Below, one piece after another: positions 1-48,438 of a DNA stretch of 48,438 nt. The stretch comes from Candidatus Fermentibacterota bacterium. Lineage in GTDB: Bacteria; JAFGKV01. A program made the position numbers and the translations under genes. A model generated the notes under the pieces. It did no database searches. It was not told where the DNA came from and saw only the letters and a program-made list of their open reading frames with translations. Numbering within the stretch: the first letter of the stretch is position 1; the number at the start of each line of letters is the position of its first letter. Where the stretch lies: contig JAUXFG010000005.1 of the NCBI GenBank assembly GCA_030620115.1, forward strand, positions 1 to 48,438, written 5' to 3'.

Positions 1-76
1 CAGAATGACAGTGGTAGCGTGTGAAAGTAGGTGGCAATCCGTGTCATTCTGAGGGAGCGGAGCGACCGAAGAATCT
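1..76. repeat. Inverted-repeat element (BIME-like), copy 1, cut by window edge
   Basis: The arm reading GTCATTCTGAG...GAAGAATCT lies at 42-76, and the inner end of the opposite arm (CAGAATGACA) is at 1-10. It is the same two-arm element found whole at 4123-4225, 4291-4393, 32481-32583, 46241-46342 and 48304-48404. The outer part of the left arm is beyond the window. Confidence 0.8.
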
Positions 77-187
77 GGGCGGGGATGGGAGGGATGAGGA
101 AGAATGTTCTGATGGGGTGATAGGAGGGAAATTGCTAATTGTCAATTGGCAATTATTAATTATCAAATGAGGGATTCGGAAGAAGGA

Positions 188-1714
188 ATGAAGGATAACC
201 CACAACCGACAAGCAACAGAATGACCAATAGATCTCCAAGAAAACCACTCTCCATAACTTCCCTGGCACGGGCGTACGATCTGGCATGTCCTCGTTATCT
301 TGCATGGGCTTTGGACCCTGAGGGGAAAAAAGCCGCCCGGTTGGAAGACACAGCCGGTGGCCGTGCACTGGCCAAAATGGGCATCAGTCACGAAGAGATC
401 GCGGTGGCGAGACTGGTGGGTGATGAAACAATTGAAATACCGGTCTATACGCCGCATGATTTGCGAGAGGGTATGCGGGCCACCTTGGAACTTTTGAACC
501 AAGGAGTTCCTTTCATTGCCCAAGCGGCCTTTTCCACTAGCCTCGTCCCTCTTCCCTTCCCTATTCATGGCCTTGCGGAGCTCCTGAGACGAGTCGAGTC
601 GCCCACCGGTATCTCATATCAAGTGATCGAGATCAAAGCCTCGGCACGTGTACGGACCTCGCAGATGCTCCAAGCAATGCTCTACCACCGCATGCTCCAC
701 CACGTCTGGGCAGATGGGAAGAGCTCGGAATGTCCAGCGCCCGTGCTGATTGATCGATACTTCGAGGAACACTCCGTTCCAGTAGCCGACATCGACCCGG
801 TAATGGACGAATTCCTCGCAGTGTCTATCCCTACTTGGCTCCATCAGGGCCAGGACGTCTTCTTCCGTTCGTGGAAATGCTCCTCCTGTCCCTTCGATGT
901 CTTGTGCACGGAAAAAGCGCATGAAGCCAAGCATTTTAGTCTCGTGGCCGGTCTCAACAAGGGCGTGGCAACGAGGATCAACTCACTCGGGGGCTCTTGT
1001 TTGGGAGATCTTGATGAAGCCATGTCCCGCAATATCCAGGCAGCGGCACTCGATTTGGGCTTCCTGCGCCGCCTTCACCACCAAGCACAGGCGTTACGCA
1101 CGGGCAGGTCCATTCCGGCGCAGGACAAGTCAAATCTTCCATACGCGCCCATCGAGATGTTCCTCGACATCGAGCCGGATCCTACGGCTTCTTTTCCATG
1201 CCGTCTAGGCCTTCTCAAACGGGACCGCCGCCAGGAGTTGACCGCGTATCGAGGAATCATCATGCCTACAGATCACGCCGATGCCCAAAAGCACGCGCGC
1301 AACTACGTGGCCCTCCTCGGCAAACAAGTGGAAAAAGCTGTCAGATCCTCCAACGACTGGCTGGTCCTGTACTATGGCGCAGGTACGGGGGAACGATTCG
1401 CCCAACTCGCCGAGCTTGCCGCTTGGGGAGAAGATCTTGTGGAAGAGATACTCGCACATTCGGTGGACATACGAACCTTGATGAAACGAAGCTGGCATCT
1501 GCCTATTGAGAGATATGGCCTGCCGGAGGTGTTGCATGCATGTCATCTCGAGGCCCCCAAGGACGAGACTCCCGGTTTCGTATATCACAAGACCTGGAGC
1601 GAAACTACCGATACCGAAAGCGAGCGCTTCAAGGCGATACTTCTGGAACAGGGCGAAGAATACTGCCGGCTTCTCTTGGGACTCTGGGACTGGCTTGGGG
1701 CGTCCTGTGGATGA
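188..1714 (+). CDS. TM0106-family RecB/Cas4-like nuclease with C-terminal RNase H-like domain
   Basis: Predicted DNA nuclease of about 508 residues. The N-terminal half is Cas4/RecB-like: Cys34 (LACPRYL) plus Cys231, Cys234 and Cys240 (WKCSSCPFDVLC) form the four-cysteine pattern expected for a [4Fe-4S] cluster. GLAELL, IEIK and QMLQAMLYHRML match the RecB nuclease motifs, with Glu replacing the usual Asp in the first. The C-terminal half (from about residue 290) has FLDIEPDP, LVLYYGAGTGE and an RYGLPEV segment, matching the RNase_H_2/DEDD-like part of the TM0106 family. In many bacteria these two domains are fused to a Dna2-like helicase; here the helicase is the next gene. An upstream TTG (146) is in frame but lies in an AT-rich repeat. 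ATG 188 is preferred because GGAAG sits 5 nt before it. Residues 1-20 look disordered. Function in repair or defence is inferred. Confidence 0.82.
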   Translation: MKDNPQPTSNRMTNRSPRKPLSITSLARAYDLACPRYLAWALDPEGKKAARLEDTAGGRALAKMGISHEEIAVARLVGDETIEIPVYTPHDLREGMRATLELLNQGVPFIAQAAFSTSLVPLPFPIHGLAELLRRVESPTGISYQVIEIKASARVRTSQMLQAMLYHRMLHHVWADGKSSECPAPVLIDRYFEEHSVPVADIDPVMDEFLAVSIPTWLHQGQDVFFRSWKCSSCPFDVLCTEKAHEAKHFSLVAGLNKGVATRINSLGGSCLGDLDEAMSRNIQAAALDLGFLRRLHHQAQALRTGRSIPAQDKSNLPYAPIEMFLDIEPDPTASFPCRLGLLKRDRRQELTAYRGIIMPTDHADAQKHARNYVALLGKQVEKAVRSSNDWLVLYYGAGTGERFAQLAELAAWGEDLVEEILAHSVDIRTLMKRSWHLPIERYGLPEVLHACHLEAPKDETPGFVYHKTWSETTDTESERFKAILLEQGEEYCRLLLGLWDWLGASCG

Positions 1715-2166
1715 AACTTGAGACTGGAATTTGGGGATGCTTCAGGATGGGCCCTTCGACTGAGCTCAGGACAGGCCGGGAAGTGCTTTACACTCTCGGA
1801 ATCCTCCTGAGGCCCGGGGTCATCGCGAGCGACAGCGCGGCGATCTCAATGGGCGGATGAGATTGCTTCGTCGATACCCTCCTCGCAATGACAGGTGGTG
1901 GAGCTGGTCATCGCGAGCGACAGCGCGGCGATCTCAATTGAGAGCATGGGATTGCTTCGTCGCGGACTCTATCCTGCCTCCGGCCGGTAGGGCCTACGCC
2001 CCGGAGGGAGCTTGTCGAAGGGCTCCTCGCAGTGACAGAGCGTGGGGCCACGGTTCCGGGATCTCTCAACGGGATATTGTATTCCTATCATGAGCCATGG
2101 CGCGAGACCGAGACCGTGAAACGAGAAAATGAAACATCCCGGAATTTGAACCTGGAAGCCTGAACA
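1715..2166. repeat. Intergenic stretch with two REP-like hairpin units
   Basis: No gene seen. Two direct copies of GTCATCGCGAGCGACAGCG are at 1819-1850 and 1906-1939. Each is followed by an inverted partner containing GATTGCTTCGTCG and CTCGCARTGAC (1857-1893 and 1947-2037), so each unit can fold as a long hairpin. A short block at 1747-1772 (CCCTTCGACTGAGCTCAGG) resembles another dispersed repeat seen in many environmental genomes. The repeats separate the nuclease gene from its probable helicase partner. Confidence 0.7.
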
Positions 2167-3957
2167 ATGAACAGCACTGATCCCCTCGAAATTCGGCTCG
2201 CGCGTTTCCTGCTCACCGAACATCGAAAATCCCGACGCGAGACGCTTCTCCTGCACGAGCTCACGGTAGAGGAACGGGTATCCAAAGGAGTCTGTCTCTC
2301 CGACATGAAGCCCATAGGTAAACGCCGAGGGAACAGGCTAGCTTTCCACTTCCCTCCCCAGGGATGCAAGCTGAGGCAAAGCGATTGGATGGTGCTTTCC
2401 AAGGGACGGCCCGTGGGCCCCGAGGTTGCCCGCGGTGCGCAGGTGATCGTGGCGGCAGTGGATCCGCTCTCGCGAACCCTGGAGTTGGAACCAGTTGGGC
2501 GACAATGGGAAGGCCTGCCGTCTCTGGATGGTGAATGGACCCTGGACTACCTCTCCAGTGATATGAATGCCCAACGGCTGGCCCATGTCATCGACACACA
2601 ACTTGCCGGGAATGAAAAGGTATCCGGGCTCCTGCAGGGCCATGGATGGGCGAATGTGTCTATGACTAGCCCTGTGTCTTTTCCTGATCTGGATCAGTCA
2701 CAAGCCCGCGCAGCCAACGAAGCCTTGGGTGGGGAGTTCACCCTGATCCACGGACCTCCTGGAACAGGAAAAACCCGAGTCTTGGCGAGCATCATAAGGT
2801 CGCTCAACAGAGGCGGCATACGTGTGCTTGTCAGCGCCTTCACGCACCGCGCCATCGACAATGTGCTTTCCGCGGTAAGGCAGGAAGCGCCCGATATGCC
2901 CATTATCAAGCTTGGACGGCGCTCTGAAGACCTGGATTCCTCGATTCAAACCATCAAGCCATTCCGCTTTTCCGGCATACCGCCTGGATCGGTCATCGGG
3001 GCAACAGTCTATGCCTTGGCCAGAATCAATCCACGCATCACCTTTGATGTAGTAATCATCGACGAAGCGAGTCAGCTCCCTGTGGCGCATTCCGTGTTGC
3101 CTCTGCTCAGGGGAACAGGCAAACTCATCCTGGCAGGCGATCACCGCCAGCTGCCCCCCGTTCGCGTGAGCCCCAAGGCCGATCCTCTCGCATCTAGATC
3201 GATCTTCGAGCATCTTGCAGAGCACTATCCCGAACGCTGCTTCTTGTTGACCACCAGCTACCGACTCCCGCCAACGCTTTGTTTATTCCCGTCAGAAACC
3301 TTCTACCACGGCAGCCTCGCGAGTTCTCAGGGTGCCGACCCGGAGATGCCTTCAGAACCTAAACAACTCAAATATCCAGGACTTCGGCCCCTCTGGCAAC
3401 TCCAAGGCCCACTCCGCACCGCCTGGGTGAATCACGCAGGGTACGGCGCCTTCAGCCCGCCGGAGGCTGAGACAGTCGCCAGGATCGTCTCGTCTCTGGT
3501 GCAGGACTTCTCCTTTGATCCAGAGAAGATCGCCGTGGTAGCCCCTCATCGGGCTCAGGTTCGCGAAATCACCGACCGCGTGTGGCGTCACCTGGGGGCC
3601 AAGCAGGGAACCGCCTTGATCGTAGACACGGTGGAGCGAATGCAGGGGCAGGAGCGCGACGTCATCGTGCTTTCGCTCTGCGCATCGGACGAGGAGTTCA
3701 TCCTCGGTGAATTAGAATTCATCCTGAGCCCGAATCGAATGAACGTCGCCATGACGCGTGCACGCCGGCTTCTCCTCGTGGTAGGGAGCCGCCGATTCTT
3801 CAGGGTCTTCCCCACATGGCCCGAGGAGCTCGAGAGAGCCGCTCTCTTCCGCCGCTGGGAGTCCCATCTTTTGCCTTTCAGCACCGACCTCACCGCCCAG
3901 GCCCACCAATGGGTCGGCCTCCCCTCCCCCGAACCTCCGGCATTGCCGTCGAATTGA
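2167..3957 (+). CDS. DNA2/UPF1-like superfamily 1B helicase
   Basis: ATP-dependent nucleic-acid helicase of 596 residues. Motif I GPPGTGKT is at residues 196-203, motif II IIDEASQ has Asp299-Glu300, motif III is LAGDHRQLPP, followed by TTSYRLPP (motif IV region), QGQERDVIVLS (motif V, from residue 493) and NVAMTRARRLL (motif VI). These are the hallmarks of the AAA_11/AAA_12 pair of Dna2/UPF1-like enzymes. The N-terminal 190 residues have no motif I recognise and may be a nucleic-acid binding region. It has no nuclease domain of its own. The gene 450 bp upstream supplies the nuclease domains with which this helicase type is often fused, so the two products probably act together on DNA ends or flaps (inference). 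ATG 2167 has only a weak GGAAG-like site upstream. Confidence 0.9.
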   Translation: MNSTDPLEIRLARFLLTEHRKSRRETLLLHELTVEERVSKGVCLSDMKPIGKRRGNRLAFHFPPQGCKLRQSDWMVLSKGRPVGPEVARGAQVIVAAVDPLSRTLELEPVGRQWEGLPSLDGEWTLDYLSSDMNAQRLAHVIDTQLAGNEKVSGLLQGHGWANVSMTSPVSFPDLDQSQARAANEALGGEFTLIHGPPGTGKTRVLASIIRSLNRGGIRVLVSAFTHRAIDNVLSAVRQEAPDMPIIKLGRRSEDLDSSIQTIKPFRFSGIPPGSVIGATVYALARINPRITFDVVIIDEASQLPVAHSVLPLLRGTGKLILAGDHRQLPPVRVSPKADPLASRSIFEHLAEHYPERCFLLTTSYRLPPTLCLFPSETFYHGSLASSQGADPEMPSEPKQLKYPGLRPLWQLQGPLRTAWVNHAGYGAFSPPEAETVARIVSSLVQDFSFDPEKIAVVAPHRAQVREITDRVWRHLGAKQGTALIVDTVERMQGQERDVIVLSLCASDEEFILGELEFILSPNRMNVAMTRARRLLLVVGSRRFFRVFPTWPEELERAALFRRWESHLLPFSTDLTAQAHQWVGLPSPEPPALPSN

Positions 3958-3994
3958 GGAGGAGTCTGGGGGTCGGGTTTCAGGGTTCAGTTCG

Positions 3995-4042
3995 GCGTAT
4001 CGAGCATCAACGGCCATGACGGAGCATGGCCCTCCATCATCC
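3995..4042 (+). repeat. Two-hairpin repeat family, copy A (right half)
   Basis: Contains GGCCATGACGGAGCATGGCC, a hairpin with 7-8 bp arms, followed by CTCCATCAT. The same half, joined to a second hairpin GGACGCG...CGCGTCC, recurs at 22812-22890 (inverted) and 32656-32732. It sits just after the helicase stop. Confidence 0.75.
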
Positions 4043-4122
4043 CAACTTCGATGTTGAATGTTGAATGTTGGATGTTCGGCGTTCAATCCTTCTGTCGGAG
4101 CTACGAGCCCATCCTCCCCACC

Positions 4123-4393
4123 CAGATTCTTCGGTCGCTCCTTTCCCTCAGAATGACACGTGTGCTCAGACGCCCAATGCCAACCACCCCTGTCATTCTG
4201 AGCGACCCACAGGAGCGAAGAATCTCTCCTTCATCCTCCCTCCGTCATCTGAACGTTGGACGCTGAACGCTCTCTTCTCCCCTCCCCACCCAGATTCTTC
4301 GGTCGCTCCGCTTCCTCAGAATGACACGTGTGCTCAGACGCCCAATGCCAATCACCCCTGTCATTCTGAGCGACCCACAGGAGCGAAGAATCT
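4123..4393. repeat. Two tandem inverted-repeat elements (copies 2 and 3)
   Basis: Copies at 4123-4225 and 4291-4393 are each 103 bp. Each has a left arm AGATTCTTCGGTCGCTCC...CAGAATGACA and an inverted right arm TGTCATTCTGAG...GAAGAATCT, with a spacer of about 32 nt. The two units are direct repeats with a 168-bp period. Heptamer-like tracts (GAACGTT, GAACGCT) follow each copy at about 4248-4270 and 4420-4440. The gene-free stretch 3958-4557 lies between two convergent genes (helicase on plus, glgA on minus) and holds only repeats. Confidence 0.85.
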
Positions 4394-4531
4394 CTCCTAC
4401 ATCCTTCCTCCATCTTCTGAACGCTGAACGCTGAACGCTTCCTTATCCCATCCCCAACCCAGATTTCACATTATAGATTCAAGATTGACAGATTCCACAT
4501 TCCTCTCTAATCCAGCATTCCAGGTTTCCCT

Positions 4532-4567
4532 AAATCTCTAGTAAATCCATGGATTTACTAGAGATTT
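4532..4567. repeat. Perfect 36-bp palindrome, copy 1, overlapping the glgA stop
   Basis: The sequence reads identically on both strands, with arms AAATCTCTAGTAAATCC around ATGG. It recurs exactly at 32831-32866. The preceding 65 bp (AGATTCAAGATTGACAGATT...) is also shared, so the repeated unit is about 100 bp. The last codons and TAG stop of glgA lie inside the palindrome, suggesting that insertion of the element formed the present 3' end of the gene. It may also act as a bidirectional stop for the convergent helicase and glgA transcripts (inference). Confidence 0.85.
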
Positions 4568-6045
4568 CCTTTCACTTCAGCATCTCTCATTCTTGCCGAT
4601 TCGCGTCGCTGGAGGGCCATTCGGTACACATCCAAATATTGGCGAGCAGCGCGTTCCCATTCGAAGCGTAGAGCCATACCCTGCGCCCGCATTCGGGCTA
4701 TGTGCGTGGGTTTGTGGTAGTACGTCGATGTGGCCCGCCCCATGGCATCGAAGAGCGCCCGGGGATTCAGATCGGCGAACTTGAACCCCGTGCCGTTGCC
4801 GGTGGACTCATCGTAATTCTCTACTGTATCCGCAAGGCCACCAGTGTCCCTGACCACAGGAAGAGCGCCGTAACGAATCGCATAGAGCTGGCCGAGCCCG
4901 CACGGTTCGTACCGAGAGGGCATGAGAAAGAAATCCGCCCCTGCATAGATCTTGTGCGCAAGCTCCTCACTATAGCCGATGAACGAAGCAGCTTTTCCAG
5001 GCCAACGTTTGGAAATATCCTCAAAGAAACGCTCGGCCCATGGATCACCCGCACCCAAGATGCAGAACTGTACATCCAGCTCCAAAAGCCGACTGAGCGC
5101 CTTGGCTAATACGTCGATACCCTTCTGCCAGGCCAATCGGGTCACGAGACCGAAGAGTGGGAGATCGGATCGCTCCTCAAGACCCATGATGCGTTGCAGA
5201 TCAGCCTTGCAGCGCTTCTTGCCTGCAAGACGCTTTCGGTCATAGTGCCGGGACAGGAACGAGTCGTGGGAGGGATCCCACACCGTATAGTCCATACCAT
5301 TGAGTATGCCATGAACCGGTCGATTCCGCTGTGCCAGGGAAGTCTCAAGTCCCCGCCCCAGAGGGCTTCCTTGGATCTCCATCGCGTACGTCGGGCTCAC
5401 CGTAGTAATCTCGGTGGCATGGGCGATCCCTCCCTTCAGCAAGCTCACACGGTCATGGAACTCCAATTCCATGTGGTTGAAGTGCTCCCAGCCTAACCCT
5501 GTCAGCGGCATCTGTTCGGCAGGAAAATTGCCCTGATAGTCCATATTGTGGATCGTCAGAACACTGGGCGCACGGCCCAGCGGAGAGTGGCGCTCAACTG
5601 TGTGAAGATAGGCAGGAACCAGCGATGTCTGCCAGTCGTGGAGGTGAATGATGTCAGGGAACCACGCCATCGCGTGGCAGAGCTGGAGCGCCCCCCGGGA
5701 AAGAAAGGCAAATCGGGGAAGATTATCCTCATATGCCTCGCCTGGAGGCCCATAGAGCTCCGGTCTTCCATAGAATGCATCATGCTCCAGGAGGAATACG
5801 GGCGTCCCGTCGGGCAACGAACCTTGCCAAACTGCACCCCATTCTTCCTTGGGACCGAGCGGAACTCCCAATGAGATAGGAAGCTTCTGGAACCCCTCAC
5901 TCCTAATGGCACGATATCGGGGAAGCACAAGCCGCACGTCACATCCAAGGCCGGCGAGGATCCCAGGAAGAATCCCCGCGACATCGGCGAGCCCCCCCGT
6001 CTTCACCAACGGTACCGCTTCACTGGCTATATGGAGTACTTTCAT
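4558..6045 (-). CDS. glgA: Glycogen (starch) synthase, GT5 family
   Basis: Transfers glucose from ADP-glucose (or UDP-glucose) to the end of an alpha-1,4-glucan in glycogen synthesis; cytoplasmic. The 495-residue product has the normal length. KTGGL at residues 15-19 is the conserved sugar-nucleotide binding motif. The C-terminal Rossmann half has PSRYEPCGLGQLYA and the second TGGL motif (RDTGGLADTV). ATG 6045 has GGAGG at 6056-6060, a good ribosome binding site. The 3' end lies within a 36-bp palindromic repeat, so the last three residues (GNL) and the stop are repeat-derived. No other glg gene is adjacent, although a secreted GH13 amylase lies 4 kb away. Confidence 0.95.
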   Translation of the reverse strand: MKVLHIASEAVPLVKTGGLADVAGILPGILAGLGCDVRLVLPRYRAIRSEGFQKLPISLGVPLGPKEEWGAVWQGSLPDGTPVFLLEHDAFYGRPELYGPPGEAYEDNLPRFAFLSRGALQLCHAMAWFPDIIHLHDWQTSLVPAYLHTVERHSPLGRAPSVLTIHNMDYQGNFPAEQMPLTGLGWEHFNHMELEFHDRVSLLKGGIAHATEITTVSPTYAMEIQGSPLGRGLETSLAQRNRPVHGILNGMDYTVWDPSHDSFLSRHYDRKRLAGKKRCKADLQRIMGLEERSDLPLFGLVTRLAWQKGIDVLAKALSRLLELDVQFCILGAGDPWAERFFEDISKRWPGKAASFIGYSEELAHKIYAGADFFLMPSRYEPCGLGQLYAIRYGALPVVRDTGGLADTVENYDESTGNGTGFKFADLNPRALFDAMGRATSTYYHKPTHIARMRAQGMALRFEWERAARQYLDVYRMALQRRESARMRDAEVKGNL

Positions 6046-6165
6046 CTTGGCCTTGCCTCCATTTCGGACGAATCAGGGTTCTGCGTTCTCCGTTCTCCGT
6101 TCTGCGTTGCCTTTTCTTTAGCCCAGAACCTTAAACCCCTGAACCCTGAACCCTTACACAGAGGG

Positions 6166-7002
6166 CTAGATAACCTGTAATCTTGGCGCTCTTCTCATGG
6201 TGATGAGCGCAACCTCTGGGGGACAGAGAAAGCGGACAGGCGGGGCTACGAGCCCGACACCTCTGTTTACGTAGATCTGGGTCCTTCCACGACGCTGCAA
6301 CCCGGAGGCGAGCCATTTCCCTTGCTGTATGGGCAGAAGCAACGGGCCGAAGCCCGGGATACAAACCTGGCCCCCATGTGTGTGCCCGGATAGTACGAGA
6401 TCTATGTTCCATCTCGCTGCTGCCGGCAACACATCCGGATTGTGGCAGAGCAGAATGCGCGGGGCCAAATCATCCACCGCAGAGAGAGCTCCTGCCAGAG
6501 AATAGACCGGACTCCACATATCTTCCACCCCCAGGAGCCAGATATGTCTATTCTTTGCTCCCAGACGAATGGCGCTATTGGAAAGGACAACGATTCCGGC
6601 CTTTCGGAGGGCTCTTCGTATGACAACGGCGCCAGCCCACCAATCGTGGTTGCCCAGCACGGCAAATGTCCCATGTGCTGATGGAATAGGCCCGAGCGCT
6701 TCAAGACAGGACCGGACATACGAGGCGGAGCCAGTCACCATGTCCCCGGTGAGGACCACAAGGTCGGGAGAGAGAGCTCTCGCCATTTCACCCGACTTCT
6801 CGATCTGGCTCTCGCTCACCCACCGCCCACGGTGGAAGTCACTCAGATGGACGATACGGAGACCGTCGAACTCCTCCGGCAATCCTGTAAGTGTGATCTC
6901 GGTGTGCGTGGCCTCAATGCGTCGTGGCCCAATGAATACCCCGTGTCCAACTGCAGCGGCGGTCAGGGTGGCGGCAAGGCCAAGGAAGCGTCGCCTCGTC
7001 AT
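6166..7002 (-). CDS. Tat-exported calcineurin-like metallophosphoesterase (YaeI-like)
   Basis: Binuclear metallophosphoesterase of about 279 residues. It opens with a twin-arginine signal, MTRRRFLGLA, followed by a hydrophobic stretch, so it should be exported folded with its metals. Metal-ligand motifs appear in order: HLSDFHRG, LTGDMVTG, GNHDWWAG, CHNPD and GHTHGGQ. The family includes YaeI-type phosphodiesterases and LpxG-type lipid A precursor hydrolases; the substrate cannot be told from sequence. An in-frame TTG at 7047 would add 15 residues before the Tat motif; ATG 7002 is preferred because it places the RRRFLG motif next to the start. The DksA-like gene ends about 55 bp upstream on the same strand, so co-transcription is likely. 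Confidence 0.85.
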   Translation of the reverse strand: MTRRRFLGLAATLTAAAVGHGVFIGPRRIEATHTEITLTGLPEEFDGLRIVHLSDFHRGRWVSESQIEKSGEMARALSPDLVVLTGDMVTGSASYVRSCLEALGPIPSAHGTFAVLGNHDWWAGAVVIRRALRKAGIVVLSNSAIRLGAKNRHIWLLGVEDMWSPVYSLAGALSAVDDLAPRILLCHNPDVLPAAARWNIDLVLSGHTHGGQVCIPGFGPLLLPIQQGKWLASGLQRRGRTQIYVNRGVGLVAPPVRFLCPPEVALITMRRAPRLQVI

Positions 7003-7056
7003 AACTTGGAAGGACAGGAACGGCGCATCCGCTTCCAGGGCCTTCAATGGATGTAC

Positions 7057-7500
7057 TTAGCGGTTTTGGCTGCCGTCTTCCGCCCCCGCCAAAAGGGATG
7101 GGTCTTGTTCGATTGCCCTCCAGCCAACGCTGTAGTCTGGTCCGGAGGGTTTGAGAGTAGCCTCCTCCTGCTGCTTGCATTCCTTGCAGAGACGGGCGGT
7201 GGGCTTCGCTTCGAGTCGATCCGGGCTGATGGCTTGGCCACAACCCTCGCATCCACCGTAAGACCCGTCGGTGATCTTGGCTAACGCGATTTCGATGTCG
7301 TCCAGCTCCCGTCTCTCACTGTCCCCAAGAGTCATGAGGAGGTGGATATTCTCGGTGGCAGCGGTAAGATCGATCCAGTCAGGAGACCGTGACGATTGTA
7401 TCGTCCCCATCTCTTCCCTTTGCTCCTGGATCAGCTTTACAAGCTGCCCTTTCCTGGTAGTCAACAGCTCCCTTACACTATCCAGACATTCGCGATCCAT
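7057..7500 (-). CDS. DksA/TraR-type C4 zinc-finger protein
   Basis: Small protein of 147 residues with a coiled N-terminal region (acidic and basic heptad-like residues to about 75) and a C4 zinc finger CEGCGQAIS...RLCKECK. This is the layout of DksA/TraR proteins, which bind in the secondary channel of RNA polymerase and modulate transcription, often with ppGpp. The C-terminal 35 residues are an unrecognised tail. AGGAG lies 6-7 nt before ATG 7500. It is followed closely by the metallophosphoesterase gene. Confidence 0.82.
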   Translation of the reverse strand: MDRECLDSVRELLTTRKGQLVKLIQEQREEMGTIQSSRSPDWIDLTAATENIHLLMTLGDSERRELDDIEIALAKITDGSYGGCEGCGQAISPDRLEAKPTARLCKECKQQEEATLKPSGPDYSVGWRAIEQDPSLLAGAEDGSQNR

Positions 7501-7828
7501 GGCATCTCCTGTATACTAGAAAAGCCGCCGATTCCTGTGTTGGTTTCAGCGGGTTACTGGGTGAAGATACCCTTCCAAACCCAACAAAGCCGGGATGTTC
7601 CCGAAATGAGGCATGTCAATTCATCCCTCATCCTTCATCTGTCAAGCCCCTTTTCAGGGTTCAGGGTTCAGCGTTCAGCGTTCAGCGTTGTTTGAAGCTC
7701 GGCTTTCGCTCTGCGTAGGCGTTACCAGGTTCAGCGTTTCCCGCTGGAAGCGGGATTCAGGGTTACCTTTGGGATCCCACGAATCACCGACTCGGATTCT
7801 CCCTAACCCCCCGAACCCTGAACCCCCT
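7501..7828. repeat. Intergenic heptamer-type repeat tracts
   Basis: No gene seen. 7652-7690 is an imperfect head-to-tail array of TTCAGGG / TTCAGCG units, and 7800-7828 ends with the complementary-sense CCCGAACCCTGAACCCC. The same 7-nt family recurs in several other intergenic regions of the window. Confidence 0.7.
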
Positions 7829-8887
7829 CTATCCATCGGCAAGAATCACCAGACGTTGGCCTGGATGGATGGGCTTCCATCGTGAGATATTATTCCATCT
7901 CTCGATTTCCCCAATGGTGACACCATATCGCTCGGCAATCAATGTCAGGCTTTCTCCTCGTCGCACCACATGAATGGTCTCTTGCCTGCCCGCGGTCTTC
8001 TTGGTCACACATGCCGCGTACCCACTCCCTACCCCTATCGGTACGGAGAAGTCATATGTTCCCGCCGGCAGTGTATTGGAAATCATCCAGGGATTCAGGA
8101 ATCGGAACGCCCGAGGAGCGACGTTCGCGCAGGACGAGAGCACATCGATGGAAAACCAATACTTGGAGGATACGGTTGCCTGCTCCTTCCGGGGTGGCTT
8201 GTAGAGCTCTGATTGGGGCAGGTAGATATCAAAGCCTTGGGGGTTATCAAGGAGGAGCTTGAGCACCGCGATTCTCAATACGAACCGATCGGTCTCATCC
8301 GGCATATAAAGATCATAGTAATTGGAGCTTCCTTGCTGTCGTACTGCCTTATCGATCCGCTCTTCACCCCAATTGTAGGCGGCAAGTGCTAGTGCCCATG
8401 ATCCAAACCGTTCCCGGAGCTCCTTGAGATACGCAACGGCCGCCCGTGTGGAGCGTTCAAGATCCCTTCGTTCATCCACGTACTGATCTATGCGTAGCCC
8501 GTAACGTTTCGCTGTTCCACGAATGAACTGCCAGTAACCAACAGCGCTGGCCGGACTCTGAGCTCGGAAGAGGAGGCCACTTTCCGCCACGGCAAGATAT
8601 TTCAGGTCATCAGGAAGCCCCGAAGCCTTAAGGATTGGTTCGATCACGGGATTGCACCGGGCAGCGCGTTTCAAATAGAGCACAAGCTGGCCTTCTCGAT
8701 CGAGGGTATAATAGAACTCTCTATCGAATCGCTCCCGCACGGAGGCCAATTCCAGGGGGATCTTCTCCCCACAGAGGGTCATGGCAGCCGGAATCCGGTA
8801 GGTCGAAACAGGCGGTTTGCCGTCAATAATCTCGGGCTGTGCAAAGCTCGTTGACAGAAGAAAAGCCACCAGAAGAAGGCCCCTCAT
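7829..8887 (-). CDS. Secreted lytic transglycosylase (MltD-like, SLT domain plus LysM)
   Basis: Cleaves peptidoglycan glycan strands to give 1,6-anhydro-muramoyl ends; acts in the periplasm or outer envelope. The product of about 352 residues starts with a signal peptide MRGLLLVAFLLSTSFAQ. The GH23 fold shows the catalytic Glu102 in AVAESGL, then SAVGYWQFIRGTAKRYGL and AAYNWGEERI, all typical of MltD-type enzymes. A LysM domain closes the protein (IHVVRRGESLTLIAERYGV...). The frame is open to 9028, but the signal peptide favours ATG 8887; ATG 8908 is an alternative giving seven extra residues. A G-rich tract able to form a G-quadruplex lies just upstream on the coding strand (8911-8946). Confidence 0.9.
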   Translation of the reverse strand: MRGLLLVAFLLSTSFAQPEIIDGKPPVSTYRIPAAMTLCGEKIPLELASVRERFDREFYYTLDREGQLVLYLKRAARCNPVIEPILKASGLPDDLKYLAVAESGLLFRAQSPASAVGYWQFIRGTAKRYGLRIDQYVDERRDLERSTRAAVAYLKELRERFGSWALALAAYNWGEERIDKAVRQQGSSNYYDLYMPDETDRFVLRIAVLKLLLDNPQGFDIYLPQSELYKPPRKEQATVSSKYWFSIDVLSSCANVAPRAFRFLNPWMISNTLPAGTYDFSVPIGVGSGYAACVTKKTAGRQETIHVVRRGESLTLIAERYGVTIGEIERWNNISRWKPIHPGQRLVILADG

Positions 8888-8910
8888 CGTCACCGCAGAC
8901 CTCTCCATCT

Positions 8911-8946
8911 CCCCATCACCCCATTCCCCCAACACCCCATTCCCCC
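8911..8946 (-). promoter_or_regulatory. G-quadruplex-type tract upstream of the lytic transglycosylase
   Basis: On the minus strand there are five runs of four or five G (complements of C-runs at 8911-8914, 8919-8922, 8926-8930, 8935-8938 and 8942-8946) separated by 3-4 nt. The runs lie between the URO-D-like stop and the transglycosylase start and are on the coding strand, so they would be in the mRNA leader. A related tract lies at 46644-46671. Confidence 0.55.
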
Positions 8947-8955
8947 ATTCCAGCC

Positions 8956-9912
8956 CTACTCGTTCTTGCCAAGACATCTCGAAGCAATCTCCACCATGAC
9001 CCGTCCGTGACTCGGTGGGCAGTCCCACGCGAGATCACAGCCACTGCATATCATAAGCTGTGCGCTTGAGAATTTCCGTCGCAAATCGCGCGTCATATCA
9101 CGTATCCTATCTATCGGCCCTGCCCGAAGCAGCGACGGTGAGATCCCGCCCATAAGATGACGCGATGGGCCAAGAACAGATACGGCCGTCTCGACATCTA
9201 CGCGATCCAGACTGAAATAGATCCCGCCGGTTTGTGCCAACACGGGAAGCAGGTGATCCGCCCGGCCGCAGATATGAATCAAGACATTCCTCCCCGTGAC
9301 GAGTTTGGACAAGCCTGGGGCAACAAGCTCCTCGAACAGCACGGGACTGATCAATGATACCAAAGGCTCAGCCACCATTACCGAAAGGCCTGCTTCCTCA
9401 ACCGCACGTATAAAGCACAAACTGCTTTCGGCCGCAAGCCCAAGCAGCTTTTGTTCTACCTCGCGGTCTCTGCCCAGCCGCGTCAGGAACTCCGCCTCCC
9501 CGAGCAATGCCGCCGACAGGGAGAATGGCCCAGTCACCGATACGGTCACCACACAGCCCGATTCCCTCAATCGACGATCTACTTCCAGGGCGGCGTCAAG
9601 AATCAGCGGTATCCTCCCGTGACATGATGGATCCAAGGGATTCAGATCCGGCATCTCCGGGCGGCGAACCAGCACGGGCGGCCCGTGGTCCCGATACTCG
9701 ACGACCCCTCCCAATGCCTCTACCATGACCAATGAATCGCTATGAACAAGGACAAGATCCTGCCCATAGACCTGCTGAGAAGAGACTATGGTTTGGGCCA
9801 TGAGATCAGCAGAGTGCATCACGTCCCTTGCAGGGAGACCAGCCAGGAAGGCGGCATGATCGACACTGTAGAGAAGCCCGGCCTTTCCAGGCGTGAAGAG
9901 TGATCGGAGCAT
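8956..9912 (-). CDS. Uroporphyrinogen decarboxylase-like (URO-D/MtaA-CmuA type) protein
   Basis: A TIM-barrel protein of about 318 residues from the URO-D superfamily. LIHICGRADHLLPVL and MICSGCDLAWDCPP supply the His-x-Cys plus distal Cys pattern that binds zinc in MtaA/MtbA/CmuA methyltransferases, which true HemE enzymes lack. It therefore looks more like a corrinoid-linked or other methyltransferase than a haem-synthesis decarboxylase. No corrinoid protein or haem gene is adjacent, so the substrate is unknown. ATG 9912 has AGGAGG 11 nt upstream and is preferred; ATG 9966 and TTG 9975 are in frame upstream without a clear ribosome site. The gene is followed 68 bp later by the lytic transglycosylase. 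Confidence 0.75.
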   Translation of the reverse strand: MLRSLFTPGKAGLLYSVDHAAFLAGLPARDVMHSADLMAQTIVSSQQVYGQDLVLVHSDSLVMVEALGGVVEYRDHGPPVLVRRPEMPDLNPLDPSCHGRIPLILDAALEVDRRLRESGCVVTVSVTGPFSLSAALLGEAEFLTRLGRDREVEQKLLGLAAESSLCFIRAVEEAGLSVMVAEPLVSLISPVLFEELVAPGLSKLVTGRNVLIHICGRADHLLPVLAQTGGIYFSLDRVDVETAVSVLGPSRHLMGGISPSLLRAGPIDRIRDMTRDLRRKFSSAQLMICSGCDLAWDCPPSHGRVMVEIASRCLGKNE

Positions 9913-10016
9913 ATCCACAGACGCCTCCTCTTGGCTCTTGCAGCGAGAACCAGCCCAATGTAACATCCCAAACAACGCTTTCGGTATTCATCGATCATAG
10001 CAAAAGCGAGGATGAC

Positions 10017-12452
10017 ATGAAAAAATGGGCTATGCTCCTAATCTCCCTGTTCGCCGTGGGAACCGCGGCTGCACCTCTCTACCCCCCCACTGTGTCGTTG
10101 GTAGGGGAAGAAACCATCACCGTGGATCTCACGGCATGGAATCAGCCGGGCCCTTGGACCCTGCACACGATCCCCGCCGGCGTTCGGGCCGAGCTTCTCG
10201 ATAATCTTCTTGCCTTGACGGCCATACAGGGAGAGGGCGGCAGCTTCGACCTGGTGCATCTCCAATCGGACGATGGCCGAAACCTTTTGATTCCCTATGC
10301 AAAGGCACCACTTCATCGAGTGGAGTTCGCGTACGTCTCTCCCATGGAAAAGACTCAGTCAGTATCGGTTGCGGGAAGCTTCAATGCATGGAGCGCAACG
10401 GCGAATCCCCTGGAGTCAGACACGGATGGGACATTCCAGGGCGCCATTTTCCTTGCTCCCGGGTCGTACCAATACAAGCTCGTGGTGGATGGCCAATGGA
10501 TCACGGACCCAAAAAATCCAAAGCGGGTGGACAACGGATTGGGGGGCTATAACTCAATCCTCAATCTCGAGTCAGGAAGATCAGAGGCGTGCTTTATCAA
10601 GCGGTCTTTCGACCATGGCACAGCCGTATTCGAGTGCTATTCCCCGGGCATGCCGCCTCCTGAGCGAATCGTCGTGCTTCTTGACGGAGAGATAGCTCCG
10701 TTTTCTTGGAACTCCCCCTCGCTCACGGTACAGATAGAAGGCGGATCACTCCTCCGCATCTTGGGCAGAGATCATGAAGGCAGACCCCTGCCGCCCTGTT
10801 GGACGCTGCTCAAGGATGGGAAACCTCGCGGCCTGGCCGGCGTTGATCCCGGCATCTATGACTCGTTCATCTACAGCCTCTTCCCCGACAGATTCCGCAA
10901 CGGCGATCGAGGAAATGACCAGTCCCTCTCGGATCCTGGTGTACACCATCGGGTCAACTACCAGGGAGGTGACCTGCGCGGTGTCGCATTGAGCCTGGAG
11001 GAGGGCTACTTCGATTCCTTGGGGATCTCCACTATCTGGATGGGGCCGCTCTATCCTGGCCCGTCCAGTGCGGCTATCTCCCCCCTCGACTACACGGATG
11101 AGATGCGCGTCATGTCTCAAGCAAAGCTCGACTCACTGCTCCTTGCCTTGGCGGACTCCTCCTTCGCCGCCAAGGAACCCCCTCTGAAGCCGGAGGAGTT
11201 CCCATCCGCCATGGCCTACTCGGGATATCACGGCTACTGGCCTGCCCGGGACCGGGATATCGAGCCCAGGTTCGGCACGGTGGATGCCATGAAGGATCTT
11301 GTGTCGCTCATCCACCAAAGGGGGTTGCGGATCATCCTCGATCTCGTGCCTCATCATGTGCACGAAGACCACCCCTGGTTCAGGAATCATGCCGATTGGT
11401 TTCAGCCATTGGTTTTAGAGGATGGGACCATGAACCTTCGCCACTGGGATGAGTATCGCTTGTCAACCTGGTTCGATCCATTCCTGCCCACGCTGGATCT
11501 GTCCGAGGGCTCAGGCGCCGTGGATTCCACCGTGGCCTCCGCGGTTTGGTGGCTCAAGACCTTCGCGTTGGATGGCTTCAGGCATGACGCCACCAAGCAT
11601 ATGCCCCACTCCTTCTGGCGAGCTCTCACCACCGGGCTACGGGCCGCGGAACATGAAAGGGAAATCCTGCAGTTGGGAGAGACATTCGGCTCCCGGCATC
11701 TCGTGGGAAGCTACGTGCGGCCGGCGGAGATGGATGGCCAGTTCGACTTCAACCTCTACTATGCCTCCCGACCCCTCTTCTGCGGGACCCCTGGTTCATC
11801 ATTCGAGCAAGTGGCGCGCGAGATACGCCAATCACTGCACGCATACGGCCCGCTTCACCAGATGGCCAACATCACCGGCAGCCACGACCAGACAAGATTC
11901 GTGACCCTGGCGCAAAGGGATATCCCTCCAGGGAGTAATGAACGGGCATGGGGCTGGCTCAGCAATGCGGAGATCCACGATCTCGATGTCTACAAACGGC
12001 TCCAACTCTTCTTCCTGTTCAACCTCTCTATTCCGGGCATCCCCGTGCTCTACTACGGCGACGAGATCGGTATGCCGGGCGCAGCCGATCCTGATAATCG
12101 ACGATTCATGCGATTTCTCGACGATCTAAGCGATGCCGAGCAAACACATCTTTTCGTCATGCGCCGATTGGGTCAGCTCCGCAAGCATACCCCGGCCTTC
12201 GCCTTCGGCGACCTGATTCTGCTCCATATGGAGGACCAGGTCATGGTGTATGCCCGAAACTTCTTCGACGAGAGCGCCGTGGTCTGCTTCAATCTCGGGA
12301 ACGAACCCTGGTCCGGAACTGTGGACTTCCGCGGATTGCCGAGCATTGATCAGATGCAGCAACGGTTTGGACCAGGCTCTGCGGAGATGGACGATGCAAA
12401 TGCAACGCTCCATCTGCCCGCACTCAGCGGACTCGTTTTGACGGCACCTTAA
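10017..12452 (+). CDS. Secreted GH13 alpha-amylase-family hydrolase with CBM48-like domain
   Basis: Extracellular or periplasmic alpha-glucan hydrolase of about 811 residues. MKKWAMLLISLFAVGTAAAP is a clear signal peptide. Residues of about 100-185 form an AMPK/CBM48-type glycogen-binding domain (SVSVAGSFNAWS...GSYQYKLVVDGQWITDPKNP). The GH13 barrel starts near residue 280 (IYDSFIYSLFPDRFRNGD), with region I DLVPHHVH, nucleophile Asp524 in GFRHDATKH, acid/base Glu555 in QLGETFG, and Asp624 in ITGSHDQTRF. The layout resembles neopullulanase/cyclomaltodextrinase-type enzymes, but the exact specificity cannot be set. GAGG lies 5-6 nt before ATG 10017. It is divergent from the URO-D-like gene and shares a 104-bp intergenic region with it. 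Confidence 0.93.
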   Translation: MKKWAMLLISLFAVGTAAAPLYPPTVSLVGEETITVDLTAWNQPGPWTLHTIPAGVRAELLDNLLALTAIQGEGGSFDLVHLQSDDGRNLLIPYAKAPLHRVEFAYVSPMEKTQSVSVAGSFNAWSATANPLESDTDGTFQGAIFLAPGSYQYKLVVDGQWITDPKNPKRVDNGLGGYNSILNLESGRSEACFIKRSFDHGTAVFECYSPGMPPPERIVVLLDGEIAPFSWNSPSLTVQIEGGSLLRILGRDHEGRPLPPCWTLLKDGKPRGLAGVDPGIYDSFIYSLFPDRFRNGDRGNDQSLSDPGVHHRVNYQGGDLRGVALSLEEGYFDSLGISTIWMGPLYPGPSSAAISPLDYTDEMRVMSQAKLDSLLLALADSSFAAKEPPLKPEEFPSAMAYSGYHGYWPARDRDIEPRFGTVDAMKDLVSLIHQRGLRIILDLVPHHVHEDHPWFRNHADWFQPLVLEDGTMNLRHWDEYRLSTWFDPFLPTLDLSEGSGAVDSTVASAVWWLKTFALDGFRHDATKHMPHSFWRALTTGLRAAEHEREILQLGETFGSRHLVGSYVRPAEMDGQFDFNLYYASRPLFCGTPGSSFEQVAREIRQSLHAYGPLHQMANITGSHDQTRFVTLAQRDIPPGSNERAWGWLSNAEIHDLDVYKRLQLFFLFNLSIPGIPVLYYGDEIGMPGAADPDNRRFMRFLDDLSDAEQTHLFVMRRLGQLRKHTPAFAFGDLILLHMEDQVMVYARNFFDESAVVCFNLGNEPWSGTVDFRGLPSIDQMQQRFGPGSAEMDDANATLHLPALSGLVLTAP

Positions 12453-12473
12453 CTCGGTTGTCTCACGAGTAGT

Positions 12474-12509
12474 GATGTCGGGTTACGCTGGGCTAACCCG
12501 ACCTACATT
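12474..12509 (-). repeat. REP hairpin a
   Basis: The unit read on the minus strand is GTAGGTCGGGTTAGC..., followed by ...TAACCCGACATC, folding as a 9-10 bp stem with TCGGGTTA/TAACCCGA arms. It lies 22 bp after the amylase stop. Eight such units occur between 12474 and 17726 and nowhere else in the window. Confidence 0.88.
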
Positions 12510-12672
12510 CGCTTCTCCCCAGCAGAAAACAAAGCACCCGGTGAGACAGATCAGTGGCGCAGGCGTCTCTGCCTGCGATCCTCCCCTGCCTGCCGATCCA
12601 TGACCCGCCCTCGGGTGAAATTCCCGAGAGAGTTCGGGAAAAAGTTCGAGACGAAGTTTGGGAAGGAATAGC

Positions 12673-12706
12673 GTAGGTCGGGTTAGCGCAGCGTAACCCG
12701 ACATTC
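12673..12706 (+). repeat. REP hairpin b, immediately upstream of the RAYT gene
   Basis: The same hairpin as unit a in opposite orientation, ending ACATTCC, 15 bp before the RAYT start codon. The 160 bp between units a and b is repeated almost unchanged between units g and h (17468-17691), including GTTCGAGACGAAGTTTGGGA. The leader is therefore part of the mobile unit. Confidence 0.88.
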
Positions 12707-12720
12707 CGGCCGGAGTAGAC

Positions 12721-13260
12721 ATGGAATACCGACGCGCATTCGTTCCTGGCGGCAGCTTCTTCTTCACGGTTGTGACCGAGCGTCGACGCAGGCTGTTCGT
12801 GACATCCGAAACCGTCGATGTCTTGCGGAACGCTTTCCGATCGGTGATGGCGAAACGGCCATTCAAGATCGACGCGCTGGTTGTGCTGCCGGACCATCTG
12901 CACTGCGTATGGTCATTGCCTCCTGAGGATGCGGACTTCGCCACGCGCTGGCGCTTGGTCAAAACATGGTTCACGAAGCATTGTGCCTCCTGGCTCCGAG
13001 AAGCGTCCGATCAGGCACATCAGCGAAAAGGCCAGCAGTCGATCTGGCAGCACCGCTACTGGGAACATGTGTTGAGGGATGAAATGGATCTCCACCACCA
13101 TGTAGATTACATCCACTACAATCCGGTCAAACATGGGTATGTGTGTCGACCGGTCGATTGGCCCTACTCGAGCATGCGGCGATACGTAGATGCGGGCATG
13201 TACTCGGAGGATTGGGGCACGGGGGCGATAGCGTTGCCGGAGGATGTGGGAAATGAATAA
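12721..13260 (+). CDS. REP-associated tyrosine transposase (RAYT, Y1_Tnp family)
   Basis: An IS200/IS605-related single-strand transposase of 179 residues, the family thought to mobilise REP hairpins. The HUH motif is PDHLHCVW (His59-x-His61) and the nucleophile is probably Tyr130 in HVDYIHYNPVKHG, both intact. It is bracketed by REP units b (15 bp upstream) and c (7 bp downstream) in inverted orientation, and the length is normal, so it looks active. A C-terminal remnant of a near-identical copy lies at 16531-16681 and an N-terminal scrap at 17740-17758. The start ATG 12721 follows GGAG 8 nt upstream (CCGGAGTAGACATGG). Confidence 0.93.
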   Translation: MEYRRAFVPGGSFFFTVVTERRRRLFVTSETVDVLRNAFRSVMAKRPFKIDALVVLPDHLHCVWSLPPEDADFATRWRLVKTWFTKHCASWLREASDQAHQRKGQQSIWQHRYWEHVLRDEMDLHHHVDYIHYNPVKHGYVCRPVDWPYSSMRRYVDAGMYSEDWGTGAIALPEDVGNE

Positions 13261-13266
13261 TGCGGA

Positions 13267-13300
13267 GATGTCGGGTTACGCTGCGCTAACCCGACCTACA
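13267..13300 (-). repeat. REP hairpin c, downstream flank of the RAYT gene
   Basis: Inverted relative to unit b: GATGTCGGGTTACGCTGCGC then TAACCCGACC. With b it frames the complete RAYT gene in the arrangement expected for a REP-RAYT transposon-like unit. Confidence 0.88.
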
Positions 13301-13399
13301 GGGTCTCCATAGATATAGAGTTGGGAGAAAACAGAGGGCGGCAAGCGGAGAGGAAACTGTAGCGGATTCAGGAAGTGAAAGAGCGGAAAAAGGTAGGTA

Positions 13400-13621
13400 T
13401 TAGAGAAGCTCGAGGAATTCGCCAACTGTCAAGCCTGAATGTCGGATCAGAGCTCGTAGGGTGCCCACCGAAAGCTCTCTATGTTGCGGGATCGAGAGAT
13501 TCGCCCTAACTCCTGGCTTGACCATCACGAGGTGGCTCCCCACCTGGCCAATAGGTTGCCATCCTGCCTTCTTGAACGCTTTCACTGCTTCCTTCCCTGA
13601 GATATTGGCCAGTCTAGTCAT
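13400..13621 (-). CDS. hicA: HicA-type mRNA interferase toxin
   Basis: Toxin of 73 residues that cleaves mRNA, usually during translation. ISGKEAVKAFKKAGW, the catalytic-histidine segment GSHLVMVKPG, and SIPQHRELSVGTLRALIRHSGLTVGEF (read in two parts) match the double-stranded RNA-binding-like HicA fold. Its start lies 4 nt after the stop of the HicB gene on the same strand, the usual tight TA spacing. It is intact and the active-site His is present. Confidence 0.9.
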   Translation of the reverse strand: MTRLANISGKEAVKAFKKAGWQPIGQVGSHLVMVKPGVRANLSIPQHRELSVGTLRALIRHSGLTVGEFLELL

Positions 13622-13625
13622 TCAG

Positions 13626-13859
13626 TTAGATCGCGACAACAATGGGTTGCTGCCCAGGCTTCTGAGGGATACGGGACATAGCTTTCTGGTCCTCCGCCCA
13701 AAGCCATGCCGTGATCGCTTCCTTGATATTCTCCAGCGCTTCTTCCTCGTTCTTGCCTTGTGACACACAACCGGGAAGTGCGGGACACTCCGCAACCACC
13801 CAACCGTCCTCGGCGTGCTCAAGGGTTATATGGAAAATCACTATCGCTCCCTTCCGCAT
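13626..13859 (-). CDS. hicB: HicB-type antitoxin
   Basis: Antitoxin partner of the adjacent HicA, about 77 residues. The partial RNase H-like HicB fold is shown by EDGWVVAECPALPGCVSQG and NEEEALENIKEAITAWL. The tail (PGQQPIVVAI) resembles the short 'HicB-like' class without an obvious DNA-binding domain, so autoregulation may be weak or absent. The reading frame is open further upstream (ATG 13880, TTG 13892). ATG 13859 is chosen because family members start directly before the first strand (MRKGAIVIFHITLEH); the ribosome site does not decide it. Confidence 0.88.
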   Translation of the reverse strand: MRKGAIVIFHITLEHAEDGWVVAECPALPGCVSQGKNEEEALENIKEAITAWLWAEDQKAMSRIPQKPGQQPIVVAI

Positions 13860-14075
13860 GTTGATTGCAGGAATCCTCATCACGCCATACAAGGGCCTCG
13901 CAAACCCAGCCGGTCTGCTGATCCTTGATGACCTGTGTCGCGTGAGTTGTTCACGATCTATCTCCGAATACTACCATGATAGCGTCTGCACTGCAATGGA
14001 TTATCGCGTCAATCATACGGAGCTTCGCGCTTTTGCTGACGCAGGGAATGGCGCATTCTCTGCTCCAAGTGGAGA

Positions 14076-14111
14076 TGTCGGGTTACGCTGGGCTAACCCG
14101 ACCTACATTGT
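14076..14111 (-). repeat. REP hairpin d, downstream of the MNT gene
   Basis: A single unit, GATGTCGGGTTACGCTGGGC then TAACCCGACCTACATT, 30 bp beyond the MNT stop. It has no paired inverted unit nearby. The stretch 13893-14140 otherwise holds nothing I recognise. Confidence 0.86.
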
Positions 14112-14140
14112 CTTGATAATCGCGATTTTGTGCTCGTGCT

Positions 14141-14458
14141 TCATGCCGGCACACCTTCCCGTAGGATGGTTTGAACCAAGGGGCTGGCCGAAATCGGCCC
14201 ATCTTCAAATTCGTGACCGTCGTATTTTGTTGTACTGATGACGACGTCATGTGCAAATCCGATTTCCCATGCAATATCGCTGACAATGTCCCAATTCTGG
14301 GAATCCAACTTGCTCAGGACAACGCAGATATCGAAGTCTGAGTGCTCCCGCGTTTCATCTCCGCATCTCGAACCAAAAGCCCATATTCGAGCCTCGGGGA
14401 ATACTGATCTAATCCTGCGTGAGAATTCCTGCAGAATCAGAAGGTCTTCTCGGTTCAT
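14141..14458 (-). CDS. MNT-type minimal nucleotidyltransferase
   Basis: Nucleotidyltransferase-fold protein of 105 residues. AFGSRCGD...SDFDICVV carries the conserved Gly-Ser and the Asp-x-Asp metal pair (DFD). Family members usually sit beside a HEPN toxin and act as antitoxins by AMPylating it. No recognisable HEPN gene is adjacent: downstream is REP unit d, and upstream only a short open frame whose last codon overlaps this start as ATGA (about 14459-14590, peptide ending SAFRLRKMEERG). That frame has no ATG start and could be the tail of a degraded partner. GGAGG lies 7-8 nt before ATG 14458, so the gene itself looks translated. Confidence 0.8.
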   Translation of the reverse strand: MNREDLLILQEFSRRIRSVFPEARIWAFGSRCGDETREHSDFDICVVLSKLDSQNWDIVSDIAWEIGFAHDVVISTTKYDGHEFEDGPISASPLVQTILREGVPA

Positions 14459-14949
14459 CCCCGTTCCTCCATCTTCCTAAGGCGGAAGGCGGACTTCTCA
14501 TAGAGAACAGCTTCAACCAAACACCAAAGCCTCCAACTCCGACATACTCTGTTCTCATCTTTCCATAACAATGATAGACGCCCGATGAGGGAGCACAAGA
14601 TAGAATCATCCCCCGATCAGCGTGGGATGGCAGCCTTTCACGGGTTTCAGGCCGGGTTACGGCCCTGCCACATTCCCACATCATCACTCAATGTAGGGGC
14701 GGCGTGAGCCGCGAACCAATGCACCATCACGGGCACCTTCGCTGCCTCGCCATGAGAGTGGGTAGGAGATGCAGGCTCGGGGGAAGAACGACCCATGCAA
14801 ATACTTGACAGCATTGATCGTGCCGCTTACTTTTGATTTCAAGGTGGGGTTGTAATGCCATTCAGCCAGAGATAGAAATCCTTTGCTGTTTCCACTTTGA
14901 TGCTGCGCCTGACAACAGAAAACGAGGTCCATACATGGAGGTTGGTGCC
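14459..14949. other. Gene-poor stretch with possible decayed reading frame
   Basis: No convincing gene. The minus-strand frame ending at 14457 (ATGA overlap with the MNT start) is open for about 45 codons back to a stop near 14617 and lacks an ATG. A repeat-like block, GTAGGGGCGGCGTGAGCCG, lies at 14693-14711. The last 15 bp hold the ribosome site for the propeller gene. Confidence 0.5.
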
Positions 14950-16323
14950 ATGAGAACGAGGATCGTACTGGCAATTGCAGCTACCTTTCTCGTGGCCAGT
15001 CTTCAGGCTGATGAATGGCAGTGGCGGAGGATCGCGTGCGAAGGGCAATATCTTCAATCAACTGTCTGCCCTCCTGACTCGGAGGATGTGATCTACGTCT
15101 CCATCCCCTGGGTGATGTCGGTTCCCGACTCTGGGCCGGGAGTCTACAAGAGTACTGATGCTGGTCTCACATGGCGCAATCTCCCCCAGAGCGAGGATGA
15201 AGATTGCTACAGCTTGACCTTGGATCCGTTGGATCCTAATACGGTCTACTGCGGCACCAGGACATTGTTCGAGCATCCTGACGGATGGCCATGGAGAAGT
15301 CAGGACGCCGGTGAACACTGGGAACGAAGCTTCACCAAGTTCAGCCGCTATATGGCGAGCCCCTGGGATGAGGGCACCATTTTTGCCACTGATGACTTGC
15401 CATGCGATCTCGGATACTGGCTCTCCAGAAGCACCGATGATGGAGCCTCATGGATCGATATCTGTTCCGGAGTCGTAGCTATGATGAGCGACAATGTGGT
15501 CTATCACAGGGAGGATCCGCTTCTGGTCTTCGCCGCGGTGGACTTCGAGATTCCTGATTCTGCGGGTCTAGGCCGGAGCTGCGACAAGGGTTCCACGTGG
15601 GAGATCGTGTTGCCGGGAAGGGATATTCCAGGATTTGATCAGGATCCCCTTGACGGCTCCCACTGGGTCGCGCTTCGACTCACATTTCCTGGGGACGGAT
15701 CGGAAGAGGTTTGGTTTGCGGAGTCATTCGATAGTGGCTCGACGTGGGAGGAACGACTTCTTGACCTGGACTTCTCTGTTAGATCGGTGCGGCGTTTGCT
15801 GTTTGATCGATTCGATCCGCAGATCCTCTACATGTTGGATCCAGTCCTTGTGCCCGGACTCTATCGTTCCACTGATGGGGGGTATACGTGGAGTGCGATG
15901 AATGAGGGGCTGCCCCCGTCCACAGGAACGAGGGATATATTCTTGCTCGAGGAGCGGCCTGGCGAGATTCTGGCTGCGAGGTCAGATGGTCTCTGGAAGT
16001 GGACAAATCAACACGCGGGAGAAAGGCCAGGGGAAATGATTCCAGGTGCGTTGCGTATCGAATCGGTATCGCCCTGTCCGTTCCAAGGCATGATGCAGGC
16101 CCGGATGAGTATCCCGAAGAGCGGCATGGTTGACGCTCATGTCTACTCCCTACAAGGAAGATTGATGCGCCACCTCTTCCATACGCCTCTCGAAAAAGGA
16201 ATGCATTGCTTCGCATGGAACGGTCGCGATCAGATTGACCGAGAAGTTGCTCCTGGGGTCTATGTCCTGATGGTCCGGGCAGAAGATACACAGGCCTCAC
16301 GGCGGGTGGTGAAGCTGAAATAG
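14950..16323 (+). CDS. Secreted beta-propeller (BNR/sortilin-like) protein with C-terminal sorting domain
   Basis: Secreted protein of about 457 residues. MRTRIVLAIAATFLVASLQA is a signal peptide. Repeated blades of the type VYKSTDAGLTWRNL, LSRSTDDGASWIDI, RSCDKGSTWEIV, SFDSGSTWEE and YRSTDGGYTWSAM are BNR/Asp-box repeats of a VPS10/sialidase-like propeller. Residues of about 375-457 form a FlgD/T9SS type A-like domain (PCPFQGMMQ..., VYSLQGRLMR, APGVYVLMV, final RRVVKLK), which suggests export across the outer membrane by a sorting system. GGAGG 9 nt upstream fixes ATG 14950, although the frame is open from 14833. The ligand or enzymatic role is unknown. Confidence 0.85.
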   Translation: MRTRIVLAIAATFLVASLQADEWQWRRIACEGQYLQSTVCPPDSEDVIYVSIPWVMSVPDSGPGVYKSTDAGLTWRNLPQSEDEDCYSLTLDPLDPNTVYCGTRTLFEHPDGWPWRSQDAGEHWERSFTKFSRYMASPWDEGTIFATDDLPCDLGYWLSRSTDDGASWIDICSGVVAMMSDNVVYHREDPLLVFAAVDFEIPDSAGLGRSCDKGSTWEIVLPGRDIPGFDQDPLDGSHWVALRLTFPGDGSEEVWFAESFDSGSTWEERLLDLDFSVRSVRRLLFDRFDPQILYMLDPVLVPGLYRSTDGGYTWSAMNEGLPPSTGTRDIFLLEERPGEILAARSDGLWKWTNQHAGERPGEMIPGALRIESVSPCPFQGMMQARMSIPKSGMVDAHVYSLQGRLMRHLFHTPLEKGMHCFAWNGRDQIDREVAPGVYVLMVRAEDTQASRRVVKLK

Positions 16324-16365
16324 CGCAACTTCTCATGGGCCATCCTCTTGTCCTTTCTATGTCTC

Positions 16366-16462
16366 GCCCTGTCAGGGCTGAGGGCATTTTATTTCCGTGC
16401 CCCAGGGTTACGCCCTATCGGGCTTGCCCTGGGCTGGTATGTCACGCCCCTTCGGGGCACAA
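16366..16462. repeat. Cluster of three small hairpins
   Basis: Three hairpins in a row: CGCCCTGTCAGGGCTG, the nested CCCAGGG...CCCTGGG around CGCCCTATCGGGCTTG, and CGCCCCTTCGGGGC. They lie between the propeller gene stop and REP unit e. The arrangement resembles a dispersed repeat family rather than a single terminator, because no T-run follows. Confidence 0.55.
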
Positions 16463-16493
16463 TGGCAGCTCATTTCAAGAACGTCAGAGTAAC

Positions 16494-16528
16494 GTAGGTC
16501 GGGTTAGCCCAGCGTAACCCGACATTCC
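16494..16528 (+). repeat. REP hairpin e
   Basis: GTAGGTCGGGTTAGCCCAGC followed by GTAACCCGACATTCCGG. It is joined directly to the C-terminal RAYT remnant, occupying the same position relative to it as unit b does to the intact gene. Confidence 0.87.
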
Positions 16529-16530
16529 GG

Positions 16531-16681
16531 CTACAATCCGGTCAAATATGAGTATGTGTGTCGACCGATCGATTGGCCCTATTCGAGCATGCGGCGATAC
16601 GTGGATGCGGGCGTGTACTCGGAAAATTGGGGCATGGGAGCGATAGCGTTGTCGGAAGACGTGGGAAACGAATAATGTGGC
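16531..16681 (+). pseudogene. RAYT C-terminal remnant (internal deletion derivative)
   Basis: 151 bp matching 13116-13266 of the intact RAYT locus at roughly 90% identity by eye, from CTACAATCCGGTCAAA through the stop codon GAATAA and into REP unit f. The first 395 bp of the gene and its 15-bp leader are missing, so REP e is fused straight to codon 132. The catalytic HUH motif is gone; it encodes no functional transposase. It could be a MITE-like substrate for the intact RAYT 3.3 kb away. Confidence 0.9.
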
Positions 16682-16717
16682 GATGTCGGGTTACGCTGGG
16701 CTAACCCGACCTACATT
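16682..16717 (-). repeat. REP hairpin f
   Basis: GATGTCGGGTTACGCTGGGC then TAACCCGACCTACATT, identical to unit d over the core. It closes the REP e-RAYT remnant unit and abuts the 5' end of a truncated reading frame (16718 onwards). Confidence 0.87.
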
Positions 16718-16855
16718 GGCTACAGGCTCGTCTCCGTGAAGGATCAGGATACGCTCGCCATCACAGAATCCAATACCGCAAGCTGGACCCCCTATCTTAT
16801 CATAATATTCGTGATCTTGACATGGTTCGCGGCTGGAGTATACTTGGTAGTATGA
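16718..16855 (+). pseudogene. 3' fragment of a membrane-protein gene
   Basis: The frame starting directly at the REP f boundary is open for 45 codons: it begins [15 protein letters not shown], then has [15 protein letters not shown] and FAAGVYLVV before TGA at 16853-16855. The last 25 residues are a convincing membrane segment. No start codon is available on this side of the REP unit, so the fragment looks like the tail of a gene truncated by arrival of the REP/RAYT unit. The TGA overlaps the ATG of the antitoxin gene (ATGA). Original identity is not recognised. Confidence 0.6.
16817..16844 (+). promoter_or_regulatory. Sigma-70-like promoter for the RHH/MazF pair
   Basis: TTGACA at 16817-16822 and TATACT at 16839-16844 with a 16-nt spacer. 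Transcription would start near 16851, one or two bases before ATG 16852, so the antitoxin mRNA could be leaderless. The match lies inside the truncated reading frame, so it could be coincidental. Confidence 0.5.
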
Positions 16856-17082
16856 AAGTCAAGACATCTATCACTATTTCGGAAGACCTACTCAAGGTCA
16901 TCGACGAGCAGGCCGCTGGGTTCCGAAGCCGCTCAGATCTCATCGAGACTGCCTTGGCGATATTCATTGCGCAACTCATTCGGGACGAGCAAAACGCCAA
17001 AGACCTCGAAATCATCAACAGATGCGCTGATCGCCTCAATCAGGAAGCCGAGGATGTGCTCACCTATCAGGCGCCTTTGTGA
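16852..17082 (+). CDS. Ribbon-helix-helix antitoxin (MazE/ParD-like)
   Basis: Antitoxin of 76 residues. [19 protein letters not shown] and [14 protein letters not shown] form a ribbon-helix-helix DNA-binding domain in the first 45 residues; the acidic C-terminal part is expected to wrap the toxin. It overlaps the MazF-type toxin by GTGA, showing translational coupling. ATG 16852 is chosen over an in-frame ATG at 16822 because the RHH strand begins here. It probably represses its own promoter, as usual for such pairs. Confidence 0.85.
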
Positions 17083-17414
17083 GACGAGGTGAGCTCTATC
17101 GAGTAGCGAAACCGTCGGCCAGAGACCCGAAACGGTTCAGGGTGTTTGTCGTTGTGAGCCGCCAGGTCGTCATGGACTCACGGTTTTCCACCGTGATCTG
17201 TGCGCCTGTCTATTCAGCCTATGACGCCTTATCAACTCAGGTTCCCGTAGGAGCGGACGAGGGGCTGAAACATGAGAGCAGCATTCACTGTGATGAGTTG
17301 ATAAGCATTCCCAAGACCATATTGACGAACTACATCGGGCGCCTTTCGCCGGCAAAGATCGAATTATTGAATCGGGCCGTTCAAATAGCGGTAGGATTTC
17401 CTGATCATCCTTAG
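17079..17414 (+). CDS. mazF: MazF/PemK-type endoribonuclease toxin
   Basis: Toxin of 111 residues that should cleave mRNA at short specific sequences. [33 protein letters not shown] and [13 protein letters not shown]...[10 protein letters not shown] follow the order of conserved MazF/PemK segments. It starts at GTG 17079, overlapping the antitoxin TGA (GTGA). Full length and apparently intact. REP unit g begins 18 bp after its stop. Confidence 0.9.
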
Positions 17415-17431
17415 AGACCTATCGCAGTGGA

Positions 17432-17467
17432 GATGTCGGGTTACGCACAGCTAACCCGACCTACATT
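17432..17467 (-). repeat. REP hairpin g
   Basis: GATGTCGGGTTACGCACAGC then TAACCCGACCTACATT. The loop (CGCACAG) differs from the other units but the stem is kept. Together with unit h it bounds a leader homologous to 12510-12672. Confidence 0.86.
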
Positions 17468-17691
17468 GTCTTCTCCCCCTGCAGAAAGCAGTGCGGTCAG
17501 TGGCGCAGATCAGTGGCGCAGGCGTCCTCTCCGAGGCGTAGGCTCTACGAGCCGGAGGCCTGCCTGCGATCCTCCCCTGCCTGCGATCCTCCCCTGCCTT
17601 TCGGATCCATGACCCGCACCGGGTGAGATTCCCGAGAGAGTTCGGGACAAAGTTCGAGACGAAGTTTGGGAAGGAGTAACGTAGTCGTAAC
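17468..17691 (+). repeat. RAYT leader-like repeat between REPs g and h
   Basis: Shares AGATCAGTGGCGCAGGCGT, GCCTGCGATCCTCCCCTGCC, CCATGACCCGC and GTTCGAGACGAAGTTTGGGA with 12510-12672 in the same order, with an extra insertion and a duplicated GCGATCCTCCCCTGCC. The same ACAAAGTTCGAGACGAAGTT block also occurs at 22791-22810. Confidence 0.8.
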
Positions 17692-17758
17692 GTAGGTCGG
17701 GTTAGCGTAGCGTAACCCGACATTCCAGCCGGAGTAGACATGGAATACCGACGCGCAT
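17692..17758 (+). pseudogene. REP hairpin h with N-terminal RAYT scrap
   Basis: REP unit h (17692-17726) is followed by the RAYT ribosome site and first 19 bases of the gene (17740-17758, ATGGAATACCGACGCGCAT), identical to 12721-12739. The match ends abruptly at the last base of the stop codon of the DUF3160 gene on the other strand, so this RAYT copy was truncated to six codons or inserted here with its remainder lost. Confidence 0.85.
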
Positions 17759-20463
17759 CACCTCGATAAGACCAAGGGACGACTGGCATGATGCGTGCCC
17801 GAGGCCAGGTGCAGTATATACGCCCCCGTCGGGATGGATACGTTCTCCTGCGCCTGCCAGTGTATGGCGAATAATCCGGATGCAAGCTGGCCCTGATACA
17901 GGACCGCTCGTTCCCGCCCGGCCATATCGAAGAGCGAGAGCCTGACTCTCCCCTTGGAGGGCAGCGAGAACGAAATCGTGCACACATCACGGACGGGATG
18001 CGGCTTGATTCCAATGATCTTGAGTTCCGTCGGCACGATGGCCGGCGGTGACTGAGCGGATCCCATGGTGATCGTGGTTCCCCAATCCAGGAGCGTGTTG
18101 CCGTCGGGATCCTCACAGTCGAACCAGAGCACGGCATCGCCCTCTGTCCAGCCCCCTGTGCTGAACGAGCCCTGATACAGATTCTCGCCCATAAGATCCA
18201 GGAACACGTCTATTCTCTCTCCCGACGGCGACGTCACCGTAAGAGACGGCTGCGGCACACCGCCATACCAATGCGGATCCCAGAAGACATCCACCGTCAC
18301 CGTCATGCCGGTGTCCACGACCTCGGGGGAGAGGATGAACGAAAAGGAGGGGATGGATTTTGTCTCGTGGAAGAAGTGTGCCGGGGAGGGATTGAGAAGC
18401 GAGACCGTACTGTCACGAAAGCTGGCGGTCCATACCGGCGGACTCGACGGTGTCGCTCCCGTCAGGAGTTCTCGCCACTCCTCATCAGTCATCCGCTGTG
18501 ACATAGGGAGAGTGAACTCATAGTACGGGAGGAATACGCCACGAGTGAGATAGATAACCCCGTTGCGGCGTACTGCCACCAGAAGTTCCCATGGATACCC
18601 GACGCCCTCTTCAAGACAATTCCGGTATATCAAATCGGTATGTACGTCCGCGATCACGGCAGTCTGGTCATCGGCTTCCCAATCCGGCTCCCCAGGTTCA
18701 AGCGACGGTTCGTCAACGGAGATGATCACCTGAAGATCGAGCCCGATGGCCGCCACCAATGAATCCTGGGCTGGAGAGAGAGGGATCCCCTCTAATTCGG
18801 CAATCGAAATATCGAGAAGCTCCATGCATAAGGAGCGAAGCATGTCCAGCCGCGCCTCATCCGATGCACCCAAGAGACCAAGCCCCGAAAGGCCCGCTTT
18901 CGTGTAGTCCGCCAGGGCCGCCAATCGTGCCCAGAGATACGGATTGGGCTCGACGTAGCCTTGGAGAAGCGCACTGGTCGGGGGCATGCCTGAGGTGTAT
19001 GACTGCTTGGCATAGAGGATGGTATCATGGCGCAGCTCTCCCCAACTCATGAGAGAGGTGGAAAGCTCGCGGTCTGACCACGCGGAGTTGGTCATGAACA
19101 CCGGCCAACCATCGGTCTTGTCAAAGAGGAGCGGCATGAGGGAGTAGAGCCAGTTGTAGTACAGATTTCCCGCCCATGTCGAATCGGAGATCGACTCCAT
19201 GTATTCGCACATGGCCTGAAGCTGGGCCACATAGAGAGGATCCGAGAACTCACCGTACACGTTGTCGAGGAGCCACATGGCACGGTCGCTCCCCAGAGAA
19301 GCCATGATGTCCAGCCCCCGGGGCATGGTCCTCTCGCAGTGAGGGACAACAAGCTGCTCGAACACATATGAATCTGGAATGAACCGCTGCCCCATGAATC
19401 GGAGGCCCTGCACGAACTCATCGTCGGCGATCTGGGGGAGCTCGAACTGTGCTCGTGCCTCTTGTATGAACCGGTCAAGCAGCGTGGAGTCTGCCAGCTC
19501 TGAGGTGGAAAGTTCCGCCATAGGGCTGCCGTAGACTGATTCGGCAAGCTCCTGATACATCAGAGGCGTCAGATCGTCGCTGCGTCCGACAAAAAACACG
19601 GTAGGCCAATAGATCGTGGTCCACTGAGTGTGGCAGGCAGGATGGCGGGCCATATCTCTCACCAGGAAAAGAGCCGACAGGGTGTGGTCCCTTACAAGCT
19701 CTGGATCACACCCCTCGTCCAGCGCGAACGTCATCCTGCCATACCACATCAGCGCCCCGAAATAGCACGCCAACGTATCGCTGGTGCTATAATGCCCCCG
19801 TACCTTGTACTGTGTATAATCTTCATCCAATCCAAAGATCGGAGAGAGGGTCATTTGATCATGGGCTCGAATCAGTGCAAGCTCGTCATTGACCAAGTCG
19901 GCGACATCCGGATGCGGGAGATGCGTGGAATCGAGCAGGCAGGCCGCCACTGAATGGAACGCAAGGAGGCGGTGTGCCGCCGAGAGCTCAACCTGGCCGG
20001 ATGCCTCCACCACGGTTGCAACTGCCGCTGACACCAGGGTTTCATTGAGGGACTGTGCGGCGCCGAAAAGCCTGGTGAGCTCGGCGCGCTTGAGCAGATG
20101 ATCAAAGAGGATGTGGTAGGCATGTAGAAACGCATCGGAACTCACGAATGACGGTATGCGTCGATCCCTGTTCACGTTGTAGAGATCATAGACCTCCGCA
20201 TGGCCAGGAATGGGGATCACCACAAAGCTGTTGGCCGCAATGAGATCCCGTTCCGTCTGCGTCAGATCAAAATCATCCGCATTCACCACATTGGAGAGAT
20301 CCGGCTCGATCTCCCACGGCTCCACCGAGGGCTCCACATTCACCGGAATCGGCACATAGGTAGCAAATGAGCTCTCCACTGGCTCGGTGATATCCGCCAG
20401 CATCTGATCGAGAGCAAATGAGGGGGAAACAAGCAGCAGGAAAAGAAAAAGACCGTATCGCAT
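17758..20463 (-). CDS. Secreted DUF3160-family protein with C-terminal sorting domain
   Basis: Secreted protein of about 901 residues. MRYGLFLFLLLVSPSFA is a signal peptide. The body matches DUF3160, with the diagnostic RIPSFVSSDAFLHAYHILFD; function of the family is unknown. An Ig-like segment follows (VTVDVFWDPHWYG...SLTVTSPSGERIDV). The last 80 residues are a FlgD/T9SS-like domain (PHPVRDVCTIS, LFDMAGRERAV, IPTGAYILHL, RPLVLSR). GGAGGT 5 nt before ATG 20463 fixes the start. The final base pairs of the stop codon fall at the junction with a RAYT scrap, so the stop may have been created by that insertion. Confidence 0.85.
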   Translation of the reverse strand: MRYGLFLFLLLVSPSFALDQMLADITEPVESSFATYVPIPVNVEPSVEPWEIEPDLSNVVNADDFDLTQTERDLIAANSFVVIPIPGHAEVYDLYNVNRDRRIPSFVSSDAFLHAYHILFDHLLKRAELTRLFGAAQSLNETLVSAAVATVVEASGQVELSAAHRLLAFHSVAACLLDSTHLPHPDVADLVNDELALIRAHDQMTLSPIFGLDEDYTQYKVRGHYSTSDTLACYFGALMWYGRMTFALDEGCDPELVRDHTLSALFLVRDMARHPACHTQWTTIYWPTVFFVGRSDDLTPLMYQELAESVYGSPMAELSTSELADSTLLDRFIQEARAQFELPQIADDEFVQGLRFMGQRFIPDSYVFEQLVVPHCERTMPRGLDIMASLGSDRAMWLLDNVYGEFSDPLYVAQLQAMCEYMESISDSTWAGNLYYNWLYSLMPLLFDKTDGWPVFMTNSAWSDRELSTSLMSWGELRHDTILYAKQSYTSGMPPTSALLQGYVEPNPYLWARLAALADYTKAGLSGLGLLGASDEARLDMLRSLCMELLDISIAELEGIPLSPAQDSLVAAIGLDLQVIISVDEPSLEPGEPDWEADDQTAVIADVHTDLIYRNCLEEGVGYPWELLVAVRRNGVIYLTRGVFLPYYEFTLPMSQRMTDEEWRELLTGATPSSPPVWTASFRDSTVSLLNPSPAHFFHETKSIPSFSFILSPEVVDTGMTVTVDVFWDPHWYGGVPQPSLTVTSPSGERIDVFLDLMGENLYQGSFSTGGWTEGDAVLWFDCEDPDGNTLLDWGTTITMGSAQSPPAIVPTELKIIGIKPHPVRDVCTISFSLPSKGRVRLSLFDMAGRERAVLYQGQLASGLFAIHWQAQENVSIPTGAYILHLASGTHHASRPLVLSR

Positions 20464-20657
20464 AACTACCTCCAAAGAAAGAAAGTTTCGGGCCGCTCAA
20501 TTCACCGTCTTCAATAATGCAGGGATCATGCCAAGTCCGGAACATGGATATCATGTGCAAGCCTCAGAGGGGCCGCCCATCTAACCCGAATGCGGAGCCG
20601 GATCGTGCAAGTCATGCACACCAGGTATGCATCTTATGCATGATGGTGGGCGCTGGG

Positions 20658-21545
20658 CTATGTGTGGTCGTGTACCCCTTCGTACGGCTCCAGGTGTACC
20701 ACCACATCTGTCACGAACGGTCCGTGCCGGATCAGTTCCTGTTTCACCTGTTCCGAGATGTCATGACCTTGGCGTACTGTCATTTCGGGATGGACCTCGA
20801 TGTGAAGATCCACCGCAAGATCCGAACACCCCATGTATCGCGTTCGGATCTCGTGGGCGCTTCGAACGCCTTCCACCTGCAAAGCGAGTTCTCTGATCCT
20901 CCGCAGATCCTCCTCCGAAGCACTTGAATCGATAAGTTTCTCAAAGGAGGGTCGAATGATCTTGAAGGCCGCTTGGAAGATGAACAGTGAAACCGCTACT
21001 GCACCGACATGATCAAGGAAGGCCCATCCGGGATCGATCAATCCTCCCGCCACGGCAAGGGCTGCGGGAATCGAACTCAAGGCATCCGAACGATGATGCC
21101 AGGCATTGGCCACCAGGGGCATGGACCGGATTCGGCGGCCTACGCCATAGGTCCAGCGGTAGAGTATCTCCTTGGCGACCAACGAGATGAGGGCCGCCGC
21201 CAGGGCTATCCATCCCGGGGCTGTCGCGTGGCCTTCCCGCATGGTGATAATCGCATTCCGCACAAGGCCCACCGCCACAGCAACCAAGACTAATCCGATG
21301 CCCAGGGTGACCATGGTTTCTATCCGTCGGTGCCCATGGGGGTGGGAAGCATCGGCAGGTCTTGTCCAGTACTTGACTCCCACCAGAATGGCGATGTCCG
21401 TGGTCATGTCAGACAGGCTGTGAACCGCATCGGCGACTACGGCCTGGCTGTGGCCCAGGATGCCTCCAACAAACTTCAGGCCAGCGAGAGCAAGATTCGC
21501 AAGCAGCCCGACCCATGTGACTCGTTGTATCGTTGTGCCCTCCAT
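20658..21545 (-). CDS. Cation diffusion facilitator (CDF) metal exporter
   Basis: Inner-membrane Zn2+/Fe2+-type exporter of 295 residues driven by protons. Six membrane segments are visible. Metal-site motifs are His42-x3-Asp46 in ADAVHSLSDM (second segment) and His-x3-Asp in NAWHHRSDALSS (fifth segment), a HxxxD/HxxxD set typical of zinc-preferring members. The cytoplasmic ZT-dimer domain follows (VRSAHEIRTRYMG, DLAVDLHIEVHPEMTV). The C-terminus ends in a His-rich EGVHDHT. No clear Shine-Dalgarno precedes ATG 21545. It is flanked by secreted-protein genes with no evident functional link. Confidence 0.92.
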   Translation of the reverse strand: MEGTTIQRVTWVGLLANLALAGLKFVGGILGHSQAVVADAVHSLSDMTTDIAILVGVKYWTRPADASHPHGHRRIETMVTLGIGLVLVAVAVGLVRNAIITMREGHATAPGWIALAAALISLVAKEILYRWTYGVGRRIRSMPLVANAWHHRSDALSSIPAALAVAGGLIDPGWAFLDHVGAVAVSLFIFQAAFKIIRPSFEKLIDSSASEEDLRRIRELALQVEGVRSAHEIRTRYMGCSDLAVDLHIEVHPEMTVRQGHDISEQVKQELIRHGPFVTDVVVHLEPYEGVHDHT

Positions 21546-21576
21546 TTACGTTTCGCTATCAGCCGTCACCAGATAT

Positions 21577-22602
21577 TCATCGCGCAAGAACAATCCACTG
21601 TCTCACGTCTTCTCCATGACTATTGGTAGCAAGAACCAGGTAGCATCCGTTCGGGATATCCAGATCCACCTCCATCTGCGTGAAGCCGCCCGGCGCTACC
21701 ATGCGTCTCACGGTTCGCCCTGCCAGATCCATGACGCTGATCTCTTTTGGGCCCCGACCAAGAAGCCGAAGCCTGAGCATGCCCCGGGAGGGAACGGGCC
21801 CCACAGAGAGATCCAGGGACACCGGGCGATTGGCGGCGGGGCTCTCCACTATGGGATCGACAAAGAAATACCAGACATGGTCGTCGGAAAGTTCCCCGGG
21901 ATCTGTTACCAAGACCCCCACGGAGTCAGCACCTTCCCGGGTAAAGGTCACCTCCTGGGACATAAGATCACCCATGATGTCAACACCGTAAGTCCATTCC
22001 CATGTAAGGGCATCGCCGTCCGGGTCCATGGCCTGGGCGCTGAATGTGATAGCTGTGCCTTGACCAACGGTGTCGATTTCCTCGGGCCAGAAACCGGTGA
22101 TGACGGGGGCACGGTTCGTGTTCAGGACCATAATGGTGATGGGGTCGGTGATTCGGTGTCGGTGGGATCTCCAGCTCAGACAGGCCTTCACTCCATAGGC
22201 CCCTTCCGCCTCAGGCGCACGGACTATCCAGCGAACAGCAGTGCTCTCCTCGGGCCGCTCATTGTAGTTGTATGGGCTGCCATTGCTGTTGGGATCTTGC
22301 TCGATGGTCCACCCGGAGTTGCCCAAAGGCTGATTTGATTCATTGAGCAGGTAAATTCCCGCTACCTGACTCAGATCACAGTCATAGGCCAGCTCGATGA
22401 GCGCGCCGCTCTCTCCGGGAACCAGGCTTGAGGGATAGGAATCAAAGGCAATAGAACCAGCTCCCTGACTGCCGTTGTGGCATAAATAGCAGCTCCCGCC
22501 CCATCCGCGATTCCCATCCCCTACCCCCCCTGAATACGCTCCAACGAGACCGCACCACACAAGGCCAAGGAGAACCACGATGAAGGTCATTTGGCGTTGC
22601 AC
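21577..22602 (-). CDS. Secreted choice-of-anchor-V-like protein with CxxCH motif and sorting domain
   Basis: Secreted protein of 341 residues with an N-terminal signal (MTFIVVLLGLVWCGLVGAYS). Just after it, GGVGDGNRGWGGSCYLCHNG resembles the choice-of-anchor V domain; Cys38-x2-Cys41-His42 is a haem c attachment motif. A PKD/cadherin-like segment follows (ITFSAQAMDPDGDALTWEW), then a FlgD/T9SS-like C-terminal domain (GPVPSRGMLRLRL, VMDLAGRTVRRM, IPNGCYLVLA, RQWIVLAR). The start is GTG 22602, supported by AAAGGAG seven bases upstream. Whether haem is attached, and the function, are not known. Confidence 0.8.
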   Translation of the reverse strand: MQRQMTFIVVLLGLVWCGLVGAYSGGVGDGNRGWGGSCYLCHNGSQGAGSIAFDSYPSSLVPGESGALIELAYDCDLSQVAGIYLLNESNQPLGNSGWTIEQDPNSNGSPYNYNERPEESTAVRWIVRAPEAEGAYGVKACLSWRSHRHRITDPITIMVLNTNRAPVITGFWPEEIDTVGQGTAITFSAQAMDPDGDALTWEWTYGVDIMGDLMSQEVTFTREGADSVGVLVTDPGELSDDHVWYFFVDPIVESPAANRPVSLDLSVGPVPSRGMLRLRLLGRGPKEISVMDLAGRTVRRMVAPGGFTQMEVDLDIPNGCYLVLATNSHGEDVRQWIVLAR

Positions 22603-23000
22603 GATCTAGCTCCTTTCGTGCCACATCTCTTGCGGGTCATATCAGCCAACGACCCAGCAAAAGAGCAGCGAGATATTCGGAAATGCAAGACTGAGCCTTA
22701 TGCAAAGGGGAACCACGGATTACACAGATTGGGAGAGGAGATTGGGAAAAGGATTGGGAGACATGAACATCCCCTCGCCTACGCTCGGGACAAAGTTCGA
22801 GACGAAGTTTGTTGGGATGATGGAGGGCCATGCTCCGTCATGGCCGTAGATGCTCGATACGACGGACGCGACGGAGCGCGTCCCTCCAGAGATGCTGATG
22901 AGGCGGCGATTGGGAGAAATGGGATATGGGAATGAGGAATTGAACATCCAACATCGAATGAGATGAGGAGAGGGACAATCGATAACCCACAACGGGCAAG
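22603..23000. repeat. Gene-free stretch with dispersed repeats
   Basis: No gene seen. The block at 22787-22811 repeats the RAYT-leader sequence GACAAAGTTCGAGACGAAG. 22812-22890 is an inverted copy of the two-hairpin repeat also at 3995-4042 and 32656-32732 (GGCCATGCTCCGTCATGGCC and GGACGCGACGGAGCGCGTCC). The flanks contain purine-rich GATTGGGAGA-type tandem pieces (22733-22760, 22910-22930). Confidence 0.72.
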
Positions 23001-23732
23001 CTAGTCGGGCAGCGGCACAGAGAGGCCTGCTTCGTGAGGAGATGCATAGACGCGAACCTCATGCGCGGGCCCGATCAGGATGTCGATCACGCCTGCCGTC
23101 CACACGGCGATCATGCCATACCCCACTGCCTGATGGATCTTGTAGAGCCGATTATAGTCCTCATATCGGATCGAGATCTTGTCAATGGGGGCGTTGAGAT
23201 AGTCATCACGCGCCCTGTCCATTTGGGCGCCGGAGATGATCCACCCGCTTGCGGTGGCAAGGGCAAGAGAACCAAGCGCGACGGCCTTCGTTTTTCGCCC
23301 CAGGCGCCATTGCCCCCAACCCGGAAGGATGAGGCTCTGCATTGCTGCACGCGGCCTCTTGTCCTCGAGAAGCAGATAGACGGGAGAAGGGGAGGTCACA
23401 TGAGAGGAATCCACGGTGACCCCCACGGCCCGGAACTCCTCGATTATCTTCGGAGATACTTCCCGCGGGTCCAGCGAGATCGTAGGGTCTAATTCTCGAG
23501 CCACGGTGAACTCGGCACGCGCCATGGCTTTCTCGCCGAGCCCAATCAAGGCAAACCCCTTCCAGAGATGAAGGCGGGCGATGTAGTCAACCGTGTATCC
23601 ATGGGGAGCGACGAGCAGAGAATCCACCCTCTGGATAACCTGCGAATACATGCCCGCTGCATAAGGCTCAGCAAGCTCCGAAGGCATGTCCACTACCCCA
23701 AGGACAAGGAGGAGCATCATCAGCGCTGCCAC
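23001..23732 (-). CDS. Membrane protein with TPR-like region and DUF5683-like motif
   Basis: A 243-residue envelope protein. The N-terminal hydrophobic stretch (MMLLLVLGVVDM) is a possible signal. Residues of about 20-85 look like a TPR-type helical repeat (RLHLWKGFALIGLGEKAMARAEF read as two helices). Then SLILPGWGQWRLGRKTKA, the hallmark of DUF5683-like small membrane proteins, precedes two membrane segments. It is the last gene of the five-gene operon; the start (GTG 23732) lies 5 nt after the kelch stop. An ATG at 23720 is an alternative start. Function unknown. Confidence 0.72.
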   Translation of the reverse strand: MAALMMLLLVLGVVDMPSELAEPYAAGMYSQVIQRVDSLLVAPHGYTVDYIARLHLWKGFALIGLGEKAMARAEFTVARELDPTISLDPREVSPKIIEEFRAVGVTVDSSHVTSPSPVYLLLEDKRPRAAMQSLILPGWGQWRLGRKTKAVALGSLALATASGWIISGAQMDRARDDYLNAPIDKISIRYEDYNRLYKIHQAVGYGMIAVWTAGVIDILIGPAHEVRVYASPHEAGLSVPLPD

Positions 23733-23737
23733 GGGAA

Positions 23738-24955
23738 CTACTTAATGAGGATCAAAGGCACTGCATTCCTCGTCCCAGCAGCCTTGACCCGGAGAACATA
23801 CAGCCCACTCGGCATCGATTCTGGTGGAGCAAACTCCGTCAAGAGCTGTTGATCGAATCCTCGACAACCCCAGATTTCTTGCCCCGAAATCGAGTGTACC
23901 GACAGTTCCCATGAGCTTCGTTGGCCAAATTCGACATGAATGGCACAGCGCTGTGAAAAGGGGTTTGGCGAGAGTCGAATCGAAATCTGTGGCAGAGGTG
24001 GGGGATGCTCAGTCAGCGAAACCGCGTCAATACGGATTCGCTCGGCCGATTCCAGGGGGTCCGCATCGGCGGCACTCATACCCCCAGCAGCCACAAGGAA
24101 TTCGCCCACAACCCCACCGGCAAGGCGCATCCTCGGGGTGTTCATCTCCCGCAACGGTATCCAAACAGAAGCACCTTTCTTCAGCATCAATACATCATCC
24201 AATATGCCCGAGTTATCCTGACCGGTGCCTTGTCCGCCCACCACAAATATATCACCACCACAAGCACTCACCAGATGCCCTCCCTGAGCGCCGGGAAGCT
24301 CCGGACCATATCTCCAGTGATTGTGTTCCAGAATCTCCGTGCTGGCCAAAGGCCCATGAAAAAATCCACCGACGATGAAGACCTCTCCTTCATCCACCGC
24401 AACCCCCGCACCTCCTCGAGCCTGCTGGAGAGATGGCCCTGTTTGGAATCCTACGCCGGGAGAGAATTGGAACACGTCGGATCCATAGTGGTCGGACTCA
24501 AGAAGGCCACCCAAGAGAAGGATCCCGCCATCCCCCGGTGCCACTGCGCAGGCTCCTTGCACAGGCATAGGCGTATGGATCGACGTTCCACTCCACTGGG
24601 GTTCACCCGGGCTCCAGTGCCAGATGTCGTCGAGGAGCTCTCCCGCAGCCCCCACGCCGCCAAAAAGATAGATTCTTCTGCCCAGGACGGCGCATGCCTG
24701 GGCCGCCGCGGAATCAGGGAGAGCAGGCAAACCACGAATCCAGACGTCGTGCACAATCACATATGCCTCCACAACATCGATCACTCCCCCCACGCCTCTC
24801 CCGCGTCCCCCCATCACATAGAGCGTGTCACCGATCACCGCGGATGCTGCGTCCATACGAGCGGTAGGCATGGGCGCACAGAACTCCCAGTCTGTATGCG
24901 ATTGCGCAGAAGAGGAAACAAGTAGCAGCAAGAGAATCCTTATCAACGGCTTCAT
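23738..24955 (-). CDS. Secreted kelch-repeat protein with C-terminal sorting domain
   Basis: Secreted beta-propeller of about 405 residues. MKPLIRILLLLLVSSSAQS is a signal peptide. Kelch repeats have the double-glycine pattern: GDTLYVMGG, GRRIYLFGGVG, GGILLLGG, EGEVFIVGG, GGDIFVVGG and GEFLVAAGG. A FlgD/T9SS-like C-terminal domain ends the protein (LSPNPFSQRCAI, VHSISGQEIWG, MPSGLYVLRV, VPLILIK). A GGAGGG site about 9 nt upstream supports ATG 24955. It follows the kinase gene by 35 bp and precedes the DUF5683-like gene by 5 bp, so it may be a surface output of the signalling operon. Confidence 0.87.
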   Translation of the reverse strand: MKPLIRILLLLLVSSSAQSHTDWEFCAPMPTARMDAASAVIGDTLYVMGGRGRGVGGVIDVVEAYVIVHDVWIRGLPALPDSAAAQACAVLGRRIYLFGGVGAAGELLDDIWHWSPGEPQWSGTSIHTPMPVQGACAVAPGDGGILLLGGLLESDHYGSDVFQFSPGVGFQTGPSLQQARGGAGVAVDEGEVFIVGGFFHGPLASTEILEHNHWRYGPELPGAQGGHLVSACGGDIFVVGGQGTGQDNSGILDDVLMLKKGASVWIPLREMNTPRMRLAGGVVGEFLVAAGGMSAADADPLESAERIRIDAVSLTEHPPPLPQISIRLSPNPFSQRCAIHVEFGQRSSWELSVHSISGQEIWGCRGFDQQLLTEFAPPESMPSGLYVLRVKAAGTRNAVPLILIK

Positions 24956-24990
24956 ATTCTTATCCCTCCTCCTCCGCATGGAAGCATTTT

Positions 24991-26568
24991 CTATTCCAAT
25001 CCATCCGCGAACCGAATCATCACATCTGTTGTTTCCGTCGCCGCAATTCGCACATGTTCCATTCGCTCCCCCACGAACGGATTGGTGACGAGGAGATCAT
25101 GACTACCCGGCCGAGCCGCCAATGGCCCTGACAAGGGCGTGGTTCCTACAGGGATTCCATCAAGCATCACGCGAGCCCAGGGATCAGTATGCACACAGAG
25201 GAAAGCCGTACTGTCGGCCATGGCGACGTGCAACGTCTCTCGCCTCGTGGGATGAATGTTTACCTTCAGCGTGAGCGGGAGATATGACGGATGGCGCATG
25301 GTGATCTCATGGCGACCAGAGGACAACTGGATAGGGGCCAAGAGTGGTGTGGTATCTCTTACTGATCCTTCGATAGAAATCTCAGCCCAAGGAATACAGA
25401 ACACCCAAAGCTCTCCGGGGAGATCAGCTTCTTCCGCCGCCGCGATGTTTTCTGATGCCCCCGCGAGAAAACCGGTCCTTCGGGGAATCAGCGTCGGGGG
25501 CTTGACGGACGAGTCAGCCATCTGGGGAAAGGAAAATCTCCGCTTCTCCTTCTGTTCCGACCCTGGTGCTCTTGGCTCCACAACAGATCGAGAAGGCTCA
25601 TCCGCAACCGTATCCCGCGGCATCGCCGAGATGGGGACGATGTCTTCCGTGACCAGACTGGACCTCCGCTCCTTGAGAAAGATAATGGCCGCGGCTCCGA
25701 CCAGCACTAGGAGAATCACGGCAAGGAACGATCCAACTCGCTTTCTCCTCACACGATCACCTTCTCCGGCGTTGGCTCGGGCTAACAATCGCATCGCCGA
25801 AACAGCATCCGTTGGACGAAGGGCAGGATCTTTATGCAGCAGAGCAGTGAGGAAAGACCTGGCCTCCTCTGCCAGAGGCTCGTCATATTGCGCAAGTGGA
25901 TCATACTCAACGATCTGAGCAAGAACCTCCTGAAATGTGTCTCCCGGGAAAGCCCTTCTGCCGGTGAGGGCTTCGTAGAGGGTGGCGCCAAGGGCGAAAA
26001 GATCCGAACGGGATGAAACAGACGTCCCGTGGAGTGTCTCCGGCGCCCAGTATGCCGGAGTGCCCAAGAATGTGTCACTCTGCGTGGTGCGAGGATCATC
26101 CATGATCCGCGCGAGTCCGAAATCGGCGAGTTTTGGGCCGCCTTTCCCTATGAGAATATTCGAGGGCTTGATGTCGCGATGAATGATCCCTGCCGCATGC
26201 ACGGCTCGAAGACCGTCCAGAAGGCTCGCGGCGAGCATACGAACCTTCTCCCACGGGAGCCTCCCGGACTCCTGGATGAGCCGGCGGAGATCTGGGCCTT
26301 CCAAGAATTCAGAGACCAAATAGAGTTTCCCCTCGATCTCGCCCGAGTCATATACCCTCACCACCGCGGGATGATCGATCCTCGCAAGCGCTTTCGCCTC
26401 TTGGATGAACCGCGCTCGCCGCTCTGCATCGCCATGCCCTCCCCCGGGAAGCACCTTGAGAAAGACCTCTCGTTCCAAATGCACATGGATCGCTCGAAAC
26501 GAGAGCGCCTGGCTGCTCTCGGCTACTGGAGCCAGAATCCGATACGGACCGATACACTCGTCAGCCAT
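24991..26568 (-). CDS. Membrane Ser/Thr protein kinase with PEGA-type sensor domains
   Basis: Hanks-type kinase of 525 residues. Catalytic Lys38 (VFLKVLP), helix C Glu57, HRDIKPSN (Asp132), DFGLA (149-153) and APE are present. The usual glycine-rich loop is replaced by LAPVAESSQALSF, with no glycine, which may lower ATP affinity. A transmembrane segment lies at about 280-297. The external C-terminal part has two PEGA-like domains (VFCIPWAEISIEGSVRDTTP and VHTDPWARVMLDGIPVGTTP). ATG 26568 overlaps the end of the sigma-54 activator gene by 8 nt, with AAGGA upstream. The kinase and the activator may form one pathway, with phosphorylation of the GAF or AAA+ protein as a testable guess. Confidence 0.9.
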   Translation of the reverse strand: MADECIGPYRILAPVAESSQALSFRAIHVHLEREVFLKVLPGGGHGDAERRARFIQEAKALARIDHPAVVRVYDSGEIEGKLYLVSEFLEGPDLRRLIQESGRLPWEKVRMLAASLLDGLRAVHAAGIIHRDIKPSNILIGKGGPKLADFGLARIMDDPRTTQSDTFLGTPAYWAPETLHGTSVSSRSDLFALGATLYEALTGRRAFPGDTFQEVLAQIVEYDPLAQYDEPLAEEARSFLTALLHKDPALRPTDAVSAMRLLARANAGEGDRVRRKRVGSFLAVILLVLVGAAAIIFLKERRSSLVTEDIVPISAMPRDTVADEPSRSVVEPRAPGSEQKEKRRFSFPQMADSSVKPPTLIPRRTGFLAGASENIAAAEEADLPGELWVFCIPWAEISIEGSVRDTTPLLAPIQLSSGRHEITMRHPSYLPLTLKVNIHPTRRETLHVAMADSTAFLCVHTDPWARVMLDGIPVGTTPLSGPLAARPGSHDLLVTNPFVGERMEHVRIAATETTDVMIRFADGLE

Positions 26569-28066
26569 TCCAGTCCTTCAATCGATAATGAAGCCACCGA
26601 AGGGAAACACCCAATGATTTGGCTGTCTTGGTCCTGTTTCCATCGAAGGAAGCGAGACGTTCGAGCACGATCTTCCTCACTAGATCATCCAATGGCGGAT
26701 CATTGTCTTCGAACACTTCGCCTGGCGACCTCCCATTGTGTTTTTCCGAGTCAAGGCCGAGATCGCGGCATTCGATCCGTTCGGTTTCGCTCACCAAGAC
26801 TGCCCGGTGAATCACATTACGCAATTCCCGCACATTCCCCGGCCAAACATACTGCTGCAACAATCTCCTCGTATCGGAGGAGAGATCCTTTGGGGGCAGC
26901 CCGAGTTCGTCCGTGAAATGCTGTACAAATCGGTCCGCGATGAGAAGCACATCTCGCCCGCGATCTCGGAGTGGAGGCATGGTGAGTGTAAAAACATTGA
27001 GGCGATAGAAGAGATCCTCGCGAAACTGTCCCTGCCGAAGCGCTTCGCTCATATCCCTATTCGTGGCAGCCACGATCCGCACGTCCGCATGCACCGTTCG
27101 CGTATCACCAACTGGCCGGAATTCCCCTTCCTCCAGAACACGAAGAAGCTTCGTCTGCGTGGACAGTGACGTATCGGCGATCTCATCCAGGAAGAAAGTG
27201 CCCCCATCTGCGAGCTCAAAAAGCCCCTTCTTGTCGAAAACTGCGCCGGTAAAGGAGCCTTTCTTGTGGCCGAAAAGCTCACTCTCCAAGAGCGTCTCCG
27301 GCAACGCTCCACAAAACTGGGCGACGAATGCTCTTCCGGCCCGTGGGCCCCGCGCATGCAGCGCCCGCGCCACAAGCTCCTTGCCCGTGCCGCTTTCCCC
27401 GAGGATAAGAACAGATGCGTCGGTAGGGAGTATCTTCTCCATGAGTTCGAACACACATCGCATCGCCGGGCTCTCCCCGATGAGTTCAGGCGGACGTCCC
27501 AACTCGGCGCGCAGGCTTCGATTCTCTGCCTCTAGTCGCTCGGCAAGCCCGAGGTTATCCAGGGCCACGGCTGCCTGCGTCGCCAATGCTTCCAGGAACT
27601 CCATGGCCTTCTGGTCCAGGGATGCCTCGGCGCCACGCCAATCGAGGTAGAGGACCCCGAGTATTCTATCTCTGACCTTCATTGGAGCACACGCAACTGA
27701 CCGGATGCCATGGATCACAAGGCTTTCTGAGGCGCCAAACCGTTCATCACTCTGGGCATCGATGGTCAAGACTGGTTCGCCGGTATCCAACACATTTCGC
27801 AACACGGATCCCGAGATCTGCAGCATGGCATGGGTAGCTTCCCTCTGGAAACCGCCTGTAGTCTCTATCTTGACCTCATCGCCACGATCCGATACGGGCG
27901 GGACTGTGCCCTCCCTCAGCAGCGCGAAGCCTCTGTCTGCATGCAGGAGCTCTTTGGCAAGCGCGACAATGGTTCGCAGCAGCTCATTGGACGTATGAAC
28001 GCCTCCCAGTTGCCGCGTGACGTCGAGCAAGGCCTCGTACTGCTCCCGTTCATTCTTGTACTTCAT
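26561..28066 (-). CDS. Sigma-54-dependent transcriptional activator with GAF domain
   Basis: Enhancer-binding protein of 501 residues. A GAF sensor domain (about 25-175) is followed by the AAA+ domain with Walker A GESGTGKE, the sigma-54 contact loop GSFTGA (Ser in place of the usual Ala at the second position), Walker B GGTFFLDEI and the REDLFYRLNVF segment. A Fis-type helix-turn-helix closes it (NRTKTAKSLGVSLRWLHYRL). It drives transcription from -24/-12 promoters by remodelling sigma-54 RNA polymerase. ATG 28066 overlaps the stop of the lipoprotein gene (ATGA), with GGGGAG 6-7 nt upstream. I found no convincing -24/-12 promoter in the window. Confidence 0.93.
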   Translation of the reverse strand: MKYKNEREQYEALLDVTRQLGGVHTSNELLRTIVALAKELLHADRGFALLREGTVPPVSDRGDEVKIETTGGFQREATHAMLQISGSVLRNVLDTGEPVLTIDAQSDERFGASESLVIHGIRSVACAPMKVRDRILGVLYLDWRGAEASLDQKAMEFLEALATQAAVALDNLGLAERLEAENRSLRAELGRPPELIGESPAMRCVFELMEKILPTDASVLILGESGTGKELVARALHARGPRAGRAFVAQFCGALPETLLESELFGHKKGSFTGAVFDKKGLFELADGGTFFLDEIADTSLSTQTKLLRVLEEGEFRPVGDTRTVHADVRIVAATNRDMSEALRQGQFREDLFYRLNVFTLTMPPLRDRGRDVLLIADRFVQHFTDELGLPPKDLSSDTRRLLQQYVWPGNVRELRNVIHRAVLVSETERIECRDLGLDSEKHNGRSPGEVFEDNDPPLDDLVRKIVLERLASFDGNRTKTAKSLGVSLRWLHYRLKDWNG

Positions 28067-29067
28067 GTCTCGCTCCCCACCACGAAAGTCGCCTCCCGGG
28101 ACCGGCCCTCATTATTGAAGATGTCTATCGTATATACGGCCCAGTAGTACTGCCCCGCCGAGAGAGTCTTGCCCACTTTCAGACTATCTGATGTGATGGG
28201 GATGAGCGAGCTCTCCCATGCATCGGTCTCCACCCAATCGTCCACCCTCACCACCTTGACACGGAGACTCGCCTGGTATGGAGGTGAGGGTGAGAGCCAG
28301 CGCAACATGGGCGTGCCGCCGACCTCTTGAAGACCTGAAGGTTCGGTGAGGGTTGCCACTTCCCGGATCACACGAGACAAACGCACGCTCACGGGGCCCG
28401 AAGACATGCCCTGCTTGTCCCACACCTGGAGATGACAGTCCAAGCCCACCAGGCTCTCCACCCCTCCTGAACCCAGAGAATCCCCAAAGATCGTCGCCGA
28501 GTATCTCCCGAGTGGGAGCTGGGGATTCAGGAGAACCGTGGCGCCCCACGGAAGCGAACAGATAACTGAGTCCACATCCGCAAAACCATCAGGATCACAA
28601 ACTGCGGCATGGATGCTCACCCATTCGCGATAGGGCTCAGGATACCAGAGGGCCTCATAGGTAGACTGGATCAAGACATCTGTGAGCTGAGGCAATGCAT
28701 CGAGGTAAAACCTCACATCTAGACGCGGCGCCGGGCCGCTGGCTACGAGGAGGGAACTCGCTGCATACGCGGCGGAATGTGCAACAACAAGGCAGCTCTC
28801 CGGCGGTATGTACAAGAGCTCGAACTTCCCTTCCCGGTCGGTAGTATCGGCGATCCCGAATCGGGGCGCGGCAACGGACACCCCTCGGATTGGGCGATGC
28901 GGTTCGAAGAAGCTCAACACTTTGCCCGCTATGGGATCGAATCGGCCGGCTCCTGGATCCAAGGGATTCTCTCTTGCTGCATCCCCAATACAAGCAACGC
29001 TCAAGAAAACAGGCAGAAGCGCCCACAGGAAAAGAAGCGCAACGGATCTCGGAAAGAACCGCCCCAC
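28063..29067 (-). CDS. Lipoprotein with carboxypeptidase-regulatory-like domain
   Basis: Predicted lipoprotein of about 335 residues, first gene of the operon. The signal is hydrophobic (ALLFLWALLPVFLSVAC) and ends in a lipobox with Cys. Residues after it form a CarboxypepD_reg-like beta-sandwich (GKVLSFFEPHRPIRGVSV...TTDREGKFELLYIPP). The rest has Ig/fibronectin-like strands without a recognised family. The frame is open to ATG 29217, but GTG 29067 has GGAGG 6 nt upstream and places the signal peptide at the start, so it is preferred. The 4-nt overlap with the sigma-54 activator suggests a stimulus-sensing or envelope-linked role for the operon. Confidence 0.75.
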   Translation of the reverse strand: MGRFFPRSVALLFLWALLPVFLSVACIGDAARENPLDPGAGRFDPIAGKVLSFFEPHRPIRGVSVAAPRFGIADTTDREGKFELLYIPPESCLVVAHSAAYAASSLLVASGPAPRLDVRFYLDALPQLTDVLIQSTYEALWYPEPYREWVSIHAAVCDPDGFADVDSVICSLPWGATVLLNPQLPLGRYSATIFGDSLGSGGVESLVGLDCHLQVWDKQGMSSGPVSVRLSRVIREVATLTEPSGLQEVGGTPMLRWLSPSPPYQASLRVKVVRVDDWVETDAWESSLIPITSDSLKVGKTLSAGQYYWAVYTIDIFNNEGRSREATFVVGSET

Positions 29068-29283
29068 AAGGACCTCCAGGGTTGTCTGTCCACGATTCGG
29101 GCTAGCCCGGATAAGGTGACTCCAGCGATCTGGTGGGTCAACCCCCGCCAGCGAAGGCCGCCATGAGGGCATGTTCCGTTCGTCTTCCTGGACACATGAC
29201 CTCAGATTGCCTAACATGCACTGCTTCTATTGATAATTGACGTCATGAGGTGATCGCTCACGTGGCCATGGTCGCAAAGGAGC

Positions 29284-29955
29284 ATGGCGGTCCCTGCGAA
29301 GATCCAGTCCACGAAGCGCAGGAGGAAACACAGTCCGGTGCAAAAGAAAGAATCCGACATGCTTGCTCATGCGGTCTCGCTGGTTGATCGAGGGCGGCTG
29401 GACGAAGGGGAAATCATCCTTGAGGAGCTTCGCGGCAAGGACCCGAAGGATCCGCTTATTGTGGGCTCTCTTGGTGTGATCGCGTTGCAGCGGGGAGAGT
29501 ATGGGAAAGCTGAGCAACTCCTTGATATGGCTCTTGAATACGAACCGTCATTCTATCCCGCCTTGGTGAATAAGGGCATTCTTCTTGTCAACCTGGGTGA
29601 TGTGGAGGGGGCTGTTCCCCTCTACAGGAAAGCAATCGAGCTCAATCCACGGTATGTTGAGGCTTATTCGAATCTAGGAAATGCACAGGCTCTGCTCGGC
29701 AAGACAGAGGAAGCATTGAAAGAGTATGAGAGGGCGCTCAAAATCCGCCCGGGTTTTTCTGACGCCCACTACAATCTTGCGTATACCCTGGTACGCACGG
29801 GAAGAACAAAAGAGGCCCAGGAAGAGCTAGAACACGCGGTATCACTCAATCCTGCACATAGATCAGCTCTCCAGCTCAAACTCGCGCTTCATGAGGAGCT
29901 GGGCGAGGAAACCAGAGCCGCCGTGACGCAGAGGATGCTGGAAAGGCTGCAATAG
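29284..29955 (+). CDS. TPR-repeat protein
   Basis: Soluble protein of 223 residues with a basic N-terminus (KRRRKHSPVQKK) and at least four tetratricopeptide repeats (for example AEQLLDMALEYEPSFYPALV, AVPLYRKAIELNPRYVEAYS and ALKEYERALKIRPGFSDAHY). TPRs mediate protein-protein contacts; the partner is unknown. It is divergent from the lipoprotein operon and 128 bp ahead of the receiver-DnaA gene on the same strand. A strong AAAGGAG sits only 1 nt before ATG 29284, so the real start may be a few codons later. Confidence 0.82.
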   Translation: MAVPAKIQSTKRRRKHSPVQKKESDMLAHAVSLVDRGRLDEGEIILEELRGKDPKDPLIVGSLGVIALQRGEYGKAEQLLDMALEYEPSFYPALVNKGILLVNLGDVEGAVPLYRKAIELNPRYVEAYSNLGNAQALLGKTEEALKEYERALKIRPGFSDAHYNLAYTLVRTGRTKEAQEELEHAVSLNPAHRSALQLKLALHEELGEETRAAVTQRMLERLQ

Positions 29956-30083
29956 GAATGGTTGACCCTTTAGGCAGGCGCAGGGCAACCGAAGACTTGA
30001 CAGCATCGCTTCTCTATTCCTCCTTGGGATGGCGACAGGGGAACTGAATCCTGACTGGTGTATGTCTTTGTAAGGAGTAAGGG

Positions 30084-31256
30084 ATGCCGAAGGAGACCAT
30101 CCTGGTTGTAGACGACGAGCAGAATATCAGGAAAGCAATGGCAACGGTCCTTCAACGGGAAGGATACGACACCGTCGAAGCTCGTGATGGCCGAGAAGCG
30201 CTCCGAAGCGTCATATTTGATAAGCCAGACCTGATCTTGCTTGATATCATGCTCCCCACCATGAACGGCTATGACGTCACGATCAAGCTAAGAGACGACG
30301 AGCGGACCAAACATATTCCTATCATAATGGTGACAGCCAAAGGCCAGATCTCCGACAGGATCCACGGCCTCGACCTTGGCGCCGATGATTACATCACAAA
30401 ACCGTTCGATCTCAGAGAACTCACCGCCCGAGTGAACGCGATGCTACGGCGAAGGGTCTTAACGACTCATCCTGCTCCGGCTCGAGCCAAAGAGGACAGA
30501 AAGGTTACGCTCCCAAGCCCTCCGCCGGATATGACGTTCGAGACATTCATCGTGGGCCCGGCCAATCGAGAAGCCCACGATGCTGCTTTCGCCGTCTCAG
30601 AAAACCCAGGCGTGCTTCACAACCCCCTCTTCTTCTATGGGGAAGCCGGCATCGGGAAGTCTCATCTCATCGCCTGTATCGCCAACCAGATCCAGAAGGA
30701 CTACGGTGCCGAGAGGGTGGCCTATGCGACCTCTGAGCTCTTCGAGGAAAGGATACGTGAGGCCATCCTCACGCATCAGCTGGAGGCCATGTTGCAAGGG
30801 CTTGGCGAGCTCGTAATCCTGGCCGTGGACGACCTGCAATTCCTCGCTCGTGCTCGATCACAGCAAGACAGGACCCTAGAGATATTCATCGAACTGTACG
30901 AGAAAGCACGGCAAGTCGTGGTCTGTAGCGACCGCCCGCCCCATGAACTCAACGAACTCACCGATATGGTACAGAGCTTGTTCAGAAAGGGCAAGGTGGT
31001 CGAGCTTACCGTGCCCACGCCCTACCATAGAGGGAAAATACTGAGGGCAGTGGCTCAACGGAACGGTTGGCGGATTCCCGAGCCGTCGCTGATCTATTTG
31101 GCCCGCAACCTCACGGCCAATGTGAGAACATTGATCGGCGTGGCCAAACGCCTCGCCGCCGAATCAACGCTCACCGGCAAGGCCATCAGCCCGGCAGTCA
31201 TCGACGAGGTCATAGCCCAAGTGCGCTCTCTGGGCACGCAGCGTCGGCGACGCTGA
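30084..31256 (+). CDS. Receiver domain fused to a DnaA-like AAA+ ATPase
   Basis: A 390-residue fusion. Residues 1-123 are a complete receiver domain: Asp10-Asp11, phospho-acceptor Asp54 (ILLDIMLP), Thr84 and Lys106. After a Pro-rich linker, residues 150-385 match DnaA domain III: TFETFIVGPANREAHDAA, Walker A GEAGIGKS (186-193), Walker B ILAVDDLQFL, sensor 1 VVVCSDRPPHEL, and sensor 2 NVRTLIGVA. The arginine-finger segment that reads SRF in DnaA is SLF here. DnaA domain IV, which binds DnaA boxes, is absent. It may be a phosphorylation-controlled regulator of replication or transcription, analogous to Hda, but this is inference. AAGGAG 8 nt before ATG 30084 supports the start. No histidine kinase is adjacent. 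Confidence 0.9.
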   Translation: MPKETILVVDDEQNIRKAMATVLQREGYDTVEARDGREALRSVIFDKPDLILLDIMLPTMNGYDVTIKLRDDERTKHIPIIMVTAKGQISDRIHGLDLGADDYITKPFDLRELTARVNAMLRRRVLTTHPAPARAKEDRKVTLPSPPPDMTFETFIVGPANREAHDAAFAVSENPGVLHNPLFFYGEAGIGKSHLIACIANQIQKDYGAERVAYATSELFEERIREAILTHQLEAMLQGLGELVILAVDDLQFLARARSQQDRTLEIFIELYEKARQVVVCSDRPPHELNELTDMVQSLFRKGKVVELTVPTPYHRGKILRAVAQRNGWRIPEPSLIYLARNLTANVRTLIGVAKRLAAESTLTGKAISPAVIDEVIAQVRSLGTQRRRR

Positions 31257-31404
31257 CCTATTATCTCTTTCTATGGCAAGGGTTCAGCGTTCAAAGGTTC
31301 AGGGTTAATGAGCAATCTACAAAAGAAGGCAACCCTGAACGGTGTACCCTGAACCCTCAACCCTGAACCCAACAGCCCATCATGCCCTTGCAGGAGATCG
31401 AACC
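31257..31404. repeat. Heptamer tract between the receiver-DnaA and polyferredoxin genes
   Basis: 31277-31308 carries GGTTCAGCGTTCAAAGGTTC-type units and 31330-31371 carries AACCCTGAACGGTGTACCC and CCTGAACCCTCAACCCTGAA in the opposite sense, forming a loose inverted array. The AGGAG of the next gene is at 31392-31396. No gene. Confidence 0.65.
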
Positions 31405-32307
31405 ATGCGAACACCCCTGACGATCGCGTTCCTCTTTCTCGTTTCATTCATTGCCCCAGCCCTGGCCGACGAAGGCCGCGCTCAGGCCATGGGCTTCTGG
31501 GACATCTTCACGCTCACAAAAGTGTGGCTGGCTGCCATATTCTGCGTGGGCGGCCTTGGCCTCCTGGTAGCCGGCGGGGCGAGACGGAGACTCAGGCTCA
31601 TATTCATGGGTCTTGCTTTCTTTCTCTGGGGTGTGGCCCCGGTGCTCCCTCTGGGGAGTTTCGCGCGCGGAATGGCACTTCACCCGAGCCCCATGTGTAT
31701 GACCACAAGGCCTTTCCAGTTCCTGGCCGCCGGCAGAGGCATCCCCATCGTATTCCTCGCCCTTCTCGCGTTCACGGCAGTTATGTCCATCTTGGGAACA
31801 AAACTTTTCTGTGGATGGGTCTGCCCCATCGGGGCCATCCAGGAACTCGTTCACGCGATTCCAATCCCCGAGCGATTGAGGAAGAAAGTGCCCTTTGCGT
31901 GGAGTAACGCCCTCCGCGTGGCGGTGTTTGTTGCCTTCCTGGTTCTTGTCTTCGCGTTCAAGTACTACATCTACGAGTACTTGAACCCCTTCCATTTCCT
32001 ACACTGGGAATTCGACGCGCTCAGCATTGCAGTGATCGCCATTGTGCTTATCGCCTCTCTCTCTCTTTATCGCCCCTTCTGCTATCACCTCTGCCCCTTG
32101 GGCCTCCTTACATGGATTCTGGAACAGATCGCCATTACCAAGGTCAGGCTCGACAAGAAGCGGTGTACCTCATGCGGGCTGTGCGTCGCCAAGAGCCCCT
32201 GCCCTTCGGTGTCTGCCATCCTGGACGAGAAATCCGTGCGCCCTGACTGTCATGCATGCGGGCGATGTATCGAGGTCTGCCCCGAGGGAGCCCTCAGCTT
32301 CGAATAG
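31405..32307 (+). CDS. NapH/YccM-type membrane polyferredoxin
   Basis: Inner-membrane electron carrier of about 300 residues. The N-terminus is a signal or membrane anchor (TIAFLFLVSFIAPALA), followed by several membrane segments. CGWVCPIGAIQEL and CYHLCPLGLLTW are the paired Cys-x3-Cys-Pro motifs of the NapH/RdxA/MauN group. Two soluble [4Fe-4S] sites end the protein (CTSCGLCVAKSPCPS and CHACGRCIEVCPEGAL). Such proteins pass electrons between quinol or ferredoxin and a partner reductase; no partner is adjacent, though the redox cluster starts 1.3 kb downstream on the other strand. AGGAG 8 nt before ATG 31405 fixes the start. Confidence 0.85.
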   Translation: MRTPLTIAFLFLVSFIAPALADEGRAQAMGFWDIFTLTKVWLAAIFCVGGLGLLVAGGARRRLRLIFMGLAFFLWGVAPVLPLGSFARGMALHPSPMCMTTRPFQFLAAGRGIPIVFLALLAFTAVMSILGTKLFCGWVCPIGAIQELVHAIPIPERLRKKVPFAWSNALRVAVFVAFLVLVFAFKYYIYEYLNPFHFLHWEFDALSIAVIAIVLIASLSLYRPFCYHLCPLGLLTWILEQIAITKVRLDKKRCTSCGLCVAKSPCPSVSAILDEKSVRPDCHACGRCIEVCPEGALSFE

Positions 32308-32480
32308 CCCGGCACTCAGAGCGCGACATCGACCACGCGGCCCGCGTGGTCGATATGGAGATCTGGGAAGCATTACACATACAATCCGCCATCCGGTTGA
32401 GGCTTCTACTTCGATGTTCGATGTTCAATCTCTCGATCCGTCATTCAGGCACTTCGCTTCTCTCCCCGATCTCCCCCCCC

Positions 32481-32583
32481 CAGATTCTTCGGTCGCTCCC
32501 CTCCCTCAGAATGACAAACGTCTACTCACATCCAATGCCAACCACCCCTGTCATTCTGAGCAACTCCAAGGAGCGAAGAATCT
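32481..32583. repeat. Inverted-repeat element (BIME-like), copy 4
   Basis: 103 bp: AGATTCTTCGGTCGCTCC...CAGAATGACA, about 32-nt spacer, TGTCATTCTGAG...GAAGAATCT. The spacer (ACTCACATCCAATGCCAACC) is related to that of copies 2 and 3. It lies in the 1.3-kb gene-poor stretch 32308-33604. Confidence 0.85.
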
Positions 32584-32655
32584 CTCCTCCTTCCTCCGTC
32601 ATCTCATTCGATGTTCCTCGAGAGAGCTCTCAGCCGTCAACCGGATGGATATTGC

Positions 32656-32732
32656 ATCTCTGGAGGGACGCGCTCCGTCGCGTCCGTCGTATCGGTATCA
32701 ACGGCCATGACGGAGCATGGCCCTCCATCATC
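32656..32732 (+). repeat. Two-hairpin repeat family, copy C (full)
   Basis: First hairpin GGACGCGCTCCGTCGCGTCC and second hairpin GGCCATGACGGAGCATGGCC, separated by GTCGTATCGGTATCAAC. An inverted full copy is at 22812-22890 and a half copy at 3995-4042. Confidence 0.8.
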
Positions 32733-32830
32733 CTCTCGTTCGACGTTGGACGCAGTGAGCTTGCCCCTCGCCCCAGATCATAGATTCAAGATTGACAGAT
32801 TCCTTCCCATTCCAGCTTTCCGGGTTTCCT

Positions 32831-32866
32831 AAATCTCTAGTAAATCCATGGATTTACTAGAGATTT
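32831..32866. repeat. Perfect 36-bp palindrome, copy 2
   Basis: Exact copy of the palindrome at 4532-4567, here extended by one matching base on each side (32830-32867). The upstream 55 bp (CATAGATTCAAGATTGACAG, ATTCCAGCTTTCC) also match the first copy. Confidence 0.87.
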
Positions 32867-32867
32867 A

Positions 32868-33482
32868 TCCCAATGCCGAAAGAGGGGGCATCGTACGCAG
32901 GGTCTGGGATGTTTGCCGGTCGATGTCGGTTCTCGAAAAACGAGTGAATCGGAACCACACTGTGAGTTCACTGGATACTCTATCACTTCAACAATTGTTG
33001 AAGTCTTGAAGTATTGGTGTGCGTCTTGGAAAAACCGGGCGTTCGGGACCAGACTGTCGCCTTGGTAGGCAGCTAAGGGGGATTCGGATCCTCTCCAAAA
33101 GTCGTCACATTCAGACCGAAATTACTGGTCACTTACCTCCGAAATTCGTGGCAAGCTATTCCCGAAATAGGTGGTAGCTTTGGACGGAAATCCGCAGGTG
33201 GAACGGTTGAAGGGGAGCGGTGAAAGCACTGAGGAGACAAAAGATGCGGGTTATGGCGGATGAACGGATCTTGGGCGACAGTGAGTTCGTAGAGAAGGCG
33301 ATGCACCCCAGTTGATCGCAGATTCATGGCCTCCATATTGCAGGTTCTGCACCAACTTCGCTCAAATACTGTTCGATGCGCAACGGGCTGCGCAAGCATG
33401 GCTTGCTCGGGAAAAGCGGTAGCATGGCTACCGCACTCCAAAGGGGGAGAAGGTCGTGCGACCAGATCCATTGAGATGCTAC
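32868..33482. other. Gene-poor stretch
   Basis: Apart from the transposase fragment at 33220-33315 I see no coding region. A short perfect inverted repeat CAACAATTGTTG is at 32990-33001 and small dyads occur near 33382-33435 (GCGCAACGGGCTGCGCAAGC, GCGGTAGCATGGCTACCGC). Overall this looks like decayed mobile DNA between the polyferredoxin gene and the redox cluster. Confidence 0.45.
33220..33315 (+). pseudogene. Fragment of a long-form Y1 (REP-type) transposase
   Basis: A short frame reads VKALRRQKMRVMADERILG followed by DSEFVEKAMHPS and a stop. DERILGDSEFVE is typical of the region after the catalytic domain in longer Y1_Tnp-family transposases. There is no catalytic HUH domain upstream: a stop codon lies 9 nt before the fragment. 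It is a different transposase type from the intact RAYT at 12721. I judge it a decayed remnant. Confidence 0.5.
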
Positions 33483-33530
33483 GAATAGACCGGCATTCAG
33501 CACGCTGAGCACCGGTCTATTCTTGTTGTT
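33483..33530 (+). terminator. Possible rho-independent terminator
   Basis: Perfect 11-bp arms GAATAGACCGG (33483-33493) and CCGGTCTATTC (33512-33522) around an 18-nt loop, followed by TTGTTGTTCTTATTG. The stem is long but the tail is only moderately T-rich. It would serve plus-strand transcription from the decayed region; it lies about 80 bp from the end of the minus-strand fusion gene. Confidence 0.5.
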
Positions 33531-33604
33531 CTTATTGTGTCATCCGCCAGCGGAAGAGCCGTGCCCAGATCCTCACCATCTCAACAGCTCAATAGCTTGT
33601 CAGA

Positions 33605-36600
33605 CTACAGCTCACAAGGTCGGTGCGTGGGTGCTTCGGCCATGAACCTTGCGATCCATCCTCCTATGGTCGAAACCTCTCTGGAAGGACCTTGGGTTTC
33701 TGTTTTCGTGGCCACGGTGGGCCGTTCCAGGGGAGCGAGGCCGTTCTCAGTAAGAAATCCATCCAAGAAAAGAGCATTGGGTGAGCCGTCCTCGCCTGTG
33801 CACAGCAAGCCCGCGAACACATCGGCGTCGTCGAGCTCTGAAACGATCTCGCCATAGCTCGAAGGCATGCGGGAACCGTTGAGCCGAGTCAGGAGCAACG
33901 AGAGGACTTCCCATGTCTCTTTACCCTCTGGCGGATCCGCCATGGGGGATCCCTTGCGAACTCTTCTCTCCAGGTTGACGAATCTGCCATTGGTCTCGCC
34001 AGGCGCTGAGATGGGGAGCACCACTTCGGCCGCCTGAGCGGTTTTGGAAAGAAAGGTGTCCAGCACGACGCAGCCGGGAATCTTGTCCACCAGCGCTGCC
34101 CCAGGTGCAACGGAGCGCATGTCTTCCCCCACGATGAGCGCTGCGCGTACTCCTCCCTCGGCTATGGCCTGATGCATCGCTTCCACCGAACTGCCGGCTC
34201 CCTGCTTCCTGCCCGGCAGGAAGGAAGGATGCAGCCCCACGAATACAAGACCTTGCTCGTTGGCCTGCGCACGAAGCTGTACGAGCCCGGAGCCTTCCAC
34301 GCCGAGTTTGCCCAAGCTGAGCATCAAGACTGCCAAAGCTCTCACATCCTCTGCATGTGCGGCAGAAGCATCCACCACCGCAATCACACCCCCCGTCGCT
34401 TCCCGGATCAACTCAGCAGCCTCGTCCACCTGTTTGGGGGTGACACCTGTCCCTGCCAGGAGATCCCGATCTGAGGCGCTCTTCAGGTAATACTCGAATC
34501 GATCCGATCCAGTGCACCGCGTCCGAAGAAATTCCCGATCTACGGCGCCTCCCAAAACGAGCCGTCTGAGCAGAGCCCCCATCACCGGCCCCGGCGTCTT
34601 GGTTTCCACTCTCAACGTGGGCGCCGTTCCTTGGCTCTCGGATCCCGGGCCAATCAAAAGAACGTGGGCGCCGCGTTCTTTCGCCCGGTGAATCCTGAAA
34701 TCGACCACCGGTGTTTCCGCCGCCGGATCGGCGCCCATGATGATAATGAGCTCCGCCTGATCGATAGCATCAAGAGATACGGTGGATCCGGTGAAGCCGA
34801 GCAGCCTGTCCAGGGATGTATCGTGGGAAGCTCCCAAGAGCTGCGAGCCGCTGGCCACAAACGCCGTGGAAAGACCTTCTCGGCCAACTTTCTGAAGCAA
34901 ATATGCTTCCTCCATGCTGAGAATGCCGGAGCCGATCACCGCCGCTTTCGAGGACTCCTTCCCGTTGGTCTTGAGGACGGCAACGGCACGACCCAGGGCT
35001 TCATCCCATGTGGCCTGTCGGAGAGCGCCATCTTCCCGAATCATCGGAGTGCGGAGACGTTCCTGGTCACTCAGGTACCGATGTCCGAATCGACCGGTGC
35101 GACACAACTGTCCGTCGCCGGGTTCTGCCGCCGCTTCCGGGGTCTGCACCCATGAGAGGCCATCTACCACCGAAACATATCGCATGTCGCATACAACGCC
35201 GCAATGAGCACACACCGTGTCGACATATTTGACCCTCCATTCCCTGAGTTTCCGATAACGGAGATGGTCCATGAGGGCGCCGGTGGGACACTGGTCGATA
35301 CAGTTTCCGCAACCGATGCACGGCGACTCCATCAGGGGCAAGCCGAGGGTAGGTTTCATCACGGTTTCGAAACCACGGTTCACAAATCCCAGCGCCGCCG
35401 GGCCCACAAGGTCCCGACAGATGGCCACACACTTCCCGCAAAGAATGCACTTATTGTTGTCGAGCACCACAAATGGGTGGCTATGATCCGGCCGGTGCTG
35501 GATCACCTCTCCCGCGAGACGTAACGGCTCTACGCCATATTCCGTGGCCAGCATCTGGAGCTCACAATCCCCGAGATCTAAGCATCCACACACAAGGCAC
35601 CGATCGGTCTCGTAGAGCACATCTTCCTTGGCCAGCCCGTATTCAGCCTCACTCCACGAACGCTTCCGCTCTTCGGGATCCGGTTCGGGTATGGTGGATC
35701 GTTCTTTCTTGGTGACAAAACTGTAATACTCAGGAGTCGGCTCTCCAAGCAGCTTCTTGGTGCTGTAGAAGGCCACAGGCGGGGCCTGGGCCTCGCCTGT
35801 GGCCAGATAGGAGAGAATGCCATGCGCGGCCCGTTTGCCCGCAGCAATGGCATCTATGACCACGGTGGGGCCAGTGACCACGTCGCCGCCGGCAAAGATC
35901 CCAGGAATATTGGTTTTCATGGTCCGTTCATCAGTGACAAAGGTATTCCACTTGGTCCGCTCGAGCTTGGCCGCGGTCTCATCTCCCTTGTCAGCCCACC
36001 AGAGGTCGGTTCCTTGCCCAATGGCTCCGAAAAGGAAATCACACGCGAGGGTGAATTCGCTCCCCGGGATGGGAACAGGTCGACGCCGCCCGCTGGCATC
36101 CGGTTCCCCCAGCTCCATGCGCAGGGCCTCTATGCCGGTGAGCTTCCCGTTCTCCGCAAGTATCTTGGTGGGCACCGCGAGGAAATGCATCTTGACGCCC
36201 TCGTCCGCTGCAGCATCGATTTCAACATCGTCGGCCGGCATCTCCTTGCGGGTTCTCCTATAGAGGATGATCACTTCGTCGGCGTCGAGCCTGAAAGCCG
36301 TACGTGATGCATCGATGGCGGTATTGCCGCCGCCCACCACCACCACTCGCCCGTGCACTCTGAGGGGATTGCCCAGCTCGACCCGGGTAAGGAAGTCAAG
36401 GCCGGAGAGTACGCCCTCAGTGTCTTCCTCGCCCTCCATCCTCATCCCCTTGCCAAGGGGAGCGCCCACGGCGATGAACACTGCGTCGTATTCATCCTTC
36501 AACGAGTCAATGGTGAAGTCCTTGCCCAAGGTCCGATTGCTGTGGATCTCCGCGCCTAACCGCGTTACGGTTCCTATCTCCAGATTCAGCAGCTTCTTGG

Positions 36601-37318
36601 GAAGCCGGTACTCCGGGATTCCATACCGCAGCATTCCGCCGGGTTGTGGCCACATGTCGAAGATAACCGGCTTCGTTCCCTCCAGCGCCAGATAGTAGGC
36701 GCAAGTAAGACCTGCGGGACCCGCACCCACGATGGCCACCTTCTTCCCCGTGGCCGGCTGGGGCGTAGGCATAAACACTTCCCCGCGTTCCAGCTCGGCG
36801 GCATACCGCTTCACAAAGTTGATGCCAACCGGGTCATCCACATGCTGCCGTTCACAGACCACTTCACACGCGCGAACGCATATTCTTCCGCAGACAATGG
36901 GAAGCGGATTGACCTCTTTGATGAGCTCCACTGCTTCCAGAAATCTTCCTTCGCGGGCAAGGGCAAGATAGCCTTGCGCGTCCACGCCGGCGGGGCAGCC
37001 TATCTGGCATGGCCCCTTGCAGTCAGCCCAGTGCGCCGATAAGAGCAGCTCCAGGGCCATCTTCCGCGACGCTCGTACCCTTTCCGTGTTGGTCTTCACC
37101 ACCATGCCCGGGCGCACTCTGGTGGCGCAGGATGGCTGCAAGGTCCGCGCCCCCTCCACCTCCACCACACACACGAAGCACGAGCCGTACGGTGGAAGCT
37201 GTGGGCTATAACAGAGGGTGGGAATATCCGCAACTCCGGTTCTCTTGGACACCTCAAGGATCGTTTCCTGAGGTTGGGCCTCCACCGGATGTCCATCTAT
37301 CGTCAGTTTCACTGCCAT
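33605..37318 (-). CDS. NuoG-type ferredoxin / GltD-NfnB-like flavoprotein / degenerate molybdopterin domain fusion
   Basis: A 1237-residue cytoplasmic redox subunit. Order: [2Fe-2S] domain with Cys36, Cys47, Cys50 and Cys64; a GltD-type N-terminal FeS domain (DCKGPCQIGCPAG, VCGRICVRACEVVCE); FAD site GAGPAG at 198-203; NAD(P) site VVVGGGNTAIDAS; two [4Fe-4S] ferredoxin motifs (CILCGKCVAICRD, CIGCGNCIDQCPTGAL); and a molybdopterin-oxidoreductase domain from about 700 (VCAHCGVVCDMRY, LCRTGRFG). At the place of the catalytic Cys/Sec of formate dehydrogenases (about residue 830) the sequence is ASHDTS, so formate oxidation is unlikely. ATG 37318 lies 25 bp after the NuoF-like stop. With the NuoE/NuoF genes it fits a Stn-type NADH:NADP+/ferredoxin transhydrogenase; this is inference. 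Confidence 0.85.
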   Translation of the reverse strand: MAVKLTIDGHPVEAQPQETILEVSKRTGVADIPTLCYSPQLPPYGSCFVCVVEVEGARTLQPSCATRVRPGMVVKTNTERVRASRKMALELLLSAHWADCKGPCQIGCPAGVDAQGYLALAREGRFLEAVELIKEVNPLPIVCGRICVRACEVVCERQHVDDPVGINFVKRYAAELERGEVFMPTPQPATGKKVAIVGAGPAGLTCAYYLALEGTKPVIFDMWPQPGGMLRYGIPEYRLPKKLLNLEIGTVTRLGAEIHSNRTLGKDFTIDSLKDEYDAVFIAVGAPLGKGMRMEGEEDTEGVLSGLDFLTRVELGNPLRVHGRVVVVGGGNTAIDASRTAFRLDADEVIILYRRTRKEMPADDVEIDAAADEGVKMHFLAVPTKILAENGKLTGIEALRMELGEPDASGRRRPVPIPGSEFTLACDFLFGAIGQGTDLWWADKGDETAAKLERTKWNTFVTDERTMKTNIPGIFAGGDVVTGPTVVIDAIAAGKRAAHGILSYLATGEAQAPPVAFYSTKKLLGEPTPEYYSFVTKKERSTIPEPDPEERKRSWSEAEYGLAKEDVLYETDRCLVCGCLDLGDCELQMLATEYGVEPLRLAGEVIQHRPDHSHPFVVLDNNKCILCGKCVAICRDLVGPAALGFVNRGFETVMKPTLGLPLMESPCIGCGNCIDQCPTGALMDHLRYRKLREWRVKYVDTVCAHCGVVCDMRYVSVVDGLSWVQTPEAAAEPGDGQLCRTGRFGHRYLSDQERLRTPMIREDGALRQATWDEALGRAVAVLKTNGKESSKAAVIGSGILSMEEAYLLQKVGREGLSTAFVASGSQLLGASHDTSLDRLLGFTGSTVSLDAIDQAELIIIMGADPAAETPVVDFRIHRAKERGAHVLLIGPGSESQGTAPTLRVETKTPGPVMGALLRRLVLGGAVDREFLRTRCTGSDRFEYYLKSASDRDLLAGTGVTPKQVDEAAELIREATGGVIAVVDASAAHAEDVRALAVLMLSLGKLGVEGSGLVQLRAQANEQGLVFVGLHPSFLPGRKQGAGSSVEAMHQAIAEGGVRAALIVGEDMRSVAPGAALVDKIPGCVVLDTFLSKTAQAAEVVLPISAPGETNGRFVNLERRVRKGSPMADPPEGKETWEVLSLLLTRLNGSRMPSSYGEIVSELDDADVFAGLLCTGEDGSPNALFLDGFLTENGLAPLERPTVATKTETQGPSREVSTIGGWIARFMAEAPTHRPCEL

Positions 37319-37343
37319 GGTTGTTTTGTCTCCACTCACCGGT

Positions 37344-39140
37344 CTACTCCCTAATGACTGCATCGAAACGACAGGCCATGTAGCATTCGCCACACCGGGT
37401 GCACAGCTCTTGATCAATGACATGAACCTCTTTCCGATCCCCCGCGATGGCGTCCACAGGGCATTTCCTGGCGCACAAGGTACAGCCGGTGCACTTCTCC
37501 GGATCGATCGAGTAGGTCAATAGCGCGCGACAGACGTGAGCCGGGCACCGTTTGTCATGAATGTGAGCCTCATACTCATTCCGGAAAAACCGGAGCGTAG
37601 TGAGCACAGGATTGGGGGCCGTCTGCCCCAACGCACAGAGACTCGTGTCACAGATCCTTTCGGCTAAATCTTCTAGAAGCGGGATGTCCTCCGGAACGCC
37701 CTTTCCTTCGCAAATCCGCGTCAGAATCTCCATCATACGTTTCGTGCCGATGCGGCAGAAAGTACATTTGCCGCATGATTCGCTTTGGGTGAATTCCAGA
37801 AAGTACCGTGCCACATCCACCATGCAGGTCGTCTCATCCATGACGACAAGGCCGCCTGAACCCATAATTGCGCCGGTTTTGGCAAGCGACTCGTAGTCAA
37901 TGATCGTATCCTTCATATGAGCAGGGATACAGCCCCCGGAGGGTCCACCGATCTGGACCGCCTTGAACTCCTTGCCGTCTGGAACGCCCCCGCCGATGTC
38001 GAACACGATCTTCTTGATGGAGATGCCCATGGGAACCTCGACGAGCCCAGAGTTAGTTATCTTGCCCACCAGGGAGAAGATCTTCGTCCCCTTGCTGGTC
38101 TCAGTCCCCAGGGATGCGAACCAATCTGCTCCCCGGTGGATGATCACCGGCACATTGGCCCAGGTTTCCACGTTATTGATATTAGTGGGTTTCCCCCAAA
38201 TGCCCTTCTCCGCAGGAAATGGCGGACGGAATCGCGGCCTGCCGGCCTTCCCTTCAATCGAAGCCATAAGCGCGGTCTCTTCGCCACAGACGAATGCGCC
38301 TCCTCCCCGCACCACGCGGACATCGAAGTTGCAGCCACTGCCGAAGATATCCTCTCCCAGGAGCCCATAGCCACGGGCCTGATCTATGGCAACCTCCAAT
38401 CGGTGGATGGCAAGAGGATACTCATCACGCACGTAAAGAATCCCGTGCTCCGCCCCTATGGCATACGCGCCTATGGTCATCCCCTCCAATACACTATGGG
38501 GATCAGCCTCCAGGATCGATCGATCCATGAACGCGCCAGGATCCCCTTCGTCGCCATTGCAGACCACGTATTTGATAGTTCCCGGCGAACGGCGGCAAAA
38601 CCCCCATTTCAGCCCTGTGGGGAAACCGGCGCCACCACGGCCCCGGAGGCCGGACTCCTTTATCTCCGCGATGACCTCTTCAGGACTCATGGAGGTCAGA
38701 ACCTTCTCCAGAGCAATGTACCCGTCATGCGCGATGTAGTCGTCGATCACCTCCGGATCGATGCTGCCTCGGTTTCGAAGCGCCACGAGAACCTGGTCCT
38801 TGAAAAAGCCGATGTCGCGCATGAGAGGAATCGATGCATCCCTCTCGGTAGGTGAGTACATCAACTCCTCCACCGGCCTGCCCTTGAGGAAATGCTCTTC
38901 AACCAACCGCGGGACATCTTCCACTGACAGCTGCTGGTAGAAGACTCCCTCGGGCTGAACCAGCATGACAGGTCCCCGTTCACAGAACCCGTTGCAGCCC
39001 GTTCCCACCACTTGGATCTCGTGCTCCAAATGGTGCTTCTTGAGCTCGTCCTCTAATGCTTTCTTGACTTCAAAAGCACCATTGGACACGCACCCCGTAC
39101 CTGTACACACCAAGAGGTGTGAACGAAAATTGATATCCAT
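37344..39140 (-). CDS. NuoF/HydB-like NADH-binding flavoprotein subunit
   Basis: NADH dehydrogenase module of 598 residues. A thioredoxin-like [2Fe-2S] domain starts it (LLVCTGTGCVSNGA, GTGCNGFCERGP). The NuoF core carries the FMN/NAD loops GLRGRGGAGFPTGLKWG and NGDEGDPGAFMDR, and the [4Fe-4S] site ESCGKCTFCRIG. Two C-terminal ferredoxin motifs follow (CTGCTLCARKCP and CTRCGECYMACRF), as in HydB of bifurcating hydrogenases rather than in complex I NuoF. It would exchange electrons between NADH and the other subunits, and in the Hyd family the FMN here is the proposed bifurcation site. GGGGGA precedes ATG 39140. Confidence 0.93.
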   Translation of the reverse strand: MDINFRSHLLVCTGTGCVSNGAFEVKKALEDELKKHHLEHEIQVVGTGCNGFCERGPVMLVQPEGVFYQQLSVEDVPRLVEEHFLKGRPVEELMYSPTERDASIPLMRDIGFFKDQVLVALRNRGSIDPEVIDDYIAHDGYIALEKVLTSMSPEEVIAEIKESGLRGRGGAGFPTGLKWGFCRRSPGTIKYVVCNGDEGDPGAFMDRSILEADPHSVLEGMTIGAYAIGAEHGILYVRDEYPLAIHRLEVAIDQARGYGLLGEDIFGSGCNFDVRVVRGGGAFVCGEETALMASIEGKAGRPRFRPPFPAEKGIWGKPTNINNVETWANVPVIIHRGADWFASLGTETSKGTKIFSLVGKITNSGLVEVPMGISIKKIVFDIGGGVPDGKEFKAVQIGGPSGGCIPAHMKDTIIDYESLAKTGAIMGSGGLVVMDETTCMVDVARYFLEFTQSESCGKCTFCRIGTKRMMEILTRICEGKGVPEDIPLLEDLAERICDTSLCALGQTAPNPVLTTLRFFRNEYEAHIHDKRCPAHVCRALLTYSIDPEKCTGCTLCARKCPVDAIAGDRKEVHVIDQELCTRCGECYMACRFDAVIRE

Positions 39141-39202
39141 GCAATCCCCCTATATGTTTCCCAAAAGGGCGCGTGCGTGCGCGATAATCATCCACATGGC
39201 TC

Positions 39203-39586
39203 CTAGCTCATCTTTTCGCTGCCAACGGCCAGCGCGTATTCTTTCACTATCCTTCCCTCCATGGCGTGCTCTAGAAGGATCCGAACGATCTTGTCCCCGT
39301 CGAGCTTCGCATACTTCACAGGAGCCGTGTTCGCATACTCCACGGTGACCATGGGCTCGTGACTGCACAGTCCGGCACAGCCGGAAGTCGTGACGAGGAC
39401 GTCCCTGATGCCCCGTTCATCCATAGCGGTCAACAGGGCATCCATCACCTCTCGGGCGCCTGACGCGATACCGCATGTGCCCATATGTACGGTTATGCGG
39501 GCTTTCCCCTCTCCTTCCCGGAGATTCCTCGAACGCTTCGCCTGTTCTCTGATCTTCCGGAGCTCTGCTATGGTCAGTTTCGCCAT
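39203..39586 (-). CDS. Thioredoxin-like [2Fe-2S] protein (HydD/HymD-type)
   Basis: Small electron carrier of 127 residues with a basic N-terminal helix and a thioredoxin-like [2Fe-2S] fold. HMGTCGIASGAREVMDALL and TTSGCAGLCSHEPMV supply Cys38, Cys70 and Cys74; only three cysteines occur in the whole protein, so cluster binding would need another ligand or differ from canonical NuoE. Genes of this type stand next to NuoF-like subunits in many [FeFe]-hydrogenase operons. AAGGGGA lies about 8 nt before ATG 39586. Confidence 0.8.
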   Translation of the reverse strand: MAKLTIAELRKIREQAKRSRNLREGEGKARITVHMGTCGIASGAREVMDALLTAMDERGIRDVLVTTSGCAGLCSHEPMVTVEYANTAPVKYAKLDGDKIVRILLEHAMEGRIVKEYALAVGSEKMS

Positions 39587-39619
39587 GCGATCCCCTTCCT
39601 TTTTCGTGATTAGCCCGGG

Positions 39620-40156
39620 CTAGTCAAGATTCTGCCGTTCTTTGATCATCCTCGAGATGAACTGAATCACTTCTCGACTCGTCACACTCACCCCATCCAA
39701 CACCGACCTGATTGCCCTGGTATCGAACACAAATTCGTCATCGGCCAAACAATGCCGATAGACGAGATCGATCCTGGGGTTCGCCAGGAGAATCATCGTG
39801 ATGGTTGACGCCATATCTCCCAAAGGTTGGCGATCAATATGCGAATGTTTGAACGAGGCTTCAACCCTCGTTCCAGAGCCCGGTTGAGACACCACCCGCA
39901 TATTCCCTCCCGCACGCTCAGCAGCCTGACGAAACAGAGACAACCCCATTCCCACGCTACGGACATCCTTGGTGGTAAAGAATGGGTCTATCGCCTGTTC
40001 CAGCATCTTGGCATCCATGCCACAGCCGTCATCGGAGATCGTGATGATGAGCTGGTCCTCGGCTGGATTCTCGATCACGGCAATCTGCACGAACGAGCTG
40101 CCCGCGCGAATCGAGTTCTCGACAATATCGAGAATATGGAGGGCGAGTTCCTTCAT
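39620..40156 (-). CDS. GHKL ATPase (histidine-kinase-like) protein
   Basis: A 178-residue cytoplasmic protein consisting of an isolated HATPase_c domain: N-box DIVENSIRAGS, G1 DDGCGM, F-box-like DPFFTTK and G2 GMGLSLF. There is no histidine phosphotransfer domain and no sensor, so it may work as an anti-sigma-type or partner kinase. The C-terminal 70 residues are unrecognised. The ATG overlaps the PHP gene stop by ATGA, with a G7 run serving as ribosome site. Proteins of this kind recur in hydrogenase-linked regulatory modules. Confidence 0.82.
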   Translation of the reverse strand: MKELALHILDIVENSIRAGSSFVQIAVIENPAEDQLIITISDDGCGMDAKMLEQAIDPFFTTKDVRSVGMGLSLFRQAAERAGGNMRVVSQPGSGTRVEASFKHSHIDRQPLGDMASTITMILLANPRIDLVYRHCLADDEFVFDTRAIRSVLDGVSVTSREVIQFISRMIKERQNLD

Positions 40157-40920
40157 GGCGCCCCCCCCTCACAGATCGAGCACCCATTCTGGTCCCTTAA
40201 TGCATCGAGAATTCCTTTGAAGGATGGCTCCTGAAGAAAGAAGGTCGTGTGGGCTTTGCCAACATCATTGAGAAAATGCGCGTCCGAATTGGTAATAAAT
40301 GGATATTTCGCATACTCCGGGAACCGGCGTCGCGCCTCGGCAAGAGGCACATGGGGGCTCACTTCGAGACCATCAAGAGGCACGCGAGGCGGAATGAAGC
40401 CCAATTGACCAATGATGCCAAAGGCCTGCCGGTCGATATGTGCGGCCAGCGCCAGCCCACTGCATTCATGAACAAGCTCGACGATCTTCTTGACCCCGAA
40501 TGAGGTGGCGCCGACCAGGATATAGGGGCAAAATCCTTCTACCTCATCATGCTCGTTGGCTATCACCTGTTCCTCCACGAATGACTCATCATCCGAGCGT
40601 TTCAGATCAGAATAGATGATCTCCTGCATCCGCCATGCGGCGTCGATATCAGGATAGAGGGTGAGAATGTGCACTTCCTCGCGTGAAGCGATTTCCATAC
40701 CCGGCACCACAGTGAGTGGAGAGCCTTCCGCGGCAGTCAATACCGCATGCACGTTCTCCGCACTGTTGTGGTCCGTAATGGCGATGATATCCAATCGCTT
40801 TTCCAATGCGGTCCGCACAATGAACCGAGGCGACATCTCAAGATCCCCACATGGAGACAGGCATGTATGGATATGAAGATCAGCGCGATAGTGTTGGAGA
40901 TTCACTGATCGGCGGGGCAT
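40153..40920 (-). CDS. PHP-domain phosphoesterase
   Basis: A 255-residue metal-dependent phosphoesterase of the polymerase/histidinol phosphatase family. Motifs ADLHIHTCLSPCGD, ITDHNSAEN, PGMEI, LALAAHIDR and TNSDAHFLNDVG carry the expected His/Asp ligands. A central insertion (CPYILVGATSFG) follows the TrpH-like core. The physiological substrate is unknown; the co-occurrence with DRTGG, GHKL and HydS-like genes suggests a role in redox or nucleotide signalling. No clear ribosome site precedes ATG 40920, which lies about 80 bp after the DRTGG gene. Confidence 0.85.
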   Translation of the reverse strand: MPRRSVNLQHYRADLHIHTCLSPCGDLEMSPRFIVRTALEKRLDIIAITDHNSAENVHAVLTAAEGSPLTVVPGMEIASREEVHILTLYPDIDAAWRMQEIIYSDLKRSDDESFVEEQVIANEHDEVEGFCPYILVGATSFGVKKIVELVHECSGLALAAHIDRQAFGIIGQLGFIPPRVPLDGLEVSPHVPLAEARRRFPEYAKYPFITNSDAHFLNDVGKAHTTFFLQEPSFKGILDALRDQNGCSICEGGAP

Positions 40921-40999
40921 GTGTTCAGGGGTTATGTGTTTTGCTCATTTGCTCAAACAATTGATATGTAAGGAGCTAGCACCTGAAATCCGTGACCGG

Positions 41000-41341
41000 C
41001 TAGCCGCCGGAAATACCAAGCTCTGAGAGCTTCGTTACGAGCTGATAGGAGTTGAGCGGCGATCGGAGCAACGTGACACCCTCCTCTCGGGCGTTCTCAA
41101 GCGTCTCCTCCAACGGGGTACTGTTCTTTGCCACGATGATCCCCGCGAGATCCTTCAGGCTAGCCACGGCAATGATATTCTCATGGACTTGAATCGTCAC
41201 CCAGAGATGATGGGCAGTCCCCGATGCAATGACATCGCTCAGAAGATCGCCGACGTATCCTCCCAGCACGACCTCGTCGAGATGTTCACCTTCATTCAGG
41301 ATCTCCAGATTCAACGCCTCCACGATCTCCCTCAAGCGCAT
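41000..41341 (-). CDS. DRTGG-domain protein (first of two)
   Basis: A 113-residue single-domain DRTGG protein: MRLREIVEALNLEILNEG, VVLGGYVGDLLSDVIASG, LWVTIQVHENIIAVASLKDL, and ESGVTLL-like REEGVTLLRSPLNSYQLV. DRTGG domains accompany CBS pairs and are thought to bind nucleotides. ATG 41341 is preceded by AAGGAG at 9 nt and overlaps the end of the HydS-like gene by 50 nt, so the pair is translationally linked. The frame is open to 41365. Confidence 0.82.
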   Translation of the reverse strand: MRLREIVEALNLEILNEGEHLDEVVLGGYVGDLLSDVIASGTAHHLWVTIQVHENIIAVASLKDLAGIIVAKNSTPLEETLENAREEGVTLLRSPLNSYQLVTKLSELGISGG

Positions 41342-42608
41342 GTTCCAGCTCCTTGATTCTTTCAAAAATACAGTCAGAGAGATGTGCTTCCCCCTTCACG
41401 ATATCCTCTGCCAGGGCCTCACAGCTTGGTGCACCACAGGCGCCACACTGCCTGCCCGGCAGCAATGAACGATACTCTTCGATCTTGGCCATCTTCTCCA
41501 AGGCACGAGTCAAATCAGTATCCAGAGGTTCGGGCTCCTGGGGCAGGAATTTCTTCTGGTCGAGAAGGTATGTCTGTTCCAGCTGCCGCTCGATTTTTCT
41601 TGGATCCACGCGGCTTCGCACTCCATACTGCTCGACGAGATTGGCAATGTGGCTTGCCGCCACATGTTTGTTCTGAACCACCAGGGGCCCGCCGACGCAA
41701 CCTCCGGGACAAATCGAGAGTTCGAGGTAGTCAACGTCTCCCAAATGTTCTGCCTCGACATCATCCAAGATCTGGATAACATCGCCGACCCCGGTCACCG
41801 AAAGCGAGGTCATGGAGGGGAGCCCGCGCATGCTAGCCTGGCCAGTGGCCCAGCTGATCCCTACACCGCTGGATTTCTGCAGAATCCAATCATCTTCGAT
41901 CTCCTTGAGCGCCTTGCGCAGCCGAACGTACAGATCCCGAATTGCAATGGCGCCATCGAGATTTGACTTCTCCACGCCCACCGGATCCGTAATGGAGATC
42001 ATCTTGGCCGGGCACGGTGTGATATGGAAAACACCGATCTCGCCGGACTCTATCCCCCGCTCGCGCATGATCTTGCGACGCATCTGATCCGCCGCGATCT
42101 CCCGGGGGGTCTCGATGGGTATGATATGGTCTATCAGTTTCGGGTAGTTCTTCAGGATCAACCGCGTCACCGCGGGGCAGAAATTGGAGAGCATGGGCCT
42201 GACCGCAGTGTGACTCCGCAAGTACTCGCCAATAGCGATAAGCACCATCTCGCAGTTGAGCGCCAGGTCACAGACTTTATGGAATCCGATCTTGCGCAAG
42301 GCCAAGAGGATGTCATTCGGCGTGTAGAGATCGCCAAACTGTGCATAGAGTGCCGGCGAGGGCAGCGCGACCAAGACCTTATACCCGGTAAGGTCTTCGG
42401 CGTGCAAGGTCATGGATTTTACCGCCTGCTCCGGGCAGACGCGAAGACATTCCCCACAGTCGATACAGAGCTCGCTCTTGTTCACCTCCGCCTTGCCATC
42501 TCTGACCCGTATTGCCTGCACAGGACAGGCAAGCGTACAGACCACGCATCCCGTGCAGAGCTCCTTGTCTATCATGATGGAATGCGAGGAGTGCGTGAGG
42601 TACTTCAC
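41292..42608 (-). CDS. HydS-like sensory [FeFe]-hydrogenase homologue
   Basis: A 438-residue protein. Two [4Fe-4S] motifs start it (CTGCVVCTLACPVQAI and CIDCGECLRVCPEQAV), then the H-cluster fold: motif L1 SNFCPAVT, L2 ITPCPAKM and L3 SICPGGCVGGP. The four H-cluster ligand positions are kept (Cys144, Cys199, Cys300, Cys304), but the proton-transfer Cys just before Cys144 is Phe143. Loss of that Cys is typical of sensory HydS proteins. A C-terminal FeS domain (CGACGAPSCEALAEDIV, then Cys near DCIFERI) replaces the PAS domain of other HydS. It probably senses H2 or redox state. GTG 42608 is preceded by AGGGAG. Confidence 0.85.
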   Translation of the reverse strand: MKYLTHSSHSIMIDKELCTGCVVCTLACPVQAIRVRDGKAEVNKSELCIDCGECLRVCPEQAVKSMTLHAEDLTGYKVLVALPSPALYAQFGDLYTPNDILLALRKIGFHKVCDLALNCEMVLIAIGEYLRSHTAVRPMLSNFCPAVTRLILKNYPKLIDHIIPIETPREIAADQMRRKIMRERGIESGEIGVFHITPCPAKMISITDPVGVEKSNLDGAIAIRDLYVRLRKALKEIEDDWILQKSSGVGISWATGQASMRGLPSMTSLSVTGVGDVIQILDDVEAEHLGDVDYLELSICPGGCVGGPLVVQNKHVAASHIANLVEQYGVRSRVDPRKIERQLEQTYLLDQKKFLPQEPEPLDTDLTRALEKMAKIEEYRSLLPGRQCGACGAPSCEALAEDIVKGEAHLSDCIFERIKELEHALEGDRGGVESGDPE

Positions 42609-42632
42609 CTGATTTCTCCCTTCACTTTGAGA

Positions 42633-43049
42633 TCAGTTGAGAAAAAGGTCGATATCAAGCGTGGTACCAACGCCAACGGTAGAGGTGATCTCGAAATGAT
42701 CCGATGTCTTCCGTATGTTCGGTAATCCGAGCCCCGCACCGAAGCCCCGCTCACGCATCGCCCGTGTTGCGGTGGAGTAGCCCTCGGTCATGGCCAAGGA
42801 AATGTCGGGAATACCGGGCCCTTTGTCTTTGAATCTCATATAGATCTTCTCGGCCGTAATCTCCAGGGACACTTGGCACTCATGGGCGTAGAGCACGGCA
42901 TTTATCTCTGCCTCATAGGCAATGATCATGGCGCGCCAGATCAATTCACCGTCCAGATTCAGCTGCTTGAGGATTTTCTTGATCTGTTTGGACACGGAGC
43001 CGGCCTTTTGGAAATTGCCACCTTCTACGCGAAACACTTTCTTGAACAT
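42633..43049 (-). CDS. RsbW/SpoIIAB-like GHKL anti-sigma-type ATPase
   Basis: A 138-residue protein with the serine-kinase type HATPase domain: YEAEINAVLYAHE (N-box), DKGPGIPD (G1) and ERGFGAGLGLPNI (G2). This arrangement matches RsbW/SpoIIAB anti-sigma factors. No anti-anti-sigma (STAS) gene is adjacent, but the HydS-like sensor gene follows directly. ATG 43049 has AGGA 8 nt upstream and starts at the first strand; an in-frame GTG at 43079 lacks a ribosome site. Confidence 0.83.
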   Translation of the reverse strand: MFKKVFRVEGGNFQKAGSVSKQIKKILKQLNLDGELIWRAMIIAYEAEINAVLYAHECQVSLEITAEKIYMRFKDKGPGIPDISLAMTEGYSTATRAMRERGFGAGLGLPNIRKTSDHFEITSTVGVGTTLDIDLFLN

Positions 43050-43119
43050 CTTGCTATCCTGGATGCCCCAATCGGGCACATCTCAGCGTAGGGGTACGGC
43101 ACACCATGAAAAGGGATTC

Positions 43120-43470
43120 TCAGGACCGCAGGGCGGGCTGGAGCCCCTCGGCATAGAGAAGCCCGCATGCCTCGAACATGCTGAGCTTTGTGACAAGCAC
43201 GGGGATTTGTTCCTCTACTGCCGTGTCGATGATATCCGCCGAAGGACGCCGGTTCCCGATGAATACGACGCCGGAAAGATCGAAGAGCTCTGCGGTATTG
43301 ATTATCTGCTGATCCAGGAGGCCGGTGATCCAGAGAGCCCCCCTACTACACGATGCGAGTACCTGGCTGATGAGATCCGAGGCATGGACCGTGGTGATGT
43401 CTCTCTCCAAATCTTTCACCGAGACCAGCACGTCGGCCTCGAGCAGTTCAGCTATTCTCTTGAGCTGCAC
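43120..43470 (-). CDS. DRTGG-domain protein (second)
   Basis: A 116-residue DRTGG-type protein: MQLKRIAELLEADVLV, HASDLISQVLASCSRGALW, ITGLLDQQIINTAELFDLSG, VVFIGNRRPSADIIDTAVEE. It is similar in layout to the product of 41000-41341 and probably an ancient duplicate. It starts at GTG 43470, 4 nt after the NuoE-like stop, with GGTG as only a weak ribosome site, so coupling to NuoE translation is likely. Confidence 0.8.
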   Translation of the reverse strand: MQLKRIAELLEADVLVSVKDLERDITTVHASDLISQVLASCSRGALWITGLLDQQIINTAELFDLSGVVFIGNRRPSADIIDTAVEEQIPVLVTKLSMFEACGLLYAEGLQPALRS

Positions 43471-43474
43471 GATA

Positions 43475-43954
43475 TCACCGATACTGCGCGAGTATCTTCT
43501 TCACGTCGGCGGGTTTCACCTTCCCATGGAAATCCTCGTCGATCATGATCACCGGCGCCAATCCGCAACATCCGACACAACGGACTGGCTCAAAAGAAAA
43601 CATGCCGTCCTCCGTCACCTGCTCCGGCTTCACACCAAGCTCGTTCTCCATGGCAATCATGAGCTGTGGGGCATCCTTTATATGGCACGCCGTGCCTAGG
43701 CAGATCTTGATGATGTGCTTCCCTGTCGGCTGCAACTTGAAGGCTTTGTAGAACGTGACAACAGTGTAGACATGAGATAATGGAACGGAGAGCTCCTCGG
43801 CAATACGTTCCAGAGATGCCCTGGGAATATAGCCGAGGCCGCGCTGAACATCTTGGAGGATTGCTATCAAGGCACTCGCATCATGGTTGTTCCGTGTCAG
43901 GATACGATCCGTCTCCTCAATCACTTCCATTTGTTCTGTTGCAACTGCTTCCAT
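43475..43954 (-). CDS. NuoE/HydC-like [2Fe-2S] subunit
   Basis: A 159-residue thioredoxin-like [2Fe-2S] subunit that relays electrons from the NuoF-type flavoprotein. Helical N-terminus (LQDVQRGLGYIPRASLERIA) followed by VYTVVTFYKAFKL and the four cluster ligands Cys85, Cys90 (CLGTACHIKDAP), Cys126 and Cys130 (CVGCCGLAPVI). It is the first gene of the cluster; GAGGAG 8 nt before ATG 43954 supports the start over the open frame extending to 43987. Confidence 0.92.
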   Translation of the reverse strand: MEAVATEQMEVIEETDRILTRNNHDASALIAILQDVQRGLGYIPRASLERIAEELSVPLSHVYTVVTFYKAFKLQPTGKHIIKICLGTACHIKDAPQLMIAMENELGVKPEQVTEDGMFSFEPVRCVGCCGLAPVIMIDEDFHGKVKPADVKKILAQYR

Positions 43955-44698
43955 GACATGTCTCCTCACGTGGCCTGGTGATGTCAACCTCGCGTCCTCT
44001 AATCCACTGGTTTCCGCCGATGCAATAATGCAAGGACCGTGTATGGTTTCCTCTCAACATTCGAGCTCCCCATTCGACATGTCGCCAAGCGAAGGGCTCT
44101 CGCAAATACTGAAACCGCAGCTTGTCCACAACTCGCGATAAGGCCGCGGAGTGGCCAATATATGCGGCACGAATCCCCCCCGCCAGACCTGTGGGACCAT
44201 ATCCTTTTTTCCCGTTCCTCAAGTCTCTCTATCATGCCCGGAGTGGATCTAATATCCGCGCGTCACGCAAGAGACCATATTTATCCTTGACGCCTCTATG
44301 TTTACTTCTCTAAACTCGGCCAACGATTTGTCCTTCTCAGGCATAACACTCTTAGCCCGGACTTCTCACCGGCTTTCGAAGCGAAGTCCCGCGTCGGACG
44401 CGGGATTCTGAATGCGAGGCTTGCGACTGAGGATCCCGCAGGCGTATCCTCTGCGATACGTCGAGGAAGCCGACAGAGCGTAACGAAGTCCCGCGTCGGA
44501 CGCGGGATGCCATATTGGCGGCTGTAGCCGAAAGCTGGTGAGAAGTTCGGGTTAGATGCCGATGACTTCATTGGGCTCTGCTTCGCGACCTGCCGGCAGG
44601 CAGACAGGTGTATTTGAGGCTCTGGAATGGTCGGCACAGAAGACGTTGCGTGCCAAGGAGTTGTTAAATTACCTCTGAAGGAAAGGGGAAAACCCGGC
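43955..44698. other. Divergent intergenic region between the redox cluster and gdhA
   Basis: 745 bp without a gene. Two direct copies of GAAGTCCCGCGTCGGACGCG, each a CCCGCGTC/GACGCGGG hairpin, lie at 44382-44405 and 44488-44510, and CTGCCGGCAGGCAGACAGGT is at 44591-44610. Candidate promoter boxes are too weak to claim. Regulation of the two divergent units presumably sits here. Confidence 0.6.
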
Positions 44699-46051
44699 AT
44701 GATTGAGGAGATTTTTCAGCAAGTAGTGGGCCGTGATCCAAATCAACCTGAATTCCATCAGGCGGTCAAGGAAGTATTCGATTCATTGGCCGTGGTCCTG
44801 GAGAAGAGACCCGAATACCGCCAGATGAAGCTTCTGGAAAGAATCGCCGAACCCGAGCGCGTTATTATGTTCCGGGTTCCTTGGACGAATGATCGGGGAG
44901 AGATACAAGTAAATCGTGGATTTAGGATCGAGATGAATTCCGCCATCGGTCCGTATAAGGGAGGTCTGCGCTTCCATCCTTCCGTCAACCTCTCGATCTT
45001 GAAGTTCCTGGCCTTTGAGCAGGTATTCAAGAATGCGCTGACCACCCTGCCCATGGGCGGTGGTAAGGGCGGCTCCGACTTCGATCCCAAGGGAAAGTCG
45101 GACAACGAGGTTATGCGTTTCTGCCAGAATTTTATGAGTGAGCTTTTCCGTCACATCGGGCCCAATACCGATATTCCCGCCGGCGACATCGGCGTGGGCG
45201 GCCGAGAGATCGGCTACATGTTCGGGATGTACAAGAAACTCCGCAATGAGTTCACCGGTGTGCTCACCGGCAAGGGTCGTACATGGGGTGGAAGCCTTAT
45301 CAGACCGGAGGCTACCGGCTATGGCGCCGTCTACTTCGCCGCCGAGATGTTGAGCACGCGGGGCGAGACCCTTGAGGGCAAGGCTTGCCTCATCTCCGGT
45401 TCCGGGAATGTTGCCCAGTTTGCCACGGAGAAAGTGAACGACTTGGGTGGAAAGGTCGTGACTCTTTCCGATTCGTCCGGCTACATCTATGATGAGCAAG
45501 GCATCGATGCCGACAAGCTGGCCTTCATCATGGATCTGAAGAATGTCCGCCGCGGAAGAATCAAGGAGTACGCCGAGAAGTACCCCAACGCCGTGTACAC
45601 GCCCGTTGACCGCGGCTTGGATTACAACCCCCTCTGGAATCACAAGGCCGCGTGCGCTGTCCCCAGCGCCACGCAGAATGAGATCAATGGCAAGGATGCG
45701 CAGAATCTTATCGACAATGGCGTCTACGTCGTTTCAGAAGGCGCCAACATGCCGTCCACACCGGACGCCGTCGATATTTACCTGGACAACAAGATCCTCT
45801 TCGGCCCGGGTAAGGCCGCCAATGCCGGTGGCGTCGCGGTCTCCGGCCTCGAGATGTCCCAAAACAGCCTTCGCCTTTCTTGGACCAGGGAAGAGGTGGA
45901 CAGCCGCCTCCATGGCATCATGAAGTCTATCCACAAGTCATGTGTGGATGCATCCACGGAATTCGGCATGGCCGGCAACTACGTTGCAGGCGCGAACATC
46001 GCCGGATTCCTGAAGGTCGCCGATGCCATGATCGCGCACGGCGTCGTCTAG
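44699..46051 (+). CDS. gdhA: Glutamate dehydrogenase, hexameric NADP type
   Basis: Converts 2-oxoglutarate plus ammonium to glutamate with NADPH (or the reverse). The 450-residue length and sequence match the short-chain hexameric GdhA class: GPYKGGLRFHPSVN, substrate/catalytic-lysine segment PMGGGKGGSDFDPKGKS, PAGDIGVGGREIGYM, GSGNVAQ for the dinucleotide-binding fold and NAGGVAVSGLEMSQN. GGGG-containing purine tract before ATG 44699 is a plausible ribosome site; the frame is open from 44627. It is divergent from the Stn-like cluster, which could supply its NADPH. Confidence 0.96.
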   Translation: MIEEIFQQVVGRDPNQPEFHQAVKEVFDSLAVVLEKRPEYRQMKLLERIAEPERVIMFRVPWTNDRGEIQVNRGFRIEMNSAIGPYKGGLRFHPSVNLSILKFLAFEQVFKNALTTLPMGGGKGGSDFDPKGKSDNEVMRFCQNFMSELFRHIGPNTDIPAGDIGVGGREIGYMFGMYKKLRNEFTGVLTGKGRTWGGSLIRPEATGYGAVYFAAEMLSTRGETLEGKACLISGSGNVAQFATEKVNDLGGKVVTLSDSSGYIYDEQGIDADKLAFIMDLKNVRRGRIKEYAEKYPNAVYTPVDRGLDYNPLWNHKAACAVPSATQNEINGKDAQNLIDNGVYVVSEGANMPSTPDAVDIYLDNKILFGPGKAANAGGVAVSGLEMSQNSLRLSWTREEVDSRLHGIMKSIHKSCVDASTEFGMAGNYVAGANIAGFLKVADAMIAHGVV

Positions 46052-46067
46052 TACTCGCCTTCCTGCA

Positions 46068-46110
46068 AAAAGCCGGGGCCCTCGGGGTCCCGGCTTTCTT
46101 GTTCTTCCTC
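46068..46110 (+). terminator. Rho-independent terminator of gdhA
   Basis: Arms AAAGCCGGG and CCCGGCTTT, with inner GCCC and GGGGT pairing partly, followed by CTTGTTCTTCCT. It begins 17 bp after the gdhA stop. Confidence 0.85.
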
Positions 46111-46137
46111 CTCAAACAAGTGTTCAGTGGTTCGGTC

Positions 46138-46402
46138 CGGCCTCTGATCCCCCCTCAACCCCGAACTCCGAACCCTGAACTCTGAACCCCGAACTCTGAA
46201 CCCCGAACCCTGAACTCTCTCCTCTCCCCATCCCCCCGCCCAGATTCTTCGGTCGCTCCGCTCCCTCAGAATGACAGGCTTTCACACATCCACATAGGCA
46301 CCACCACTGTCATTCTGAGCGACCGCAAGAAGCGAAGAATCTCTCCCACATCCTCTCTCCGTCATCTGAACTCCGAACCCTGAACTCTGAACCCCGAACC
46401 CT
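46138..46402. repeat. Heptamer tracts around inverted-repeat element copy 5
   Basis: 46152-46212 is an imperfect array of CCCGAAC/CTCTGAA/CCCTGAA heptamers and 46365-46402 continues it. Between them, 46241-46342 (102 bp) is a full BIME-like element: AGATTCTTCGGTCGCTCC...CAGAATGACA, spacer, TGTCATTCTGAG...GAAGAATCT. The stretch 46111-46724 has no gene. Confidence 0.8.
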
Positions 46403-46643
46403 GCAGCACCTTTGCCGCGGCAATGCCCAATCGAACTCATTTGACTCAATTACTCCAACAATCGAAATATATCCGGCCAAACACATGCCCCCTTCCTCTC
46501 CAGTTCACCGTTGACATTGAAGGCTCTCACGCCACATATTCATACTTAGCCCGCATTTAGGGTGATGGAATATCGGGTCGGAAGGATTGGGATCTCATTG
46601 TTTCATCGGTCCGAGAAGCCTTGTCTTGTTCTTCTCCATCCTT

Positions 46644-46671
46644 CCCCAACACCCCATCACCCCATTACCCC
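46644..46671 (-). promoter_or_regulatory. C-rich tract able to form a G-quadruplex on the minus strand
   Basis: Four runs of four C at 46644-46647, 46652-46655, 46660-46663 and 46668-46671, separated by AACA, ATCA and ATTA. It lies 54 bp upstream of the lipoprotein start. It resembles the tract at 8911-8946 in sequence, but relative to the gene it is on the opposite strand. Confidence 0.5.
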
Positions 46672-46724
46672 ATTCTCGGGAATGGATTGGAAGGATTAGC
46701 CCGATCTTCTCGACCAGGAGGGAA

Positions 46725-47924
46725 ATGATGAGATATAGACAGGCCCTACCGCTGGTCATGATTCTTGTGGTCATGGTCTTCTCATGTGGTGAGGAAGAGA
46801 CTACGGCGCCCCCCGAGACCATCTCCATCGCATCATACATATCTCGGGTATATGATGCCGACTACATCGTGGGCCAGGAGCCCCCACCTCCCACCGGGGA
46901 GGGTTCGGTCACCGTTGCGACCAGAGACTCTCTCGTGGGGCGTGGTTCAACCTTCTATTTGAGGGTGACCCACGGTACCGGTGTTGAAGATATTATTCTG
47001 AGTGTGGAAGATGCCGTGGGATACTACGTCAGAACCGCCCATCCCGAGTCTTCAACAACGAAGATCGCCGGGTTTCTCATGATGGCAAATCAGAATTCCT
47101 TCACCATGGTATGCAGGGCACGATGCGAGGACGGGACAGTGCTCAAGGCCGCTACGCAGAACATCAACGTGCTCTCGCAAGAATCGGTGAAGTACTATAT
47201 CAGCGGCGTTGAAGGCGCCACGTTCGTTGAAGACGAACTGCCTGAGCCGAACAGAGGGCCGACCATTACCAATATCACCGGCGATAGTATTATGATAAGT
47301 GGTGGATCCGCGGAACTCACTGTTTCGACTTTTGTTCCCGCCCAGGCAGTGATCATCGGCGTACCCAATACCTTTGGGTACTTCCGCCTTCCCACCCAGG
47401 ATCTACCCGGAGACGTGGATATCACCATCTTCCTGGCTCAGACAGCAACACCAGGATTCAGCATCAGTTTTATCACCGAGGAGTTCGGGAGACCTGAATA
47501 TGGCAGCATTGCCTCCTTGACCCCTGCGCTCATCGCCGTGGGCGGAGGGGACGTGCAGGTAAGTCTCGCATTCTCCCCCAGCCAAGATCTCGATCTCCAT
47601 CTCGTGGAGCCCACGAGAGAGGAAATCTACTATGGCTACCCGTCATCTAGTGCGGGGGGCTGGCTAGATCTTGACTCCAATGCAGCCTGCCATCAGGACC
47701 ACGTCAATAATGAGAACATCACATATGCACAGACCACGCCGCCCTCTGGGGAGTATATCGTTCGAGTGGATTTCTGGGAAAGCTGTGATGGTGGGGGGGC
47801 CGACTTCAGGGTGGTCACCGTCATACGGGGAGATGTCCAAATCTATCGCGATGATTTCACCATATTTGATGAGAGTCACGGCGGCCAAGGATCCGGGAGA
47901 GAGATCTGCCGGTTCACCTTCTGA
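46725..47924 (+). CDS. Lipoprotein with YfaP/DUF2135-like C-terminal domain
   Basis: Predicted lipoprotein of 400 residues. MMRYRQALPLVMILVVMVFSC ends in a lipobox with Cys at about 20-21. The middle part (residues 30-290) is beta-rich with two similar units (VTVATRDSLVGRGSTFYLRV and ITGDSIMISGGSAELTVS) and no recognised family. The C-terminal 125 residues resemble the DUF2135/YfaP fold: LAFSPSQDLDLHLVEPTREE, YYGYPSSSAGGWLDLDSNA, and PSGEYIVRVDFW. Such domains occur in envelope proteins of unknown role. AGGAGGG 5-6 nt upstream of ATG 46725 gives the start; ATG 46728 is equally possible. Confidence 0.78.
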   Translation: MMRYRQALPLVMILVVMVFSCGEEETTAPPETISIASYISRVYDADYIVGQEPPPPTGEGSVTVATRDSLVGRGSTFYLRVTHGTGVEDIILSVEDAVGYYVRTAHPESSTTKIAGFLMMANQNSFTMVCRARCEDGTVLKAATQNINVLSQESVKYYISGVEGATFVEDELPEPNRGPTITNITGDSIMISGGSAELTVSTFVPAQAVIIGVPNTFGYFRLPTQDLPGDVDITIFLAQTATPGFSISFITEEFGRPEYGSIASLTPALIAVGGGDVQVSLAFSPSQDLDLHLVEPTREEIYYGYPSSSAGGWLDLDSNAACHQDHVNNENITYAQTTPPSGEYIVRVDFWESCDGGGADFRVVTVIRGDVQIYRDDFTIFDESHGGQGSGREICRFTF

Positions 47925-47966
47925 GGCGATCGTGATCACCGAGCCGATTTCCATTCCAAGTGACTG

Positions 47967-48272
47967 ATGGCAGCGGATCATTCCGAAGCCGTCCGCGCCA
48001 AGTATCTCCGTGAGCTGCATCAGGTTCTGATCAGTCGTTCGATCTGGCTGTTCCGGAGCTTCCTGAGGGAATGGTCAGTTCTGCTCGGTCCCCTTGGCGC
48101 CATACTCGAAGCCAAATCCGATGACGATCTGGCACGGTTCATGGAAGACGTGGCGCATGCCATGCAGGCGAGCTCCAACAATCAACTGGCATCCCAGTTC
48201 TGTGCTCCCTGGTTGCTCCCTCGGAAGAATCTGGAATCTGGGTGGGAGGGGGATGGGAGAAGGAAGCGTTGA
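47967..48272 (+). CDS. Short hypothetical protein
   Basis: A 101-residue frame 42 bp after the lipoprotein stop. Residues 1-85 look protein-like and helical (AVRAKYLRELHQVLISRSI, DDDLARFMEDVAHAMQASSN), with no recognised domain. The last 15 residues run into a repeat (GGGTGGGAGGGGGATGGG), so the true end may be altered. No clear ribosome site precedes ATG 47967. It may be an orphan fragment. Confidence 0.4.
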   Translation: MAADHSEAVRAKYLRELHQVLISRSIWLFRSFLREWSVLLGPLGAILEAKSDDDLARFMEDVAHAMQASSNNQLASQFCAPWLLPRKNLESGWEGDGRRKR

Positions 48273-48303
48273 GCGTTCAGAAGATGGAGGAAGGATGTAG
48301 GAG

Positions 48304-48404
48304 AGATTCTTCGCTCCTTGCAGTCGCTCAGAATGACAGTGCCAGTGCGCAGAAGTATGTGGCGCCACGTGTCATTCTGAGGGAGCGGAGTGACCGAAGA
48401 ATCT
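48304..48404. repeat. Inverted-repeat element (BIME-like), copy 6
   Basis: 101 bp, with arms AGATTCTTCGCTCCTTGCAG...CAGAATGACA and GTCATTCTGAGGGAGCGGAG...GAAGAATCT. The spacer is the reverse-sense relative of that in copy 5. It ends 34 bp before the window edge. Confidence 0.85.
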
Positions 48405-48438
48405 CGGTGGGGGAGGAGGAGGAGAAGAGAGCGTTCAG

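Follow-up and report, generated by a model that had tools for sequence, protein, structure and literature searches.

A receiver domain fused to a DnaA-type ATPase core: a DnaA motor that looks re-used for signalling, not replication

To our knowledge, DnaA-type ATPases have been met almost only in replication, apart from Hda and the DnaC/IstB loaders. Response regulators in which a receiver is coupled to an AAA+ domain are known (NtrC), as is a DnaA domain III without domain IV (Hda), and receivers of the PhoB type usually dimerise via alpha4-beta5-alpha5. In E. coli DnaA, residues R285, R281 and R227 serve the contact between one DnaA and the next, and R245 contacts single-stranded DNA (PMC5742627). 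Hda requires its arginine finger, R153, together with an N-terminal clamp motif, QLSLPL (PMC3836487). Here we describe a gene that joins a receiver to DnaA domain III, in the genome of a bacterium from a little-sampled lineage. The gene lies in a window of 48,438 nucleotides (the whole stretch of DNA that was analysed), and its features are collected in Table 1.

Table 1. Positions in the window of the receiver-DnaA gene, its parts and its two flanking genes
Feature	Position	Strand	Basis
Receiver-DnaA(III) response regulator gene, ATG start, 390 aa	30084..31256	+	ORF, Pfam, NCBIfam; orthologues in two genomes
Ribosome-binding site AAGGAG, 6 nt upstream of the start codon of the receiver-DnaA gene	30072..30077	+	sequence
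PhoB-type receiver domain, residues 6-117	30099..30434	+	PF00072; best model TIGR02154 PhoB; residues
Codon of the phospho-acceptor D54	30243-30245	+	residue check
Variable linker, residues 126-146, 19% identity between orthologues	30459..30521	+	ortholog alignment
DnaA domain III AAA+ core, residues 149-306	30528..31001	+	PF00308; AF2 model vs structures
Walker A GEAGIGKS, residues 186-193	30639..30662	+	sequence
Leu299 in place of the arginine finger (R285 of E. coli DnaA, R153 of Hda)	30978..30980	+	alignment
AAA+ lid, residues 311-384, with sensor 2 NVR (R348)	31014..31235	+	alignment
TPR protein gene, 223 aa, directly 5' of the receiver-DnaA gene	29284..29955	+	Pfam TPR; synteny in three genomes
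NapH-like ferredoxin membrane protein gene, 3' of the receiver-DnaA gene	31405..32307	+	profile match; synteny in 2/3 genomes

In a Pfam scan, the 390-aa protein matched Response_reg (PF00072, E 4e-33) in its first part and Bac_DnaA (PF00308, E 6e-43) in its second, with no match to Bac_DnaA_C (PF08299, domain IV). The curated NCBIfam models closest to the receiver were PhoB, RpaB and YycF, with PhoB the best, and the top model for residues 143-381 was the DnaA equivalog TIGR00362 (E 1e-59). The receiver has all three residues expected of a response regulator (D54, T84 and K106), and the ATP site of the second half is complete (Walker A, Walker B, sensor 1 CSDRPP and sensor 2 NVR). The arginine finger R285 of E. 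coli DnaA is replaced by a leucine, and the segment reads SLF. The residue check, Pfam, NCBIfam and the alignment thus agree with a preliminary description of this DNA, which had reported an intact receiver (Asp54, Thr84, Lys106), a DnaA-type AAA+ domain with Walker A, sensor 1 and an NVR sensor 2, a missing DNA-binding domain IV and SLF in place of SRF. Beyond that description, Box VII R281 is a methionine, and R227, the basic residue R245 that contacts single-stranded DNA, and E249/F250 are lost as well in the alignment.

The structural comparisons gave the same assignment for the second half. DnaA proteins headed the list when solved structures were searched with it, and an AlphaFold2 model of the AAA+ half (residues 145-385, pLDDT mostly 75-94) best matched domain III of B. 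subtilis and T. maritima DnaA (8btg/8bv3, target TM 0.85-0.88); Hda structures were among the neighbours of the model, but more distant than DnaA domain III. The alignment used for the model (A4) had no receiver rows, and therefore the receiver is not resolved in it; two mixed alignments were dropped for structure prediction, one of which visibly mis-registered DnaA rows onto the receiver and the other of which was likely to. The preliminary description had left room for a sigma-54 or other AAA+ clade, an assignment rejected by profiles, structure and phylogeny, all of which point to DnaA. A Sigma54_activat match (PF00158) was absent from the 390-aa protein in the Pfam scan and present in the neighbouring gene at 26561-28066. 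An IstB/DnaC helicase loader was likewise rejected, as PF01695 scored 23 bits, under its cut-off, compared with 147 for Bac_DnaA.

Full-length orthologues (68-69% identity) are present in two related genomes of the same family. Codon changes between the orthologues fall mostly at third positions and, by this measure, the gene is under purifying selection. Conservation is highest in the AAA+ lid (80% identity) and the receiver (77%), and the linker varies freely (19%). A sequencing error joining two genes, which had been named as a possible refutation, is excluded because of these orthologues and five paralogous fusions in the source genome itself. That the fusion is an artefact, either of assembly or as a decaying gene without function, is hardly credible: the orthologues already refute it, its presence in three genomes, the six fusions of the source genome, the purifying selection and the ribosome-binding site all stand against it, and we found no point in its support.

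In each of the three genomes the TPR gene directly precedes the receiver-DnaA gene. The NapH-like gene follows it in two of them, a loose association. The neighbourhood contained no DnaA gene or oriC. The same window also holds two adjoining genes on the minus strand (24991-28066), one for a Ser/Thr protein kinase that matches PEGA weakly and one for a GAF-sigma54 AAA+ regulator, a gene for a 905-aa DUF3160 protein (17758-20475), and an intergenic region with several inverted repeats (32482-33014), where a perfect palindrome of 19+19 nt is found at 32830-32867.

The source genome has 12 Bac_DnaA domains, and only one of the frames that carry them also has domain IV; the ordinary DnaA, with domain IV, is L027. 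Receiver-DnaA fusions account for six of the 12 domains, and five others follow MshEN domains. Four paralogues (C291, C116, C253 and C65) are long forms that carry about 220-260 additional C-terminal residues, and a further one (C160) has a degenerate receiver without the phospho-acceptor Asp. The C160-type paralogue (L025:3432-4952), which has a proline-rich basic tail, is conserved in all three genomes, and its neighbours are an Exo_endo_phos gene and a gene for a large protein with ATP-grasp matches. In the long paralogues, ∼190 conserved residues follow the DnaA lid (proteins of L021, L022, L023 and L024; alignment A1). This extension matched no Pfam family and had a weak match to the EngA/Der G domain (E 0.008); judged from such a match, it is possibly a degenerate GTPase.

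We compared the 18 receiver-DnaA proteins of the three genomes. All of them keep the Walker A Lys, the two Walker B Asp, the sensor 1 Asp and the sensor 2 Arg (equivalents of E. coli K178, D235, D236, D269 and R334), and R281, R227, R245 and F250 are missing from every one. Fifteen of the 18 have also lost the finger R285; three paralogues keep the arginine, and therefore some may still act in trans. In the tree, the receiver-DnaA proteins form one clade (support 99/93, or 97/91 once two long branches are removed) that groups apart from the replication DnaAs, and in a second, midpoint-drawn tree the MshEN-DnaA domains fall between the clade and the replication DnaAs.

The three genomes together have 12 long receiver-DnaA loci, and seven of these directly adjoin a histidine kinase gene. 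The kinase is of the HisKA-HATPase type and encoded upstream at C253, L033 and L034; at L035 and L036 the upstream gene encodes a hybrid kinase with an Hpt domain and two receivers, and at L031 and L032 a cNMP-binding kinase is encoded downstream. This adjacency, together with the intact receiver residues, supports the earlier idea of two-component phospho-control. Among the window genes scanned, no kinase gene lay beside the 390-aa member.

Four of the five MshEN-DnaA domains of the source genome lie in one cluster, on contig C14 (L026:2623-19244, G000), which comprises a pilin-like gene, a prepilin peptidase gene, three MshEN-DnaA genes, one further MshEN gene and genes for a TonB-C protein and a PilB/GspE-type ATPase. 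The MshEN-DnaA genes sit between those for the prepilin peptidase and the ATPase, and the order from prepilin peptidase through the MshEN-DnaA genes is the same in G001 (L135). One C14 protein has two DnaA domains separated by >1000 residues rich in helical, charged sequence. The DnaA-type ATPases of this cluster seem to be parts of a system for pili or secretion. In G118, a MshEN-DnaA gene is found in an operon with genes for a MglA-like GTPase and a roadblock/LC7 protein and two DUF4388 genes (L131:864-5177), possibly a polarity module that uses a DnaA-type ATPase. G382 (L132) has a MshEN-DnaA gene too, and in G131 such a gene adjoins a MshEN gene.

Other genomes join DnaA domain III to other partners. 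Giant proteins of about 1,750-2,000 aa consist of a TPR array and then a terminal DnaA ATPase domain without domain IV (L129:4958-10999 and L130:480-5732; the Pfam scan was made on L130, and L129 was judged by its DnaA match and frame). The array is fused to DnaA III in G301, with a similar case in G014. The fusions lend some weight to the pairing of the TPR gene with the receiver-DnaA gene, though the TPR similarity of these fusion partners is only generic. In G210, a gene for a 620-aa DnaA-III protein is followed by two single-domain receiver genes, an unfused pairing of receiver and DnaA (L153:1793-4970), and further partners of DnaA III were seen in G107, G230 and G240. The MshEN-DnaA and TPR-DnaA proteins and the DnaA III with separate receivers suggest that the AAA+ domain of DnaA serves signalling more widely.

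In about 585 genomes searched, the receiver-DnaA fusion was found only in the three genomes of this one family. We sampled 386 genomes across the domain and scored the best few candidates per genome, with thresholds set low enough for a receiver-DnaA fusion to clear them easily, and fusions were scored only in these three genomes. At that same sensitivity, none was found in 195 further genomes of another phylum (one of them already sampled) or in three small phyla. A search of genome contigs for related loci returned only OmpR-type receivers, and viral contigs contained no close relative of the DnaA half. Among the matches listed, no plasmid match at E 1e-30 or better reached 80% of the query, the highest coverage being about 72%, and the annotated ones were dnaA; in the phage collection, the DnaA half matched records without annotation, at 33-36% identity. 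The open-access full texts searched yielded no account of receiver-DnaA or MshEN-DnaA proteins, nor of a receiver combined with DnaA III that has expanded within a single lineage and lies next to kinase genes; the architecture may already be listed in domain databases such as InterPro.

We lean towards a response regulator whose DnaA-derived AAA+ output has left replication and serves as a phosphorylation-gated switch of protein interaction, with the TPR protein as its probable partner. We favour this switch because the receiver is intact and the ATP site complete, domain IV, the finger and the contact residues are lost, and the TPR gene is conserved together with the receiver-DnaA gene. A histidine kinase would phosphorylate D54, the phosphorylated residue would alter the pairing of the receivers, and the altered pairing would change how the AAA+ domains are arranged or which nucleotide state they adopt. 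A surface dependent on ATP or ADP would then bind or release another protein, for which the product of the neighbouring TPR gene is the likeliest candidate. Such a protein would be neither a DNA-binding regulator nor a stimulator of DnaA-ATP hydrolysis. We counted in favour of the switch the monophyly of the fusions, their kinase neighbours, the TPR synteny (3/3), the TPR-DnaA fusion of L130, the G210 receivers and the MshEN relatives, and against it the lack of a kinase beside the 390-aa member in the scanned window genes, the generic TPR similarity and the three paralogues with a finger arginine. In a narrower form of the same reading, the protein would regulate surface machinery or polarity and the TPR protein would be an adaptor to pili or secretion. 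This is suggested by the MshEN-DnaA genes between prepilin peptidase and PilB/GspE-type ATPase in the source genome, with an order partly shared in G001, and by the MglA-roadblock-DUF4388 operon of G118, but the 390-aa member lies outside any such cluster and is linked to it by paralogy only, and MglA was looked for in the source genome and not found. We regard this form as doubtful.

The preliminary description had instead proposed Hda-like control of DnaA. Aligned E. coli Hda shows both R153 and the clamp motif, whereas the 390-aa protein shows neither: its N-terminus is filled by the receiver, and the sole Q-containing clamp-like string, QSLF, is not conserved in the orthologues. As the finger, the other contact residues and the clamp motif are missing, a classical role in a DnaA filament or as Hda is unlikely. 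The proposal also sits badly with the separate grouping of the domain from replication DnaAs and with the sister modules, which are found in pilus/secretion or MglA-GTPase clusters and not at replication loci. Phospho-control of an Hda-like trigger of DnaA ATP hydrolysis is therefore very improbable in our judgement; a DnaA-type AAA+ domain without domain IV is what Hda has, and Hda is among the structural neighbours of the model, yet sequence and structure are closer to DnaA than to Hda. Somewhat less improbable is a brake on replication of the chain-terminator type, in which the intact ATP site would take the finger of the host DnaA and the protein's own dead finger face would cap the filament upon phosphorylation. 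The kept ATP site and sensor 2 and the lost finger face (R285, R281) are the asymmetry expected of a cap, and an ordinary, domain IV-bearing DnaA (L027) is present in the host to be capped. Against the cap, the protein has also lost R227, which in DnaA makes another contact between subunits (PMC5742627), and neither DnaA nor oriC is nearby. Nor is a role in replication suggested by the six divergent paralogues of each genome or by sister modules that sit in pilus-type or MglA loci. Taken together, the replication-linked explanations remain unlikely.

The phosphorylation-gated switch may be one case of a broader pattern, to which we give about even weight: in several bacterial lineages the DnaA AAA+ domain would have been withdrawn from replication to power a signalling system as its ATPase core, with receiver, MshEN, TPR or MglA/roadblock inputs, and here eleven such modules would be under phospho-control and, probably, c-di-GMP control. 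A DnaA motor as the output of a response regulator, along with MshEN-DnaA and TPR-DnaA relatives, would show that the DnaA-type ATPase is a reusable signalling part. For annotation, this means that a PF00308 match alone does not identify a replication initiator.

Compared with known systems, the 390-aa protein is closest to DnaA domain III, its best match in both sequence and structure, with which it shares Walker A and B, sensor 1 and sensor 2, but it lacks domains I, II and IV and has lost R285, R281, R227 and R245. Like Hda, it has a DnaA-type AAA+ domain III without domain IV; unlike Hda, it has a receiver and neither the clamp motif nor the finger, and its identity in structural alignment is about 20% to Hda versus 34% to DnaA. 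With regulators of the NtrC type it shares the coupling of a receiver to an AAA+ output, while its AAA+ domain belongs to the DnaA clade, with no Sigma54_activat match and no Fis-type helix-turn-helix. The receiver is like that of the OmpR/PhoB regulators, whose winged-helix output is replaced here by the DnaA AAA+ domain. The MshEN-DnaA proteins have the same DnaA III module without domain IV, on neighbouring branches of the tree; they differ in their input, a MshEN domain (of the c-di-GMP-binding type), and in that the finger is still as in DnaA in some of the five modules.
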